Source of the DNA: Sulfuricurvum kujiense DSM 16994
GTDB taxonomy: Bacteria; Campylobacterota; Campylobacteria; Campylobacterales; Sulfurimonadaceae
Assembly: GCF_000183725.1 (NCBI RefSeq)
Contig: NC_014754.1
Location: 1 to 64,000, forward strand
Length of the DNA: 64,000 nucleotides
Direction: 5' to 3'
Shown here in pieces: positions 1-64,000 of this stretch (its first letter is position 1; each line of letters opens with the position of its first letter). Under the pieces are notes generated by a model. That model worked only from the letters and a program-made list of their open reading frames with translations, had not been told where the DNA came from and made no database searches. Made by a program: the position numbers and the translations under genes.

Positions 1-580
1 TAATTGTCGTCAATTTTTAATCATACAGAAAAGATTTCACTTTATGTAATTTGATTAACATAAGATATATTATATTAACCAAATTATGATGAAATTGCTG
101 ATAAAAAGAAAGTTTTACCAAAACACAAAAACAGTATTTAAAACGCTCAAAACACTTTTCCTATGCCGTCCCCATGAGAAAAACTATTTTGAGCCAAATA
201 AGACCATTTATGCAACGATTACGGCTATATAAAGATCAACTTTTCACACTCAACATAAGCTTCGTTCACCTTGAGTCTATCGAAGAGTAAAAACATTATA
301 GTCTAACTCTCAAAATGGCCCAATTTTTTGGAAGTAGGTCACCAAGAAGTTACCAATTGGTCAATCACGTATATACCTCCTTGGCTCGACTTGCTTGCGC
401 GCGCGTGATGTAATGATAATAACCATAGTCTAATAATCTAATATTAAATACCCTCTGTATGACATAAATATAATATACTAATGTCATATATATATTATAT
501 ATAAGGGATTCGAAGAAAAACAGCAATAAATAAGAGCATCAGGCGGTCACAAAATCCGGCTCACGGCCATTAGCTCTAAC
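1..580. other. AT-rich stretch without a supported gene
   Basis: No reading frame here has a credible start, ribosome binding site and protein-like composition. The stretch is AT-rich with short homopolymers and TA runs near 480-510. The only recognisable element is a degenerate repeat at 261-286, listed separately. Confidence 0.6.
261..286. repeat. Degenerate copy of a widespread extragenic repeat
   Basis: The bases TTCGTTCACCTTGAGTCTAT followed by CGAAGA resemble the common bacterial intergenic repeat with core TTCGACAAGCTCAGGGTGAACG, read on the opposite strand with several substitutions. The inverted TTCG/CGAA ends remain. The match is from memory of that repeat class and only one copy is seen here, so confidence is modest. 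Confidence 0.3.
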
Positions 581-1165
581 CTACTCTGAATATTGAGCAA
601 TTCCAAAAATCACCTGTTCAAAACATTCACGATTCGAGATCGATTCAAGTAAATTATAGGTGCTATCCGAAACAATTTTCTTAACCTCAGAAGCCGAAAA
701 CGGAACCGCAGAAAAACGTCTCACATTATCACCATTTGCGATCGCAAGTATGTTATAAAACCGATCTTTAATCTCAACAACCTTAGTTGTTCTAACTCTT
801 GAAATATCCAAAGTCTGTTGTCTAATCCGAACAATCCCATAATAATCATCGAGCAAAGAAGTAACCAAAAAAAGGCCATTTTTAATCACGGTTTTGCTTG
901 GATTGTTCGTCAAAAAAAAGTCATCTTTTATCCCAACATTATCGTGATAATCATCAAGACAATTGACCAAAAAATTGTAATCAAAATTGAACACTTTACC
1001 CTTTCCAGAGTAAACAACCGGAGGAATAAAATCCTCTCTTTTATTTTCCAAAACGATTTTATTCAGACGTTTAACCATATACTCAATCCATTGGCCAACC
1101 TCTTGTCTTGATGAAAATGCTGAACCGATGTCAAGTGGCCCATAATATGTGAAGATTCTTGTCAT
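581..1165 (-). CDS. Hypothetical protein, 194 residues
   Basis: I do not recognise this protein. The frame opens at an ATG preceded by AGGG a few bases upstream and runs uninterrupted to a stop at 581. It has no signal peptide, no membrane segment and no cysteine motif; the composition (many charged residues, aromatic-rich C-terminal half) looks like a soluble cytoplasmic protein. An overlapping forward frame at 818-1111 is much less protein-like and is treated as its shadow. The gene stands alone between AT-rich spacers at the edge of the TraT region. Confidence 0.6.
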   Translation of the reverse strand: MTRIFTYYGPLDIGSAFSSRQEVGQWIEYMVKRLNKIVLENKREDFIPPVVYSGKGKVFNFDYNFLVNCLDDYHDNVGIKDDFFLTNNPSKTVIKNGLFLVTSLLDDYYGIVRIRQQTLDISRVRTTKVVEIKDRFYNILAIANGDNVRRFSAVPFSASEVKKIVSDSTYNLLESISNRECFEQVIFGIAQYSE

Positions 1166-1346
1166 ATTTTTTCCCTAGTATTTTAATTTAGAACTTTTGT
1201 TCATACACGTAATATGTAGACTTATATTGATATTTGCTTTTTGTAACACAGAAAGAATAAATTGATCAAAGAAGTGAGGAGAAGATAAAAAAAAGGCGAA
1301 AAATATTTACCCAGCGACCTATGGTCGCCAGAATTAAGATAGTGGA

Positions 1347-1877
1347 TTAGTGTGCTTCTTGATACATATCGTTTGTTTTAAAATATTCGACAACCAATTT
1401 TGCATCATACGATTGAATATTTTTAGGACGATCATTATCGTCGTACATTTTAATTCGCAAGATACCGCCGGCGGGGTATTGCAAACTCCCTTTTGCGATT
1501 TTGCACGGATTTTTTAAATACGCCAAAGATTCTACAAAAGAATTTGTAGCACATTTGTTCACATATTCTTCTGCTGTTCCAACACCTCCGGGGCCATCGT
1601 TGGCAATTTCAACCGGATCAAGAATAGAAAAATATTTCATCCCCGACTCAAGCGTTTTTTCTGCGGCAATCTGTAACGGGTAGTTGATCGCGTTGTTGAG
1701 CAATTTAGCATGATTGATAAGACCAAACTCTTTACCTTCACCTGCACCGATGATTGTTCCGACATGATTTTTTGGGTCAACGACCGCATGTGTTTTAAGA
1801 TACTTCGGACCGCATCCGCTCATAAGCAGTGATGCTGCGATCAAAGTTAATGTACTCAGTAAACGTGTTTTATTCAT
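1347..1877 (-). CDS. Lipoprotein, 176 residues, paired with TraT
   Basis: The N-terminus is a lipoprotein signal: positive residues, a hydrophobic run, then a lipobox ending in Ser-Gly-Cys with the lipidated Cys at about residue 22. The rest is soluble and contains two more cysteines around residues 109 and 124 that could form a disulfide. I recognise no family. It starts 11 bases after the traT-like gene on the same strand with AAGGA just upstream, so the two are almost certainly co-transcribed, which suggests a shared role at the outer membrane. Confidence 0.7.
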   Translation of the reverse strand: MNKTRLLSTLTLIAASLLMSGCGPKYLKTHAVVDPKNHVGTIIGAGEGKEFGLINHAKLLNNAINYPLQIAAEKTLESGMKYFSILDPVEIANDGPGGVGTAEEYVNKCATNSFVESLAYLKNPCKIAKGSLQYPAGGILRIKMYDDNDRPKNIQSYDAKLVVEYFKTNDMYQEAH

Positions 1878-1888
1878 AGGGCGTCCTT

Positions 1889-2653
1889 TTAAAATAAGCC
1901 GGCAATCGATTTGCCTAATGCTGTTTGTAATACAGGTTGAGCTTCTTCAAACTGTAAATTGACTTTATTTGCTGAACTTACAATGCGCGTTCGGTACGTT
2001 TTCCAATTGGTCTTTGTCCCTTGTACGACTTGAGACACGTTTGTCGATGTCCCCTGTTTGATATCAGAGTTTTGAGTCTGAACAACAGTCTCCCCATCCT
2101 GCGCGCGCTCGCGAATCTGCAAATCCGTTACCATGCAGTAGTAAACATCTTCCACCATAGCATCAGCTATAAACCCGGCCGCAGCACCGGCTAATCCTAC
2201 GGCCGCAGCATTTTTACCGCTTCCGCCTCCCATAACATATCCCGCTGCTGCACCGGCAGCAGCACCTTGTATAGCACCATTCCCGAATCCGGCATTGAAA
2301 GCGCTTCGAATTTCATTAAGATTTGATTTCCCGATCTGAAGGACGTTTGCCTGAAGCATATAGCCTGCTTTGTTTGGATCGGTAACGATCGTATAACCGC
2401 GTGATTTTAATGCTGTCTCTACGCCGGAGCGCACCTCTATGTCTTTGTCGGATGTATTTTTTACATCAATAAAAATGGTTTTGTTTTCAGACGATGACGG
2501 CTCTAGAAAAACCGTTTCGGTCATTTTTGTTTGAACGTCAAGATTGCGCTTAGTAATAGCCGTATGCGCTGCTTGACAACCTGTAAATTGGATAGACGCC
2601 AAGCTTAGAGCGCTGACCATAAAGATCGTCTTTGCAATGGAATTTAATTGCAT
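1889..2653 (-). CDS. traT: TraT-family outer-membrane lipoprotein (surface exclusion)
   Basis: TraT proteins of conjugative plasmids sit as lipoproteins in the outer membrane, block entry of related plasmids and can confer complement resistance. This protein has a signal peptide with lipobox Phe-Thr-Gly-Cys (Cys about residue 26), the typical early segment Phe-Ile-Asp-Val-Lys-Asn-Thr-Ser-Asp-Lys, and two Gly/Ala-rich hydrophobic stretches near residues 125-165, as in the family. The length of 254 residues is normal. I chose the ATG at 2653, with GGAG seven bases upstream, over a TTG six bases earlier. It is the first gene of a two-gene operon with the lipoprotein at 1347. No other transfer genes are visible. 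Confidence 0.88.
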   Translation of the reverse strand: MQLNSIAKTIFMVSALSLASIQFTGCQAAHTAITKRNLDVQTKMTETVFLEPSSSENKTIFIDVKNTSDKDIEVRSGVETALKSRGYTIVTDPNKAGYMLQANVLQIGKSNLNEIRSAFNAGFGNGAIQGAAAGAAAGYVMGGGSGKNAAAVGLAGAAAGFIADAMVEDVYYCMVTDLQIRERAQDGETVVQTQNSDIKQGTSTNVSQVVQGTKTNWKTYRTRIVSSANKVNLQFEEAQPVLQTALGKSIAGLF

Positions 2654-2757
2654 ATACAAACTCCATCCTTTCTAAAATATTAGGAGTTTCCTCCAATCGG
2701 CTCATCGAAATGAGCCGTTGCAGAAAATTTTCAAGCTCACTGTACTGATCTCTACTT

Positions 2758-2955
2758 TCATTTTTCCGAATTATATTCAGCTATAAAACTTGGAAATTCC
2801 GAAGGCAGATACGATCTAAAATCCAGCACTTTCTTTTTAAAATCTCCACCGGAATAATAAAGATTAACGACACTGTCACAATCAGATTTACCGACATGTA
2901 CCGTCCTGCTTATTCCGGAAAGATAACTGCTGATAAGTTTAAAGTTATTTCGCAA
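2758..2955 (-). CDS. Hypothetical protein, 65 residues, TTG start
   Basis: A short frame beginning at a TTG that overlaps the end of the upstream gene (2945-3250) by 11 bases, so translation could be coupled. The predicted product is soluble and unremarkable, with no family I recognise. It may instead be a displaced C-terminal part of the upstream gene after a frameshift, because the two frames abut so tightly. It is kept as a low-confidence gene. Confidence 0.35.
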   Translation of the reverse strand: MRNNFKLISSYLSGISRTVHVGKSDCDSVVNLYYSGGDFKKKVLDFRSYLPSEFPSFIAEYNSEK

Positions 2956-3250
2956 TTACCTTAAATGTCATTACGCCATCATCGGATTTAACGATTGAGA
3001 AATAATTATAGAACATGCCTATATAGTACACGTGAGTTGATACAAGCTTGTATTTTGGGGTCCAAACGTCACTAGATGCATATTCATTTCCGAAACTAAA
3101 AAATAGTATATTGTGATAGGTGTCCATAGAAGGAAAATTTAATGTGTCCGAAAAATCACTAAGTTCTAATTTTCCTGGATTAGTTAAAACTGCAACTAGC
3201 CCTACGACAGCAAAAATAACTTTCATCCGTTTTGATATTTCAATTTTCAT
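2945..3250 (-). CDS. Hypothetical protein with one N-terminal membrane segment, 101 residues
   Basis: The ATG at 3250 has GGATAA a suitable distance upstream. Residues 9-24 form a single hydrophobic segment that is a signal anchor or uncleaved signal; the remainder should lie outside the cytoplasmic membrane and is rich in aromatic residues. I recognise no family. The upstream spacer contains operator-like repeats shared with the divergent XRE regulator at 3386. Confidence 0.5.
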   Translation of the reverse strand: MKIEISKRMKVIFAVVGLVAVLTNPGKLELSDFSDTLNFPSMDTYHNILFFSFGNEYASSDVWTPKYKLVSTHVYYIGMFYNYFSIVKSDDGVMTFKVIAK

Positions 3251-3385
3251 ATCATTTATCCTTTAAATTTAAAAATTGATAGCGAAGATTGTAGCTTCGC
3301 GTCACTTTATACTCACTTAATAGTGATTGTTTGTGAGCGATTGATTTCATTAGAATCAACCATCTAATAGTGAGTGGCGGTTGAT

Positions 3386-3631
3386 ATGTCCAAAGAGGAA
3401 CATCCTGATGTCAAAGCGTACTACGACGCACTGACCGAACATATCAAACAACTCCGTAAAGATCGAGGAATCAGTCAGTTAAAACTCGCCAATATCCTCG
3501 GTCATAACTCCACGTCGTTTATCGCTCGTATTGAGCTTCGTCAGAACAAAGCCAACTATAATCTTGCCCATTTGGTCGTATTGGCCAAAGAGTGGGGGAT
3601 CGATGTAAAAGAACTTCTTCCCTCTTCATAG
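3386..3631 (+). CDS. XRE-family helix-turn-helix regulator
   Basis: A small DNA-binding protein of about 81 residues (85 if the GTG at 3374 is used). The central segment, with Leu-Arg-Lys-Asp-Arg-Gly-Ile-Ser-Gln then Leu-Ala-Asn-Ile-Leu-Gly, is a classical lambda-repressor-like helix-turn-helix; the end (Asp-Val-Lys-Glu-Leu-Leu) is the usual fifth helix of such short regulators. I see no strong ribosome binding site at either start; the ATG gives the usual N-terminus of the family. The upstream spacer has the inverted pair TCACTTAATAGTGA (about 3312-3325) and a partial copy CTAATAGTGAG near the start, consistent with autoregulation and control of the divergent gene. Confidence 0.75.
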   Translation: MSKEEHPDVKAYYDALTEHIKQLRKDRGISQLKLANILGHNSTSFIARIELRQNKANYNLAHLVVLAKEWGIDVKELLPSS

Positions 3632-3667
3632 TCACTTCAATCATTACTTCTTTTTCATCACTCGGCA

Positions 3668-3870
3668 CTAAAACCTCTCCAACCACCGTTTCACCCTTGG
3701 ATCATTCGGATACAACGTAATGTATATCAGCAGACTTCCCAGTATCAATCCGCCCAGTGCTTCTATCTGTTCTTTCAACGTATGTGCGTTAAAAAGCAAT
3801 ACGAGTGCTGGAAGAAAGAACCCTACTGTAATAACGAGCCATTTCAAATGTCTGTTTACCCGTTAGTCAT
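3668..3870 (-). pseudogene. Small membrane protein gene with an apparent one-base frameshift
   Basis: Reading back from the stop at 3668 gives about 60 residues with two clear hydrophobic helices and a charged end (Asp-Pro-Arg-Val-Lys-Arg-Trp-Leu-Glu-Arg-Phe), a convincing small membrane protein. That frame has no ATG; it runs straight into the stop codon of the 135-residue gene upstream. An ATG at 3870, overlapping that stop, lies one base out of frame, and adding one G to the GGG run near 3858-3860 would join it perfectly to the open frame and give a protein of about 67 residues. Either the gene is broken, a TTG at 3847 is used, or the run of G was miscounted. Confidence 0.5.
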
Positions 3871-4270
3871 TATTGATGACGTAAACCGGTTTGGTCTCAG
3901 AAGCCCATGCCAGTACAACAAACACAATAATCACCGCTCCTATGGCAATCGGGATATAAAAAATGAGCTGCATTAAAGAACCCGCTATCGCATAGAGTCT
4001 GGGTGCTTTTATAAAGTTATTGATCATTACCCATAGTAAAATAAAGATACCAATTCCCATGACAATGGCCCCATTAAGTCCATCGTTACCGTTTTGAATC
4101 CAGTTGTAGCCGAAGAAAATCAGAGCGTATGAAAATACCATCGCGAGCGAATGATTCATTGTGAAAAACTCATAGCGTACATGAGTGCGGGTATAGCTAT
4201 TGAACCACAGGATAAATCGGTACAGTGTAGCTGCCGCGATCAGAAGCGTGATTAAAGTAAGCATTAACAT
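3863..4270 (-). CDS. Small polytopic membrane protein, 135 residues
   Basis: The sequence is almost entirely hydrophobic, with about four membrane helices (roughly residues 2-22, 42-60, 66-86 and 98-124) and a short polar tail. I recognise no family. The start has a Shine-Dalgarno-like AGGAG upstream. It is part of a reverse-strand run of very small genes (5253 down to 3668) with overlaps and short gaps, which looks like one operon of membrane proteins with a WGR-domain protein in the middle. Confidence 0.6.
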   Translation of the reverse strand: MLMLTLITLLIAAATLYRFILWFNSYTRTHVRYEFFTMNHSLAMVFSYALIFFGYNWIQNGNDGLNGAIVMGIGIFILLWVMINNFIKAPRLYAIAGSLMQLIFYIPIAIGAVIIVFVVLAWASETKPVYVINND

Positions 4271-4297
4271 TTTTTTCTCCTATCAGCTCTATAGAGC

Positions 4298-4546
4298 TTA
4301 TTGTTGTGTCGGTTTGGGGCAATAGCCCCGTCTGCATTTGGATGCGATCAGTACTTCTACTGAGTGCTGCGCATCGGCTTGGTTGGAATAAATTTCCCGG
4401 ATCTCTCCGGTGGGTTTAACTTTTTTGGTTGAGCCGTAGGTCCGGATAACCATACTCTCTCCAAACAGGTTGGGGAGAAGCTGTATCGTGTAGTATCGTT
4501 CCCGTTCATTGAGAGTTCTATAGAGAATTGTTACTCTTCCAAACAT
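4298..4546 (-). CDS. Small WGR-domain protein, 82 residues
   Basis: Nearly the whole protein is one WGR-like domain: the Tyr-Tyr-Thr-Ile-Gln-Leu opening strand, Asn-Leu-Phe-Gly-Glu, then a Tyr-Gly-Ser segment in the place of the Trp-Gly-Arg signature, and the final helix with Ala-Ser-Lys-Cys-Arg-Arg-Gly-Tyr. WGR domains occur in PARPs and in bacterial proteins and are thought to bind nucleic acid. It overlaps the preceding membrane-protein gene by 16 bases. A truncated relative lies at 19476-19634. Its role among membrane proteins is unknown. Confidence 0.7.
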   Translation of the reverse strand: MFGRVTILYRTLNERERYYTIQLLPNLFGESMVIRTYGSTKKVKPTGEIREIYSNQADAQHSVEVLIASKCRRGYCPKPTQQ

Positions 4547-4830
4547 TTATTCTTTTCCTCTTCATCTTCATCAATCTGTTTGCGTGTCTCATTTATCTTG
4601 ATATGGAGCTTCACCATCATGTATATCAGGGCAAAGAAATAAAATGGCAGTATTGTGAGAACATAGTATTTGATCTCATAGTGCATCAGTGCAACTCTAA
4701 TCTCTGTAGCCATCAGCAGTACTGACCATAGGATCAATATTTTGAACGCTTTCATGGTGTATAAAAGCTTCAGTGCGAACCCTATGAGCGTGATTGCTGT
4801 CACGATTAAGGCGATGTCATGCATTTGCAT
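4531..4830 (-). CDS. Small membrane protein, 99 residues
   Basis: Two to three hydrophobic helices fill the first 75 residues, followed by a highly charged tail rich in Glu and Lys. I chose the ATG at 4830 because GGGGGAAA lies just upstream; the longer frame from 4899 would cover most of the preceding gene's tail. The gene overlaps the next one (WGR protein) by 16 bases and is overlapped by the previous one, so translation of the cluster is probably coupled. I do not recognise the family. Confidence 0.55.
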   Translation of the reverse strand: MQMHDIALIVTAITLIGFALKLLYTMKAFKILILWSVLLMATEIRVALMHYEIKYYVLTILPFYFFALIYMMVKLHIKINETRKQIDEDEEEKNKCLEE

Positions 4831-5122
4831 TGTTATTTCCCCCTTGTGTCTGTGTATCACTCTCTTTAATCCCACGCATACATGCGTTAAATTGATCAAA
4901 GAGAATCCATAACGTGTAATAGGACGCGATCAGCATAAAAATGATCCCTCCCAACAAAAGCCATTTGAGCTCAGTAAGCCAAACGCCTACTCCAACAATC
5001 ATCGAATAAACGCTGATCCATATCATTATCCAGCGGTTCCATCCGATGATTCGGAGTGTTAATAATCCCAAGATGTAAAAGAATGCACTGAGTTGTAATA
5101 ATTCATTTAGGTTCGGGTTCAT
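4817..5122 (-). CDS. Small membrane protein, 101 residues
   Basis: Three hydrophobic helices (about residues 8-25, 29-47 and 51-75) and a polar C-terminus ending in Asn-Ala repeats. The likely start is the ATG at 5122 (Met-Asn-Pro-Asn), which overlaps the tail of the upstream frame; the longer frame from 5167 would read through that gene's Lys/Glu-rich tail in another register. Family not recognised. Confidence 0.55.
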   Translation of the reverse strand: MNPNLNELLQLSAFFYILGLLTLRIIGWNRWIMIWISVYSMIVGVGVWLTELKWLLLGGIIFMLIASYYTLWILFDQFNACMRGIKESDTQTQGGNNNANA

Positions 5123-5253
5123 TGTTTTTTTCCTCTTCCTCTTTAAGTGCTTTTTGCATAGCGGCACGCAGTCCGAATCCGAGCATCAGTTCAAACATCA
5201 AGGCAAATGCATAGGAGACGAATAATGGCGTTGATGTATTCCATCACAGCCAT
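5103..5253 (-). pseudogene. First gene of the small-membrane cluster, apparently frameshifted
   Basis: An AGGAG precedes an ATG at 5253 that begins Met-Ala-Val-Met-Glu-Tyr-Ile-Asn-Ala, but this frame stops after about 20 residues. In another frame the same stretch continues as a good hydrophobic helix with Phe-Glu-Leu-Met-Leu-Gly-Phe-Gly-Leu-Arg and a Lys/Glu-rich tail, ending at 5103. Removing one base near 5228-5232 would fuse the two parts into a protein of about 49 residues. Like the frame at 3668 it is either a decayed gene or contains a base-calling error. Confidence 0.45.
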
Positions 5254-5838
5254 TTCTCCTTATCACTTTGTATATCATCACCAAAAAATAGCGATGATAC
5301 ACGTATAAGAAAATTCCTGTGAGATTACAGAAATTCAGACATTAAAAGGTCCTCCTCTGATTGGGCCTTTTTTTAAATTACACGTAACAAATGTAAAAAT
5401 CTGATCAGGATTTTTAGAAAAAAGAATGGAAAAGGAAAAGCGACTTCACCTTTTCATTCAGGAAAAAATTGAGAACGTTCTCGGTCGCGACTGGGGAAAT
5501 TTTACCTGAGGTTGAAATCCTATGCAATAGGAAAATTGAAAAAAAAGTCGAAAATTGAAAAAAAGATTGACTTCTAATATTAAAGTGTATTCATAGTTTT
5601 ACAACAATGTGTCAGCCTTGTCATGCCTTTGCCAATCAAATGCTATACGAATGGGACAAGGGACTCGAATTATTTAGGTTTGATCCAATTAACAGATCCA
5701 AAATTAGTGCATGATGGAGAGAGACTACCCCTTCTTAAGCTTCTCAAGACATACTATAAGTTTATTCTTATATTAATAGCTGTAAACTTAAATTAATTTT
5801 GCAAAGTGTCTTAAAAACCTTAAACGGATGGAGTTATA
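5254..5838. other. Spacer between the small-membrane cluster and the HipA gene
   Basis: No well-supported gene. It holds a terminator-like hairpin (5344-5374), a perfect 12-base palindrome GAGAACGTTCTC at 5471-5482, a possible promoter for the downstream gene (TTGACT near 5569 with TATTCA about 16 bases later) and a doubtful 57-residue frame at 5623-5796. Confidence 0.5.
5344..5374. terminator. Hairpin with T-run, possible bidirectional terminator
   Basis: AAAAGGTCC and GGGCCTTTTTTT form a stem (one G-T pair) around a ten-base loop and end in seven T on the forward strand; the reverse strand also ends in TTTT. It lies upstream of the reverse-strand cluster, so it would insulate rather than end it. 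Confidence 0.45.
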
Positions 5839-7428
5839 TTGAGAGCTGATATTACTGAGGTTTTACAAATCATTTTAACACTCAAAGAAGCTGAATCCTT
5901 AAAGGATATAGAACGTAAAAGTGGTATTTTTGGGATTAAGGATAAAAAGCTTTTACGTGTTCTCAATGAACTTATAACTGCTAACCGTGTTCGAACTGTC
6001 GGGCAATCCGCTTCAACCGTTTATTGGCAAAAAGATGTGCGTGAAGCGTATGCCAAAGATTATCGGATGATCTTTGTCCATAAAGGCGATCAAATCGCTG
6101 GTTACCTTTTTCAAAACGCTCAGGAGTTTGTCTTCTGCTATGCTGATCGATACTTGACCCAGAATAAAGTAGAAATCCCCGGGTTACCTTTAGACATCAT
6201 CCCCTACCCTTCTTCAGAACTTCATGCGGCGTTTGATGAGAATCTCCCAGAAGGTATAAATCGAGATATGCTGGAACAATCGTTACACTCATCGGATGAG
6301 CTTGATATGTTGGTTAGATTAACACATAATATCGGCGATATTTATTTTACCATCACCGGTGAATCGCACGTTGAATCGCAAAAGAGCCGCCCCTCGTTTT
6401 TAAGCAATCTTGAGACGATATTAGGCCCTGCTCTCCCCTTCCCTGCTGTGCTTGAAAACTATACTCTCGATATCAATGAAGAAGAGCTGTTTCCCGAAGG
6501 TGAAGACCTCTCTCATTTTACCTATGACGAGCTTCCCGGGATCAGCGGTTTTCAATACAAACGACTTGTCGATCTAGATAGCGAACACCATCGAATACAT
6601 CAAGATAAATCTGAAGGTATACGTGATTTTATTCTCAAACCCTACAGTCGATACAAAGCTGATCCTTCATCGCAATATTACCTTCCTCATTTAGCATTGA
6701 ACGAACATCTCTTTATGAGTTTTGCAAAAAATGAATTAGGATTTCGTGTCCCTCAATCGTATCTCATCAAACGAACCAATGATAAAGAATTTCATTATCT
6801 CATCAAGCGATTTGACCGGTTAGGAACGTACCGTTTTGCGAAAGCAAACTTCTCAACCTATTTAGGTTTACGTGCTGAAAATAAATACAGTACCACCAGC
6901 GAAAAAATGTTTACCCGCATCAAAAAAGAACTCATCAGTGAAACAGAACGTCTTGAACTTTTGAAACATTATTTTTACTCCATGATCATCTCTCATGAAG
7001 ATATGCACACAAAAAATTTATCACTTATTATCAGCGAATCAATCAAACTTTTTGCACCACTTTATGACATTGCAACGACACGTATTTATTCCAATACAAA
7101 GCACTACGATTCTCACTTAACCATTGATGGACAACGCAGCAATATTACACCGCGACATTTTGAAAAGTTAGTCGATATTTTAGAAGTGAATAAAAAAAGT
7201 TTTCGCACGGAAGCGCAAAAAATTTGCGAAACATTTCGTGATCGATTGCCCGAGTATATCAATGCCGTTGAGTCTCTCGGATCGCTCCCTTTTTTCACCA
7301 TGAAACAAAAATCAAAACCGGGACAAGCTCCAACATGGGTGCCAAATAAAGAGTATGAATTTAGTGATGTCCTAAGAAAATATCATAAAGAAAGAATCGA
7401 CGAGCTGAGCAAAATGGGATGGCTATAA
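5839..7428 (+). CDS. HipA-family kinase with N-terminal winged-helix domain
   Basis: HipA proteins are Ser/Thr kinases; the classical member phosphorylates glutamyl-tRNA synthetase and causes growth arrest. Residues about 1-65 look like a winged helix (DNA binding). A HipA N-terminal segment follows at about 80-130, then the kinase body, with Leu-Ile-Lys-Arg-Phe-Asp-Arg, a catalytic-loop motif His-Glu-Asp-Met-His-Thr-Lys-Asn at about 386-393 and a metal-binding Asp in Leu-Tyr-Asp-Ile-Ala at about 410. The start is a TTG with GGATGGAG upstream. No separate hipB gene is adjacent; the fused DNA-binding domain may take the antitoxin or regulator role, as in YjjJ-type HipA proteins. The 297 bases downstream contain no gene I can support. 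Confidence 0.82.
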   Translation: MRADITEVLQIILTLKEAESLKDIERKSGIFGIKDKKLLRVLNELITANRVRTVGQSASTVYWQKDVREAYAKDYRMIFVHKGDQIAGYLFQNAQEFVFCYADRYLTQNKVEIPGLPLDIIPYPSSELHAAFDENLPEGINRDMLEQSLHSSDELDMLVRLTHNIGDIYFTITGESHVESQKSRPSFLSNLETILGPALPFPAVLENYTLDINEEELFPEGEDLSHFTYDELPGISGFQYKRLVDLDSEHHRIHQDKSEGIRDFILKPYSRYKADPSSQYYLPHLALNEHLFMSFAKNELGFRVPQSYLIKRTNDKEFHYLIKRFDRLGTYRFAKANFSTYLGLRAENKYSTTSEKMFTRIKKELISETERLELLKHYFYSMIISHEDMHTKNLSLIISESIKLFAPLYDIATTRIYSNTKHYDSHLTIDGQRSNITPRHFEKLVDILEVNKKSFRTEAQKICETFRDRLPEYINAVESLGSLPFFTMKQKSKPGQAPTWVPNKEYEFSDVLRKYHKERIDELSKMGWL

Positions 7429-7725
7429 TGAACTCTTTCTTCTGATCATTTTATACCCATCGTACCTACAAGAAAATGCAATATCTGATATGGATGCCGT
7501 AGCATTTATTATTCCGAAAGAAAAGGGTTTTAGTCGAGCAAAAATACGAATGATATACTCCGTCCATAAAAGAAAATATTGTGATTTTTTGAACAAATTC
7601 TTTCTACAGGTCAAGAGGTAAATTCTCAACGTACCCTTTTTTCCTTTTTAGACGCACTAATTTATCGATTGCACTTTGTGCTATTTCCCTGTGTCAAAAG
7701 CAACAAAGTTTGAGAATAGGATTTT

Positions 7726-7881
7726 TTAAATGGCAACGTCAAGAGTTAAAAAGTAGATTTTCTCTAATAATGATTCGAAACCGACTGAGCGGTTGTTTTT
7801 AATACTCGGAAAATGCCCAGTAACGGAACGATAGCTCTTTAGAATCTTGCGCTGAGGGAATGATAGTGTTTCAGATGACAT
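7726..7881 (-). pseudogene. Truncated TnsA-like transposase endonuclease
   Basis: The ATG at 7881, with GAGG upstream, opens a frame of 51 residues that matches the N-terminal part of the small TnsA proteins of Tn7-like elements: Arg-Lys-Ile then Ser-Val-Thr-Gly-His-Phe-Pro-Ser-Ile-Lys-Asn, and Phe-Glu-Ser-Leu-Leu-Glu, where the first Glu is the usual catalytic position. After Leu-Thr-Leu-Asp the resemblance ends and a stop follows, so the catalytic Asp and the Gln/Lys motif are missing. No tnsB, tnsC or other partner is nearby. I read it as the remnant of a Tn7-like element; the assignment is by eye. Confidence 0.55.
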
Positions 7882-7932
7882 GGCCGCCTCACTTTGAAAA
7901 ATTATACAATATTTGTATAAAATCAAAATAAT

Positions 7933-7952
7933 TCTGCGTATTATTAAACTAT
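7933..7952 (+). repeat. Left copy of a direct repeat flanking the p-cresol island
   Basis: Twenty bases here (TCTGCGTATTATTAAACTAT) recur with one mismatch at 19316-19335 in the same orientation. Weaker similarity extends on both sides over about 45 bases (TGTATAAA to the left, CTAA and a T-rich run to the right). The two copies enclose the two-component/pch/aldehyde dehydrogenase region. Confidence 0.6.
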
Positions 7953-8022
7953 AGTAAATATTGCTAAGACTTTATTTTTCAAAAAAATCGTGTTTCATCT
8001 ACTACTTGAACGAGCGAAGCAT

Positions 8023-8784
8023 TTAATTTTTTGAGAATTTTCCTAAAATTTGGTATCCGATTTTGGAATGGCAGGTGATAAAGTCTTTGGGGAGTTTTTG
8101 TCGTATTCGAAACATCAGTGAGCGTAAGGCACCTTCGCCGACAAACTCTCCATCCCAGACGAAATCCTCAATTTGCTCCACAGGAACAACTCTTCCGATA
8201 TTTTTAATCAAAAGTTTGAGGAGCTTATTCTCTTTGTCATTGAGTTCAAATGTCTCTCCGTTGAACATCAGAAGGAAATTTTCATTATCGTAGATATAGC
8301 CGTGAGAAAGTTTTATAAAACGTTGTTTTTTCTGTTCATCAATATCGATTTTACTTTGCAAAGACATATTTTCAGATTTTATCTCAATGATTTTAGAGGT
8401 CAATTTTTGATTTTCTTCAAATGTTTTTAACGCGATCTCTATCGCTGTTTTTAACTCGATCTCTTTGAAGGGTTTTAGAATGTACCCATAGGGCTTAATA
8501 TTGATAGCGCGGTCGATCGTTTTGTTTTTATCGTTAGCTGTTAGAAAGATGATGGGAACGGAGCGTAATTTTGATATTTGTTCAGCGACGTCAATGCCGT
8601 CTTCGCGGTTTTGAAGTGTGATGTCCATTAGCACCAAATCGGGTAATTTGGTCGATGCGAGATGAAGTGCCTTTTCCCCGTTTGGGGCGATGCCGCTGAT
8701 TTCATAACCGAAGTTGGTGAGGATTTCTTTTATATTCAAAGCGATGATACTTTCATCTTCGACGATTAATATCTTTGTTTTCAT
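8023..8784 (-). CDS. OmpR-type response regulator of the p-cresol island
   Basis: The receiver domain (about residues 1-120) has the acidic pair Glu9-Asp10, phospho-acceptor Asp54 in Leu-Val-Leu-Met-Asp-Ile, Thr82 and Lys104 in Leu-Lys-Pro-Phe, so it should be phosphorylated. A coiled-coil linker and a C-terminal winged helix (about 175-250) follow; the wing has the usual Gly-Tyr-Gln-Ile end. The start at 8784 overlaps the kinase stop by ATGA, so the pair is translationally coupled. OmpR-type proteins bind tandem sites spaced one helical turn apart, which fits the 11-base TGCGA repeats at 10146, 18804 and 19227. Confidence 0.85.
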   Translation of the reverse strand: MKTKILIVEDESIIALNIKEILTNFGYEISGIAPNGEKALHLASTKLPDLVLMDITLQNREDGIDVAEQISKLRSVPIIFLTANDKNKTIDRAINIKPYGYILKPFKEIELKTAIEIALKTFEENQKLTSKIIEIKSENMSLQSKIDIDEQKKQRFIKLSHGYIYDNENFLLMFNGETFELNDKENKLLKLLIKNIGRVVPVEQIEDFVWDGEFVGEGALRSLMFRIRQKLPKDFITCHSKIGYQILGKFSKN

Positions 8785-10103
8785 TGATTCTCTTTCTCTT
8801 TGGGTACAAAGGTAACGGTGCACTTAAACCCGTTTGTAGAGTCGGTTATTATCTCTCCATTGAGCTGAAATTCGGTAATGGTATTGATCAATTCGCATCC
8901 CAGTGACGTAGATGTTTTGATCGCATCAGGATTAATGCCGATACCGTTATCGTTGACACCGAATTCGATTGCTCCGTTCGGTCCATTTCGTATAAATATA
9001 TCGATTTGTCCGTCATCCTTATCCACAAAAGCATGTTTGATAGAGTTCAAGAAAAGTTCATGGACGATCAAGGCGATAAGGATCGCATAATCCATGCTCA
9101 AATAGATATCTTCGGCGTTGAGACGAACCGATATATTTTTATTATGGGCATACAGATCAATCATGGCTGAGGAGAGGCGTTCGAGATGGGATTTCATATT
9201 GATGGTAGCTAAATCGCTATTTTGATAGAGCATTTCATGAACCAGGGCAATGGCGTAGATACGGCTTTGACTTTTAGATAGAGCATCTTTTATTTGATCG
9301 TTGGTTTCTCGGCGATTTTGCATCTGTAGCAACGAGGAGATCACCTCTAAATTGTTTTTGACGCGGTGATGAATCTCTTTGATGAGTACCTCTTTATCTT
9401 GCAACGAGCTTTTTAATGCTTCATTTTGTTCGGTGATGAGTTTCCGTCTCCCTTTTTGTTCGGTTATATCCCGTCCGAAAGAACAAATAAACTCTTTTGA
9501 GGCATCGCAGAAATAGCTTGCCGTTACCGAAACGGGGAACGTACTTCCGTCTTTTCGTATTTGTTGACTTTCAAAACAAATGTACTGTTTTTCTCGTATT
9601 TGAAGTAAAAAATCTTGGGTATTTTTAGTGTAGTCGGGATCGATGTCGCTGAGTTTCATCGTGAGCAATTCATCTTTGGTGTAGCCGAGCATCTTACATG
9701 CGGCATCGTTGACGTAAAAAAAACGGGTATCGAACGTAAACCAATAGATCGCATCGGCACTCTTGTCGAGAGCAAAATGAAAGCGTTGAAGATTCTCTTT
9801 TTCTTCTGCGAGTTTTTTGAGAGCATCTTCGGCAATTCGTGCGTTACGTCTGAGAAGGGTATATAAAAAAATCGCACTCAGGATAAAAAATACCGTTCCG
9901 ATGAAAAAGGGGAGGCCGAATTCGTTCGTATTCGGGTTGATTAATCGGATCGAAACCCTATCTACGATAGCAACTCCGATAACACCGACAATTGCGAACC
10001 CAAATGCTTGAAGCTTTGCTCTATTTTCATTTGAAATTTCTATCCATCGTAACAACAGTGTTCCTTTAAAATCGGATCGATTCTGAGACTGAAATTCCAG
10101 CAT
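8781..10103 (-). CDS. PAS-domain sensor histidine kinase (HisKA_2 type)
   Basis: Two hydrophobic helices at about residues 32-50 and 66-86 anchor it in the membrane with only a short loop between, so sensing is probably through the cytoplasmic PAS domain (about 100-220, with the Tyr-Val-Asn-Asp-Ala-Ala segment). A HisKA_2 dimerisation segment with Glu-Ile-His-His-Arg-Val-Lys-Asn-Asn carries the phosphorylated His, and a GHKL ATPase domain with Asp-Asn-Gly-Ile-Gly closes the protein. It is transcribed away from pchC and shares the 108-base promoter region with it. Partner: the response regulator at 8023. The signal is not shown by sequence; an alkylphenol is the natural guess from context. Confidence 0.85.
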   Translation of the reverse strand: MLEFQSQNRSDFKGTLLLRWIEISNENRAKLQAFGFAIVGVIGVAIVDRVSIRLINPNTNEFGLPFFIGTVFFILSAIFLYTLLRRNARIAEDALKKLAEEKENLQRFHFALDKSADAIYWFTFDTRFFYVNDAACKMLGYTKDELLTMKLSDIDPDYTKNTQDFLLQIREKQYICFESQQIRKDGSTFPVSVTASYFCDASKEFICSFGRDITEQKGRRKLITEQNEALKSSLQDKEVLIKEIHHRVKNNLEVISSLLQMQNRRETNDQIKDALSKSQSRIYAIALVHEMLYQNSDLATINMKSHLERLSSAMIDLYAHNKNISVRLNAEDIYLSMDYAILIALIVHELFLNSIKHAFVDKDDGQIDIFIRNGPNGAIEFGVNDNGIGINPDAIKTSTSLGCELINTITEFQLNGEIITDSTNGFKCTVTFVPKEKENQ

Positions 10104-10145
10104 TCTATCTTACGAATAGTCGAAATTTTCTAAAGCGTAGAAAAG

Positions 10146-10181
10146 TTATGCGAATTTTATGCGAGTTTTTTATTTTATATT
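10146..10181 (+). promoter_or_regulatory. pchC promoter with TGCGA direct repeats
   Basis: Two TGCGA units start at 10149 and 10160, 11 bases apart, inside the longer repeat TTATGCGA. Sixteen bases after the start of the second unit lies a -10 box TATATT (10176-10181), so the second unit covers the -35 position. The same arrangement precedes two other genes of the island (18784-18817 and 19210-19244). This suggests activation by an OmpR-type regulator. Confidence 0.7.
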
Positions 10182-10211
10182 TCTTCGGTTCAAACTAATC
10201 AAGGAGTTTAA

Positions 10212-10541
10212 ATGAAAAAGCTGGCTGTTGGTCTAATTTTTGTCACCACGTCCATGTTCGCTGTGGAGTTGGGTCAAAATTTTGCATTTAAAAATGGAGA
10301 GCATGCCTTTCAAAAAGTGTGTTTTCACTGTCATTCACTCAAAACGGCCCCACATAGTATTTATACCAAAATGGATGATGCTGAAGGGGTAAAACTACGG
10401 GCTGAAGGAATTTTTCAAACTGTTCGACATGGTAGCAATGCTATGCCTGCTTTTAGAAAATCGGAAATTGATGATGCGGTATTGAGAGACTTGGCAACGA
10501 AATTGGCCAACGGTACCATCACAGATCCGTCACTGAAATAA
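10212..10541 (+). CDS. pchC: Cytochrome c subunit of 4-cresol dehydrogenase type enzyme
   Basis: A 109-residue exported cytochrome: a short signal peptide (about 1-17), one haem site Cys37-Phe-His-Cys40-His41 and a Met ligand in Asn-Ala-Met-Pro-Ala near residue 77. Its size and its place as first gene before pchX and pchF match the cytochrome subunit of p-cresol methylhydroxylase, which takes electrons from the flavoprotein in the periplasm. AAGGAG lies just upstream of the start. The gene is preceded by the tandem TGCGA element. Confidence 0.82.
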   Translation: MKKLAVGLIFVTTSMFAVELGQNFAFKNGEHAFQKVCFHCHSLKTAPHSIYTKMDDAEGVKLRAEGIFQTVRHGSNAMPAFRKSEIDDAVLRDLATKLANGTITDPSLK

Positions 10542-10550
10542 GGATCACTC

Positions 10551-11129
10551 ATGGTTCGTAGAGATTTTTTAAAAAACAGTGCACTCGTAGCAGCGACAGC
10601 AGCACTCTATTCTCCGCTCTCAGCTGCAAGTTCGGATGATAGTACCGAGAAAAAGATCATTGCGATCGTTTCTGAATCCGCTCATGAGACAGGGTATATA
10701 AGTGCATTGGAAAAAGGGGATAAAGCGGATGAAGTGATTATCCTCGGTTCAGATCGTTTGAGCACAATGCACACGTTGGCATCGGCTATCGAAAACAACA
10801 AAGGATCATTGTTCTGCGGTTTGTTGGCCCCAAGCGATCATGCATTGTTAAACCAAGTTGCCATGTCAAAGGGTATTGCATTTGTCTCTGAAACGGCGCA
10901 CACACCGTCCAATACGGGCATTAGTCATACCGAGAATACGTTTGCGATGTTGTCCGTTAAAAAAGCATTTGATCAGTTTGCTTCTCTCAATACTGATAAA
11001 TACGGTGCCGCACTTTCATCGTACCACACTATCGGCGCACATAACACGGTTGCAACGGCAAAACAAACTGACTTTGTATCCGAACATACGGCGAAAAATG
11101 CGTTTGTGTCTTTCGTATTAAAAGCATAA
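10551..11129 (+). CDS. pchX: PchX-like exported protein with Tat-type signal
   Basis: The N-terminus Val-Arg-Arg-Asp-Phe-Leu-Lys is a twin-arginine signal, followed by a hydrophobic Ala-rich run and a cleavage-like Ala-Ala-Ser. The mature part (about 165 residues) has no cysteines and no motif I recognise. In Pseudomonas the p-cresol cluster has a gene of unknown function, pchX, between the cytochrome and flavoprotein genes; this protein sits in exactly that place, 9 bases after pchC and 12 before pchF. The name is therefore given by position. A role in assembly or export of the flavocytochrome is plausible but not shown. Confidence 0.6.
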   Translation: MVRRDFLKNSALVAATAALYSPLSAASSDDSTEKKIIAIVSESAHETGYISALEKGDKADEVIILGSDRLSTMHTLASAIENNKGSLFCGLLAPSDHALLNQVAMSKGIAFVSETAHTPSNTGISHTENTFAMLSVKKAFDQFASLNTDKYGAALSSYHTIGAHNTVATAKQTDFVSEHTAKNAFVSFVLKA

Positions 11130-11141
11130 AAGGAGTATTAA

Positions 11142-12689
11142 ATGGCTAAAAAATTAACTGCATTGCCTAAAAATGTTTCTGTTGAAACAATGAATAAAGC
11201 GATTAAAGAGTTTGTAAAAATTTTGGGCGAAGAGAACGTTCTCATCGGCGATGAGGAGATGGTTCCTTATAAAAAAATCATGATGGCGGTTCCGATCGAA
11301 GAGCACATGCCTTCCTTGGCTCTTCAAGCATCTACAAAAGAACAAGTTATCGCAATTGTTAAAGTGTGTAACAAATACGTCATCCCTATCTGGACATTCT
11401 CAACCGGTAAAAACATGGGTTACGGTACAGCAGCACCGGCTCAACGCGGTACGGTAATTCTTGATCTTCATAAAATGAATAAAATCATCGAAGTGAATCC
11501 TGACCTTTGTTATGCGGTACTTGAACCGGGGGTTACCTATCAGCAACTCTTTGATTACATCCATGAAAAAGGGTACAAACTCTGGCTCTCTTGCCCAGCA
11601 CCGAGCGCGATCGCAAGTCCGGTCGGTAATACGATGGACCGTGGTGTAGGATATACCCCATACGGTGAGCATTTCATGATGCAATGCGGTATGGAGATCG
11701 TTCTTGCAGACGGGTCATGCTTTAAAACCGGTATGGGGGGAATCAAAAACTCTACCAGTTCAACTGTATTCAAATGGGGATACGGACCGTCATTGGATGG
11801 TATCTTTACTCAAAGTAACTACGGTATCTGTGTACAAATGGGTATGTGGCTTATGCCGGAGCCTCCGGCGTTCAAACCTTTCTGTATCACATTGGACACC
11901 GTTGAAGATGTTGAAAAAATCGTTGAGGTTCTTCGACCGCTTCGTATCGCAAACATTATTCCGAATGCCTTCACGATCGCCAGTACCCTTTACGAAGCGG
12001 CGGGTGTCGTCAACCGTGCCGATTATGTCGATGGAAACCGCTCAATTACTGAGGCTGAAATCGAAAAAATCAAAAAAGATACCGGGATGGGATCATGGAA
12101 CGTTTATGCGGGTCTCTATGGAACACCAGAGGGGAACGAAATGAACTGGAATATCATCCAGTCGGTTGTCAATGCCAATTTTAAAGGGCATAAATTCTTG
12201 ACTTCCAAAGAGATGGGTGACGATCCGGTATTTAAATACCGCGCCGATTTGATGAGAGGGTATATGACCCTTCAAGAATTCGGTCTCTACAACTGGAGAG
12301 GCGGCGGAGGAAGTATGTGGTTCGCACCGGTTTCTCCGGCTGAGGGGAAACATACTCTAAACCAGTCGGCATTGGCTAAAAAGATTATGAATAAATACGG
12401 GTTTGACTATGTTGCCGAGTTTATCGTCGGATGGCGCGATATGCACCATATTATCGACTTGCTTTATAACCGAAACGATCCGGAAGAGATGAAACGTGCA
12501 CACGATTGTTATGCCGAATTAGTACATGAATTTGCAGCGCAAGGTTACGGTGTCTACCGTACGAGCAGCGGATTTATGGATCTTGTTGCTGAAACGTATG
12601 GCCCGGAAATTCGCGGCGTATTCCAAAAAATCAAGCGTGCACTGGATCCAAAAGGTATTTTGGCTCCCGGTAAGTCTGGGATTTATTAA
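11142..12689 (+). CDS. pchF: 4-cresol dehydrogenase (hydroxylating) flavoprotein subunit
   Basis: A 515-residue FAD enzyme of the vanillyl-alcohol oxidase family. The N-terminal FAD-binding part has the Thr-Gly-Lys-Asn-Met-Gly-Tyr-Gly segment near residue 87 and Pro-Val-Gly-Asn-Thr near 164. Tyr383 in Leu-Tyr-Asn-Trp-Arg-Gly-Gly-Gly-Gly corresponds to the tyrosine that binds FAD covalently in p-cresol methylhydroxylase (Tyr384). The enzyme oxidises 4-alkylphenols via a quinone methide to the alcohol and aldehyde, passing electrons to PchC. It has no signal of its own. Substrate could also be another 4-alkylphenol such as 4-ethylphenol or eugenol; the cytochrome partner argues for dehydrogenase rather than oxidase. 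Confidence 0.87.
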   Translation: MAKKLTALPKNVSVETMNKAIKEFVKILGEENVLIGDEEMVPYKKIMMAVPIEEHMPSLALQASTKEQVIAIVKVCNKYVIPIWTFSTGKNMGYGTAAPAQRGTVILDLHKMNKIIEVNPDLCYAVLEPGVTYQQLFDYIHEKGYKLWLSCPAPSAIASPVGNTMDRGVGYTPYGEHFMMQCGMEIVLADGSCFKTGMGGIKNSTSSTVFKWGYGPSLDGIFTQSNYGICVQMGMWLMPEPPAFKPFCITLDTVEDVEKIVEVLRPLRIANIIPNAFTIASTLYEAAGVVNRADYVDGNRSITEAEIEKIKKDTGMGSWNVYAGLYGTPEGNEMNWNIIQSVVNANFKGHKFLTSKEMGDDPVFKYRADLMRGYMTLQEFGLYNWRGGGGSMWFAPVSPAEGKHTLNQSALAKKIMNKYGFDYVAEFIVGWRDMHHIIDLLYNRNDPEEMKRAHDCYAELVHEFAAQGYGVYRTSSGFMDLVAETYGPEIRGVFQKIKRALDPKGILAPGKSGIY

Positions 12690-14152
12690 TGACTGCCCGA
12701 TTGAATATGGTTGGAGCTTCGCTCCTCATGAGTTCTTCTTTATTTGCTGCTGATACACTATCAGCAGCAATAAGTGAAGGTAAATTTTCGGGTGGTATGC
12801 GAGCGTTGTATTCGTCTTCCGATTTTGCTTCTAACGGTGCATTTGAGGATCGTTATGCCGTTGCTGCAGGTTTTAGACTTTCGTATGAGACAGCTCCGTT
12901 GTACGGCATTCAAGCAAAAGCATCATTGTACTCTGTAAGCAGTATGGGATTGAATTCCGATAATCCGAACAAAGTAGATTCGGTTTATTTCGAAAATGCG
13001 CAACACGGCGGATCTAACACGCAGAGTGTGTACGGGACATCCGCCGATAGTTATGCGGTTTTAGGTGAAGCGTATCTGAAAGCGGCATTCGGCAAAACAT
13101 TTGTGCAGGTCGGCCGTATGGAGATTGATGCCCCGTTTGCATCATCACACGATATTTATGTCGTACCGAACACCTTTGAAGCGGCTCAGATTGTGAATGT
13201 AAATATTCCCAATACCACATTGGTTCTAGCGCATGCTACGAAAATGAGCGGGCCGGATATGGTTCAAAGCAACAGCTTCGCAGGATCATCATCCGGGATT
13301 AAAGCCTCTGATTTTGTCAGTATATCCAAAGGGACAGCATTTAATAAATTATCCGATGGAGATGGCAGATTAGACACTGAGGATGATAATGCGGGTGCAA
13401 CGGTTGTCGGAGGAATCTATACCGGAGTTCCGGGATTCGTGTTACAAGGATGGTTTACACGGGTATGGGATATCATGGATATGCCGCATCTACAGATCGA
13501 TTACAGTACCAAAATCGGGGATGTAGGGCTATTTGCGGGTGCATGGTGGGCGTCACAAAAAGCCATCGGAGGGACCAAAGATACGCTGGATCATCCGGTT
13601 ACTCAGGTTCTTATCGATCACAACCTCAAGAATATCACGGCTTACCACTCAGAGGGTAAATTAGGCGCTTCGTATAAAGGGGCTACGGTTACTTTGGCGT
13701 ACGCCAATACCAAAGGGATTGATGATAATGCCGCTCGCGGTGGATTTGTTGCCCCGGTCGGCGGAAATCCGTCATGGGTTCGTGCCCGTTATCAGTCACC
13801 CCATTTTGGTTACACGGATACATCGTCGTTTACCGGGGGGACAAATTCCTATCTCGTCGGTGTGGAATATGATTTTGCCTCTGTCGGTGTAAACGACTTA
13901 AAAGGTGAAGTGAAATATCTCAATTTTAGCCGTGATAATAAATATTCGGCTGATCGAGGATTGTTAGGATATAAACCTAATGCATTCGAAGATACGACGG
14001 CTTACGAAGCATCCTTGGATTACAAAACACTTTTTGGAATAAAAGGTCTTGATGGCGGAGTAACTTTCTTATCCGTAGATAATGATGATGCTTCCGGGCA
14101 AAAATCTACCGATCACAATGATCTGCGGGTTGCAGTTAACTTGGCATTTTAA
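12689..14152 (+). CDS. Outer-membrane porin of the OprD-like Campylobacterota type
   Basis: A 487-residue protein with a signal peptide (cleaved near Phe-Ala-Ala-Asp, about residue 22), alternating beta-strand pattern throughout and a C-terminal strand ending in Ala-Phe, the usual outer-membrane assembly signal. It starts on the last base of the pchF stop codon (TAATG), so it belongs to the pch operon and is likely the entry channel for the aromatic substrate. A terminator follows at 14173. Confidence 0.78.
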   Translation: MTARLNMVGASLLMSSSLFAADTLSAAISEGKFSGGMRALYSSSDFASNGAFEDRYAVAAGFRLSYETAPLYGIQAKASLYSVSSMGLNSDNPNKVDSVYFENAQHGGSNTQSVYGTSADSYAVLGEAYLKAAFGKTFVQVGRMEIDAPFASSHDIYVVPNTFEAAQIVNVNIPNTTLVLAHATKMSGPDMVQSNSFAGSSSGIKASDFVSISKGTAFNKLSDGDGRLDTEDDNAGATVVGGIYTGVPGFVLQGWFTRVWDIMDMPHLQIDYSTKIGDVGLFAGAWWASQKAIGGTKDTLDHPVTQVLIDHNLKNITAYHSEGKLGASYKGATVTLAYANTKGIDDNAARGGFVAPVGGNPSWVRARYQSPHFGYTDTSSFTGGTNSYLVGVEYDFASVGVNDLKGEVKYLNFSRDNKYSADRGLLGYKPNAFEDTTAYEASLDYKTLFGIKGLDGGVTFLSVDNDDASGQKSTDHNDLRVAVNLAF

Positions 14153-14172
14153 TTTTTGTTTCTCTTATGAGT

Positions 14173-14194
14173 AAAGATGAGATTTCTCATCTTT
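14173..14194 (+). terminator. Terminator of the pchCXF-porin operon
   Basis: AAAGATGAGA, a two-base loop TT and TCTCATCTTT form a perfect ten-base-pair stem 20 bases after the porin stop. Confidence 0.6.
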
Positions 14195-14244
14195 GCTTGA
14201 CCTCCCCCCTTCAATAAAATTTCCCATTTTAAGGTAACATAGTC

Positions 14245-14997
14245 ATGAATAGTTCTAGCATGTTAAAAGTGCTCATTATCGGTGAAGATGAAAAGCTTAA
14301 CGCTTCACTAAAAAATTACGGGTATGGCGTATTTTCGATTCCAAACAATGTTCTGGAATTACAAAATGCACTTGCTGTGTTTCATCCGGATGTAGTTCTT
14401 ATTACAATCGAGGCCAAGCGATCGGATGAGAGTTTGAGATTGGGAGAATTCTTACATCAACTCGGATCGATCCCTTTTATGTATCTTAGTTCGCATGTGA
14501 AAGATTCTTTGCTTTTTAAAGCACTAAAAACACATCCGCACGGTTATCATGTCAAACCATATGATATTGAAAGTCTCTATACGTCGATCGAGTGTGCCTT
14601 TTATTGTTTTAAAAAAGGGCAAAAATATCAGACGACCATCCATCAGCTTCGCAGCGAATATGAGTATATGAAAAAACGGGCATTCAATTTAAAATCGAAT
14701 ACATCAAAAATAAAAATTTGTGATTGTTACCAGTATAAACTTGAAAATTATTCTCTTTTATATCACAATCTTGAAATCAAAATGACGAAAAAAGAGCGTT
14801 CCCTTATAATGCTTCTTGTCGCCGAGTTAGGCACTATTGTCGATTTTGAGCGGATTCTCAGTTTTGTATGGGGCGATGCTACAATGACGTATAATGATGT
14901 CCGGACACTGGTATGGAGATTTAATAAAAAAATACCGCAACCGATCATCCAAAATGCATCGGGAATCGGTTACTATATTGAATCAGCAAGGGCTTAA
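14245..14997 (+). CDS. Atypical response regulator lacking the phospho-acceptor Asp
   Basis: This 250-residue protein has the same layout as the regulator at 8023: receiver domain, coiled-coil linker and C-terminal winged helix. In the receiver the acidic pair (Glu14-Asp15) and Lys in Val-Lys-Pro-Tyr are kept, but the position of the phosphorylated Asp is Thr54 (Val-Val-Leu-Ile-Thr-Ile), so ordinary phosphorylation is not possible. Such regulators act phosphorylation-independently or by pairing with another regulator. It starts 50 bases after the terminator of the pch operon. Its C-terminal domain resembles that of the first regulator, suggesting an old duplication and possibly shared DNA sites. 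Confidence 0.75.
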   Translation: MNSSSMLKVLIIGEDEKLNASLKNYGYGVFSIPNNVLELQNALAVFHPDVVLITIEAKRSDESLRLGEFLHQLGSIPFMYLSSHVKDSLLFKALKTHPHGYHVKPYDIESLYTSIECAFYCFKKGQKYQTTIHQLRSEYEYMKKRAFNLKSNTSKIKICDCYQYKLENYSLLYHNLEIKMTKKERSLIMLLVAELGTIVDFERILSFVWGDATMTYNDVRTLVWRFNKKIPQPIIQNASGIGYYIESARA

Positions 14998-15002
14998 TGC
15001 CC

Positions 15003-15533
15003 TTAGCTGTTTTGCAAAATAAAATTTTTGTAATCAGTGGCACCTTGTGCAAGTGCTTCGGGAGTGATCCCAAGTGCACCTCCAACGGCAAAAATACCTT
15101 TAAATTCCATCCCTGTGTAAAGGATACTTGCTTTGAGCGGTAGAAAGTATTCTTCGAGAGTAAAACGGTTATATCCTTCCGCACTGTATTCAGCGACCGG
15201 CGATCCTGCGCTGACAACGATGTGAGCCTCTTTGCCAACCAATTTCGTCCCCTCGTGCCCATACGCAAATCCGTATGCAAAGACTTTATCCAGCCACTCT
15301 TTTAAAATGGCAGGAGAACTGAACCAATAGAGAGGAAATTGAAAAATGATTCGTTCATGAGCCAAAAGCAGCTCCTGCTCTTGGGCTACATCTATATTTT
15401 CAACGGTTGTATAGGTTGTATACAGATCGTGTACCGTGATCTCATTTTCATCTTTGATTGTTTCGATCAGGGCTTTATTGACGACCGATTCTTGCATATT
15501 TGGGTGTGCGAGCACTATCAGTGTTTTTTTCAT
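15003..15533 (-). CDS. NAD(P)H-quinone reductase, flavodoxin-like fold
   Basis: A 176-residue protein of the Flavodoxin_2 group (KefF/MdaB/NQO1 type). The start Lys-Thr-Leu-Ile-Val-Leu-Ala-His-Pro is the FMN/FAD phosphate loop; Phe-Gln-Phe-Pro-Leu-Tyr-Trp-Phe at about 68-75 and Lys-Glu-Trp-Leu-Asp-Lys-Val are family signatures. These enzymes reduce quinones by two electrons and protect against reactive aromatics. It is the last gene of a reverse-strand series beginning with the aldehyde dehydrogenase (gaps of 57, 25 and 51 bases), so it probably detoxifies quinone by-products of phenol oxidation. Confidence 0.78.
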   Translation of the reverse strand: MKKTLIVLAHPNMQESVVNKALIETIKDENEITVHDLYTTYTTVENIDVAQEQELLLAHERIIFQFPLYWFSSPAILKEWLDKVFAYGFAYGHEGTKLVGKEAHIVVSAGSPVAEYSAEGYNRFTLEEYFLPLKASILYTGMEFKGIFAVGGALGITPEALAQGATDYKNFILQNS

Positions 15534-15584
15534 GAGTTTTTCCTTTGGTGTAAAATTAATTCAATTTGGATGTGCTGATCATCA

Positions 15585-16385
15585 TTAAATGCGATCAGAT
15601 TTTGGAGCTAATTGTCCAATGACATCCCAATGTTCAACTATTTTGCCGTTATTAACTCTAAAAATATCACTAAAAGATACTTCAGACCCGGCAAAAGTCC
15701 CCTCAGCGGCAATAAATACAAAATTTCCTTCTCCCAAAATCAGGTAAGGTTTATTATATTTCATCGTCCATCCATTCTTTGCCATTGCATTCAACGCCTC
15801 TTGAAGTCCGCTTAAATTGTCTGCAACATGCGGATTATGCTGGGTATAGTGATTGGCATCAATATATTTTGTGATTTTTTCTTTTTCCCCTTTCATAAGA
15901 ATTGTTTCTACGAACTCTTGGACCAAAGCTTTATTTGTTTGTGTTTTATCTCGATCGGTAATTTCGGTAGTGCCGTCGATCATACTGTGTCCGCTTGGGT
16001 TCAACGGTTGCTTTGTTTCAAAATTATCCCAATGCTCAACAATCTCTCCATTGTCAAATCTGAAAACATTAAAACCTATTTTGTCGCCATAATCGGATTG
16101 CAATACAACATAATTTCCGTCTACAATGGTGCGTACGAGCGAGATTTTTTTAGATTGCTTGATCGATTGTAGTAACCCTTCTCTGCCAGGCTGTAAGGAA
16201 AGGTCGTGTTGAATGAAGTTATCTTTGCTTACCCAAGTAAGAATAGCTTTCGGATCGCTGTTTTCGAAACTTTTCAGGACTTCAATAGCTTTTTGGTCAT
16301 TGCGAGCAAGTGCATCATTGCTTGCAAAAAGTGTTGCTGTAAAACTCGCAAATAAGAGTGCTGAAACTATTTTACTTTTTTTCAT
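15585..16385 (-). CDS. Exported protein with two SnoaL-like (NTF2-fold) domains
   Basis: A signal peptide ends around Leu-Phe-Ala-Ser (about residue 22). The remainder is two similar halves of about 110 residues. Each has the Tyr/Phe-x-Gln-His segment early and ends with Phe-Arg-Phe/Val-x-Asn-Gly-Glu/Lys-Ile-Val-Glu-His-Trp-Asp, the hallmark of the SnoaL-like polyketide cyclase fold. Such proteins often bind hydrophobic or aromatic ligands, so a periplasmic binding or isomerase role in the aromatic pathway is possible. No function is proven. It sits 25 bases after the YitT gene. Confidence 0.72.
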   Translation of the reverse strand: MKKSKIVSALLFASFTATLFASNDALARNDQKAIEVLKSFENSDPKAILTWVSKDNFIQHDLSLQPGREGLLQSIKQSKKISLVRTIVDGNYVVLQSDYGDKIGFNVFRFDNGEIVEHWDNFETKQPLNPSGHSMIDGTTEITDRDKTQTNKALVQEFVETILMKGEKEKITKYIDANHYTQHNPHVADNLSGLQEALNAMAKNGWTMKYNKPYLILGEGNFVFIAAEGTFAGSEVSFSDIFRVNNGKIVEHWDVIGQLAPKSDRI

Positions 16386-16410
16386 AAGTTTTTCCTTTTG
16401 TGTGTAAAAT

Positions 16411-17247
16411 TTAATGCAATTCGGATGCTTCCATCACGACGAGAAATCCCTCTTTATCATGCTCTTTGACAATTTCCCGTACAACGCGTATCTGGGTATT
16501 ATCGATAATCAGGATAAGGAGCTGTTCGGCTTCGCTAACCCCTTCGAAAACGACTTCATTTTTTCCTAAAGCGGCAATAATATGCTGACGTAAAAGCTTT
16601 GCCTTTTTGGAAAAGATATGAACCGCTTTTTTGGAAGGTCTTCCCGAAATGATGGTATTTAATGCCTTTCCCGTCGCATAGACGACGATCAAACTCAAGA
16701 GGGCACTTTCTACTTTAGCAAAAGCGATCCCGGCCGCAATAACAATCATAAAATCCAAGGTGATAATGACGTTATTTTGTTTCCAATCCATTCTATCGGC
16801 TATGTATCTCGCAATGATGGAGGGGCCTCCTGCCGAGGCATTACCTGCAATAATAAATCCAAGACCGATTCCGATAGCGATACCGCCGAAGATACTTGAT
16901 AAAATCGGATCATTTGTCCACGCGGTGACATGGAAATATTCGCGCAGTATATCGACTACCGACGATGAGACGACGATCGAGAAAACTGTACGAATTGCAA
17001 ACTCTTTGCTGATGTATCGCATACTCATCAGCACGAGAGGGATATTGATCAAAAACATCAATACCCCTGCCGGAATCCCCGTAAAGTAGTTTATGAGGAT
17101 CGATATACCGGGAGTTCCTCCGGCGACGATATGGTTCGGTATCAAAAACAACACGACCCCAAGTGCCAGTGAAGAAGCCCCGATAAAGATAAAGAGATAT
17201 TTTTTGAGTACATCGTTGATCGGAATATCCGCGAGTTTGTGTATCAT
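16411..17247 (-). CDS. YitT-family membrane protein
   Basis: A 278-residue protein with about five membrane helices in residues 15-185, containing Gly-Gly-Thr-Pro-Gly-Ile-Ser and Ala-Ser-Ala-Gly-Gly-Pro-Ser-Ile, and a soluble C-terminal DUF2179 domain (about 215-275). This is the usual YitT architecture (DUF161 plus DUF2179). Function of the family is unknown; transport is often assumed. It lies in the operon behind the aldehyde dehydrogenase. Confidence 0.82.
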   Translation of the reverse strand: MIHKLADIPINDVLKKYLFIFIGASSLALGVVLFLIPNHIVAGGTPGISILINYFTGIPAGVLMFLINIPLVLMSMRYISKEFAIRTVFSIVVSSSVVDILREYFHVTAWTNDPILSSIFGGIAIGIGLGFIIAGNASAGGPSIIARYIADRMDWKQNNVIITLDFMIVIAAGIAFAKVESALLSLIVVYATGKALNTIISGRPSKKAVHIFSKKAKLLRQHIIAALGKNEVVFEGVSEAEQLLILIIDNTQIRVVREIVKEHDKEGFLVVMEASELH

Positions 17248-17304
17248 GGTGAAGCCTATGCGATTGAATAGTGATTGTGGAAAATACCCCGAAAGGGGTA
17301 TCGA

Positions 17305-18750
17305 TTAAAACGGATAGTGTCTGTTACCTGCCGCTTCGACGGTAACCCATTTGAGCTCGGTCATCTCTTCGATCGCGAAGTGACCTCCCTCGCGTCCCAT
17401 ACCGCTCTCTTTGACTCCGCCGAACGGAATATGGGCTTCATCCTGGATGGTCGGTCCATTGATGTGGACCATCCCCGATTCGATCTCTTCGGAGAGTCTC
17501 AGTGCGGCACTTAAATTGTCCGTAATGATGGATGAGCTTAAGCCGTAGTTGCTGTTATTGGCGAGTTCAATGACATGATCCAGATCCCGTGCTTTGATAA
17601 TCGCAGCGGCAGGACCGAATGCCTCTTCATGGAAAATGACCATCTCTTCAGTGACGTTGGAAACGACGGTCGGTTTGTAAAAGCATCCCTCATGTTCACG
17701 TCCCGAGAGAAGTGTGGCCCCTTTGGCTACCGCATCATCGATTAATCCGTCAATAAATCGGCATTGTGCCTCTTCGATCAACGGTCCGATAATGGTGGAT
17801 GGATCTTCAGGATTACCGACTTTGAGGGTTTTAACTTTGGCGGCAAATTTTTCGCAGAACTCATCGTAAATATTCTCTTCGACGATAATGCGTGAGCCCG
17901 CCATACAGATTTGTCCTTGGTGGAGGAAGATACTAAATGTCGCCGTGTCGACCGCATAATCGACATCGGCATCGCCCAATACGATGGTCGGGGATTTGCC
18001 GCCGAGCTCAACGGTACATTTTTTCAAATGCATAGCCGCTGATGCCGCTACCAATTTACCGACACGCGTTGATCCGGTAAGGGTAATCATTGCGATACGG
18101 GGGTCAGTTTGAAACGTTTCGCCTAAATCACCGCTAGAACATGGGATGATATTGAGTACACCGTCCGGCAAGCCCGCTTCTTTAAAGATTTCGCCGAAAA
18201 TAAGACCGCAGATCGGGGTATGGCTGGAGGGTTTCAACACAAAAGCATTACCTGCAGCAATAGCCATGGCAAATTTTTTGGTACTCAAAATCATAGGGGC
18301 ATTAAACGGAGATATCCCCGCAATGACTCCCAGAGGTCGGCGAGTGCTGTAAGAGAGTACTCCAGGATCGTTAGAGGTAAACGTCTGGCCGAATACCCGT
18401 CTGGCTTCACCGGCAGCTACCCGTAATATGTCAGCGACAAGACCGATTTCAAACATTGCTTTGGCGTACACCGAACCGCTTTCTCTCATCAAAATAGTGC
18501 GTATCTCATCGGTTCGGCTCTCAAAAATATCGGCCGCTTTTAAGAGTACCGCCTCTTTTTCTCTTGGGGTTGTTTTCGCCCAGAGTTTTGATGCTGCGTA
18601 GGCAGTACTGATTGCTTCTTCGATGTCTTCGGCACTTGCTAAATGGACTTTGGCAAATACTTCTCCCGTTGCAGGGTTGACGTCATCGATCACTTTACCG
18701 GGGTGTGAGGGTTTGTTTTGCCCGTTGATAAACGGCATATATTCTTTCAT
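17305..18750 (-). CDS. NAD(P)-dependent aromatic aldehyde dehydrogenase
   Basis: A full-length ALDH of 481 residues with the oxyanion/nucleotide segments Ile-Ser-Pro-Phe-Asn-Ala-Pro (147-153) and Phe-Thr/Leu-Thr-Gly-Ser, general base Glu248 in Glu-Leu-Gly-Gly-Lys, and catalytic Cys282 in Gly-Gln-Ile-Cys-Met-Ala. The closest type I recall is benzaldehyde or vanillin dehydrogenase. Beside pchCXF its likely substrate is 4-hydroxybenzaldehyde, made by the flavocytochrome, giving 4-hydroxybenzoate; in Pseudomonas the equivalent gene is pchA. It leads the reverse-strand operon and has its own TGCGA-repeat promoter. Confidence 0.85.
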   Translation of the reverse strand: MKEYMPFINGQNKPSHPGKVIDDVNPATGEVFAKVHLASAEDIEEAISTAYAASKLWAKTTPREKEAVLLKAADIFESRTDEIRTILMRESGSVYAKAMFEIGLVADILRVAAGEARRVFGQTFTSNDPGVLSYSTRRPLGVIAGISPFNAPMILSTKKFAMAIAAGNAFVLKPSSHTPICGLIFGEIFKEAGLPDGVLNIIPCSSGDLGETFQTDPRIAMITLTGSTRVGKLVAASAAMHLKKCTVELGGKSPTIVLGDADVDYAVDTATFSIFLHQGQICMAGSRIIVEENIYDEFCEKFAAKVKTLKVGNPEDPSTIIGPLIEEAQCRFIDGLIDDAVAKGATLLSGREHEGCFYKPTVVSNVTEEMVIFHEEAFGPAAAIIKARDLDHVIELANNSNYGLSSSIITDNLSAALRLSEEIESGMVHINGPTIQDEAHIPFGGVKESGMGREGGHFAIEEMTELKWVTVEAAGNRHYPF

Positions 18751-18783
18751 GATGGATGCTCCTATGTGGAATTAATTTTGTCC

Positions 18784-18817
18784 ATCATAAAGAAAAAAAC
18801 TCGCTAAAAACTCGCAA
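18784..18817 (-). promoter_or_regulatory. Aldehyde dehydrogenase promoter with TGCGA-type repeats
   Basis: On the reverse strand TGCGA (18816-18812) and AGCGA (18805-18801) are 11 bases apart, followed by T-rich sequence and a -10 box TATGAT (18789-18784) that begins exactly 16 bases after the start of the second unit. The geometry equals that before pchC and before the gene at 18841. Confidence 0.7.
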
Positions 18818-18840
18818 CCTTTAAATTCATAGATACTCAA

Positions 18841-19182
18841 TCATGCATCGTGATGATAATGATCCAAAACTCTCTGGTATTCCTGATGGATTTCATAAGG
18901 TGTCAGGGAAGTGTTAAACATTTTGAGGATTTGACGGATGAAATCAATCGGATATTCAACGCTTAAGCCTACGTTTTGTGCGTATATTTTTTCCAATGTT
19001 TCATACATCCCTGCGTGTACGTCAGGATAGTCTTTTTGAAGCCGTTTGAGATTTTCCTCAGCTTTCATCAATGAGCTGTCATTAAATTCGCCACGTTCAT
19101 GGATATTTTTGCGAACTTCTACATACTCAATAAGACTTTTTTGGTTGAGAACATAATCCGTAAATATTTCTATGAGAGACAT
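18841..19182 (-). CDS. Unknown small protein of the p-cresol regulon, 113 residues
   Basis: I do not recognise this protein. It is soluble, mostly helical by composition, without cysteines, and ends in a His-rich tail (His-Tyr-His-His-Asp-Ala). The ATG at 19182 follows an ideal GGAGGAA; a longer frame from 19197 would start inside that site. It lies just upstream of the aldehyde dehydrogenase and has its own copy of the TGCGA-repeat promoter, so it should be expressed together with the p-cresol genes. Confidence 0.65.
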   Translation of the reverse strand: MSLIEIFTDYVLNQKSLIEYVEVRKNIHERGEFNDSSLMKAEENLKRLQKDYPDVHAGMYETLEKIYAQNVGLSVEYPIDFIRQILKMFNTSLTPYEIHQEYQRVLDHYHHDA

Positions 19183-19209
19183 AGTTCCTCCAATCAATAT
19201 TTTTTGTTG

Positions 19210-19244
19210 ATTGTATAGATTAATGTTCGCAAAAAAATCGCAGT
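19210..19244 (-). promoter_or_regulatory. Promoter of the 113-residue gene with TGCGA repeats
   Basis: On the reverse strand TGCGA units start at 19242 and 19231, 11 bases apart with a pure T spacer. A -10 box TACAAT (19215-19210) begins 16 bases after the second unit, the same spacing as at the two other promoters of the island. Confidence 0.68.
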
Positions 19245-19475
19245 TTTTTTTGTTTTAAAATAAAGTTATTGTGATGAATCAGGATTTAAGATATTGGATG
19301 TATAAATTTTATAACTCTGCGTATTATTAAATTATGTTGATATATTCTAAATCTTTTTTATCAATATGTATGCTTATACTTTTGATTGAAAATTGCTTAA
19401 CTATATATAGTGTAAAATAAACTATCAAAATGGGTTAGCCAAGTAAATTTTTTAATTATCAAACTTTATTGTAAA
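19245..19475. other. Spacer with the right flank of the p-cresol island
   Basis: No gene is supported. The stretch is AT-rich and contains the right copy of the flanking direct repeat at 19316-19335. Confidence 0.5.
19316..19335 (+). repeat. Right copy of the direct repeat flanking the p-cresol island
   Basis: TCTGCGTATTATTAAATTAT differs by one base from the copy at 7933-7952, with weaker similarity continuing on both sides. The copies are about 11.4 kb apart in direct orientation. Confidence 0.6.
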
Positions 19476-19634
19476 TTACACCCTGCTTGGGAATGTCTTT
19501 ATAATCTCACCGGTTGGTTTCATAAAACGCTTCGATCCGTATCGACGCAGTACTATCCAATCTCCGAAAAGATTTTGGGTTAAATCAATACGGTAATAGC
19601 GTACTATTGCCTTGACGCTCCGCTTCATGATCAT
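19476..19634 (-). pseudogene. Truncated WGR-domain protein
   Basis: Fifty-two residues starting at an ATG at 19634 read as the first two thirds of a WGR domain: Tyr-Tyr-Arg-Ile-Asp-Leu, Asn-Leu-Phe-Gly-Asp-Trp, Arg-Arg-Tyr-Gly-Ser and Lys-Pro-Thr-Gly-Glu-Ile. It is clearly related to the intact protein at 4298-4546 but stops before the final helix. It is probably a remnant of a second copy of that cluster. Confidence 0.6.
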
Positions 19635-19820
19635 GCTGCCCTCGTTTGATTCAGATTTAATGGGGAAACATTAAATGCGATTAGTTACTCAAAATAAATA
19701 CAATTTGATATTCATATTGCATTTCACAATTTATCTCCCAATAGTACGCTTTATTTTCTAAAGGATAAATAATGCGATTCGCAATTATTTTGCTATCATA
19801 CTTTCATTAAAAGATACAAA

Positions 19821-20036
19821 TTGTTACTTTCTGAATTCAAAGTCCTTCTCAAGTCTGTCAACCTGAAAAAAAAAGAGTTCGCCGAGATGGTGAAGATGAG
19901 TTATGGAACCGTCAATTCATGGGGAGTGGAGGGTCGGGCCGAAGTGCCCGATTGGGTGGAACAGTTTATTGCCAATTACATCAAAGCACAAAAACTCGAT
20001 CAGATTGAAAAAATCATTCAGGATAAAAGGATATAA
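19821..20036 (+). CDS. Small helix-turn-helix protein, TTG start
   Basis: A 71-residue protein with Lys-Lys-Lys-Glu-Phe-Ala-Glu-Met-Val-Lys-Met-Ser-Tyr-Gly-Thr-Val-Asn-Ser-Trp, a helix-turn-helix of the phage-repressor type. The frame begins at TTG; no clear ribosome binding site is visible. It is followed without spacing by a membrane-protein gene. An XRE regulator is also found beside the other WGR gene, at 3386. Confidence 0.6.
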   Translation: MLLSEFKVLLKSVNLKKKEFAEMVKMSYGTVNSWGVEGRAEVPDWVEQFIANYIKAQKLDQIEKIIQDKRI

Positions 20037-20315
20037 ATGGAGTTCTTAACGTTTGACTCTTTTATCTCCATACCGGTACTGATAGCCTTCTATTACCTTG
20101 GAGCTCTATTGATTCCTGCCCTGCTCTGGACAGAACGCTCATGGGTGATCAAGGTCACCGATATTTTAGTACAGCACTTTCCGATTGCGACATCACGGCT
20201 GATAATTGGTTTTATGCTACTGTTTATGTTTTTTGAGCTTATGTGGCGGATGATGTTTGAGATGCTTATCGGGTATTTCAAGATGATTGAGTATTTGCAC
20301 CTTATCGCTTCGTGA
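20037..20315 (+). CDS. Small membrane protein, possibly DUF4282-like
   Basis: The ATG directly follows the stop of the HTH gene. The 92 residues contain two strong helices (about 12-32 and 55-80); the opening Met-Glu-Phe-Leu-Thr-Phe-Asp-Ser-Phe-Ile-Ser and the Tyr-Tyr-Leu-Gly segment resemble the DUF4282 membrane family from memory. The length is on the short side for that family. Confidence 0.55.
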   Translation: MEFLTFDSFISIPVLIAFYYLGALLIPALLWTERSWVIKVTDILVQHFPIATSRLIIGFMLLFMFFELMWRMMFEMLIGYFKMIEYLHLIAS

Positions 20316-20423
20316 ATATTGTTCAAAACATGCTTCAAATTTAATGTTTCACTTAATAAAGAATTTAACAAAAAATTAAATAGCTTATATACCGTTTTAG
20401 TAAATTTCTTTCCCTCTTTTTCT

Positions 20424-21300
20424 CTAAAAGCCTCTCATCCATTTTGGGACCATAGCCCCCTCCCCTACTCTCATAGCAGTATCGAGTTCACTGATGAGTC
20501 GTGAAGTTTCTTTGGGGAGTGTTCCGGCTAAATGAAGCGCATTGGAAGCGTGGTTGAATCCGAAGATGATCTTTTGCGGCGAATTAATCTCTGAGAGAAG
20601 ATGTCTCTGTTCTTGAAGAAAATGGAGGTCACTTAATGAAGTTAAGGCATTATATGACCTACGAAATCGCTCTATACTCCCTTCTTCCAATCCGAGCTGT
20701 ATAGGGTGGAGAGATAACTCATTGGGGCAGCATTGATGAGTTTGATGGTATCTCGGATATGTTCATGCGTATGTTCTAGCCCCCCAAATCCTAGTATAAC
20801 AGTGGAAGATATTTTATCCCTACTTCGTAAGCTTTAGTGAGAGCTTCAATCATTGCAGATGAATTAACCCCTTTATCGATCTTTTGGAGAAGTTCATCAT
20901 TACCTGTCTCAATCCCAAAATACGCCAGACTCAGCAACCCTGCTCTAAGTTCTTTGAGTTCATCGATACTTTTTCCCAAAAAGTTCTGCGCGGTCGCATA
21001 CAACGAAACTCGACTAAGACGCGGAAACGCCTCTTTTAGTAAACGTAACAACTTTGCGATGCTCAGTGGAAAATGCTAGTGCGTCATCATCGGCTAAAAA
21101 TACCTTATTGGCATTGGGATAGGCGTGAGATAAAATCTCAATCTCTTTTTAACCTCTTCGATTGGACGAATCGTAAAGCGTTTGCTTTTATACATACTAC
21201 AATAGGTGCATCTGTTGTGGGAACATCCAAGTGTTGATTGAAGGATGATGTTCTCGGCTTCGGCTGGGGGACGGTATAGAGGAAATGAATAGTGAATCAT
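20424..21300 (-). pseudogene. Broken radical SAM protein gene
   Basis: The start gives Pro-Pro-Ala-Glu-Ala-Glu-Asn and the iron-sulfur motif Cys-Ser-His-Asn-Arg-Cys-Thr-Tyr-Cys of a radical SAM family. Downstream, parts of the same protein appear in changing frames: Phe-Leu-Ala-Asp-Asp-Asp-Ala, Ser-Leu-Tyr-Ala-Thr-Ala-Gln-Asn, Phe-Gly-Ile-Glu-Thr-Gly-Asn, Val-Ile-Leu-Gly-Phe-Gly-Gly. At least four single-base indels are needed to join them, near 21150 (an A run), 21060, 20815 and 20695. With the frames repaired the protein would be about 290 residues. It cannot be functional as written. Confidence 0.8.
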
Positions 21301-21301
21301 G

Positions 21302-22016
21302 ACAAGATTGTTACGTTTTATTGCTAGATTGTGGCTTTTACGGTCTATTTAATCTTCATATTTGCCTGAAATGATCCTGATTTGTGAAATTTGCAATACT
21401 GCCGTGGTAAATGCCCTCTAAATTCAATTTATCAGTTTTTTTAGTTGATAACCGTAACAATTTAGCGAATATATTATTGACAAAGTTGTTACGGTTAATG
21501 AATAACGTAACAAACATGCGCTATTTTTCGGAATAACCACAGCATATAGACTAATTTTATAATTTCGTACCTTTTGATGGCTGTTACATGGGGGTTTAAT
21601 GGATGGTTATTGACACAAATGTTACATTAAAGAATTAACGTAACAACTTTGCGTACATTTTATCCGCAAAGTTGTTACACTTAGCAATGGTCTGACACCA
21701 TTGTCATTTTTACTGACATCGTTGTTACGTTTAAGCGACATTTACTTTCGTTTTAACGGCATGACACTATTCTAATTGCGCATAAGTGTTACGGTTAATT
21801 GGCAAAATTGTTACTCAAAAACCGCGTAAAAGTCCTACAGAGACAATATTTCTGGGATTTCACCTAACTAATTAAATTTGTAACAATTTTTAAACTTTTA
21901 AAAAATAAAAAACTTTTAAATCCATTTTATTAACGAATTTGTTACCAAACAAGCTTTGTTGTATCACATCGAAAACATTATTGTTTCAAATACACCGCAG
22001 TATTGTTACGTTTAAA
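21302..22016. other. Iteron-type plasmid replication origin
   Basis: The roughly 790 bases before the rep gene contain no coding frame but at least ten copies of a motif with core TTGTTACG(G/T)TTAA, in both orientations: 21302, 21446 (reverse), 21478, 21505 (reverse), 21611, 21636 (reverse), 21664, 21714, 21777, 21803, 21876 (reverse), 21936 and 22001. Several are preceded by TGACA or CGCAAAG. The region is AT-rich, especially 21860-21930, a likely unwinding element. Iterons of this kind bind Rep_3 family initiators. Confidence 0.85.
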
Positions 22017-22088
22017 TAAAAAACTTGTTTCTTTTATGGAACATAGTTTGCTTAATGAATAAAAAATCTTTGTTGAGGACTGCTTTTA

Positions 22089-24323
22089 ATGGCTGATGAG
22101 AAAGTGATCATATTTCGTAAAAATGAGAAAGATGAGTATTTCCGTAAATCTACCGAATTTGCAAGTGCCGATGTCGTATTACGTGATGATGCAAAAAACT
22201 CTGGCTCCGTTGAAAGATTAAGTGCCACAATCCTTAAGGGTGTTCAAGATCAATTATTTGACATGGCTCGTCAAAAACAAATTGAATTAGCCTCAAAGCA
22301 ACTTACCGCTTCTTTAATTAAGGAGTATAAAGAAATTTATATCGAAAACTACATCAAAGACGTCCGCAAAAAAGATAAATCTAAACCACTTGATCGCCTT
22401 AGTGATGAAGCCGAAAAAAGTTATGAGCTAAAAAAGAAGAGCATAGATCGTTTAGCAGAGAAAGAAGCATGGAGAGTAACGATCAAAGAATCTGTTGCAG
22501 ACAATGAACTTATGTTCAAATTCGATGCTAAAAGTATATTTGATTATGCAAAAGTCCATGGTGGTGGACATAAAGATCGACTCTATCAAGATGTTAAGAA
22601 GATTCAACAACGTTTTAACAATTGGTCAGAAAAAAAATTTGATACAAAATCTGGGAAAATAGTAGATAAAGAAGTTACCGGTGTTTTATTCCCCTACTCC
22701 GAATATACACATGGTGATAATGCAGCGATTGAAATTAAACTCGAAAAAGAGATGCTTTCAATGGTTCTTTTTTTAAATAAAAATTTTTTGAAATATCATC
22801 TTGATTCCTATCTTAAAGTTGAAACACCTAATGCGACACGCCTATATGAATTGCTGGTTGATTATATTTCAGGCAATATCTTTGTATCAGGTAGAGATTT
22901 AACGTTCGAATACCTGCAAAAGAAATTTAACACCAACTACAAGCTTTTTCGTCTCTTTTTGCAACGCCTTATGACCCCATCACTTGATAAAATTAACAAC
23001 GAATTAGGAACAACTATTTCATGGGAAGTCGATAAGAAGAAAGGTCGCTCTATTGATACGATCAAATTCATTATCAGTACGCACGATAAAAAAATTCTAC
23101 AAGGTATTAGAGATGAAGATATAGACGATTTCATACTCTATTCATTCGAATACTACTGCGCCTTACTCTCTCTTGGCGGTCAGAGAGCGCAGGGTGGATT
23201 AAAAGCATTATATGAAAAAGTCAGAGGGATGATTAATGATGGAAGTTTTAATTATCTCAATAAAACAAAAGAAGAGATGATTAAAGAGCATCTTCAAAAT
23301 CTCGAAGATGCTGAAGAGCTTGAGGGGCTCATAGAAAGAGATGAAACACTTGCTGAAAAATATTTCTATGATCGTAAATATATGAATATTATGGAGCGTG
23401 ATGAAATATCGTTCGTCGGATCAAATGCAATTGAATCACTTGAGTTCATTCGTAGTAGCTATTTGATACCGAGAGGATTTTTAGGCCCTACACTCTCATT
23501 TTTTACATCTCATGAAGAAGAAAAAGATCTTATCGCCTCGATATTACCGATCACCTTTAAATTAACCGAAAAAAGATCTATCGTTATTGCTGAAAATAAT
23601 TTTGACTCAATGAAAACAACGATAGAACCTTATCTGACATCAACCGAACGCTTTTTGTTTGACTCTCCTGAGCATAAAGAGAGATTTTGTAAAGTATTTG
23701 GGATTGAGTATTTTGATGATCTATCCCCTGCCCTAGAAGCTAATGTTGTATCTGAAGTCCATGTAGACGATAGTTTGATCTCACAACCAGTGGAAATAAA
23801 TTTGTTTGAGAAGCTCGAAAATATTATGAATATGATTGGGAATCGATCGATTACTAAAAATAAAGAGAAATGGTCGAGTGCAGTAGATGATTTGGTTGAA
23901 GAATACGGGGAATCTGCCGTTGGGAATGTAATAAAATTCTTAACGAGCGGTAATAATAGTGCCCTATTCTGGCTCAAAAATATTACTACTCCTACAAAAT
24001 TTATTAAACATTTTGAGCAAATTGAGCAAGTGTGTAATGTAGAACATGTGAGTCTATTGCAAAAAATAAAAGCTGATCCAGAAATTAAAGTTTTGATGAG
24101 TATGATGCAAAATCGTGGCGAGTCTGAAGAAGCTATTACTCATGAAGTCAATTCATTTGTATCTAGAAAGATTGAATCAGGTGTTTATGAAGCTCAAGCG
24201 AAAGAAGCCTCATGGCAAACTGAAAAACGAATTAAACGTGAATCAAATATTGAATTGATGGCAGAAATTCAAAAAGCAGGGTTTAATAATATATTTGATT
24301 ATTTAGAAAGCATAGATAGATAG
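22089..24323 (+). CDS. Plasmid replication initiator, Rep_3 family
   Basis: A 744-residue protein, longer than usual initiators (300-450). The segment of about residues 140-340 is the Rep_3/RepB winged-helix region, with Asn-Ala-Thr-Arg-Leu-Tyr-Glu-Leu-Leu, Leu-Lys-Lys/Gln-Lys-Phe-Asn-Thr and Lys-Lys-Gly-Arg-Ser-Ile-Asp-Thr-Ile-Lys-Phe. The long acidic, helical C-terminal part (about 350-744) is not recognised. GAGGA lies 8 bases before the ATG. The iterons directly upstream are its expected binding sites. parA and parB follow. Confidence 0.85.
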   Translation: MADEKVIIFRKNEKDEYFRKSTEFASADVVLRDDAKNSGSVERLSATILKGVQDQLFDMARQKQIELASKQLTASLIKEYKEIYIENYIKDVRKKDKSKPLDRLSDEAEKSYELKKKSIDRLAEKEAWRVTIKESVADNELMFKFDAKSIFDYAKVHGGGHKDRLYQDVKKIQQRFNNWSEKKFDTKSGKIVDKEVTGVLFPYSEYTHGDNAAIEIKLEKEMLSMVLFLNKNFLKYHLDSYLKVETPNATRLYELLVDYISGNIFVSGRDLTFEYLQKKFNTNYKLFRLFLQRLMTPSLDKINNELGTTISWEVDKKKGRSIDTIKFIISTHDKKILQGIRDEDIDDFILYSFEYYCALLSLGGQRAQGGLKALYEKVRGMINDGSFNYLNKTKEEMIKEHLQNLEDAEELEGLIERDETLAEKYFYDRKYMNIMERDEISFVGSNAIESLEFIRSSYLIPRGFLGPTLSFFTSHEEEKDLIASILPITFKLTEKRSIVIAENNFDSMKTTIEPYLTSTERFLFDSPEHKERFCKVFGIEYFDDLSPALEANVVSEVHVDDSLISQPVEINLFEKLENIMNMIGNRSITKNKEKWSSAVDDLVEEYGESAVGNVIKFLTSGNNSALFWLKNITTPTKFIKHFEQIEQVCNVEHVSLLQKIKADPEIKVLMSMMQNRGESEEAITHEVNSFVSRKIESGVYEAQAKEASWQTEKRIKRESNIELMAEIQKAGFNNIFDYLESIDR

Positions 24324-24326
24324 TAT

Positions 24327-24346
24327 TTATCCATCCGGATGGATAA
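24327..24346. promoter_or_regulatory. Palindrome 1 between rep and parA
   Basis: The 20 bases TTATCCATCCGGATGGATAA are a perfect palindrome. The core and the following TTTAAA recur at 24438. It is probably a ParB-type centromere or an operator of the partition operon. Confidence 0.65.
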
Positions 24347-24408
24347 TTTAAAAGGAAGTATAAATTCATTCACCTGTAAAAATATTTCCACTATACTTAA
24401 TTGTATGG

Positions 24409-24455
24409 TATACTTTTTAAAGAAATAAAAAATCATCTATCCATCCGGATGGATA
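24409..24455 (+). promoter_or_regulatory. parA promoter with palindrome 2
   Basis: A -10 box TATACT at 24409-24414 is followed by the perfect 18-base palindrome TATCCATCCGGATGGATA at 24438-24455, identical to palindrome 1. Its position just after the expected transcription start fits autorepression by the partition proteins. Confidence 0.6.
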
Positions 24456-24473
24456 ATTTAAAGAGGGCACTAA

Positions 24474-25352
24474 ATGGGTTCAGTCATTTCAATTGTAAAT
24501 CAAAAAGGTGGTGTTGGAAAAACAACAACCGCACAGGCATTGGCACGAGAGTTTGCCAAAACTAATAAAGTACTGCTCATTGATTTTGATGGACAAGCAA
24601 CGCTGACTGAGCTTATGGATCTTAATAAGCATTTTGACAATGAATTTATTAATGAGTATATGTCTACAGAAAGCATTGTAAAAATTTTTGAACGTGCTTC
24701 TATTAAGCCGTTGGATATTACCGGTATCCTCAAAGATGAGAGTGGTAATTCAATAGTTACGATTAATGAACTTCATTTCATCCCCTCCCCCGGTAATTCA
24801 ATCGTTGCAGCTGCTGAGAGTGTGAGCGGTGGCAAAGATATGCTTTTAAATAAGTATCTTCAAAAAGTTAAAGATGAATATGATTATGTCATTATTGACG
24901 CTTTGCCATCTGTATCAACGCTTTTTAGAAATGTTTTGCTCGCATCGGATGCATTGATCGTCGCCATACAAACCAAAACAAATGCCATTGCCGGAGCCAA
25001 TGGATTCTTACAAGTTCTTAATGATGTACTTGAAGATTATGATAAAACCTACAATCATCTTTTTATCTTGCCGACAATGTATAATAAACAGCGTCGCGAT
25101 GATAAAGAAACTTTGGCAGAGATTATGGGTAGTTACATGACTTCGTTAAAAACATACACATCGATCGGAAAAATTCCAACGACTCTTCTTGAAGAGATTC
25201 CTGATCGTACTGTATTTTCAAATGCTCAAGCTGTTCGCTATTTCTTGCAAGATTATATTGAGGGCTTTGATACAGGGAAGAGAGATATCCTTCTTTTACT
25301 GGAAAATATTGCAAAAGTTATCACCAATAAACTGGAAGTAGGGGGCAAATAA
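24474..25352 (+). CDS. parA: ParA partition ATPase
   Basis: A 292-residue ParA/Soj ATPase with the deviant Walker A motif Lys-Gly-Gly-Val-Gly-Lys-Thr-Thr (about 11-18), switch I Asp-Phe-Asp-Gly-Gln-Ala and Walker B Tyr-Val-Ile-Ile-Asp-Ala-Leu-Pro (about 140). It drives plasmid segregation with the ParB encoded one base further on. There is no N-terminal DNA-binding extension, so it is of the short (type Ib or chromosomal-like) class by start, though its length is intermediate. It follows the rep gene and two palindromes. Confidence 0.9.
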   Translation: MGSVISIVNQKGGVGKTTTAQALAREFAKTNKVLLIDFDGQATLTELMDLNKHFDNEFINEYMSTESIVKIFERASIKPLDITGILKDESGNSIVTINELHFIPSPGNSIVAAAESVSGGKDMLLNKYLQKVKDEYDYVIIDALPSVSTLFRNVLLASDALIVAIQTKTNAIAGANGFLQVLNDVLEDYDKTYNHLFILPTMYNKQRRDDKETLAEIMGSYMTSLKTYTSIGKIPTTLLEEIPDRTVFSNAQAVRYFLQDYIEGFDTGKRDILLLLENIAKVITNKLEVGGK

Positions 25353-25353
25353 G

Positions 25354-26316
25354 ATGGCAAAACTACCTGCACGAAAAAATATATCGGCTGAAACGGCTAC
25401 AAAAAGAATAGAAGAAGCTCAAGCGTTACGCCAAAGTATCTCTGAGAGTATCGAAAATAAAACAAGTAACACGATTGAAGTGGCTATTTCATCGATTGCA
25501 TCTTCAAAATTCCACGATCGCCGATGGCATGACAAAATGGCGATTGTTGAACTCTCAAAGTCGATTGAAGCCGTTGGGCTCATCTATCCGGTTGTTTTGC
25601 GCAGGGCAGGGGAGGAGTTTGAGCGGATAATCGGGTATCGCCGTATTGAAGCTTATAAGATACTTGGCAGAGAGACCATTCCGGCAATAATTTTGGAAAA
25701 TGTCGATGATGATATGGCAATCTTGCTTATGGCTACTGAGAATATGCAAAGAGAGGATATCAGTGTTTATGATGAAACACTCGCTTTGATTGATTATCTC
25801 AAAGTCGCAATTAACGAGACTCAAGAGGGTGTTGAGAAACTTCTCGTACGATTTAAAAATCACAATGCCGGATCGGTACAATTGAGCGACGATGAGAAAG
25901 AAAAACGTCTCCAAATGAATGAGGTCCTTAAAAAGACCGGTAAGATTGATATTAGTGGTTTGTTAAACCGTCTTACAATGCTCTCTATGCATCCGCTAAT
26001 AAAAGAAGCGCTTAGTGCCAGTAGGCTCTCTTTCTCAAACGCACAGGTACTTCAAAAGCTCTCTAAGAACGAAGTAGCACTCAAAGCCGTGATGAGCAGA
26101 GTTATTGATGAGAATATGAGTAAGCGTGAAGCGATGAAGCTGATTGCAGAGTATAAAGAAGAAAAAGTTGGTAAAACGGGAGAAAGTGACGTAATTTCCA
26201 AATTAAAATTACTCAGTAAAACAAACACAAAACAAGTTGCGAAACTCTCGAAAGCTGATCAAGAAAAGCTAATGGAATATTTTACAAAAATCGATGAGAT
26301 TCTAAAAAATAAATAG
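25354..26316 (+). CDS. parB: ParB partition protein
   Basis: A 320-residue ParB/Spo0J protein. The N-terminal domain has Gly-Tyr-Arg-Arg (about 92-95) and Thr-Glu-Asn-Met-Gln-Arg-Glu-Asp (about 127), the nucleotide-binding boxes of the family; a central helix-turn-helix region includes Ala-Leu-Ser-Ala-Ser-Arg-Leu-Ser-Phe-Ser. The C-terminal part should dimerise. It should bind a centromere; the two palindromes upstream of parA are candidates. Translation is probably coupled to parA. Confidence 0.9.
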   Translation: MAKLPARKNISAETATKRIEEAQALRQSISESIENKTSNTIEVAISSIASSKFHDRRWHDKMAIVELSKSIEAVGLIYPVVLRRAGEEFERIIGYRRIEAYKILGRETIPAIILENVDDDMAILLMATENMQREDISVYDETLALIDYLKVAINETQEGVEKLLVRFKNHNAGSVQLSDDEKEKRLQMNEVLKKTGKIDISGLLNRLTMLSMHPLIKEALSASRLSFSNAQVLQKLSKNEVALKAVMSRVIDENMSKREAMKLIAEYKEEKVGKTGESDVISKLKLLSKTNTKQVAKLSKADQEKLMEYFTKIDEILKNK

Positions 26317-26340
26317 AGTAAAAGGGAGAGTAAATTATTA

Positions 26341-27592
26341 CTATAACTCCCCTCCCCCTCTCACAATATCCATCCCATATTTCTCCCTCACTTTTGTCAA
26401 TGCATCGGTGAGTTTACGCATCTTGGTATCTTCCTCATATTCAAGCATATCAAGCGTTTTGGGATCGTGATGGATAAATTTGCCCGCACTCATCCCGATG
26501 TACTTAACCGCTAGGGCAGGGTAGAGATCAAGCTCTTTGAATTTATCCTGCGCAAACTCTTGAATGAATTTTTCATTGAAGAGTCTATAGATCGTATATT
26601 GCTTTTTAGAACTTCCCCAGTTCTCATAGCCGAGTGAGAAATGAAACGTAGTCGGGTTAACCCCCAATTTCATGATCGTATGGCTCCAATGACGTACCAG
26701 GATGGCAATTCGGCGAAAGAGTTCGTCGCGCTCTTTTATCGGATGATCCATATTGCGTGATATACCGATCCCCTTGCGGCTGCGTGATGCCTGTACTCCC
26801 TCATGATCATTGTCCGTAAGTTTGGCATAGAGATCTCTTCCCGCTCGTCCCCATGATTCATAGAGATGAGGAGAGTCCCATGCTTGACCGATTGTCTTGA
26901 TACCATACTTTTGCATATTTTTTGAAAAGGCTCGTCCAACTCCGGGGAACTCATCGATGGCGATATCCTTCACAAACTCTTGAATCTCCTCTTGTCTCAC
27001 CACCCGTGTCCCATAAGGTTTTGCGGTACCGGTTGCAAGCTTCACAATCTATTTGGCGCTGCTGGCCCCTATAGAGACGGGGAGTTTGAATTTCATCGTG
27101 ATACCGCTTTGAAGCTGCTTGATAAACGCTTCAGTATCTTCATCGTCTATCTATCCTCGAAGATCTACAAACATCTCATCGATGCTGTATTGTTCCATCA
27201 CCGGTATTACCGTATTCAGATATTCCATCAGTTCATGCGAGAGGGTATGATAGAGCAGATGATTAGTATATCGGGACAGTGCTGCAATGCCTCGTATATT
27301 GTCATACCCGTTTTGATACCAAAGGCTCGTGCTTTGTAGCTGGCAGTGGTGACAATTCCCCGTATCTTTTCACCCTCTCTAAAATAGGTGCTTTGATCAT
27401 GCTCGGCATGAAACAGCGATGGGACAAACGCACCGGAGTTTAGGGTAACGAGCTTTTTGGCTCTATAGGGTTTGCGATCAAAGATAAACGGATCACCCCG
27501 TCCCCCCACGCAATTTTCTTCCCCACCAGTGATGGATCGCGCAGTCGTTCGCAGGAACAAAAGAAAGTATCGAGATCTAAATGGATAATCAT
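26341..27592 (-). pseudogene. Decayed Y-family DNA polymerase (ImuB/DinB-like)
   Basis: The opening Met-Ile-Ile-His-Leu-Asp-Leu-Asp-Thr-Phe-Phe and Tyr-Ser-Ile-Asp-Glu-Met-Phe are the catalytic motifs of a translesion polymerase. The C-terminal 234 residues (helix-hairpin-helix and little finger) are still open from 27045 to 26341. Upstream there are a frameshift in a run of six G near 27505, another near 27285, and two stops, TAG at 27151-27153 and TAG at 27049-27051, both where the family has Trp (Arg-Gly-Trp-Ile-Asp and Ala-Lys-Trp-Ile). The full protein would be about 415 residues. It faces parB tail to tail. Confidence 0.82.
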
Positions 27593-27660
27593 AAGCGTAA
27601 GGGTATTTCAATTTGTCAGATAATGTCCAATTTATTGCAAAACGTCATACACTGGTGATT

Positions 27661-27996
27661 ATGAAAAAGTACCTTGAAACAAACGAATTGGCAGCACTCT
27701 TTTTCTTGCACTATTTTAACTACACCCGCTATGCCTTTAAAAAGGACAAAAGCGAGGAGGATATCGCCTCCATCCATGCGCACAGAGAACTGATGCGCCT
27801 CTTTGGAAGAGCGCATAATAGCAAGGTGAGGGTAGGGGGGCAAAATCTGATCGATACGATCGCAGAGCATATATCGGATTCGAACAACCCCTTTGTTCTA
27901 AGGGTATCAATGGTGATGAAAGAGAGCATTGCCTTTATCTACGATCATGTTCTTCTCGAAGAAGGGGAACACACTTTGCTGGAGAAATACGTATGA
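27661..27996 (+). CDS. Hypothetical protein, 111 residues
   Basis: A soluble helical protein with His-rich helix Ser-Ile-His-Ala-His-Arg-Glu; no family recognised. The ATG at 27661 follows GGTGATT; a longer frame from 27613 lacks a ribosome binding site. It overlaps the next small gene by ATGA. Confidence 0.5.
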   Translation: MKKYLETNELAALFFLHYFNYTRYAFKKDKSEEDIASIHAHRELMRLFGRAHNSKVRVGGQNLIDTIAEHISDSNNPFVLRVSMVMKESIAFIYDHVLLEEGEHTLLEKYV

Positions 27997-28088
27997 TAAA
28001 ACGTCTATTGAAAAAACTGTTTCGTACTCGCAACAAATCCTATAAAGAGTACCACATCACCAACATTGCGTTTGGATGCGTAGAGTAG
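27993..28088 (+). CDS. Very small basic protein, 31 residues
   Basis: The ATG overlaps the stop of the previous gene (ATGA), and GGAG lies nine bases upstream. The product is strongly basic at its start (Met-Ile-Lys-Arg-Leu-Leu-Lys-Lys). It is too short to name. Confidence 0.3.
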   Translation: MIKRLLKKLFRTRNKSYKEYHITNIAFGCVE

Positions 28089-28099
28089 GGGAGGGTGTC

Positions 28100-28394
28100 A
28101 TGGCAGCACTCCATGAATTTAACGAGGAAGTGATTGAGGCGCTGTGTGAGTTGGGAGGACTCAGCGAAGCAGAAGCACAATCCTTCGCCGCCTCAAAACG
28201 TTCCGAGATCGAATACGCCCATAAATACCGTCTCAGTCCAAGCATTATCGCGGGCTCTATTTTAGGGATAAACGATTGCTGCATCCCAAGCCAATGCCCA
28301 AAGAGCTGAGCTTTATCCGATTCCTCTTACAAAGACAGAGCGCACAATCAATCACTGAAGCCTCACCTGTATATTTCCAGAAGCGTTTTTAAGG
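28100..28394 (+). pseudogene. Hypothetical gene, probably frameshifted
   Basis: From the ATG at 28100 (GGGAGG upstream) the frame is open to 28309 and gives 69 residues with an Ala/Glu-rich helix. The last 20 residues are odd, while another frame over the same bases reads Leu-Leu-His-Pro-Lys-Pro-Met-Pro-Lys-Glu-Leu and continues smoothly to a stop at 28394. One indel near 28240-28265 would join the two. Neither half is recognised. Confidence 0.35.
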
Positions 28395-28505
28395 GTGTTT
28401 AGAGCGATGAACGCCTAATAAACAACTCTGAGTGCCCAAAAAGGGTTGCGAGCGTTTGAGGTGTGTTATCATTGCACTCAAAGATATCCATAAGAGAGGA
28501 ACATT

Positions 28506-28727
28506 ATGCAACAACCTTTTATGGCCTATGAAAACGATACCGACGGATTCACAACCGGCAATCTGAAGATTACGAACGGTTTTGATACAATAAGGGTTGA
28601 AGGAACTTTGGAAATCACCAAAGACAGAGCAGGGCTTGAAGCGGCGCTCAAACTCAAACGGGCGGTGGACGCGGCGATCGATGCGCTTAAACGTGACCGC
28701 AATCTCCCTGAATCGATTCGAGACTGA
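28506..28727 (+). CDS. Hypothetical protein, 73 residues
   Basis: AGAGGAA precedes the ATG at a good distance. The product is a small soluble protein with a beta-strand start and a helical Lys/Ala-rich end; no family recognised. The next gene starts 14 bases later, so they are probably co-transcribed. Confidence 0.55.
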   Translation: MQQPFMAYENDTDGFTTGNLKITNGFDTIRVEGTLEITKDRAGLEAALKLKRAVDAAIDALKRDRNLPESIRD

Positions 28728-28741
28728 AGTGAGACGACTTT

Positions 28742-28972
28742 ATGGAAGAGATCGAACCATTTCCCCTTCATCCCCGCATTAAAACCGAAGGGGCCAAAGG
28801 ACGTACCTATGGCGAATGCATCGTCGATGAGATCCGAAGCATTCGGATGATCGATGGGGAGTTTAGAGCTACTCTTCACATCAAAGAAAAACCCAAACGT
28901 CTAAATCGCCAAGAGGCGCTGATCTACTACACGAAAAAACTCCGTACTCATTGGGAAAACACCTCTAAATAA
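28742..28972 (+). CDS. Hypothetical protein, 76 residues
   Basis: A small basic soluble protein, no signal or membrane segment, no recognised family. It follows the 73-residue gene in the same direction with AGTGAG upstream of the start. Confidence 0.5.
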   Translation: MEEIEPFPLHPRIKTEGAKGRTYGECIVDEIRSIRMIDGEFRATLHIKEKPKRLNRQEALIYYTKKLRTHWENTSK

Positions 28973-28989
28973 AGCACTTTACAACCTAC

Positions 28990-29394
28990 TCAGGACAATG
29001 GTCTCTCGGTAATCGCTTTGCTATCTGCGCATTCATAATACCCAACATCCTTAGCAGAGCGATAAAAGATGGCGTATTGGTCAAACGCTCTGGCTAATTC
29101 AATTGCCTCTTCAAATCCGATCCCATAAATGCAGTAGCTCTCTTCACTGTGTTCGTCCAAATACCGCAGCGCTTCATCGAATCCATAACCCCTCTCCAAA
29201 AGGGTTTCAAAGAGCTGTTCGTTACGCAGAGTGTTTTCTTCAAGGTTCAGGGGCTGATTGTTGGGATTTCATGCCGTGAGAATGGCAAAGGGTTCATCAA
29301 AAGGTGCAAAAGAGGGTAGGGTATCGATCATAAAATCGATCTCCTCAGAGTTTAGGCTGATTTTAAAATGGGTTTGATCGTAAATGTCTTTCAT
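28990..29394 (-). pseudogene. DUF3293-type gene with one nonsense codon
   Basis: A single frame of 134 codons from an ATG at 29394 is interrupted only by TGA at 29279-29281, exactly where the family has Trp in Thr-Ala-Trp-Asn-Pro. The segments Phe-Ala-Ile-Leu-Thr-Ala, Asn-Gln-Pro and Phe-Asp-Gln-Tyr-Ala-Ile-Phe fit DUF3293. The C-terminal 69 residues are open from 29199. The function of the family is unknown. Confidence 0.65.
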
Positions 29395-29564
29395 ACCCTG
29401 AGTATAGCATCAAGACCGCTTGAGCTTAGCTTAACGATAAAGTCTCGCTTTGATAGTAAGATTTTTATCGATGATGTTACGGGGGAGAAATGGAGAGATT
29501 AGTTACAATACGACCATTATAGCTATTGATGAATGATACAAATCTCTACAACAGAGGCAAAATA

Positions 29565-30322
29565 ATGGACCAAACACTGACCCTCATCTCCTGGAACGTC
29601 AATGGTATATGTACCGTAGCTGAGAAAGAGGCGTTTGATTGGCTTGAAATCCATCACCGATATCCTTTGCCTCTAAGAGATCAAATCCCTGAAAACCTCT
29701 TTGGTGATAGATACCACCATATAAGCGTCAACAGTGCCGCCAAAAAAGGGTATTCGGGAACCTTGATCGCTTCAGTGATAGAATCGACTAAAACCTATAC
29801 TTGACCTGATATTGATATCATGGATGAGGGGAGGATTGTAGAACATCATTACGGTGATATCGTCCTCTTTAACGTTTACTTCCCCAACGGTCAAAAAGAT
29901 GAAGAGCGGCTCACGTATAAACTTGGTTTTTACGATAATTTTCTAAATTATTGCCAAAAACTCCGCAGTGAGGGGAAAAGATCATTATTTGCGGAGACGT
30001 CAACACCGCTCACCGCGAGATCGATCTTAAAAACCAAAAATCAAATGAAAAGACTTCCGGATTTCTCCATATTGAGCGTGAATGGATTGATAAACTCATT
30101 GAGTGCGGATACATCGATACCTTCCGTCATATGCATGGGGATAAATAAGATCAGTACAGCTGGTGGTCGTACCGCTTTAGTGCCCGAGCCAAAAACGTCG
30201 GATGGCGGATCGATTATTTCTTTATCTCCGAGGATCTAATCGATGTGCTTGAAGATGCTTTTATCCTTCAGGAGATTGAAGGATTAGATCATTGTCCGGT
30301 GGGGATACGGTTGAGGATATGA
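29565..30322 (+). pseudogene. xthA: Decayed exonuclease III (xthA)
   Basis: The start Leu-Ile-Ser-Trp-Asn-Val-Asn-Gly-Ile is the first motif of exonuclease III, a base-excision-repair AP endonuclease; Lys-Lys-Gly-Tyr-Ser-Gly-Thr, Phe-Asn-Val-Tyr-Phe-Pro-Asn-Gly, Cys-Gly-Asp-Val-Asn-Thr-Ala-His, Tyr-Ser-Trp-Trp-Ser-Tyr-Arg, Gly-Trp-Arg-Ile-Asp-Tyr and the final Asp-His-Cys-Pro-Val-Gly follow in order. They lie in different frames with stops at 29802-29804 (TGA) and 30147-30149 (TAA) and indels near 29660 and 29980. All catalytic motifs can be traced, so decay is recent. Confidence 0.8.
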
Positions 30323-30337
30323 AAAGTGTAAAACAAC

Positions 30338-30943
30338 CTATGGAAGGGTTAGTGCTTTATTTTGATGAATAAAATATTTTTTTTGCAAAAATTTAATCAA
30401 ATTAGATTTTGCTTGATTAGAACTGTTACAATCACTAAGCTTAATTGTTTGTTTTTGAAAATTTTGCGATGAGTAGATTTCAAATATATCTTGATTTAAT
30501 TCAAGAATAGTGATTTTGCAATCATTATTTAGCATAGATGCTATTTTTTTTGCTTCTTGGTCATTTTTTTGTGCACTTTGAAGATAACGTTCATAATTAA
30601 TTTGTCGCACCTCTTGAAATAAAACTCTTTTTGCCAAGTGATCAAGAAAGAGATATGTTGATATTAAAACAATGACAAGCCCAAAAAATTGCATGAATCG
30701 TTTGGTTATAATAGATTTGATAATTTGTGAAAACAATAGCAGCATTCCAGGAATTAAGAATGACATTCCTACAATTAAATAGCTGGAAGAATCTTTTAAC
30801 CAATTTTCAACATCTGAGTAATATACCCAAATATACATCCATTCAGGTTTTAGAAATACTAAACTCCATGTAAACGCTATAGAGATTATTAATAAGGATA
30901 AATTGATTTTTGCACATTTTAGAAATTCTTCAATTTTTTTCAT
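30338..30943 (-). CDS. Membrane protein of unknown function beside the defence operon
   Basis: A 201-residue protein with three hydrophobic helices (about 15-31, 53-75, 80-100) and a soluble C-terminal part of about 95 residues with two cysteines. I do not recognise it with confidence; the layout recalls SieB-type superinfection-exclusion proteins, but that is only a resemblance in architecture. It is transcribed away from the NERD-Qat operon. Its DNA is more AT-rich than the decayed genes to its left. Confidence 0.55.
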   Translation of the reverse strand: MKKIEEFLKCAKINLSLLIISIAFTWSLVFLKPEWMYIWVYYSDVENWLKDSSSYLIVGMSFLIPGMLLLFSQIIKSIITKRFMQFFGLVIVLISTYLFLDHLAKRVLFQEVRQINYERYLQSAQKNDQEAKKIASMLNNDCKITILELNQDIFEIYSSQNFQKQTIKLSDCNSSNQAKSNLIKFLQKKYFIHQNKALTLP

Positions 30944-31111
30944 TGATTTTTTTCAATAATAGGTAATTAACGTATTACGTCTCAAAAACTTGATCTACTC
31001 TAGATATTTATCATTGACGAATATTTAAAAGATTAATATCTCTTCGCTTAAAATAACTATTATTGTTTATGAAAAAGTGTACAATAGCTAAAAATGATTT
31101 TGGATTGATAG

Positions 31112-31897
31112 ATGCTCGATACTTCTACACTGTTAAGCTCAATGTTTTCCGGCGCATGGCCATTTTTTCTTATTGCCTTTATCGTTCTATTTTTGAAAAG
31201 TCCATTCATGAAAGGAAAAATAGGTGAGGGGCTTGTCAATTTTACCAATTTAGCAGTACTGGATGAGACGATTTATATTCCGGTTAAAAATGTCACGTTG
31301 CAGCTATCAGATGGCTCAACTACCCAGATCGATCATATCCTAGTTTCCAAATACGGCCTATTTGTCATCGAGACCAAAAACATGAAAGGTTGGATATTCG
31401 GTGATGAACACCAAAAAGAGTGGATACAGCAGATATACAATGACAAATACCGTTTTCAAAATCCTCTCCGTCAGAACTATCGCCATCTTAAAGCACTCGA
31501 AGAGATACTTGAAGTTCCACCAACAGCTTTGACATCGGTGATTGCATTCGTTGGAGAATGCACATTTAAAACTACAATGCCGGAGAATGTCTTTCGAGGA
31601 ATTTCTTATACTAAATACATCAAGTCTTTTGATCAAGAGCGATTGAATCCCTTACAAATTCGCCAAATCCTTAGTAAACTACAACGTAAACGATTAGTGC
31701 AAAGCTTTACAACCGATCGTGCACATGTGCAAAACCTCAAAGAACGGATGGAACAATCGGTAGTATCTAGTCCCAATGCAATGACATGCAGCCGTTGCGG
31801 TAGTACAATGGTATTGAGACAGAATAAGAAAAACGGTGAAGAATTTTATGGTTGCAGCAATTATCCAAAATGCAAACATACGGCACCGTTTGCATGA
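31112..31897 (+). CDS. NERD-domain nuclease with zinc ribbon
   Basis: A membrane helix (about residues 14-30) is followed by a NERD domain (about 35-150), a nuclease-related fold of the PD-(D/E)XK type, with Gly-Lys-Ile-Gly-Glu39, Asp74-His-Ile-Leu-Val and Glu87-Thr-Lys89 as the likely active site. The C-terminus is a topoisomerase-type zinc ribbon with Cys226, Cys229, Cys248 and Cys254. It probably acts on DNA at the membrane. The stop overlaps the next start by ATGA. A -10-like TACAAT lies about 30 bases upstream. It is the first gene of what looks like a six-gene defence operon. Confidence 0.8.
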   Translation: MLDTSTLLSSMFSGAWPFFLIAFIVLFLKSPFMKGKIGEGLVNFTNLAVLDETIYIPVKNVTLQLSDGSTTQIDHILVSKYGLFVIETKNMKGWIFGDEHQKEWIQQIYNDKYRFQNPLRQNYRHLKALEEILEVPPTALTSVIAFVGECTFKTTMPENVFRGISYTKYIKSFDQERLNPLQIRQILSKLQRKRLVQSFTTDRAHVQNLKERMEQSVVSSPNAMTCSRCGSTMVLRQNKKNGEEFYGCSNYPKCKHTAPFA

Positions 31898-34800
31898 GTA
31901 TCGCTGAGCTTACCCAAAAGCGGCTCAGCCACGTTGAATCATGTAAATTAAACGGTGATAACTCTCACCGAATCATTGCCAATCTTTATTCAGACAGTAC
32001 TCACTTCCTCTACGAACTTTTACAAAACGCTCAGGATGCCGAAGCGACGTCGGTATCATTTGAACTGTATTCCGATAGACTGGAAACATCCCACAACGGC
32101 AGAGCCTTTAGCTTCACCGATGTTGAATCGATTACAACGATCGGAAGTTCAACGAAATCGAATGAGCCCAATAAGATAGGAAAATTTGGAGCCGGTTTTA
32201 AATCGGTATTCTCTATAACCGATACCCCCCATATTTACAGCGGAACTTATAATTTCAAGATAAGTGACTATATCATCCCCGAAACGATCGATCCGTTGGA
32301 AAACCAAAGCGATGAACGAACAAGCGTTATCCTTCCGTTTGATAGAGCAGAGATCGATGCAAAAACACTTTATGATTCCATTGCTAAACGTCTTCGTTCC
32401 ATCGGCAAAGAAGAACTCCTTTTTCTTAGCAACCTATGTCGTATCGGTTGGAAGATCGGTGATGAAGCAGGATACGTAAAAAAAGCAACCGATGAAGCAT
32501 CTGAAACGCGCTCCCTAATCACACTAGAGACGCATAACAAGACAGAGCGTTTTGAGCTCTACCGTAGAGGCTTCACGATTGAAAACAAACTATTAGAGTG
32601 TAAAATCGCATTTGCTTTAAACGCAGACGGTCGATACGTCTCTATCGGCACCAATCCGCTCTATGTCTTTTTCCCGACCGTTGTACCTACCAATTTGCAG
32701 TTTTTGGTTCATGCCCCCTATAAGACGACTCCAAACCGTGAAACGATGAATTTCTCCGATCCTCAGAACCAAACTATCACCGACAACATCATTGAACTCT
32801 ATAAGAGCGTTTTGAAGGACATGGCGGAACGAAAGGTATTAGATGTCGAAACGATGGGGCTTTTCCCTCTTTCTTCCCAAAGTGGGGAACTTTCTCAAAA
32901 GTTGTTTGAAGCATCTGTTTTTCTTTTTAAAACACATCCGTTGATTCCGACACAAGAGGGTGGATACGCATTGCCCTCATCATTGTTTTCCTTGAACGCT
33001 GAACTCGATCTTGAATTTTTCTATGAATCACAGATACATACACTGTTTGAGAAAACGACATGGATTAATGAAGCGTTCTATAAACCGATTCATCTCGTCC
33101 TCAAACGTTTTTTAAATAGCTATTTGGGAGTCATGGAATACAAACTCAATGATATCCTCCACAACATTACGGAAGAATATTTAGTGCAACAAAGCAATGG
33201 ATGGATGGGTACACTGTATGATCAGTTTGATAAAGCAAGACACCATGTAAATTTGTATCTTTCGACGCGGCTTTTAGCACGTCTAGAAGATGGACGGCAA
33301 ATCCCGTTTAAATCTCAAAAAGAAGAAGTGCAGGTTTATATTCATCCGGGGATCTCCACCGGATTCCAGTGTCTACACCCTGATGCTACTGCATCGACTG
33401 GTGCTAAAAGCTTTTTGAATTCTATAGGGGTTAAGACTCCTGATATTATTGATGAGATTAAAGAATTCATTCTTCCGGTATTAATCACACTTTCAAAAGA
33501 TTCGGATTCAACAGAAAAATATTTACAAGGGATGAAAACTCTCTTACAGCTCTATCATGAATCAGAACCATCAAACCAAACCCGAATAGTAGAACTCATC
33601 AAAACTTCGGCATGTATCTTATCCGTCCATAAAGGTGAGTCAAAAGCAGCGCGTTCGCAAGATATCTACCTCCCGACGGAACCACTAAAGCGATGGTTTA
33701 TAGGGGATACTTCGATAACCATGATGGATGGTGCATTGTGGGCTGTGCTAAGCAGCAGTGATTTAGGTACTTCATTGCCTTTTCAAACACGTCCGGTGAT
33801 TCAAACAATTGCTCCTCATATTGATGCAATTCAAAAAGAGCGATTGCGTCATACACCATCTATCGCCGATAGGGGAGGGGATGACTTCAGTTGGGAAGGG
33901 CTTGAATATCTATTGTCCACCTCGATCGATAAAGAGCTCAGTCTAATCATTTGGAACTTTTTGATTTCGTATCTCGAAGAGAAGAAAAACATTCTGCGCG
34001 GATATTACCGATGGCAAAGTCCGTCCAATAATCATGAGAAAGAATTTGATTCGAAAATCTGTGTTCTATTGAAGCAGACTACATGGTTGTATGATCATGA
34101 TGGAGATACATATAAGCCAACCGAACTCAAACCTGATGCTTTGATGGAAGAGTATGGGTACGATTCTCTCAGTATTGATGTAAAAGAATCATTGGCACTT
34201 CTGTCATTTAAAACCGATGCAATCGAAGAACTCGAAAAACAGGGATATAAAATTATAACTCCTGATGAAGCTGAAGCATTTGAGACATTCAAAAAGTTGC
34301 AGCAACAGGCGATCGAAGAGGAAGAGCCGGTTATGTGGAACCCCGCATCACCTAATATTGCTGCTTGGGTCAGTGATACGGACCCGGATATGAAAACGGA
34401 TATCGAAACATATGAACCAAAACAAAAGAAACCAAAAGATCTTCGCAACCAAACTTCGCAGAGCTTTTTCGATGATTACGACGAAGAAGAACTTTATATA
34501 CCTGTCATACCAAAATCAATCCGCAAAGCGATCGGGGAGTGGAGTGAACGGTACGTTTATCGCTATTTGCAAGATTTTTGTGAGCAGAACGCAGATAAAG
34601 GGTATCATGTCCGTTGGATGAATGAGGAAAAGAATCTTGGATGGGGGTATGACTTTGTTTTGATGAAAGGGGAGAAGGAACTTCGTTACATTGAAGTTAA
34701 AGGGCGCGCATCCAATACTGGTGAAATCGAAATATCCAAGACGCAATGGGAGTTTGCCAAATTCCTCTATGACAAAAATGAGGGGGATAAATATTCGATC

Positions 34801-34914
34801 TTCATCGTTCAAAATGCCGGTAAGTCTTATGCAAAATTGATTCCGATAAATAATCCAGTGAAGATGTGGCTGGATGGGAATTTGAGTATGTTGAAGATTG
34901 AGTTATCATACTAA
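31894..34914 (+). CDS. Sacsin-like GHKL ATPase with C-terminal DUF3883 nuclease-like domain
   Basis: A 1006-residue protein. The N-terminus is an HSP90-type (GHKL) ATPase as in sacsin: Glu41-Leu-Leu-Gln-Asn45-Ala-Gln-Asp48-Ala, then the Gly-rich lid Lys-Phe-Gly-Ala-Gly-Phe-Lys-Ser (about 97-104). A long helical middle part is unrecognised. Residues about 875-1000 are DUF3883 (NO VEIN C-terminal) with Gly-Tyr-Asp920-Phe and Tyr-Ile-Glu934-Val-Lys936-Gly, a PD-(D/E)XK pattern. I chose the ATG at 31894, overlapping the NERD stop, rather than one 42 bases earlier. An ATP-driven sensor joined to a nuclease, in a defence island, suggests anti-phage activity. Confidence 0.82.
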   Translation: MSIAELTQKRLSHVESCKLNGDNSHRIIANLYSDSTHFLYELLQNAQDAEATSVSFELYSDRLETSHNGRAFSFTDVESITTIGSSTKSNEPNKIGKFGAGFKSVFSITDTPHIYSGTYNFKISDYIIPETIDPLENQSDERTSVILPFDRAEIDAKTLYDSIAKRLRSIGKEELLFLSNLCRIGWKIGDEAGYVKKATDEASETRSLITLETHNKTERFELYRRGFTIENKLLECKIAFALNADGRYVSIGTNPLYVFFPTVVPTNLQFLVHAPYKTTPNRETMNFSDPQNQTITDNIIELYKSVLKDMAERKVLDVETMGLFPLSSQSGELSQKLFEASVFLFKTHPLIPTQEGGYALPSSLFSLNAELDLEFFYESQIHTLFEKTTWINEAFYKPIHLVLKRFLNSYLGVMEYKLNDILHNITEEYLVQQSNGWMGTLYDQFDKARHHVNLYLSTRLLARLEDGRQIPFKSQKEEVQVYIHPGISTGFQCLHPDATASTGAKSFLNSIGVKTPDIIDEIKEFILPVLITLSKDSDSTEKYLQGMKTLLQLYHESEPSNQTRIVELIKTSACILSVHKGESKAARSQDIYLPTEPLKRWFIGDTSITMMDGALWAVLSSSDLGTSLPFQTRPVIQTIAPHIDAIQKERLRHTPSIADRGGDDFSWEGLEYLLSTSIDKELSLIIWNFLISYLEEKKNILRGYYRWQSPSNNHEKEFDSKICVLLKQTTWLYDHDGDTYKPTELKPDALMEEYGYDSLSIDVKESLALLSFKTDAIEELEKQGYKIITPDEAEAFETFKKLQQQAIEEEEPVMWNPASPNIAAWVSDTDPDMKTDIETYEPKQKKPKDLRNQTSQSFFDDYDEEELYIPVIPKSIRKAIGEWSERYVYRYLQDFCEQNADKGYHVRWMNEEKNLGWGYDFVLMKGEKELRYIEVKGRASNTGEIEISKTQWEFAKFLYDKNEGDKYSIFIVQNAGKSYAKLIPINNPVKMWLDGNLSMLKIELSY

Positions 34915-34938
34915 TAATATAAAATCGGAGAAAATAAC

Positions 34939-36822
34939 ATGGTGCTTCATGATAATGAAACAGCAATAGATTTTTTGTATTATGAGTCTATCGCACAAAC
35001 TATTAAAGAATTACTTGATGATGCAGATGATAAACCAATGACTATTGGAATTCATGGTGATTGGGGTGCAGGGAAGTCTAGTATTTTAGCCATGATAGAA
35101 GCAGCTTATTTGAAAGATGAAAAAGTTCTCTGTTTAAAGTTTAATGGATGGCTGTTTCAGGGTTTTGAAGATGCAAAGCTTGTTTTACTTGAAAAAGTTA
35201 TCTCTGAAGTAACTGCAGCTCGTTCTACTAAAGGTAAAGTTAAAGAAAAAGCCAAATCTCTTTTTAAACGTATTAATTGGATGAAAGCGGCTAAAACGAC
35301 TGGGCAAATAGCTTTTACATATCTATCAGGAATACCTTCGCCCGAACTATTGACACAAATAAGCCAATCAGCTAAAAATATAATGGAACATCCGACGGAA
35401 GAGCTTTCGTTAGAAACTCTCAAAAAACTGGCCGAACCGTTTAAAGGCATAATTAACGAGGAAATTGAAAATTCAAACATACCACATGAAATGCACGCTT
35501 TTCGTCAAGAATTTGAAGAATTACTAGAAGAAGCGAATATTGATCAATTGGTTGTTTTAATTGATGATCTTGACAGGTGTCTGCCAAAGACGACCATTGA
35601 AACACTAGAAGCATTGAGACTCTTTTTGTTTGTACCAAAAACTGCATTTATTATAGCCGCAGATGAAGCTATGATTGAATATGCAGTTAAAGAACATTTT
35701 CCTAATCTACCAAATACAGTTGGCGCGACATCTTATGCGCGTAACTATCTTGAAAAACTCATTCAAATACCTTTCCGTATACCAGCTTTAGGTGCTACAG
35801 AAACACTTACATATGTCACATTATTATTAGCGATGCGTTTACTTGATGAGAAAAGTCAAGGATTCAGTGTACTTAAAGAACTATCAAAAGAAGCTATTCA
35901 AAAGCCTTGGATAGGTAATACGCTAACAGTTGAAGCAATCAATAACGCTATTACTGATCCTACAGAGCAACAGCAAGCCCGAGAAGCATTAATGTTGGCC
36001 AAACAAATTAGTCCAATGATAAGTGATGGAACTAATGGAAATCCTAGACAAATCAAGCGTTTTATTAATAGTTTGATGTTACGTAAACAAATTGCCCAAG
36101 CAAGAGGTTTTGGTCAAGAGATTACTTTGAATGTTTTATCAAAAATAATGTTGGCTGAAAATTTTAACACTGAATTCTATCGTCAACTCAATATTTGGGT
36201 TTCTAATTCCTCTAATGGTAAAGTGAAGGAACTCACGGAACTGGAAAAATTGGGAAATGATGGTATAGAAAAAAGTTCACTAGATCCTAATATAGGGGCA
36301 GAGTGGATTACTCAATGGTCAGATTTATATCCAAAGTTATCAGATATAGATTTGCGTCCGTATCTATTTGTAACAAGAGATAGAAAAACGCGTTTTGGAG
36401 TAACTTTTCAATCTGATGACATGCATGAACTTGCAGATAAGCTATTGGGAAGCGAGATGGTAGTCGCAGGAGAGAAAGAAACTATTAAAGGTTTGACCAC
36501 ATCAGAAGCAGAAAAACTATATCAATACTTAGAAAATGCTGTTACTAATAATGGTAATTGCAAAGATAGACCTGATGGTATTATTGGCATAAACTTATTG
36601 ATAAAAATGCATAAAGGTCTACAAACTAAATATTGTACATTACTGGAAACTTTTTCAATTGAAAATTTGGGTGGTTGGATTGTCCAACCTATTGATATGT
36701 TTACTGAACCGGTAGCTAGACAACAATATAAAAGATTGCTAACGAAATGGAAAGATCAAGAAGAGAATAAGACGCTAAGCACTTTTGCAGAGCAGACTTT
36801 TAAATTAATTAAAGGTAACTAA
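34939..36822 (+). CDS. qatA: QatA, KAP-type P-loop ATPase
   Basis: A 627-residue KAP-family NTPase with Walker A Gly-Asp-Trp-Gly-Ala-Gly-Lys-Ser-Ser (40-48) and Walker B Leu-Val-Val-Leu-Ile-Asp-Asp-Leu-Asp-Arg (204-213); Asn-Gly-Asn-Pro-Arg-Gln-Ile-Lys-Arg (about 370) is the family's C-terminal sensor. It is the ATPase of the QatABCD anti-phage system, in which a QueC-like enzyme, a TatD nuclease and a protein of unknown function are its partners. It follows the GHKL protein by 24 bases with GGAG before the start and ends one base into qatB. Confidence 0.88.
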   Translation: MVLHDNETAIDFLYYESIAQTIKELLDDADDKPMTIGIHGDWGAGKSSILAMIEAAYLKDEKVLCLKFNGWLFQGFEDAKLVLLEKVISEVTAARSTKGKVKEKAKSLFKRINWMKAAKTTGQIAFTYLSGIPSPELLTQISQSAKNIMEHPTEELSLETLKKLAEPFKGIINEEIENSNIPHEMHAFRQEFEELLEEANIDQLVVLIDDLDRCLPKTTIETLEALRLFLFVPKTAFIIAADEAMIEYAVKEHFPNLPNTVGATSYARNYLEKLIQIPFRIPALGATETLTYVTLLLAMRLLDEKSQGFSVLKELSKEAIQKPWIGNTLTVEAINNAITDPTEQQQAREALMLAKQISPMISDGTNGNPRQIKRFINSLMLRKQIAQARGFGQEITLNVLSKIMLAENFNTEFYRQLNIWVSNSSNGKVKELTELEKLGNDGIEKSSLDPNIGAEWITQWSDLYPKLSDIDLRPYLFVTRDRKTRFGVTFQSDDMHELADKLLGSEMVVAGEKETIKGLTTSEAEKLYQYLENAVTNNGNCKDRPDGIIGINLLIKMHKGLQTKYCTLLETFSIENLGGWIVQPIDMFTEPVARQQYKRLLTKWKDQEENKTLSTFAEQTFKLIKGN

Positions 36823-37649
36823 TGGGCACATCTAGTCAATTTGGAGGTACAACTGTTGGACTTGTTCCAAGTTGGGTAGATGATCCTACTCCGGCTCCTG
36901 CTGATTCAGAAAAAGGGAAAGAAACCGTACAAAACCCCCTTGAGAATACAACAGAAACACCTGACAAAATAAGAACTTTGCCTTTTCAGGGTGCAAAAGC
37001 TAATTACAGTAGATATCTGAGATCTGGCGATCAAAGATCAATGAACAATGCACTCAAGTCCTATGGAAAAGCTACTGGCGGCACAGGTGGAGCCACTAGA
37101 AGAATGGGCACATCTCGTACAACTGCGGGAGGCTTAGCGCATTTTATTGGTGCACTGGGAACAGGTGGTGCACAACAAGCAATACGAGAGTTTAACTTGT
37201 CTAATTATGCAGGACAGTCTGCCAGTGATGTGTTATTTGCTTTATCTGAAGTTATATGTCCACCGGGTGGAACTATTGATGAAGGTATTGCGAGAGATGC
37301 AATGCATGAGTCAATTGGTGAATTGATAAATTCAGGTATTACAGACCTCGATTCCATGAATGAAGCTCAAAGACAAGAATTGCTCATTAACTACTTTACT
37401 CATTCCATTCAAGGACGTATTGTTAATGATATTGGACATGGAACTGTAAAAATACCTTCAAGCAATGAAGAAGTCGAAAGACTTGAAAAGTCATTAGCTC
37501 AATTCACAAAAGGACTAGTACGAGTCGCCGTTGAAAGACATTTTAAAGAAAAATCTGTTTTCAACCAGAATGAAATGGCTCATATAATAGACAATATTTA
37601 TCAAGAATCATTTGCATTATTGACTGGCTTGGCGGAGGTGCTTAAATGA
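36822..37649 (+). CDS. qatB: QatB, unknown-function component of QatABCD
   Basis: A 275-residue protein starting on the last base of qatA's stop. The first 95 residues are low-complexity (Pro/Glu/Asp, then Gly/Thr-rich, Gly-Gly-Thr-Gly-Gly-Ala-Thr) and probably unstructured; residues about 110-275 are helical, with Ala-Gly-Gly-Leu-Ala-His-Phe-Ile-Gly. I recognise no enzymatic motif. It is named from its exact position between the KAP ATPase and the QueC-like gene. Confidence 0.8.
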   Translation: MGTSSQFGGTTVGLVPSWVDDPTPAPADSEKGKETVQNPLENTTETPDKIRTLPFQGAKANYSRYLRSGDQRSMNNALKSYGKATGGTGGATRRMGTSRTTAGGLAHFIGALGTGGAQQAIREFNLSNYAGQSASDVLFALSEVICPPGGTIDEGIARDAMHESIGELINSGITDLDSMNEAQRQELLINYFTHSIQGRIVNDIGHGTVKIPSSNEEVERLEKSLAQFTKGLVRVAVERHFKEKSVFNQNEMAHIIDNIYQESFALLTGLAEVLK

Positions 37650-38995
37650 GTCGACACAGCTTAATAGCTCACTATGGGAAAAAAGAGGCTGTAACAGTCC
37701 AAAATACAAGCATTACGGATAATTTCATAATTCATCCTGAAAGTCATCTGCAAGAGTTTGGATTTAATTCCACATTACATGATTTGGCCGAGCTCGGTTT
37801 AACCGTGAAAGAAGTGGCTATAGATTTATTTCTTATAGCCATGAGTGTGTATGCAGCGGACACAAGAATTTCCCGGAAATATCATGCTCAAGACGAATGG
37901 ACTAGGGAAATTGATATATATCTCCCCGTAAGTAATAGCGATTTATGGCATCGGAACACACAACTATTATCAAATCTTCTTCAGTTCTTAACTGGTGACC
38001 GATGGACATTTCATTTTCGATCACGGCCTGCAGAGTATAGAATATTAGCCCATACAGCAAGGCCAGACCTGTTTACAGAAATCGACCATATTTCACTTTT
38101 ATCTGGTGGGTTAGATAGCTTTATTGGTGCGATAGATACTCTTGATTCTGGTCAAAAACCATTGTTTATATCACATCACAATGATGCTGTGACCAGTTCA
38201 GTCCAAAATTATTGTTTAAATGCTTTGAAAGAACATTTTGGTGATGACAGTTTTTATAGTATCAAATCGCATGTTGGATTTTCAAGCGAATTATTTAGTT
38301 CTGGATATGAAGATACAACAAGGAGCAGATCATTTTTGTTTTACACATTGGCTATACTGGCTGCTAGTGCATTACCTAGAGATAGAAAAGTTATTGTGCC
38401 AGAAAATGGGCTCATTGCTTTGAATGTTCCATTGGATACCCTAAGACTTGGTGCTTTGAGTACACGCACTGCACACCCATATTTTATTGCTAGACTTAAT
38501 CAATTAGCAGCAAAACTGTCACTTGATGTCGATATAGAAAATCCATATCGTCATCAAACAAAAGGACAGATGATTGACGAATGTAAAGACAAAAGTTTTT
38601 TAAGAGCACATATAGCTGAGACTATGTCATGTTCAGATCCAAAAAAAGCACGATGGCAAGGTCATTCGCCTCAACATTGCGGTTATTGCTTACCTTGTTT
38701 AATACGTAGAGCTTCTATCAAGCATGGATTTGGAAAAGATGAGACTTCCTATGGGTTAGCATTGACAGATAATGCGATCAATAGTCGTAATGTTGAGGGT
38801 ATTCATATCCGGTCATTCCAAGTGGCTTGTCAAAGACTTCAGAATAAGCCTCATCTTGCAAAGATATTGATCCATAAACCAGGGCCATTAAGTGATGCAC
38901 CTAATGAAATTCCAAAATATGAAAAACTTTATCAAGATGGGATGCAGGAAGTATATGGATTGGTAAAAGACATTGTAGTAAAGCCAATGGAATAG
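37646..38995 (+). CDS. qatC: QatC, QueC-like PP-loop enzyme
   Basis: A 449-residue protein. Ser153-Gly-Gly-Leu-Asp-Ser158 is the PP-loop of adenine-nucleotide alpha hydrolases, as in QueC, the 7-cyano-7-deazaguanine synthase. His344-Cys-Gly-Tyr-Cys-Leu-Pro-Cys351 with an upstream Cys near 330 forms the QueC zinc site. About 140 extra residues precede the PP-loop. In QatABCD it is required for defence, and a base or protein modification is suspected from the fold. The start overlaps qatB by ATGA. Confidence 0.88.
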   Translation: MSRHSLIAHYGKKEAVTVQNTSITDNFIIHPESHLQEFGFNSTLHDLAELGLTVKEVAIDLFLIAMSVYAADTRISRKYHAQDEWTREIDIYLPVSNSDLWHRNTQLLSNLLQFLTGDRWTFHFRSRPAEYRILAHTARPDLFTEIDHISLLSGGLDSFIGAIDTLDSGQKPLFISHHNDAVTSSVQNYCLNALKEHFGDDSFYSIKSHVGFSSELFSSGYEDTTRSRSFLFYTLAILAASALPRDRKVIVPENGLIALNVPLDTLRLGALSTRTAHPYFIARLNQLAAKLSLDVDIENPYRHQTKGQMIDECKDKSFLRAHIAETMSCSDPKKARWQGHSPQHCGYCLPCLIRRASIKHGFGKDETSYGLALTDNAINSRNVEGIHIRSFQVACQRLQNKPHLAKILIHKPGPLSDAPNEIPKYEKLYQDGMQEVYGLVKDIVVKPME

Positions 38996-38999
38996 TGCA

Positions 39000-39743
39000 A
39001 TGAAGACACAATATGTAGATTACCATTGCCATTTGGATTTATATCCAAACCATTTAGAATTATTGGCTGAATCTCAAAAAAATGGAATAGCTACATTAGC
39101 AGTGACGACAACACCTAAAGCTTGGAAAAAAAATGTTGATATGGCATCTGAATATGACCAAATTCGAGTTGCACTTGGGTTACATCCTCAGCTGATTTCG
39201 GAACGTGCAAATGAACTGAGTCTTTTTGAGGAATTACTTGATTCAACTCGATTTGTTGGAGAAATCGGTTTGGATGCTGGAAAAAAGTTTTATCATTCGT
39301 TTGAACAACAACAGCAAGTTTTCCAAGCTATACTGAGAATGTGCGCACAATATGAAAATAAAATAATTTCAATTCATAGTGCATACAGTAGTACAAAAGT
39401 ATTAGATGCATTAGAGAAGAATTTTTTTCCCAATAATGGTAAAGTGGTTCTTCATTGGTTTACTGGTAGTAAAAAAGATTTTCAAAGAGCAATTGAAATG
39501 GGGTGTAATTTCTCAATTAATCAAGAAATGCTTAAAAATGAAAAGATTTTTTCAAATATCATCAATATCCCTATAACTCGTATCTTAACTGAAACAGATG
39601 GACCTTTTGTTAAGCATAATAGTACGTCGATTAAACCTTTAAATATTAAAGAATTTATTACACACTTAGCAAATTTACTGTCTTACGATAAAGAAGAATT
39701 ACGTCTGCAAGTTCTTCAAAATTTAGGTAAGCTTGAAGAATAA
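39000..39743 (+). CDS. qatD: QatD, TatD-family DNase
   Basis: A 247-residue TatD-type metal nuclease. His9-Cys-His11-Leu-Asp is the first metal motif, followed by Leu-Gly-Leu-His-Pro-Gln, Gly-Glu-Ile-Gly-Leu-Asp, Ile-Ser-Ile-His-Ser, His-Trp-Phe-Thr-Gly and Glu-Thr-Asp-Gly-Pro-Phe, the complete TatD series. It begins 4 bases after qatC and is the last gene of the defence operon. Confidence 0.9.
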   Translation: MKTQYVDYHCHLDLYPNHLELLAESQKNGIATLAVTTTPKAWKKNVDMASEYDQIRVALGLHPQLISERANELSLFEELLDSTRFVGEIGLDAGKKFYHSFEQQQQVFQAILRMCAQYENKIISIHSAYSSTKVLDALEKNFFPNNGKVVLHWFTGSKKDFQRAIEMGCNFSINQEMLKNEKIFSNIINIPITRILTETDGPFVKHNSTSIKPLNIKEFITHLANLLSYDKEELRLQVLQNLGKLEE

Positions 39744-40011
39744 GATATATTAAGAATGATGTCGGAAAACCTCATTTTTTAGTATTCGTATATCATATTA
39801 TTCCGACAGTGTTTTTCGTATAGATTATTGCGGATCTTTTGGTTCTAAAAGCAGAGGAGGGGAGAGTGTGCGGAAAACACTTATTATTCATACATAGTCT
39901 ATCGGCTTACTAAAAAAGTAAATCAATTATATACTATGTAAAGGTAGAATTAAAATAATCCTGCTACTATTTTATTACTACATATAGGTAGAATTAAATA
40001 TAGGAGCTGAA
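39744..40011 (+). promoter_or_regulatory. norC upstream region with paired direct repeats
   Basis: No gene. GGTAGAATTAAA occurs at 39943-39954 and again at 39987-39998, 44 bases apart (about four helical turns), the second just before the norC ribosome binding site. Further left, TGTCGGAA (39760-39767) and TTCCGACA (39801-39808) are an inverted pair. No TTGAC-N4-GTCAA site is present, unlike the nap and nnrS promoters, so nor is likely under other control. Confidence 0.45.
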
Positions 40012-41848
<1,837 letters not shown>

Positions 41849-41849
<1 letters not shown>

Positions 41850-43615
41850 TGGATGAAAAAGTCGGTAAATTCTGGGATCATTATGTCACGAAAAAAGCCT
41901 CTCGTCTTTTTAAAGCTGAAGAGGTCACTTTTGCGGATATTGCCAAAGGGTTAAAACTCTTTTATCACCTCTTAGGGGGTGAAAAAGCCAAAGAGCTCCA
42001 TATTACCGACAAACGCTCCATCCAAACGTCACGAACACTCACGGAGAGATTCTCAGGGACGGGTAAAACTTTTTTCCTTGCTTGGCAAGATGAAAAAGGG
42101 ATTTATCTCCCTGCCTCTCTGGCTTATTTTCCTGCTAAAACACACAATAAGATGCACTATTACTGGTTGATCGCGATGCTTGCGAACATCACGGTTAATC
42201 GTCAAAACATATCCTCTGAAAACATTAGAGTGAGTGATCTCCTCATCAAAAAATATCCCGGATTTCGTGAATTTTATACGTATAGCCAGCGCTATTTACG
42301 TGAATATTATCCTGAATTATCTACGATTGAACCTTCCCTAGAAGCCTCATCAGTAGATAATTATCCCAATCCGTTATGGATTTATCCGCCCCTCGCTAGT
42401 TCCAACAAACTCCTCTCAAGCGATGATGAAGAAGAGGTACACAGACAAAGAGATGAGGAGAATAAAACCGAAATCTTGAAAATGAAGAAAAAGAGCGAAC
42501 AAATCGACGATAAAAAAGAGACGGACGGACTACTCCTCTTTTTACCCGAGTCGATTATGAGCCTGATGGAGCAGGTGAGGGTTGATCGGCAGGAAAATGA
42601 CAGCTTTGATGAGGATGCACTCTATAATGCCGAAGATTTAGAGGAGATCACACTGGGGCAAAAAGATGCCAATCTCTCCGCCCGCATCAAAATGGATTTA
42701 GACATCTCTGCCAACAGCGTAGAAGAATATCCTCTGGGCAAAGGACATTTTATTGATGAGTGGGACTATAAAAAAGAGCTCTATCTCAAAAACTATGTCT
42801 GTATAAAATCCATTATTTCGCTCCATACCGAACCCATAGAATTGCCAAAGCGACTCCAAAAAATGATGCGTCGTATTCAAAGCGAACTCGATTTGATGGA
42901 ACTAAACCGTATTAAAAGAGACAATCTTCCTTACGGTGATGAGATCAATATCGAGTCGTGGATCGATTACAAAGGACATCAAAACCGTTCAAACCATCCA
43001 CAGCGATTTTTCCAAACGTATGAGAGAAAGATGCGTGATATGTCGACACTGATATTGGCGGATGTTTCTCTCTCCACTGAAGCAGGGATAACTCAAGAGA
43101 TACGGGTCATCGACATGATACAAGATGCGTTGATGGTGTTTTCCGAATCGCTTCACCGACTTCGAGATCGCTTTGCCATCTATACCTTTTCCTCGATCAA
43201 AAACACCAAGGTCAACTTTCACATTATTAAAAATTTCAAAGAGAACTACAGCGACACTATTAGAGGACGGATTCATGCTATTAAGCCCGGATATTACACC
43301 CGTATGGGGGCTGGGATACGAGAGAGTGCCAAGATTTTAGATAAACAGCAAAGCGCCAATAAGCTTCTGTTGATTTTAAGCGACGGAAAACCCAATGATG
43401 TTGATCGCTACGACGGACGCTACGGGATCGAAGATACAAAAAAAGCGATCGAAGAGGTAAAGAAAAAGGGTATTACGCCGTTTTGTATCACGATCGATAT
43501 CGATGCAAAGGAGTATCTCCCTTATCTTTTTGGACGAAACTCCTATGCAGTAATCCGCGATGCCAAAAAACTCCCCAAAGTGTTACCCGAAATCTATATG
43601 AACTTGACCAAATAA
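41849..43615 (+). CDS. norD: NorD, VWA-domain assembly factor
   Basis: A 588-residue protein with a C-terminal von Willebrand A domain (about 395-588) whose metal site Asp405-Val-Ser-Leu-Ser409 is intact; the N-terminal part has a highly charged stretch (about 195-215). NorD and the MoxR ATPase NorQ act together in inserting the FeB iron of NorB. The ATG overlaps the norB stop by one base. Confidence 0.87.
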
Positions 43616-43628
43616 AAGGAATATTGCT

Positions 43629-44420
43629 ATGTCTAAAACGTACTATTTACCCCAAGGCAATGAGGTTGAGCTTTTCAAAGCGGCGGCTGGGATGAACCTC
43701 CCTGTGTTGATCAAAGGGCCGACAGGGTGCGGAAAAACTCGATTTGTGGAAGCGATGGGGGAGGAACTGGGGCGTGATGTGTATACGGTGGTGTGTCATG
43801 ATGATCTTAGCGCTGCTGATTTGGTCGGTCGCCATTTGATCGATGAGAACGGGACGTATTGGCAAGATGGGCCATTGACTAAGGCCGTCCGTCATGGCGG
43901 AATCTGCTATCTCGATGAGATTATCGAAGCACGCAAAGATACGACGGTCGTTTTACACTCCCTTGCCGATTATCGCCGAGTTCTTCCCATCGATCGTACC
44001 GGCGAAGTGATCACGGCTCATCCTGATTTTATGCTCGTGGTTTCGTATAATCCGGGATATCAAAATGTGTTAAAAGGGATGAAACCCAGCACCAAACAAC
44101 GTTTTATATCCCTCACCTTTAATTATCCAAAAGCGGAGATAGAAACCGAGGTGATCGTTAAAGAGAGTGGAGTAGATCAAAAGATCGCCCAAAAACTGGT
44201 GGCAATAGCGGGTGAGATCCGCCAATTAAGCGATAGTGATATCCAAGAAGCGGTATCGACGCGATTGCTTATTTATGCCGGGAAATTGATTGCCCACGGG
44301 TTTGATCCCTACCAAGCGTGCATCCACTCGATTGTCGAATCTCTCAGCGATGAAGAGGATGTGTTAGCGGTGCTCGAAAAACTGATCTCACTCCATTTTA
44401 TCAAAAGCATACATGTCTGA
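43629..44420 (+). CDS. norQ: NorQ, MoxR-type AAA ATPase
   Basis: A 263-residue AAA+ protein with Walker A Gly-Pro-Thr-Gly-Cys-Gly-Lys-Thr (30-37), Walker B Cys-Tyr-Leu-Asp-Glu-Ile (93-98) and Ser-Tyr-Asn-Pro-Gly-Tyr (about 140) typical of CbbQ/NorQ. It remodels NorB during metal insertion together with NorD, encoded directly upstream. Its last bases overlap norE. Confidence 0.92.
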   Translation: MSKTYYLPQGNEVELFKAAAGMNLPVLIKGPTGCGKTRFVEAMGEELGRDVYTVVCHDDLSAADLVGRHLIDENGTYWQDGPLTKAVRHGGICYLDEIIEARKDTTVVLHSLADYRRVLPIDRTGEVITAHPDFMLVVSYNPGYQNVLKGMKPSTKQRFISLTFNYPKAEIETEVIVKESGVDQKIAQKLVAIAGEIRQLSDSDIQEAVSTRLLIYAGKLIAHGFDPYQACIHSIVESLSDEEDVLAVLEKLISLHFIKSIHV

Positions 44421-45012
44421 GATTCTCGTAGATAAAAAAAACTATCCGCCTGGGGATTTTGCGATTTGGATCATCGTCTACGTTGAACTGCTTACTTTTG
44501 GTTTGTTGTTTGTAGGGTACGCCTATTCTCGTAGAGTCAACCTGCAAATGTTTAATGATTCTCAGCTTCTGCTGAATCAAACTATCGGTTTTATCAATAC
44601 GCTGATTTTGATTACGAGCAGTTATTTGATCGTCAGGGGTGTTGAAACGATAAAAACGATGCAATTGCATCACCGCCATGAGGTAAGTATACGCGCTTCG
44701 AAATGGCTTTTAGGTGCAATGATGTTGGGTAGCATCTTTCTCGTTTTAAAACTATCCGAATTTTCCCATCTCTTTGCTCAGGGTATTACTCTCAGTACGA
44801 ATACATTTTTCATGTTCTATCTGCTGCTTACGATGTTTCATTTCATGCACGTTACCTTGGGTGTAGTGATCCTCTATAATCTCTATCGTAAAACTAAAAA
44901 TCAAGGTTACACCCCTATAGATTGCCGTGGGCTTGAAACGGGTGCGATTTATTGGCATTTAGTCGATTTGTTGTGGATTGTCCTCTTTCCTTTAATCTAC
45001 ATCATGCGTTAG
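44413..45012 (+). CDS. norE: NorE, cytochrome oxidase subunit III-like
   Basis: A 199-residue membrane protein with five helices and the subunit III features Phe-Gly-Leu-Leu-Phe-Val, His-Phe-Met-His-Val-Thr-Leu-Gly and Tyr-Trp-His-Leu-Val-Asp-Leu-Leu-Trp. NorE is an accessory protein that raises NO reductase activity in denitrifiers. It overlaps norQ by 8 bases. Confidence 0.85.
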   Translation: MSEILVDKKNYPPGDFAIWIIVYVELLTFGLLFVGYAYSRRVNLQMFNDSQLLLNQTIGFINTLILITSSYLIVRGVETIKTMQLHHRHEVSIRASKWLLGAMMLGSIFLVLKLSEFSHLFAQGITLSTNTFFMFYLLLTMFHFMHVTLGVVILYNLYRKTKNQGYTPIDCRGLETGAIYWHLVDLLWIVLFPLIYIMR

Positions 45013-45020
45013 GAGAGGGA

Positions 45021-45281
45021 ATGAAGCTACACGCAGAAGATATTTTTGCTGTTTTGGTCGTTTTGTCGTTTTCGGCTTTTTTGGTGGGTTACTTGGATCT
45101 TTTCAGTGGTTTTTTTGCTATCTTTTTAGTGATTAGTACGTTTTTCAAAGGGCAGTTAATCAGTGATTATTTTATGGATTTAAGAGAGGTAGACTATAAA
45201 TATCGTCTTATTCCAACCATATGGCTGGTACTGGTTCTCTCGCTGATCGGTGTTGTGTATATGCTTCCCGTATCAGCGTAA
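45021..45281 (+). CDS. norF: NorF-like small membrane protein (subunit IV type)
   Basis: An 86-residue protein with three helices, of the cytochrome c oxidase subunit IV/NorF kind. The ATG at 45021 directly follows AGGAGAGGGA, better than the longer frame from 44952, which would overlap norE. It is the last gene of the nor operon. Confidence 0.72.
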   Translation: MKLHAEDIFAVLVVLSFSAFLVGYLDLFSGFFAIFLVISTFFKGQLISDYFMDLREVDYKYRLIPTIWLVLVLSLIGVVYMLPVSA

Positions 45282-45287
45282 AACTCT

Positions 45288-45701
45288 CTAGAGTTTTGTC
45301 TCTTTATTGTCCAGCAGTGATGCTAGTGTCGTGGTAGTGAGCATCGTCTCAATCAGCTCTTTGGGCTGAACCCATTGCTCATGCAAAGCACATGGATTCG
45401 AAGCATCGCATTTCTCAAACCCCAAGATACACCGTTCATGCTCCAACGGCTCTCCAATCGCTTCGAGGATATCACGCAGACGAATTTGATCCGCATTTTT
45501 AGCCAAACTTATCCCCCCCTCACGACCGCGAGAGGCGTTGACTAGTCCCTTTTTGACCAAATCCGTCACCATTTTGGTGAGATATTTGTAGGGAAGAACG
45601 AGCTCTTGGTGGAGAACATTGACGGAGTGGGATGACTCATGATGGCGGTAGAGATACGATAATACCCGAATGGCGTATTCAGCGGTTTTGGAAAAATGCA
45701 T
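45288..45701 (-). CDS. Rrf2-family iron-sulfur regulator, NsrR-like
   Basis: A 137-residue winged-helix protein of the Rrf2 family. Cys91, Cys98 and Cys104 (spacing 6 and 5) are the [2Fe-2S]/[4Fe-4S] ligands seen in NsrR and RsrR, and Tyr-Leu-Thr-Lys-Met-Val is the recognition-helix region. I chose the ATG at 45701, five bases after AAAAGGAG, over the GTG six bases earlier. It is convergent with norF. An NO-responsive repressor of nor or of the efflux operon is the natural inference. Confidence 0.83.
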   Translation of the reverse strand: MHFSKTAEYAIRVLSYLYRHHESSHSVNVLHQELVLPYKYLTKMVTDLVKKGLVNASRGREGGISLAKNADQIRLRDILEAIGEPLEHERCILGFEKCDASNPCALHEQWVQPKELIETMLTTTTLASLLDNKETKL

Positions 45702-45726
45702 CGACACTCCTTTTAGTGATATTATG

Positions 45727-45754
45727 CACTAAAACGAATTTATCCGTTTTAGTG
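45727..45754. promoter_or_regulatory. Inverted repeat upstream of the Rrf2 gene
   Basis: CACTAAAACG, an eight-base spacer and CGTTTTAGTG form a perfect ten-base inverted repeat 26 bases upstream of the regulator start. It is a good candidate for the regulator's own operator. Confidence 0.5.
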
Positions 45755-45951
45755 GCAAGGACTAAAGTCCTTTGCAATCCCCTAAAGCTTCCCGCATCTT
45801 TCGGATGCAGGAGAAAAACGGAATGATTCGCCCTTTTTTAAAAGTGCGTAAGGTCAGATAGTTATTAGAATTGTAGCCAAAAAGTAGGTTAATTTTTGAT
45901 TTACAATACAACTTCTACTTTGTGGTAGTATTTCATTAAAGAAGGAGATTA

Positions 45952-47229
45952 ATGCGATTTACATTACTTACTATAGCGCTCATCAATATTCTAGTCACTA
46001 ATCTCTGTGCAATCACTCTCGAAGAAGCTATTAGATCGGCGTTGAAGACTCATCCAGAGGTAGAAATTGCCCGTTTAAATCATGATATATCGGGTAAAGA
46101 GGTACAAAGTGCGCGCTCTAATCTCTATCCGCATATCGAATTGAATGCGGAGTATTATCCTACTAAAACCTTTGTAATGCCCTCAAATGGTGTTTTTTCA
46201 ACACGGCATGACGACGCGGTTCATGCCGATATCAGTGCCACCTATACGGTGTATGATTTTGGACGTACGCAAGAGCGTCTTAAAGCATCTGCGTCAGCAT
46301 CTTTAGGAGCAAAGGAACAAAGCCGATATCATCAGGAAGTCGTGATTGAACAAGTAGTCCAAAACTACTACACAGCAGCCTATTTGAATCGTCTCACACA
46401 AACAGCGGAAGCCACCTCTCGTTATTACGAAAAACTGTATCAAAAAGCACTTCATATGCGTCAAAACGGTCTAAAAACTCAAGCAGATGAATCACGTTTT
46501 AAAGCGTCGTGGCTGGAGGCTCAAGATCTTTTACACTCAAAGCGTACTGAATATCGTAAAAGCCTTTATGCACTTGAACATTTGATCGGTGAGAGGGTTG
46601 AGTCGATTGATGGAAACGAACTCGATCGTGCAGTGGAAGAGAAGAGGATTCCATCGATCGAGTCGATGCAAGAAGAACTTCTCCAAAAAAGTCCAGAATT
46701 AAAAAGATTAGAAGCTGCTCTGGCTCAAGCGAGATCAAACTACAATGCGTCTAAAACACTAGGGTATGGAACTTTATCAGCAGTTGCGGGTTACGGTGTC
46801 GATCGCTCACTCTCATCATACGATAGCAGCTACGTAGGGCTAAAAGGGAATTTACCGCTGTTTGATGGGGGATATCTCGATGCTCAAATGCAAAAAAGTG
46901 CTTTGAGTGTTCAGATAGCGCAACAAGAGTATGAAAATACTAAAAAACAATTGTTTGAGGAGCTCTTTAATGCTGCAAGCGACCATGAGCAAGCAATCCA
47001 GAGTATAGAAGCGAAAAGGGGACTTATTGACGCTTTAGAGCAAACTCTCCATTTAATGGAGGGTCGATATACCCAAGGATTAGCAACATATGTTGACGTT
47101 TTGGAAGCTCAAAATGCTTTAGATAATGCGAAAAATGGCTTATCATGGGCTAAACTCACTAAAATCGTCCGTTTTGCACGGATAGAGAGACTATTAAACA
47201 AAGGATGCATCGATGAAATTTGCCGATAA
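45952..47229 (+). CDS. TolC-like outer-membrane efflux protein
   Basis: A 425-residue outer membrane efflux protein: signal peptide (about 1-18), two OEP repeats with long coiled-coil segments and the usual Thr-Leu-Glu-Glu-Ala start after cleavage. It forms the exit duct for the HlyD/ABC exporter encoded directly downstream (17-base overlap). AAGGAG lies 5 bases before the start. Confidence 0.88.
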   Translation: MRFTLLTIALINILVTNLCAITLEEAIRSALKTHPEVEIARLNHDISGKEVQSARSNLYPHIELNAEYYPTKTFVMPSNGVFSTRHDDAVHADISATYTVYDFGRTQERLKASASASLGAKEQSRYHQEVVIEQVVQNYYTAAYLNRLTQTAEATSRYYEKLYQKALHMRQNGLKTQADESRFKASWLEAQDLLHSKRTEYRKSLYALEHLIGERVESIDGNELDRAVEEKRIPSIESMQEELLQKSPELKRLEAALAQARSNYNASKTLGYGTLSAVAGYGVDRSLSSYDSSYVGLKGNLPLFDGGYLDAQMQKSALSVQIAQQEYENTKKQLFEELFNAASDHEQAIQSIEAKRGLIDALEQTLHLMEGRYTQGLATYVDVLEAQNALDNAKNGLSWAKLTKIVRFARIERLLNKGCIDEICR

Positions 47230-48157
47230 AAAAATCATAATAGGGTTGATCGTTCTCATACTCGGCGCCATCGTGTTGAAAAAAATGTTTTGGGTTTCTG
47301 AGGCACCAATACCTGCGGTAGAGAAAAACACTATTGAAACGAATAGTACAGTATTCGGGACTGGAACGCTTGAAGCCGAAGAGATTGTCATTCTTGCCCC
47401 AAAAACGACGGCAAAAATTCAAAATCTCTATGCGGATGAGGGGGACATGGTACATGCAGGTCAAGTTTTGGCGGTAATGGAGCCATCAGAGTTGACCGCT
47501 GCGCTTCATGAGGGGGAAGCCTCCATCGCGAAAAGTCGCTCTCAACTCTCTGCTGCAAAAGCCGCACTAAAAGATTTGAAAGCCAAAGCGCACCTTGCCG
47601 ATCAGACATTAGAGCGATACAGAGAACTACTCAAAGGGGGCTTTGTAACGCAAGCCGAATATGATAGTGCTTATGCCTCGGCGCAAAGTGCTTCGGCTCA
47701 ACTGGAAAGTGGACACGAAAATATAAAATTGCTCACACTGGATGTAGAAAAATCAGGGGCAGCAGCGGCAGCTCAACGGCTGAAAATCGATGATTTGTCG
47801 CTTCGCTCACCTTTCGATGCGAAAGTCATCTCCAAAAATGGGGAAGTAGGAAGCACCATCAGCGCCGGTTCCGCCGTATTTCGTTTGGTGAATCCTAAAA
47901 CCTACTGGGTTAAACTTTATATCGATGAACGTCAAAGCAGAAAAGTAAAAGTTGCCCAAAGTGCAACCATAACACTACGCTCCTATCCTGATCAAACATT
48001 TGAAGCACATGTGGCTCGAATCGGAAGTGAAAGCGACCGTGTTACCGAAGAGCGGATTGTGTATCTCGCATTCAAACAACTTCCAGCAGAGCTTTATTTA
48101 GGTGAACAGGCTGAAGCGTATATTCACATCAGCGATTCTCTCGGAGAGAAGCGATGA
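47213..48157 (+). CDS. HlyD-type membrane-fusion protein
   Basis: A 314-residue periplasmic adaptor: N-terminal membrane helix (about 8-24), lipoyl halves (Gly-Asp-Met-Val-His-Ala-Gly-Gln at about 81-88 and the second near 205), a helical hairpin between them and a beta-barrel region. It links the inner-membrane permease to the TolC-like protein. The start lies inside the end of the TolC gene and the stop overlaps the permease by ATGA. Confidence 0.87.
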   Translation: MKFADKKIIIGLIVLILGAIVLKKMFWVSEAPIPAVEKNTIETNSTVFGTGTLEAEEIVILAPKTTAKIQNLYADEGDMVHAGQVLAVMEPSELTAALHEGEASIAKSRSQLSAAKAALKDLKAKAHLADQTLERYRELLKGGFVTQAEYDSAYASAQSASAQLESGHENIKLLTLDVEKSGAAAAAQRLKIDDLSLRSPFDAKVISKNGEVGSTISAGSAVFRLVNPKTYWVKLYIDERQSRKVKVAQSATITLRSYPDQTFEAHVARIGSESDRVTEERIVYLAFKQLPAELYLGEQAEAYIHISDSLGEKR

Positions 48158-49290
48158 TCAACCTCGCACAGAGGGATATCGCCCATTCGTTGGGGAAATT
48201 CATTACGACCGCATTCGGAGTGGGGATGCTGATTGGGGTAGTATTGATCATGATTGGTGTTTATCGTGGGATGGCTCATGATGCGATGATCGTACCAAAC
48301 GACATTGCCCCAGATGTATGGGTGGTGCAGAAAGACACATTGGGTCCTTTTGCTGAAAACTCACGGTTGCATGAAGATCTCAAATATTCGCTCAAAGCGC
48401 TCGCTGGGGTAAAAGAGGTTCATCCTTTAACGTTTCAAAGCATTCAAATCATCGGAAAAGAGAAGCCGATCCGCCTTTACGCGCTAGGATATGATGTCTT
48501 AAGTGGATTTACACCCTTTCACCTCTCAAAAGGGAGGAAAATACGGATACCGACACAAGAGATTATCGTCGATTCAAAATCGGGATTTGAACTCGGAGAT
48601 CAGATTTCTCTGGGACGAGATGAATACACCGTGGTTGGCCTCACACACAAAGCGGTTTCTTCAGGAGGGGATCCGATGCTTTATATGGGTCTCAGAGAGG
48701 CTCAAGAGTTACAATTTCTTTTTAGCAACGACCAAATCCGAAACGATCGAAACCGAGGGGTTCAGAGCACTTCCCCCCAAACGGTTAATACCTTTGCACT
48801 GAAACTTCACACAGGGGTAGAGATTCAGCAGGTTATTCAAGAGATCAAACGATGGAAACATCAACAGGCTTTTACCCAAGAAGAGCAAGCCGAAATTTTG
48901 ACAAAAAATTTGATCGAACGTTCCGCAAAGCAAATCGGAATGTTTACGGTGATTTTGCTCATTGTTTCATCGGTCATTATTTCGTTGATTATCTATACGA
49001 TGACAATCAATAAGATCAAAGAGATTGCGATTTTGAAACTTATCGGTGCTTCCAACTTCACCATTACGAAGATGATAGGGCAGCAGTCGGTACTGTTAGG
49101 ATTAATCGCCTTTATTGCAGGAAATATTTTTGCCCATGCCAGTGCCGATATTTTCCCCAAAACAATTATTCTCGTAGCGCAAGATGCAATGAAACTGTTT
49201 GTTGTGGTTATGATTGTCAGTATTTTGGCATCTATTTCAGGTATTCGAACTGCTTTGCGGGTTGATCCTTCCAGCGCGATAGGGGGCTAA
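48154..49290 (+). CDS. MacB/FtsX-type ABC permease
   Basis: A 378-residue permease with one N-terminal helix (about 15-35), a large periplasmic domain and three C-terminal helices (about 265-375), the FtsX/MacB arrangement. No ATPase domain is fused; that is the next gene. Such systems export peptides, toxins or lipids. The substrate cannot be told from the sequence. Confidence 0.87.
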   Translation: MINLAQRDIAHSLGKFITTAFGVGMLIGVVLIMIGVYRGMAHDAMIVPNDIAPDVWVVQKDTLGPFAENSRLHEDLKYSLKALAGVKEVHPLTFQSIQIIGKEKPIRLYALGYDVLSGFTPFHLSKGRKIRIPTQEIIVDSKSGFELGDQISLGRDEYTVVGLTHKAVSSGGDPMLYMGLREAQELQFLFSNDQIRNDRNRGVQSTSPQTVNTFALKLHTGVEIQQVIQEIKRWKHQQAFTQEEQAEILTKNLIERSAKQIGMFTVILLIVSSVIISLIIYTMTINKIKEIAILKLIGASNFTITKMIGQQSVLLGLIAFIAGNIFAHASADIFPKTIILVAQDAMKLFVVVMIVSILASISGIRTALRVDPSSAIGG

Positions 49291-49986
49291 ATGAAGCACA
49301 GTGTCATTAAATGTGAAGGTATCGAAAAAACCTACGGGAGCGGAGACAGTGCTGTTTTAGCTATCAAAAAAGCTGATTTTGAAATCTACTCAGGAGAAAC
49401 GGTAGCTTTGCTAGGACCCAGCGGATCAGGGAAAACGACGCTTATTACGATGATCGGTTGTATCACCGAACCCAGCGGGGGTAAGTTGACGCTAAGCGGT
49501 GAATGTGTTTACGATAGCGGGTGGACGATACCCGATACGAGAAAAATTCGACGCGAAAAGATAGGGTTTATTTTTCAATCACACAACCTGATTCCCTTTT
49601 TAAATGTCCGCGAAAACATCACTTTGGTTCCACAAATGAACGGTGTAGGAGTGAATGAAGCTAACACAAAAGCAGTTGAACTTCTCGAATATCTGGGGGT
49701 AGGGGATAAGCTCGAAAAAATGCCCTCAGAACTTTCAGGAGGGCAGAGTCAGAGGGTAGCAATTGCACGATCTTTAGCAAACAATCCTCAAATAATCCTC
49801 GCGGATGAACCTACCGCCGCACTTGATTCACAGCGAGCTTTGTCGGTGATGGAGTTGCTTCGTTCACTGGCGCATGAACATGATGTCGCGATTATCGTCG
49901 TTACCCATGATGAACGGATGCTCCCTCTTTTTGACCGAATTTTGCGGGTGGAAGATGGAGTGGTTTTGGAAATGGCAAATTCATAG
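49291..49986 (+). CDS. ABC transporter ATP-binding protein (MacB/LolD type)
   Basis: A 231-residue ATPase with Walker A Gly-Pro-Ser-Gly-Ser-Gly-Lys-Thr-Thr (42-50), Q-loop Phe-Gln-Ser, signature Leu-Ser-Gly-Gly-Gln (148-152) and Walker B followed by Ala-Asp-Glu-Pro-Thr (171-175). It follows the permease without spacing and completes the four-gene export operon. Confidence 0.92.
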   Translation: MKHSVIKCEGIEKTYGSGDSAVLAIKKADFEIYSGETVALLGPSGSGKTTLITMIGCITEPSGGKLTLSGECVYDSGWTIPDTRKIRREKIGFIFQSHNLIPFLNVRENITLVPQMNGVGVNEANTKAVELLEYLGVGDKLEKMPSELSGGQSQRVAIARSLANNPQIILADEPTAALDSQRALSVMELLRSLAHEHDVAIIVVTHDERMLPLFDRILRVEDGVVLEMANS

Positions 49987-50006
49987 AGAGAGTGAAATTG
50001 ACAATT

Positions 50007-50693
50007 TTATGAGATCGATTCAAATCGTTTATTCACAACATCCCAGTTAATATTTTTCATAAATGTCTCAACATACTCTTTGGCATTCGCACCAAAATCC
50101 ATTTGATAAGAGTGTTCGTACATGTCCAAAGCCAGTAGAATCTCAGAATCCCATAACCCGTGCATATGATCCCACGACCATACATTTTCGACACTTTTAA
50201 GGCGATGATTGTAAACGAGAAGTATCCATCCAGATCCTCCGCCCAAAGAGAGAGCAGCTTTTTTAAACTCGTTTTCCCAGTTTTGTGTTGTTGTAAATAC
50301 CGCAGAAATTTTATTAGCCAGAGCAGGTGACATTTGCCCTGATGCTCCAAGATTGTCAAAATGATATTCATGTAAAATCATCGAATTGACAGCTACCATC
50401 TGCTCGCGCTTGAGTGAACCGAGTTCAAAAGGTGCACTGGAAGAGGGGAGTGAAGCGATCTTTTCTTCAATCATTTTGGCTCTTTTGACAGCTCCTCCAT
50501 AATTGTTTTGATGATGCGAGAGGATGATTTTCTCTGAAAACCCATTTAGTTTTTTAGGATTAAAGGCGAGGGGTCTGGGAGTATAAATCTCTGATTGAAG
50601 TTGACGTTGCAGTACTTGTGGTGTAGTGTCGGCTCCCATAATCGACGTTGCGGTTACCAGTGTACTCAATGCGATAAAATCCCGACGTTCCAT
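50007..50693 (-). CDS. Exported iron/manganese superoxide dismutase
   Basis: A 228-residue SOD of the Fe/Mn family with ligands His in Leu-Ser-His60-His (first), His108 in Leu-His-Glu-Tyr-His, and Asp and His in Leu-Asp-Met-Tyr-Glu-His (about 190-194). It carries an N-terminal extension of about 40 residues with Glu-Arg-Arg-Asp-Phe-Ile, a likely Tat signal, so the enzyme probably acts in the periplasm, unlike the usual cytoplasmic SodB. It is encoded between the efflux operon and nnrS. Confidence 0.83.
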   Translation of the reverse strand: MERRDFIALSTLVTATSIMGADTTPQVLQRQLQSEIYTPRPLAFNPKKLNGFSEKIILSHHQNNYGGAVKRAKMIEEKIASLPSSSAPFELGSLKREQMVAVNSMILHEYHFDNLGASGQMSPALANKISAVFTTTQNWENEFKKAALSLGGGSGWILLVYNHRLKSVENVWSWDHMHGLWDSEILLALDMYEHSYQMDFGANAKEYVETFMKNINWDVVNKRFESIS

Positions 50694-50748
50694 TTAAAAT
50701 CCTTACGTATGATATGAACCTATTTGTATCCAAATAAAGCATAATTCA

Positions 50749-50775
50749 TAATTAAGACTATTTTGTCTTTAATTA
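50749..50775. terminator. Inverted repeat between sod and nnrS
   Basis: AATTAAGAC and GTCTTTAATT form a nearly perfect stem around TATTTT. It lies 15 bases after the nnrS stop, so it could end that transcript, but it also lies in the sod promoter region and could be an operator. Confidence 0.35.
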
Positions 50776-50789
50776 TTTTTCTTGTTTAA

Positions 50790-51998
50790 TCATCTTGTCT
50801 TTTTTCCAAAAATAAGTGTCTCTCCATATCGGATACTCCACGCTATAAAAAGGAGTATCCATCCTGTAGATGCGATATCAAAAAGCCATCCATGTGATGC
50901 TCCGAGTGCCGTATCGATAGAGAGGACTAAACGCGCGAGGACGATGATTTGTGTCCACCAAAAAAGGGCGATCGTGAGTTTGTCCGCATATGGCGGCTGT
51001 CCTGAATGACCTAATGTAACACGTGTTCCAAACCCGATCAGTACAGTGGTTAAAAAACCGAGTACGAGCAGATGTGCCCCTGCAAAGAGAAAATCAAGAG
51101 AGGTTAGTGCTTCAATAATTTGAAGTATCCCACCGATCAAGAGTCCTGCTGGAAGCCAAAAGAGAGCGAGATGTAAAATCCATACAATCGCGGGGGAATG
51201 AAACGGGTGGAGGTTCCAGCGTAAAAACTCACGTAAGAGATAAAGGGCAAGGAGGATGCTGATAACCGCTTCGCCAATTGCAAAAGCACTCATTGCCAAT
51301 AATGTTTTAATAATCAAAAATCCAAAAACAGTTTCAACAAAATAGTTGGATTTAGCTTCTTGTGAATGACTGAAAAAAGGGATCATCCGTTGCGCGACAG
51401 AAAAAGTGAGAAAGACAAAAAAGAAGTTTACGATGATCGGAACGATGATCTCAAACCATCCTTGAAAATCCCAAATCAAACTGATACCGTAAGCGATAAT
51501 CCAGAGGAGGTGCGATGCGAGTGCAATACCATGTGCGATCAATATCCAATAGGGGTCTTGTTTTAGAGGAGATTGTCCGATTTTATAGACCCAGTGAAGG
51601 GTAAAAATCGCCATCACATGGGCAAATAAGCCTGCACACATCGCCACTAAAACCATCCATGGTGACACAAGCGAACCGATAAAAAAGAGAATAGATGCAA
51701 TTTGATAGAGCCATACGATTCGGATGTAAACTTCTTTGGGAATGGTCATAGCGGTACAAAAACGGGGAAAAGTCGTAAATAAAAACCCGTGAAAGAACTG
51801 AGCAAAGACGATAAATGCGAGAGAGTAAAGGTGAAACTCGCGCTCAGAGACGGCTAGGGGTATGACACCTTTATGGGAGAGGGTGAAAAGAACCATTGAT
51901 GCGATAGCCCACAAAACACCAAAAACGAAAAAAGGCTGATGGGGCTGGGATAAGAAATAGTTTTGTTTTTTTTGGGCAGTAGTTGAAAAGGTGCTCAT
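50790..51998 (-). CDS. nnrS: NnrS family haem/copper membrane protein
   Basis: A 402-residue protein with about 12 membrane helices. The opening Ser-Gln-Pro-His-Gln-Pro-Phe-Phe, His in Phe-Phe-His-Gly-Phe-Leu and His-Leu-Leu-Val-Leu-Gly-Phe near the end are family features. NnrS proteins relieve nitrosative stress in denitrifying bacteria. The divergent spacer to the porin holds two TTGAC-N4-GTCAA sites, the nearer one correctly placed for this gene, with a -10 box TATACT at 52030-52025. Confidence 0.88.
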   Translation of the reverse strand: MSTFSTTAQKKQNYFLSQPHQPFFVFGVLWAIASMVLFTLSHKGVIPLAVSEREFHLYSLAFIVFAQFFHGFLFTTFPRFCTAMTIPKEVYIRIVWLYQIASILFFIGSLVSPWMVLVAMCAGLFAHVMAIFTLHWVYKIGQSPLKQDPYWILIAHGIALASHLLWIIAYGISLIWDFQGWFEIIVPIIVNFFFVFLTFSVAQRMIPFFSHSQEAKSNYFVETVFGFLIIKTLLAMSAFAIGEAVISILLALYLLREFLRWNLHPFHSPAIVWILHLALFWLPAGLLIGGILQIIEALTSLDFLFAGAHLLVLGFLTTVLIGFGTRVTLGHSGQPPYADKLTIALFWWTQIIVLARLVLSIDTALGASHGWLFDIASTGWILLFIAWSIRYGETLIFGKKTR

Positions 51999-52024
51999 AA
52001 GGGAATCCTCTGAAAATATTCGGG

Positions 52025-52066
52025 AGTATAACGAGATACTAAAGGGAAGATATTGACGAAGGTCAA
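52025..52066 (-). promoter_or_regulatory. nnrS promoter with Crp/Fnr-type site
   Basis: TTGACGAAGGTCAA at 52053-52066 is a palindrome of the Crp/Fnr type. On the reverse strand a -10 box TATACT (52030-52025) starts 36 bases from the beginning of the site, the class II spacing (site centred near -41.5). Confidence 0.68.
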
Positions 52067-52075
52067 GAATATAAT

Positions 52076-52117
52076 TTGACCTGAGTCAATTTTTTGACCT
52101 TCTGAAAGTGATACAGT
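52076..52117 (+). promoter_or_regulatory. Porin promoter with Crp/Fnr-type site
   Basis: TTGACCTGAGTCAA at 52076-52089 is followed, 36 bases from its start, by TACAGT (52112-52117) as a possible -10 box. It forms a divergent pair with the nnrS site, 23 bases away. Confidence 0.6.
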
Positions 52118-52146
52118 TCTCTTATATTCAATATAAGGATGTGAGA

Positions 52147-53391
52147 ATGAAACGTTTAGTATTATCTGCTATTTTAGCCCCTGTATTATTTGGTGTTGCA
52201 CCTTTGAGTGCTGATGATGGTTTTAGCCTCTTTAGTAATACCAAATACAACGGAGAAGTACGTGCTCGTTATGAAAATGTTGATGATGAGAATAATGCAG
52301 TGCAACAAGCCAATGCTTACACGGTTAGAGCGATGCTTGGTCTTGAGACGACGCTGTTCGGAGTGAATGGATTGAGTATGAAAGTGGATGGAACCACCGT
52401 ACAAACCCTCGGAGGTACCAAATATAATGACCTCTCCCCGACCAAGTTTACCAATTACGATGTTGTTGCTGATCCGGAACAAACCCGCTTTACACAAGGG
52501 TACATTCAGTATAAAATGGGGACGACAACACTCAAAGCAGGTCGTCAAATCACCAATCTCGATAATCAACGCTTTATCGGCTCGGTAGATTGGAGACAAA
52601 TGCCTCAGAGTTTGGATGCCCTCTCGGTTACGAATACTTCCATTGCAGGATTGAATCTCTATGGAGCCTATGTCTACAGTTATGCAACGGTATTTAATGA
52701 ACCGACACAAGAGAGCGAATCGGTTTTACTGAATGCAACCTATAAAGTCAATGATATGCTCAAAGTCACTGCTTATGATTATATGCTCTCTTTGGAAAAA
52801 GCTCAATTCGCAGCCGATACCTATGGAGTGGCTCTCAGTGGTGATGTATCCGCAGTTGGAGCTAAAATCGCTTATCGTGCAGAGTATGCCAAACAAACCG
52901 ATTCGACCTTTGATACGACGATCACGAATATCGAAGGAAAAAACGATGCCGCTTACTACAATCTCGAAGCCACGGCAAGTATGATGGGCCTTTCACTGGG
53001 TGCCGGATATGAGTTTTTGAGCGGCACAACAGGTAGCGATGGAAAAACCAAATTTCAAACACCATTGGCAACGCTTCACAAATTCAACGGAACAGCCGAT
53101 AAATTTCTCGCTACTCCGACAGGGGGGCTCGTCGATACCTCTGTGAGTCTCGGTTATGGTGCAGCGGGATTGGGTAATGCTCTTGTGAGCTACCATGATT
53201 ATGAAACCGACGTAGCTATGAGCGGAAAAAGTGATTTGGGAAGCGAATGGGATCTTCAATACGCTAACGCTATTCCAGGCGTAAAAGGGCTAAACGGTCT
53301 CATCAAAGCCGCCTATTATGATGGCGGGGATGTGGCAACGTACACAAAAGACGTTACTAAGCTTTGGTTACAGCTCGGATATAAATTTTAA
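52147..53391 (+). CDS. Outer-membrane porin, 414 residues
   Basis: A signal peptide (cleaved near Leu-Ser-Ala-Asp, about residue 23), beta-strand pattern and a C-terminal Lys-Phe strand mark it as an outer-membrane porin of the type common in Campylobacterota. The start at 52147 gives a good signal peptide with AAGGATGTGAG upstream; the longer frame from 52108 does not. It is controlled by a TTGAC-N4-GTCAA site, so it is probably an anaerobic porin, for example for nitrate or organic anions. Confidence 0.8.
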   Translation: MKRLVLSAILAPVLFGVAPLSADDGFSLFSNTKYNGEVRARYENVDDENNAVQQANAYTVRAMLGLETTLFGVNGLSMKVDGTTVQTLGGTKYNDLSPTKFTNYDVVADPEQTRFTQGYIQYKMGTTTLKAGRQITNLDNQRFIGSVDWRQMPQSLDALSVTNTSIAGLNLYGAYVYSYATVFNEPTQESESVLLNATYKVNDMLKVTAYDYMLSLEKAQFAADTYGVALSGDVSAVGAKIAYRAEYAKQTDSTFDTTITNIEGKNDAAYYNLEATASMMGLSLGAGYEFLSGTTGSDGKTKFQTPLATLHKFNGTADKFLATPTGGLVDTSVSLGYGAAGLGNALVSYHDYETDVAMSGKSDLGSEWDLQYANAIPGVKGLNGLIKAAYYDGGDVATYTKDVTKLWLQLGYKF

Positions 53392-53402
53392 ATCTCTTTT
53401 AT

Positions 53403-53420
53403 AAAGGCCTTTTGGCCTTT
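53403..53420 (+). terminator. Terminator of the porin gene
   Basis: AAAGGCC-TTTT-GGCCTTT is a perfect seven-base-pair hairpin starting 11 bases after the stop and followed by ATTT. Confidence 0.7.
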
Positions 53421-53445
53421 ATTTCCTCTCCTCTTTTTCCCTTAA

Positions 53446-53487
53446 TTGACCCAAGTCAAAGACAATCATTTCATAATCAAATACAAT
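53446..53487 (+). promoter_or_regulatory. nrdD promoter with Crp/Fnr-type site
   Basis: TTGACCCAAGTCAA (53446-53459) precedes a -10 box TACAAT (53482-53487) that starts 36 bases from the start of the site. This fits activation under anoxic conditions. Confidence 0.7.
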
Positions 53488-53530
53488 AACCTCTATAAAA
53501 TTACGGATCAATTTTTGAGGAGATTCAGCA

Positions 53531-55645
53531 ATGGCGAGTATTCAGCGTGTGATCAAACGAGACGGTTCTTCAGAGCTGTATCACCCTTTTAAAATTGAAG
53601 ATGCGATTCGAAAAGCGTACGAGAGTGTGCAAGTCAGTGTGAATGAAGATGTTATTACGGAAATACTGTTTCAGGTAATGTATCACTCTGTTTTCGAAGT
53701 GGAAAAGATCCAAGATTTGATCGAAGAAGAGCTGTATAAATCGGGTGCATTTAGTGTGATGAAATCGTTTATCACCTATCGTTTTTTACATAAAATGCAA
53801 CGGGAACATATCCTAGGTTTTGGAGAAGATACCACCTACGTCAACTCGACTCAAAGTGTTGAAGAGTATATTCACAAATCCGATTGGCGTGTCAATGCCA
53901 ATGCCAACACGGGCTATTCCAATGCGGGACTCGTCAATAATTTAGCGGGTAAGGTGATTGCAAATTTTTGGCTCGATAAAGTGTATGCTCCTCATGAGGG
54001 TGCAGCACATCGAAACGGCGATATTCATATCCATGATCTCGATTGTTTGACTGGATATTGTGCCGGATGGAGTTTGCGGGCGCTATTGAATGAAGGGTTC
54101 AACGGGGTACGGGGACGTGTCGAGAGTGCTCCGCCGCGTCATCTGCGAGAAGCACTGGGGCAAATGGCTAATTTTTTAGGGATTTTGCAGTCCGAATGGG
54201 CAGGGGCGCAGGCGTTTAGCTCATTTGATACCTATCTGGCTCCGTATGTTTTTATCGATGCGTTGCCGTATTCGGAAGTTAAAAAATCAATACGGGGGTT
54301 TGTTTATAATCTCAACGTCCCAGCACGCTGGGGGCAATCACCTTTTACCAATGTAACGATAGACTGGGTCGTGCCCGAAGATTTACGTGAGCAATTTCCA
54401 ACCTACCGCGATCATCATCTGTTTGAAGAGATAAGCGAAACTGCCCATCATCAGAGAAAACTACATGAGCGTGGTAAGCGGCTCCTCAAAGAGCTGACCT
54501 ATGGCGATTTTCAAGCCGAAATGAACATTATCAACCGTGCCTTTTATGAGGTGATGACCGAGGGGGATGAGGGGGGACAGCCGTTTACCTTTCCGATCCC
54601 TACGGTTAACATCACGGAGGATTTCGATTGGTATGGAGAAAACACCGATATTTTGTTCGAAAATACGGCGAAAATCGGTTCCAGCTATTTCCAGAATTTT
54701 ATCGGGAGTCAGTATATCCGTAATGAAGTCGGTGATTTGATAGAAAACCCCCATGCCTATAAACCCGGAGCGGTGCGGAGTATGTGCTGTCGGCTGCAGC
54801 TCGATCTGCGCGAACTGCTCAAACGGGGGAATGGACTTTTCGGCAGTGCGGAGATGACGGGGAGTATCGGAGTGGTGACGATCAATATGGCACGTTTGGG
54901 ATACCTCTATAAAAATGATTATGAGGGGTTGATTCGAGCGTTAGATACTTTGGTAGAGATCGCCTATTCGACATTGGAGAAAAAGCGGATGTTTGTTCAG
55001 GATATGTTTGAGCGCGGGCTTTATCCTTATACCGCCCGCTATCTCAAAGATTTTCGGAACCACTTTTCGACGATCGGTGTCAACGGGATGAATGAAATGA
55101 TCCGTAATTTCAGCGGAGACAGCGACGATATTTCGACGATGGCAGGGATCGATATGGCCCAAAATATTCTCGATTATCTACGTGAGAGAATGCGCTTTTT
55201 CCAAGAAGAAAGCGGAAATCTCTACAACCTCGAAGCAACCCCGGCGGAGGGGACAACCTACCGATTCGCCAAAGAGGACAAAAAACGCTACCCCGATATT
55301 ATCCAAGCAGGTGAGGGGGAAAATATCTACTATACAAATAGTTCTCAGCTTCCGGTCGCTTTTACAGATGATCCCTTTGAAGCACTAACGCTCCAAGACG
55401 AACTCCAGTGCCGTTATACTGGGGGAACTGTTTTGCATCTGTATATGAGTGAGCGGCTTAGTTCCGGTGAAGCGTGCCGACGTATGGTAAAGAATGTCAT
55501 TACCAACTTTCGTCTACCCTACATCACAGTAACACCTACTTTTTCGGTTTGCCCCGTGCATGGATACCTGAGCGGCGAACATGAGTTTTGTCCAAAATGT
55601 GATGAGCAGATACTGAGTCAAACCCAACAAAAGGAAAACAAATGA
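53531..55645 (+). CDS. nrdD: Anaerobic ribonucleotide reductase, large part without glycyl-radical loop
   Basis: A 704-residue class III reductase: ATP-cone (about 3-90, Ile-Lys-Arg-Asp-Gly-Ser), then the ten-stranded barrel with Gly-Arg-Val-Glu-Ser-Ala-Pro-Pro-Arg-His and Thr-Phe-Pro-Ile-Pro-Thr-Val-Asn-Ile. The end has the zinc-finger cysteines in Cys-Pro-Val-His-Gly-Tyr and Cys-Pro-Lys-Cys. The C-terminal glycyl-radical segment that normally follows is missing; it is encoded by the next, overlapping gene. Reaction: ribonucleoside triphosphates to deoxy forms without oxygen. Confidence 0.9.
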   Translation: MASIQRVIKRDGSSELYHPFKIEDAIRKAYESVQVSVNEDVITEILFQVMYHSVFEVEKIQDLIEEELYKSGAFSVMKSFITYRFLHKMQREHILGFGEDTTYVNSTQSVEEYIHKSDWRVNANANTGYSNAGLVNNLAGKVIANFWLDKVYAPHEGAAHRNGDIHIHDLDCLTGYCAGWSLRALLNEGFNGVRGRVESAPPRHLREALGQMANFLGILQSEWAGAQAFSSFDTYLAPYVFIDALPYSEVKKSIRGFVYNLNVPARWGQSPFTNVTIDWVVPEDLREQFPTYRDHHLFEEISETAHHQRKLHERGKRLLKELTYGDFQAEMNIINRAFYEVMTEGDEGGQPFTFPIPTVNITEDFDWYGENTDILFENTAKIGSSYFQNFIGSQYIRNEVGDLIENPHAYKPGAVRSMCCRLQLDLRELLKRGNGLFGSAEMTGSIGVVTINMARLGYLYKNDYEGLIRALDTLVEIAYSTLEKKRMFVQDMFERGLYPYTARYLKDFRNHFSTIGVNGMNEMIRNFSGDSDDISTMAGIDMAQNILDYLRERMRFFQEESGNLYNLEATPAEGTTYRFAKEDKKRYPDIIQAGEGENIYYTNSSQLPVAFTDDPFEALTLQDELQCRYTGGTVLHLYMSERLSSGEACRRMVKNVITNFRLPYITVTPTFSVCPVHGYLSGEHEFCPKCDEQILSQTQQKENK

Positions 55646-55818
55646 ATGCGCACCAAATTTTAGAAGAAAATATCTCTAAACGGACCCGTTGTATGGTCTA
55701 CACCAGAGTAATGGGATATCACCGTCCGGTAGAGAGTTTTAATCTCGGTAAAAAAGGGGAGCACAAAGAGCGTCAGTGTTTCCATGAATCGCACAAACGT
55801 CATGCTGCCGCTGTATGA
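55642..55818 (+). CDS. Separate glycyl-radical domain of the anaerobic ribonucleotide reductase
   Basis: A 58-residue protein containing Arg-Val-Met-Gly25-Tyr and then Arg-Pro-Val-Glu-Ser-Phe-Asn-Leu-Gly-Lys, which parallels the C-terminal Arg-Val-Cys-Gly-Tyr ... Phe-Asn-Ala-Gly-Lys of fused NrdD; Gly25 should carry the radical. It has its own start, overlapping the nrdD stop by ATGA, with AAAGGA upstream and a helical linker-like N-terminus (Gln-Ile-Leu-Glu-Glu-Asn), so it is not simply a frameshift. It would bind the 704-residue part, much as YfiD replaces the radical domain of pyruvate formate-lyase. The activase gene overlaps its end. Confidence 0.82.
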   Translation: MNAHQILEENISKRTRCMVYTRVMGYHRPVESFNLGKKGEHKERQCFHESHKRHAAAV

Positions 55819-56467
55819 TATAACCCCGTTTACCCTCCTCGATTTTCCCGATACACCTGCGGCTATATTTTGGTTTGCAGGGTGTAATTTACGATGTCTC
55901 TACTGCTATAACCCCGATATTGTTTTAGGTGAAGGACGTATCAGTGTAGAGCAGGCTCTATCGATACTCGTAAAACGGGTCGGCTTTTTAGAAGGGGTTG
56001 TTCTCAGTGGCGGTGAATGTACTCTCTATAGCGATTTGATCCCTTTTTGTCATTCCATAAAAAATATGGGATATAAGATTAAAATAGATACAAACGGGAT
56101 GCGTCCCGATGTGATTCGACAGCTCTTAGAAGCAAATCTTCTTGATTATGTGGCGCTTGATTACAAAGCACCGGATTCAAAAATGAAAGATATCTGCGGA
56201 GGCGGTTCAGAAAAACGATTTTGGGAGTGTTTCGACACGCTTCAGTCCTTTAATATGAAGTTTGAAGTACGAACGACGTTCCATTCTGATCTCCTTAGCG
56301 AAGAGGAAATAATCATGATGAGCAATAAATTGAAAGCGATGGGGTATCAGAATCCCTTTTATGTACAGCTTTTTCGAGAGGGCGTCAAAACATTAGGGAT
56401 GGTAGAAACCCCTATGCATTCGGCAGATATTGAACTTTTATCTCAATTCGTCACACTTCGTCAATAA
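55784..56467 (+). CDS. nrdG: Anaerobic ribonucleotide reductase activase (radical SAM)
   Basis: A 227-residue radical SAM protein with Cys34-Asn-Leu-Arg-Cys38-Leu-Tyr-Cys41 binding the [4Fe-4S] cluster and Leu-Ser-Gly-Gly-Glu-Cys as the SAM motif. It abstracts a hydrogen from the glycyl-radical residue of the reductase. The frame overlaps the 58-residue gene by 35 bases; an ATG at 55802 is an alternative start, and neither has a clear ribosome binding site, so coupling is likely. Confidence 0.87.
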   Translation: MNRTNVMLPLYDITPFTLLDFPDTPAAIFWFAGCNLRCLYCYNPDIVLGEGRISVEQALSILVKRVGFLEGVVLSGGECTLYSDLIPFCHSIKNMGYKIKIDTNGMRPDVIRQLLEANLLDYVALDYKAPDSKMKDICGGGSEKRFWECFDTLQSFNMKFEVRTTFHSDLLSEEEIIMMSNKLKAMGYQNPFYVQLFREGVKTLGMVETPMHSADIELLSQFVTLRQ

Positions 56468-56468
56468 A

Positions 56469-56510
56469 TTGACTTAGGTCAAAGCTTTTGGTTTTGAAAC
56501 AATCTATAAT
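56469..56510 (+). promoter_or_regulatory. Cytochrome c promoter with Crp/Fnr-type site
   Basis: TTGACTTAGGTCAA (56469-56482), then a consensus -10 box TATAAT (56505-56510) 36 bases from the site start. Confidence 0.75.
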
Positions 56511-56537
56511 TTTCCATATCAACAGTAGGAGCTTTGT

Positions 56538-56840
56538 ATGAAAAAAAGTTTAATGGTAGTAGCAACATTGATCGCTTTAGGTTTTGTGAGTGCTCATGCA
56601 GCAGAAGATGGTGCAGCACTTTATAAAAAATGTGTATCCTGTCATGGTGCCGCTGGAGAAAAAGCGGCACTCGGTAAAAGTAAAATCATTAAAGAAATGA
56701 GTGCCGCACAAATTACAACTGCACTGAAAGGGTACAAAGATGGCAGTTACGGCGGAGCACAAAAAGGTCTTATGAAAGGGCAAGTAGCATCCCTCAATGA
56801 TGCTCAAATCACTGCACTCGCTACTCACATCGCAAAATAA
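56538..56840 (+). CDS. Small periplasmic cytochrome c (c-553 type)
   Basis: A 100-residue class I cytochrome: signal peptide to about residue 21, haem site Cys32-Val-Ser-Cys35-His36 and a Met ligand in Gly-Leu-Met-Lys-Gly near residue 78. Such c-553 proteins carry electrons in the periplasm, here possibly to NorC. It has its own Fnr-type promoter and a terminator at 56847. Confidence 0.87.
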   Translation: MKKSLMVVATLIALGFVSAHAAEDGAALYKKCVSCHGAAGEKAALGKSKIIKEMSAAQITTALKGYKDGSYGGAQKGLMKGQVASLNDAQITALATHIAK

Positions 56841-56846
56841 TCTTCT

Positions 56847-56862
56847 TCACCCCTCGGGGTGA
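56847..56862 (+). terminator. Terminator of the cytochrome gene
   Basis: TCACCCC-TC-GGGGTGA is a perfect seven-base-pair hairpin followed by TCTTTCC. Confidence 0.55.
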
Positions 56863-56970
56863 TCTTTCCAGACAGTGTTTCCTTTCTTTTGCTTGACCTC
56901 CTATAGAAGAAAATCACTGTTTGGACAAATCTACTTTTCAACTCTTTTTAGTTTATAAATTCATCATTCC

Positions 56971-57012
56971 TTGACTCAGGTCAATTTTTAAAACTACTTA
57001 TTACATTAGAAT
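56971..57012 (+). promoter_or_regulatory. napA promoter with Crp/Fnr-type site
   Basis: TTGACTCAGGTCAA (56971-56984) and, 36 bases from its start, TAGAAT (57007-57012) as -10 box. It is the same arrangement as at nrdD and the cytochrome gene. The leader to napA is then about 90 bases. Confidence 0.68.
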
Positions 57013-57033
57013 TATCAGTGTAAATAAAAAGAA

Positions 57034-57078
57034 GGCGCCTCTGAAGAGTTTTTTGAAAAAGAATTTTTTAGAGGTGCC
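57034..57078 (+). promoter_or_regulatory. Long hairpin in the nap leader
   Basis: GGCGCCTCT (57034-57042) can pair with AGAGGTGCC (57070-57078) with one G-U pair; the A/T-rich bases between can partly pair as well. It lies between the predicted transcription start and napA, ending about 30 bases before the ATG. It may control translation or mRNA stability. I recognise no known riboswitch. Confidence 0.4.
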
Positions 57079-57109
57079 AACAAAAATAATCCATTAAAAA
57101 GGATCAACA

Positions 57110-59896
57110 ATGCAAGAAAGTCGTAGAGATTTTTTAAAAGCCAGTGCAGCGACTGCTGCAGCTACTGCCGTAGGTATGGTTTTACCGAGTGAGGTTGAAG
57201 CTGCGTCCAAAGCAGGTGAATCAGGATGGCGCTGGGACAAAGCGGTATGCCGTTTCTGCGGAACAGGTTGTGGTGTTATGGTCGCAACCCAAAATGATAA
57301 AATTATCGCCGTCAAAGGGGATCCGGCAGCTCCGGTGAATAAAGGGCTAAATTGTATCAAAGGATATTTCCTCGCGAAAATCATGTACGGAGCAGACCGT
57401 TTGACTCAGCCATTGTTACGTGTTGGAGCCAATGGAGAGTTTAGCAAACAAGGGAAATTTCAACCGGTGAGTTGGGAAAGAGCCTTTGATGTCATGGCGG
57501 ATAAGTTCAAAGAAACGTATGCTAAAAACGGTCCTACATCAGTAGGGGTATTCGGTTCGGGTCAATATACGATTCATGAAGGTTACGCTGCACTCAAACT
57601 GATGAAAGCAGGTTTTCGATCTAATAATATTGACCCTAATGCTCGTCACTGTATGGCCTCTGCGGTTACAGGATTTATGCAAACGTTCGGTATCGATGAA
57701 CCGGCAGGCTGTTACGATGATATCGAGCTAACCGATACGATTATTACGTGGGGTGCGAATATGGCAGAGATGCACCCGATCCTTTGGTCACGCGTATCCG
57801 ATCGTAAACTCACCAACAAAGCAAAAGTAAAAGTAGTTAATCTCTCTACCTATACACAACGTACTTCGGATTTGGCTGATATCGAGATTATTTTCAGACC
57901 AAGTACCGATTTGGCGATTTGGAACTACATTGCACGTGAGTTAGTTTACAATGCTCCTGAATCCATCGACTGGAAATACGTCAAAGAAAACTGTGTATTT
58001 GCCACAAGCTGGGTGGATACCGGATATGGAATGCGTAACAACGCTAACCATCCAAAATTCCGTGAATCGGAAAAAGATACGGTAGCTAAAGAGGTTGCGA
58101 AAAAAGTGGGCGCGTTAGAGGGTCCTGCACTCAAACCGTTCGGGTATGAGACAGGTGAGACCATGAAAATGACTCACAATGCAACTGCTGCTGAAAACTG
58201 GGTTATTACGTTTGAAGAATTTAAACGTGGTTTAGCACCGTATACTCTCGATTATGTTGCGAGTGTTGCTAAAGGAAATCCGGATGAGGATATCGAAGCG
58301 TTCAAGAAAAAACTCAAAGCGCTTGCCGATCTCTATATCGAAAAAGGGCGTAAAGTCGTCAGTTTCTGGACAATGGGCTTCAATCAGCATACACGTGGTA
58401 CATGGGTAAATTCTCAATCGTACATGGTGCATATGTTACTCGGAAAACAAGCTAAACCGGGTTCAGGTGCATTCTCTCTTACCGGTCAGCCATCGGCGTG
58501 TGGAACAGCGCGTGAAGTAGGAACATTTAGCCACCGTCTCCCTGCGGATATGGTCGTTATGAATCCTAAACACCGTGAACACTCTGAACACATCTGGAAA
58601 GTACCGGCAGGAACAATTAACCCGGTTCCAGGCAGTCACTATGTACAGATTATGCGTGATTTAGAAGATGGTAAAGTGAAATGGGCATGGGTTCAGGTTA
58701 ATAACCCATGGCAAGATACCGCCAATGCCAACCACTGGATTAAAGCAGCACGTGAGATGGATAACTTCATCGTCTGTTCGGATGCTTATCCGGGTATTTC
58801 AGCAAAAGTAGCCGATTTGATCCTCCCATCGGCGATGATTTATGAGAAATGGGGTGGATACGGTAACGCCGAACGCCGTACACAACAATGGAAACAGCAA
58901 GTTACTCCAGTCGGTCAAGCGATGGGTGATTTGTGGCAAACGGCAGAATTTGCCAAACGGTTCACCCTTGCCGAAGTGTGGAAAGAATGGAAAATCAACG
59001 ATAAAGTGACGATCCCAAGTGTACTAGGTGAAGCTCAAAAAATGGGATACAAACCGAGCGATACATTGTTCGATGTCTTGTTTGCGAATAAAGAGGCGAA
59101 AAGCTATAAATGGCCTGATCCGATCGGGAAAGGGTTTGATAACACCGAAGCTGGCGGTGATAAACGTAATGTCCTCGGAAGCGATGGTAAGCCATTTAAA
59201 GGATACGGTTTCTTTATCCATAAATATATTTGGGAAGAGTATCGTAAATTCGGTCTTGGTCATGGACATGACTTGGCTGATTTCGATACCTACCACCGTG
59301 TGCGCGGATTGAAATGGCCGGTTGTTAATGGCAAAGAGACACAATGGCGTTTTAACGCGAAATACGATCCGTATGCGAAGAAAACAGGACGTGAATTTGC
59401 CTTCTACGGTGAATTTAGCAAAGTGATCCAACAAGGAACTCTTGCCGGACCGGATGCATCCAAACCAAAAGTGGATTTGAGCAATAAAGCGAAAATTTTC
59501 ATGCACCCTTATATGGAACCGCCTGAAACTCCGAGTAAAGAGTATCCATTGTGGCTCTGTACGGGACGTGTACTCGAACATTGGCACTCTGGAACGATGA
59601 CCATGCGTGTACCTGAACTCTATCGAGCAGTTCCTGAGGCTCTTTGTTATATGCATCCTCAAACGGCTAAAGATATGGGGGCAAAAGACGGTGAACTGGT
59701 ATGGGTTGAATCACGTCGCGGTAAAGTAAAAGCCCGTGTTGAAACACGAGGACGTAATCGACCTCCTAAATCATTGGTATTTGTTCCATGGTTCGATGAA
59801 AAAGTGTATATCAACAAAGTATGTTTAGATGCAACCTGTCCAATCTCTAAACAAACCGACTACAAAAAATGTGCGGTCAAGGTCTATAAGGCTTAA
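57110..59896 (+). CDS. napA: Periplasmic nitrate reductase catalytic subunit
   Basis: A 928-residue molybdoenzyme reducing nitrate to nitrite in the periplasm. Tat signal Ser-Arg-Arg-Asp-Phe-Leu-Lys (4-10), [4Fe-4S] ligands Cys47, Cys50, Cys54 and Cys82, and Mo ligand Cys181 in His-Cys-Met-Ala-Ser-Ala. The length is that of the Campylobacterota NapA, longer than in enterobacteria. AAAAGGA stands before the start. It heads the operon napAGHBFLD and depends on NapD for export and maturation. Confidence 0.95.
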
Positions 59897-59898
59897 CC

Positions 59899-60711
59899 AT
59901 GGCAACGGAAAAACAGCCCCCGATGAGTGAACGTCGCCGATTTTTATTGCAAGCATTGCAAGGGATTGGATTAGCGACACTTGGGGCATTGACATGGAGT
60001 GCATACATCGATGAAGCGAGTGCCGCTTCTCTCGTACTGCGACCTCCGGGAGCACTGAGCGAAGAAGACTTTTTATCGCATTGTATTCGCTGCGGGTTGT
60101 GTGTCGAAGCGTGTCCATATGATACGCTCAAACTTGCCCGTGCCGGAGATAATGTGCCGGTAGGGACACCGTATTTTATCGCGCGGGAAATTCCGTGTTA
60201 TATGTGTAAAGACATTCCCTGTGTCCCACCGTGTCCTACGGGTGCGTTGGAGGAGTCATTGGTCATGAAAATGGCGAAAGACGGTCATAAAGTTTTCGAT
60301 ATCGGCATGGCGAAAATGGGGATAGCGGTGATCGATTCGGATCAATGCGTCGCCTTTTGGGGTGTTCAGTGTGACGCTTGTTATCGAGCTTGTCCATTGA
60401 TCAATCAGGCGATTGTCATCGATCAGAGTCGAAATGAGCGTACAGGGAAACATGCCCTAATGGTTCCTCGTGTTATCGGTGATGTGTGTACCGGATGTGG
60501 AATGTGCGAAAAAGCGTGTGTGACTGAGAAAGCCTCTATTTTTGTCTTGCCTCTGGAAGTTGCTAAAGGGAAAGCCGGAAGCAATTACATCAAAGGATGG
60601 GATGAAAAAGATGAAAAACGTTTGGAAACCCAAACAGGGGGCGGTGAAACGACTGTAACCCCGACCAGTTCTCAAAAGCCGGTCGATTATTTAAATGATG
60701 AGGAGTTTTAA
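59899..60711 (+). CDS. napG: NapG, periplasmic ferredoxin-type protein
   Basis: A 270-residue protein with Tat signal (Glu-Arg-Arg-Arg-Phe-Leu, 11-16) and four [4Fe-4S] motifs, starting with Cys-Ile-Arg-Cys-Gly-Leu-Cys-Val-Glu-Ala-Cys-Pro. With NapH it oxidises menaquinol and passes electrons to NapB/NapA. No napC is present here, so this is the only quinol route visible. It is two bases after napA. Confidence 0.93.
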   Translation: MATEKQPPMSERRRFLLQALQGIGLATLGALTWSAYIDEASAASLVLRPPGALSEEDFLSHCIRCGLCVEACPYDTLKLARAGDNVPVGTPYFIAREIPCYMCKDIPCVPPCPTGALEESLVMKMAKDGHKVFDIGMAKMGIAVIDSDQCVAFWGVQCDACYRACPLINQAIVIDQSRNERTGKHALMVPRVIGDVCTGCGMCEKACVTEKASIFVLPLEVAKGKAGSNYIKGWDEKDEKRLETQTGGGETTVTPTSSQKPVDYLNDEEF

Positions 60712-61530
60712 ATGGAGTGGCTTAAAAAACACCGATTTTTAATTCTTCGCCGTTTGATACAAATTTCCATGATTGTGCTCTACTTTGCGGCACACGCATG
60801 GGGATGGAAAGTTCTTGAAGGTAATCTGGGGAGCTCATTGGTTGTGGGAACGATCCCTTTAGCTGATCCGTTTGCAGTGATTCAAATGTCTGCAGCGGGT
60901 GCGTTGCTGGGGCTGGATGTACTCATCGGAGCTGCCATCATAACGCTGTTCTACGCCATCATCGGCGGAAGAGCTTTTTGCAGCTGGGTGTGTCCGATCA
61001 ATATGGTGAGTGATGCAGCCAATGGATTGCGCCGTATATTACGGATTAACGAAGTAGAGCGTAGAGTCGTTATAAGTCGACATCTTCGTTATTGGGTATT
61101 AGCACTCTCTATCGCCCTTTCAGCGATTTTTGGAGTAGCGGCATTTGAATTTATCAGTCCTATCGGGATGCTGAATCGTGGCCTTATTTTTGGTATAGGA
61201 TTTGGTGGAGCTGTAGTGGCAGGTGTTTTTCTCTTCGATTTGTTTGGAGTGAAAAACGGGTTTTGCGGTCATCTGTGTCCGTTGGGCGGATTTTATTCGC
61301 TCATTGGCCGATTCAGTCTGATCCGCGTAAAACACAATCAGGAAAAATGTACATTGTGTATGAAATGTACCGCGATTTGTCCTGAAAAACCGGTCTTACA
61401 TATGATCGGTAAACGAAGTGAATTTGTCGCCATGGGTGAGTGTACTAACTGTGCTCGCTGTATCGAAGTGTGTGATGATGACGCTTTAAATTTTGATATT
61501 CGCTTATTTAAACAACAGGATAAGGAGTAA
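60712..61530 (+). CDS. napH: NapH, membrane quinol dehydrogenase subunit
   Basis: A 272-residue protein with four membrane helices (about 12-30, 60-90, 125-145, 155-185), two Cys-x3-Cys-Pro motifs (Cys-Ser-Trp-Val-Cys-Pro and His-Leu-Cys-Pro) and two C-terminal [4Fe-4S] clusters. It anchors NapG and receives electrons from menaquinol. It directly follows napG. Confidence 0.93.
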   Translation: MEWLKKHRFLILRRLIQISMIVLYFAAHAWGWKVLEGNLGSSLVVGTIPLADPFAVIQMSAAGALLGLDVLIGAAIITLFYAIIGGRAFCSWVCPINMVSDAANGLRRILRINEVERRVVISRHLRYWVLALSIALSAIFGVAAFEFISPIGMLNRGLIFGIGFGGAVVAGVFLFDLFGVKNGFCGHLCPLGGFYSLIGRFSLIRVKHNQEKCTLCMKCTAICPEKPVLHMIGKRSEFVAMGECTNCARCIEVCDDDALNFDIRLFKQQDKE

Positions 61531-61534
61531 ACAC

Positions 61535-62122
61535 ATGAAACGTAATGTGATTAGTATCGTAACCGCAGCTTTAGTATTAGGCAGTGTAGTGCTCTTGGGA
61601 GCAGGGAAAGAGGTTCAGATTGCTGACGAGTCGTTAGGACTTTCAAAAGTAAGTGTTGATGCAGATAGCGGTTTGGTTGAAAAACCTTTTGTCTATAAAG
61701 GAACGGCTCCGGGTGCAGGAAACAAACGTATTCCTCGTACATATGATAATCAACCGCCTATGATTCCGCATGATATCAGCGAATTGCCGATCATCACACA
61801 GGAAGAAAACGCATGTACTTCATGTCATATGCCGGATGTTGCTCCAAGTGTCGGAGCAATTCCTATCCCAAAATCGCATTTGACAAATTTGCGTAAAATG
61901 GAAGATCTAAAAGGAGAATTGTATCAAGGCCGCTGGAATTGTACACAATGTCATGCACCTCAGGCTGTACTCGATCCTGCAGTGATGAACAAATTCAAAG
62001 GGGCATACCATAAAAAAATCGGTGGAGAGTACAAAACAAATCTGATGAAAACGCTTCGAGAAGGGGTGTTGGAAGATCCATCCGGCTCATTTGATCTCAA
62101 TAAAGATTTGGTAGCAGATTAA
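61535..62122 (+). CDS. napB: NapB, dihaem cytochrome c
   Basis: A 195-residue periplasmic cytochrome with haem sites Cys94-Thr-Ser-Cys97-His98 and Cys136-Thr-Gln-Cys139-His140; axial His ligands lie in Met-Ile-Pro-His and Lys-Ser-His. The signal peptide covers about 1-24. The start at 61535 is preceded by AAGGAG; the longer frame from 61493 would run into napH. It passes electrons to NapA. Confidence 0.92.
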   Translation: MKRNVISIVTAALVLGSVVLLGAGKEVQIADESLGLSKVSVDADSGLVEKPFVYKGTAPGAGNKRIPRTYDNQPPMIPHDISELPIITQEENACTSCHMPDVAPSVGAIPIPKSHLTNLRKMEDLKGELYQGRWNCTQCHAPQAVLDPAVMNKFKGAYHKKIGGEYKTNLMKTLREGVLEDPSGSFDLNKDLVAD

Positions 62123-62123
62123 T

Positions 62124-62627
62124 ATGGACTCACGTCGCGGATTTTTTACCTCATTGGTTGCACTTGCTACAGGTGGAGGAAAAGAAAAGAAACCTTTTCA
62201 TCCTCTTCTGCCCGGTTTTATCACAGAAAAACGCGATAACTGCCTGAGCTGTACTACTTCTGCATGTAAAAATATTTGTGAAGAAGGGATTGTGATTCAT
62301 ACAGAGTCTACAGTTCCCTATCTTGATTTTTCACGTCGAGGGTGCACATTCTGCGGAGAGTGTATCACTGCCTGTGAAAGCGATTGTTTTATTGCAGAGC
62401 CAATAACCAAGATTAAAGCGGAAGTACGGATCGGTATTTTGGGCTGTTTGGCATGGAATAAAACAATCTGTCGCAGTTGTGCTGATGTTTGTAACGATAA
62501 AGCGATACAATTTAACGGACTCTTTAATCCTGAAATTGATACACAGAAATGTACAGCCTGCGGTTTTTGTGTCGGGGTATGCCCAGCTTATACTATAAGT
62601 ATCTATTCGCCAAAGGTGAGCACATGA
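62124..62627 (+). CDS. napF: NapF, ferredoxin-type maturation protein
   Basis: A 167-residue protein with [4Fe-4S] motifs beginning Cys-Leu-Ser-Cys, Cys-Thr-Phe-Cys-Gly-Glu-Cys, Cys-Arg-Ser-Cys and Cys-Thr-Ala-Cys-Gly-Phe-Cys. Although it starts Asp-Ser-Arg-Arg-Gly-Phe-Phe, no hydrophobic signal run follows, so it should stay in the cytoplasm, where NapF assists NapA cluster insertion. It overlaps napL by ATGA. Confidence 0.88.
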   Translation: MDSRRGFFTSLVALATGGGKEKKPFHPLLPGFITEKRDNCLSCTTSACKNICEEGIVIHTESTVPYLDFSRRGCTFCGECITACESDCFIAEPITKIKAEVRIGILGCLAWNKTICRSCADVCNDKAIQFNGLFNPEIDTQKCTACGFCVGVCPAYTISIYSPKVST

Positions 62628-63559
62628 ACTTTTTATTTTTCGTACTATTTTCCTCATTGACACTCTATGCTGGAGTTATCTCTCCAAAAGTCAGTGTTAA
62701 AACCTCTTCACCGGTTTTGGATTTTGTGGTGAGAGGGAATGATGTTTGGGCAGGAACCGCGAACGGGGAAGCTTTGCAAATCACCGTAAAAGGTAAAATC
62801 ATTTCCAAAACAGTGCTTCCGGCTATCGAAGATTCATGGGGTGAAAAAATAAAGCAGAAAATCATGAGTATTGATCTCTCATCGGATGCTAAAACGTTGA
62901 TCGTAGCAGGAGAAGATGGTTGTTTATATACGATTCGTGAGGGGAAAATTACTAAAACTGCTTATTCTACAAAAACTGTCGTGAAAAAAATTGCCTTTAT
63001 TTCGGATACGAAAGTGATGTTGGCATTGTTGAGTAATGAGGTGGTGTTTTTTGATCTTAAAAGCAATCGGATAGTGAAAACTCTCAGCGGCGGAACCTCG
63101 CCGCTCAGTGATATGGCGTTATCTACAGATAAAAAAATAGCGGTTATTGCCGGAGAGGCAGGAGTTGTTTCGGTTATCGATACGGCTGCTATGAAAATCA
63201 CGCGTCGTATTCAAGGTGGAAATGTCGATAATGTTTATAAAGTGGATATTCAAAACAATCATGTTCTCACCGCAGGCCAAGATCGCAGAGCGATACTCTA
63301 TACCCTCGATGGAAAAAGTTATGTTCGCTTTGAGGGTTCTTTTTTAATCTATACTGCAGCTCTTTCACCGAGTGCAGGAGTGATGGCAGCCGCGATGGAT
63401 GAAGAGAACCTGATCAGTGTTTTCGACACCCACAAACGTAAAAAAGTTGCTACGGCAAAAGGGCACAGTGCGACGCTGAATCGTATATCGTTTATCAATG
63501 AAAAACGGTTCGTATCGTGTGCCGATGAAAATAAAATTCTATTTTGGGAGTTACCATGA
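62624..63559 (+). CDS. napL: NapL, periplasmic beta-propeller protein
   Basis: A 311-residue protein with a signal peptide (about 1-16) and repeated WD40-like beta-strand units (Val-Trp-Ala-Gly-Thr-Ala-Asn-Gly, Leu-Ile-Val-Ala-Gly-Glu-Asp-Gly, Val-Leu-Thr-Ala-Gly-Gln-Asp, Phe-Val-Ser-Cys-Ala-Asp-Glu). NapL is found in Campylobacterota nap operons and affects Nap activity by an unclear mechanism. Start 62624 overlaps the napF stop; the longer frame from 62549 lies within napF. Confidence 0.87.
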   Translation: MNFLFFVLFSSLTLYAGVISPKVSVKTSSPVLDFVVRGNDVWAGTANGEALQITVKGKIISKTVLPAIEDSWGEKIKQKIMSIDLSSDAKTLIVAGEDGCLYTIREGKITKTAYSTKTVVKKIAFISDTKVMLALLSNEVVFFDLKSNRIVKTLSGGTSPLSDMALSTDKKIAVIAGEAGVVSVIDTAAMKITRRIQGGNVDNVYKVDIQNNHVLTAGQDRRAILYTLDGKSYVRFEGSFLIYTAALSPSAGVMAAAMDEENLISVFDTHKRKKVATAKGHSATLNRISFINEKRFVSCADENKILFWELP

Positions 63560-63903
63560 ATATATCAAGTGTTGTCGTTAAATGTGCGCCGGAGTATATA
63601 GCATTTGTGCTAGAACAATTACAAGCAAGTAATCAGTGTGAGGTTTACGCTCACGATGAGTTAGGTCGAATCATAATCATTTTAGAGGGTGAAACGACAG
63701 AAGAAGAGTCTGAAAAACTTCGTATTATTCAAGAAATCCCCCATATTCTCTCCGCAGAAATGGCAATGGCCTACAGCGAAAGTGAATTCTCTGATGAAGA
63801 GGGGAAATTAGAGCGTGTTGATGAGCAGCTTATGGAACGTTTAAACGCAGATGATGTGGATGCCAAAGACATCGTTTATCATGGACACCTAAAGGATAAA
63901 TGA
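63556..63903 (+). CDS. napD: NapD, NapA signal-peptide chaperone
   Basis: A 115-residue cytoplasmic protein with the ferredoxin-like fold pattern Ile-Ser-Ser-Val-Val-Val-Lys at the start. NapD binds the Tat signal of NapA until cofactor insertion is finished. It starts by ATGA overlap with napL. The C-terminal third (Glu/Asp-rich) is longer than in enterobacterial NapD. Confidence 0.88.
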   Translation: MNISSVVVKCAPEYIAFVLEQLQASNQCEVYAHDELGRIIIILEGETTEEESEKLRIIQEIPHILSAEMAMAYSESEFSDEEGKLERVDEQLMERLNADDVDAKDIVYHGHLKDK

Positions 63904-64000
63904 TGAAAACCCTCTGTATCGAAACAGAAGTTCCGAGCGATGAACTGATTGTATCGCATACGAATCTTTACGGGATTATTACCTATGCCAATGAAACCTT
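63903..64000 (+). CDS. PAS-domain protein, 5-prime part only
   Basis: The gene overlaps the napD stop and runs out of the window after 32 codons. Leu-Ile-Val-Ser-His-Thr-Asn-Leu-Tyr-Gly-Ile-Ile-Thr-Tyr-Ala-Asn is the start of a PAS domain like those of Aer-type redox-taxis or signalling proteins. The coupling to the nap operon suggests a sensor for respiration or redox state. An ATG three bases earlier is also possible. Confidence 0.7.
   Translation, partial: MKTLCIETEVPSDELIVSHTNLYGIITYANET

Follow-up and report, generated by a model that had tools for sequence, protein, structure and literature searches.

Gene content of the island

The window analysed here covers bases 1 to 64,000 of a contig (C1) of 118,585 bases, belonging to a genome of 2,819,357 bases in five contigs, the largest of which has 2,574,824. 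On the forward strand, the pch operon starts with the gene for a pchC-like cytochrome c (10212–10541), followed by those for a 192-residue protein with a twin-arginine (Tat) signal (10551–11129), for the 4-cresol dehydrogenase (p-cresol methylhydroxylase) flavoprotein PchF (11142–12689; best solved match 1dii/1wve, E 7e-207) and for an OprD-family porin (12689–14152). The position of the Tat signal protein between pchC and pchF is kept in the Sulfurimonadaceae loci and in L028. Further along the same strand lies a gene for a response-regulator paralogue with an OmpR-type DNA-binding domain, which lacks the phospho-acceptor aspartate and is called RR2 here (14245–14997). A perfect inverted repeat, AAAGATGAGA-TT-TCTCATCTTT (14173–14194), is located between oprD and RR2 and possibly separates RR2 from the pch operon.

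Divergent from pchC, the reverse strand encodes a sensor kinase (8781–10103), made up of amino-terminal hydrophobic segments, a PAS domain, HisKA_2 and HATPase, and its partner RR1 (8023–8823), a response regulator with a receiver domain in which the aspartate is intact (PF00072) and an OmpR-type DNA-binding domain (PF00486). The likely start codon of RR1 is the ATG at 8784, which overlaps the kinase stop codon, and the kinase gene adjoins RR1 also in the relatives read. At the other end of the island, again on the reverse strand, a 113-residue protein of no confident family (18841–19182) precedes an aldehyde dehydrogenase (ALDH; 17305–18750) of the 4-hydroxybenzaldehyde type, its best solved match being a 4-hydroxybenzaldehyde dehydrogenase, and a YitT-family membrane protein follows ALDH (16411–17247). 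The 113-residue gene adjoins ALDH in three species. Outside the island, between 22089 and 26316, a possible replication initiator is followed by ParA-like and ParB-like genes, an arrangement consistent with a plasmid.

A tandem box at three promoters

Three promoters of the island share the pattern TGCGA-N6-(T/A)GCGA-N11-TANNNT. Upstream of pchC (forward strand, 10149–10181), TGCGA is found at 10149–10153 and 10160–10164, with the -10 box TATATT at 10176–10181. The 113-residue gene is preceded, on the reverse strand (19210–19242), by TGCGA at 19242–19238 and 19231–19227 and by TACAAT at 19215–19210. For ALDH (reverse strand, 18784–18816), the elements are TGCGA at 18816–18812, AGCGA at 18805–18801 and TATGAT at 18789–18784. 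An earlier note on this DNA had reported TGCGA pairs at these promoters; all three are where it placed them, although the second ALDH unit reads AGCGA, one mismatch to the TGCGA pattern. The geometry it described, with units 11 bases apart and 16 bases from the first base of the second unit to that of the -10 box, holds at all three sites, and the distance from the first unit to the start codon is 60–66 bases in each case.

Direct repeats 10–11 bp apart, together with a linked regulator containing receiver and Trans_reg_C domains, are the marks of an OmpR/PhoB box. Here the spacing is 11 in three of three sites, and RR1 has both domains and is linked to the boxes, also in relatives. The box appears to take the place of a -35 element at a fixed distance from a sigma-70 -10 box, with N11 to TANNNT strongly preferred. 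This preference was seen in 61 loci, the window included, nearly all of them fetched for an RR1-family gene and six chosen by the motif itself: GCGA/GCGA/TANNNT matched 28 times at spacing 11 with N11, and other combinations of spacing and distance matched 0–7 times each, usually 0 or 1. Three loci picked by RR1 similarity only (L081–L083) contribute six of the 28 matches. Across 58 distinct sites, T is found at positions 21 (53 of 58) and 22 (56 of 58), five and six bases before the -10 box.

When one mismatch is allowed, the island contains three matches, whereas 1000 dinucleotide shuffles yielded 0.015 on average and at most 1. Over the whole genome the same pattern matches 11 times, against 7 for the reversed control, and three of the 11 fall in these 9 kb. 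A similar sequence at 9807, within the kinase gene, was left uncounted because it is not returned once the -10 box is required. The refined pattern TGCGANTTTTNNGCGAN11TANNNT has three matches in the 2.82 Mb genome, all in the island, and none in the control; it was drawn from the three sites themselves, so that the original one-mismatch pattern gives the fairer figure. Had the arrangement turned up at numerous unrelated promoters, this would have spoken against the earlier proposal of a shared regulatory site; the genome scan for the refined pattern returned no such promoters. In the phylum, the refined pattern is present in 12 of 397 genomes. Two of the genomes scanned, G159 and G278, have one box-like match each and no RR1 relative; these matches are plausibly due to chance.

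Conservation in p-cresol relatives and beyond

A close PchF is encoded in seven of the 397 phylum genomes, and in six of these (G000, G191, G288, G360, G206 and G061) an RR1 orthologue lies beside pchC. All six have the box before pchC, before ALDH, or before both. In the seventh, G301 (L030), PchF, PchC and ALDH are present and RR1 is not; its intergenic region contains no box. A further search of the family added G523, G497 and G539. The pchC box is kept in L018/L160, L025–L027, L029, L161 and L162, and occurs as the one-base variant TGCGA/TGTGA in L028 (G206). The ALDH box, usual in relatives that have both PchF and an RR1 orthologue, is kept in L028, L029, L161, L162 and L077, with the form TGCGA/TACGA in L162.

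In the locus of G497 (L162) all three genes, pchC, the 113-residue gene and ALDH, have the site, always with N11 and TANNNT; the counterpart before the 113-residue gene reads TACGA-N6-TGCGA-N11-TAAAAT. In G523 (L161), the pchC and ALDH boxes are kept, and the 113-residue gene, here downstream of oprD, has no separate box. Both loci show the 113-residue gene to be a genuine part of the island.

Loci fetched by RR1 similarity from a second family, which we infer to be that of Arcobacter (f7), contain the same box with the same distances. There it precedes genes for a phenol hydroxylase subunit (PF06099), the Phenol_Hydrox large subunit (PF02332), a 2Fe-2S ferredoxin, an SDR protein and others. 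The p-cresol genes of the Sulfurimonadaceae and the phenol-hydroxylase genes of the Arcobacter family thus seem to be linked through one regulator clade.

RR1 as the predicted binder

The earlier note attributed the boxes to one shared regulator of the OmpR family, and conservation and co-occurrence with RR1 orthologues strongly support this, with RR1 as the predicted binder. Between the two candidates that it had left side by side, the gene at 8023 and its paralogue at 14245, the comparison of loci favours the former. A tree of 62 regulators places the motif-positive ones, 13 in number, in a single clade of 16 (SH-aLRT 99). The remaining three members (L078–L080) have TGAGA-N6-TGAGA-N11-TACAAT in the matching intergenic region. 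Regulators outside the RR1 clade, including the chromosomal regulator of this genome, adjoin TGTGA-N6-TGTGA; TGTGA pairs gave 16 hits at spacing 11 and seven at 12. Over spacings of 9 to 13, loci of the RR1 clade contain TGCGA pairs at 11 alone, 38 of them, while control-clade loci contain one TGCGA pair. The three boxes are very likely the binding box of the OmpR/PhoB-type regulator RR1 (8023–8823), since the box reappears beside RR1-clade regulators with its spacing unchanged and sister regulators adjoin TGTGA or TGAGA boxes of the same geometry.

RR2 differs from RR1 in several respects. Its phospho-acceptor aspartate is replaced by threonine (VVLITIE, compared with LVLMDIT), its recognition helix is RTLVWRFNKK where box-positive regulators have RS..FR[IL]R, and it groups with the clade of the chromosomal regulator of this genome (SH-aLRT 97–100) on a long branch (end branch 1.64). 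It could nevertheless modulate the response, with RR1 as the activator and RR2 either acting on those boxes too or forming pairs with RR1, for instance as a phosphorylation-independent antagonist or as a relay to a chromosomal regulon. Its presence in the plasmid-borne island, the loss of the aspartate and its high divergence would fit such a role, which we consider unlikely: the plasmid has no tandem box of the TGTGA type predicted for RR2, even with up to one mismatch allowed, and RR2 was not found in L161 and L162, relatives in which the regulon is present.

Recognition of the boxes by a different regulator, encoded elsewhere, is distinctly less probable. This reading could draw on G146 (L077:8835-9400), in which the ALDH box has perfect geometry although no RR1 orthologue was found in the genome. 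However, the ALDH gene there breaks off after some 69 residues, seemingly because of an IS3-like insertion element, and for this reason the box is best read as a remnant. The co-occurrence of box and RR1-clade genes across three families, and the change of box base together with clade or helix, also argue against another regulator.

Equally improbable is direct binding of RR2 to the boxes, independent of phosphorylation. RR2 has an OmpR-type DNA-binding domain and its gene follows oprD on the same strand, but the loci of its clade carry TGTGA boxes, its helix is unlike that of the box-positive regulators, and L161 and L162, which keep the sites, yielded no RR2-like gene. The clade linked to TGTGA boxes and the absence from site-keeping relatives make RR2 an unlikely binder, and the plasmid, as said, is without a TGTGA tandem box. 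Finally, T-rich spacers are usual in Campylobacterota promoters and the boxes do contain T runs, but chance, or an ordinary T-rich promoter feature of the phylum without a dedicated regulator, is ruled out for practical purposes by the genome and phylum scans, with the refined pattern confined to 12 genomes of 397 and, in this one, to the island.

Proposed mechanism and comparison with known systems

With RR1 as the regulator, the divergently encoded PAS/HisKA_2 kinase would sense p-cresol or a related phenol and phosphorylate RR1. Dimers of RR1 would then bind head-to-tail to the two TGCGA half-sites, one helical turn apart. Since the box occupies the -35 place, bound RR1 would bring sigma-70 polymerase to the -10 box, which follows after 11 bases. 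The operon of pchC, the Tat protein gene, pchF and oprD, the 113-residue gene, and ALDH with the genes that follow it would be switched on as one regulon for the conversion of p-cresol to 4-hydroxybenzoate. What the sequences show directly is the sites, how rare and how conserved they are, and that they occur together with RR1; we infer the binding, the activation rather than repression, and the inducer alike. The model provides a testable regulon and a promoter anatomy for the catabolism of aromatic compounds in Campylobacterota.

The pho box of E. coli consists of 11-nt direct repeats (PMC4415409) and is followed, after about 10 bp, by a TAN3T/A -10 box (PMC1906773). The boxes described here are similar, being tandem direct repeats with an 11-base period upstream of a TAN3T -10 box, and RR1 has an output domain of the OmpR/PhoB type, with an arginine kept at the position of the guanine-contacting Arg201 of PhoB. 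They are not members of a PhoB regulon: the half-site is TGCGA instead of TGTCA, the kinase is of the PAS/HisKA_2 type, and the genes serve aromatic catabolism, here of p-cresol, instead of phosphate.

In Aromatoleum aromaticum, the genes for p-cresol oxidation have a two-component system, PcrSR, which is sigma-54-dependent and has a V4R sensor (PMC10715001). Our island likewise combines p-cresol oxidation genes with a two-component system, by which they are predicted to be controlled, but RR1 is an OmpR-type regulator with Trans_reg_C, the -10 boxes are sigma-70-like, and the kinase has PAS and HisKA_2 and no V4R match. As PcrSR depends on sigma-54 and a V4R sensor, control of p-cresol genes would be of a different class here. 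Within the same phylum, PhosSR of Campylobacter jejuni also includes an OmpR-type regulator, and its box is tandem with a similar spacing; the repeat sequence and the signal, phosphate, are different. No paper describing the TGCGA tandem box was found in a search of open-access papers.

A candidate residue-to-base rule

The comparison with sister clades suggests a candidate residue-to-base rule for OmpR-type regulators. Tentatively, and with somewhat less than even confidence, we propose that a whole family of OmpR-type regulators in Campylobacterota uses one fixed geometry, TGNNA-N6-TGNNA-N11-TANNNT, in which the middle base is mainly set by one recognition-helix residue (Ser for C, Thr for T, Gly or Asn for A). 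In loci where the regulator has serine at the position of RR1 Ser235, the middle base is C in 33 cases, A in one, G in one and T in none. With threonine it is T in 23, A in one and C in none, and with glycine or asparagine it is A in three, two further cases being in loci with an additional regulator. In this comparison, hardly any hits came from control pentamers. Serine also accompanies TGC in more distant boxes of the TGCAA type (L099, L191).

Several loci weaken the case for a strict one-residue code. The regulators of L108 and L118 have asparagine and yet are found with TGTGA/TATGA, the second regulator of L174, a member of the RR1 clade, has threonine beside TGCGA, and regulators with alanine stand beside TGTGA (L103) or TGCAA (L121). 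The rule is offered as a hypothesis, as the independent evolutionary changes are few and the counts are not corrected for phylogeny.

RR1 Ser235 probably aligns with Val197 of PhoB, an equivalence taken from aligning the helices by eye without gaps, several of the printed helix alignments containing a one-residue gap. In PhoB, Val197 contacts thymines and Arg201 contacts guanine (PMC3973317). When full-length RR1 was compared with solved structures by phmmer, the matches were mostly to receiver domains, and a profile of the DNA-binding domain reached PhoB weakly (E about 8e-4). If the rule is true, the sequence of a regulator would predict its regulon.

Other tandem boxes in the genome

Two further types of tandem box are present in this genome. 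TGC[AG]ACA-N4-TGC[AG]ACA-N11-TANNNT occurs at four promoters, L191:7138, 9901 and 14004 (chromosome C4:1629137, 1631900 and 1636003) and C4:2240128. Three of these four surround a cluster of sensor, diguanylate-cyclase-like and response-regulator genes, in which the regulator helix is STIRSLVNRVRSKL. Chromosomal TGTGA-N6-TGTGA-N11-TANNNT boxes are located at L089:13647 (C4:2016614) and at C4:1971575; the former lies near the chromosomal paralogue of RR2 and precedes a gene that, by resemblance, encodes a putative sulfide:quinone oxidoreductase.
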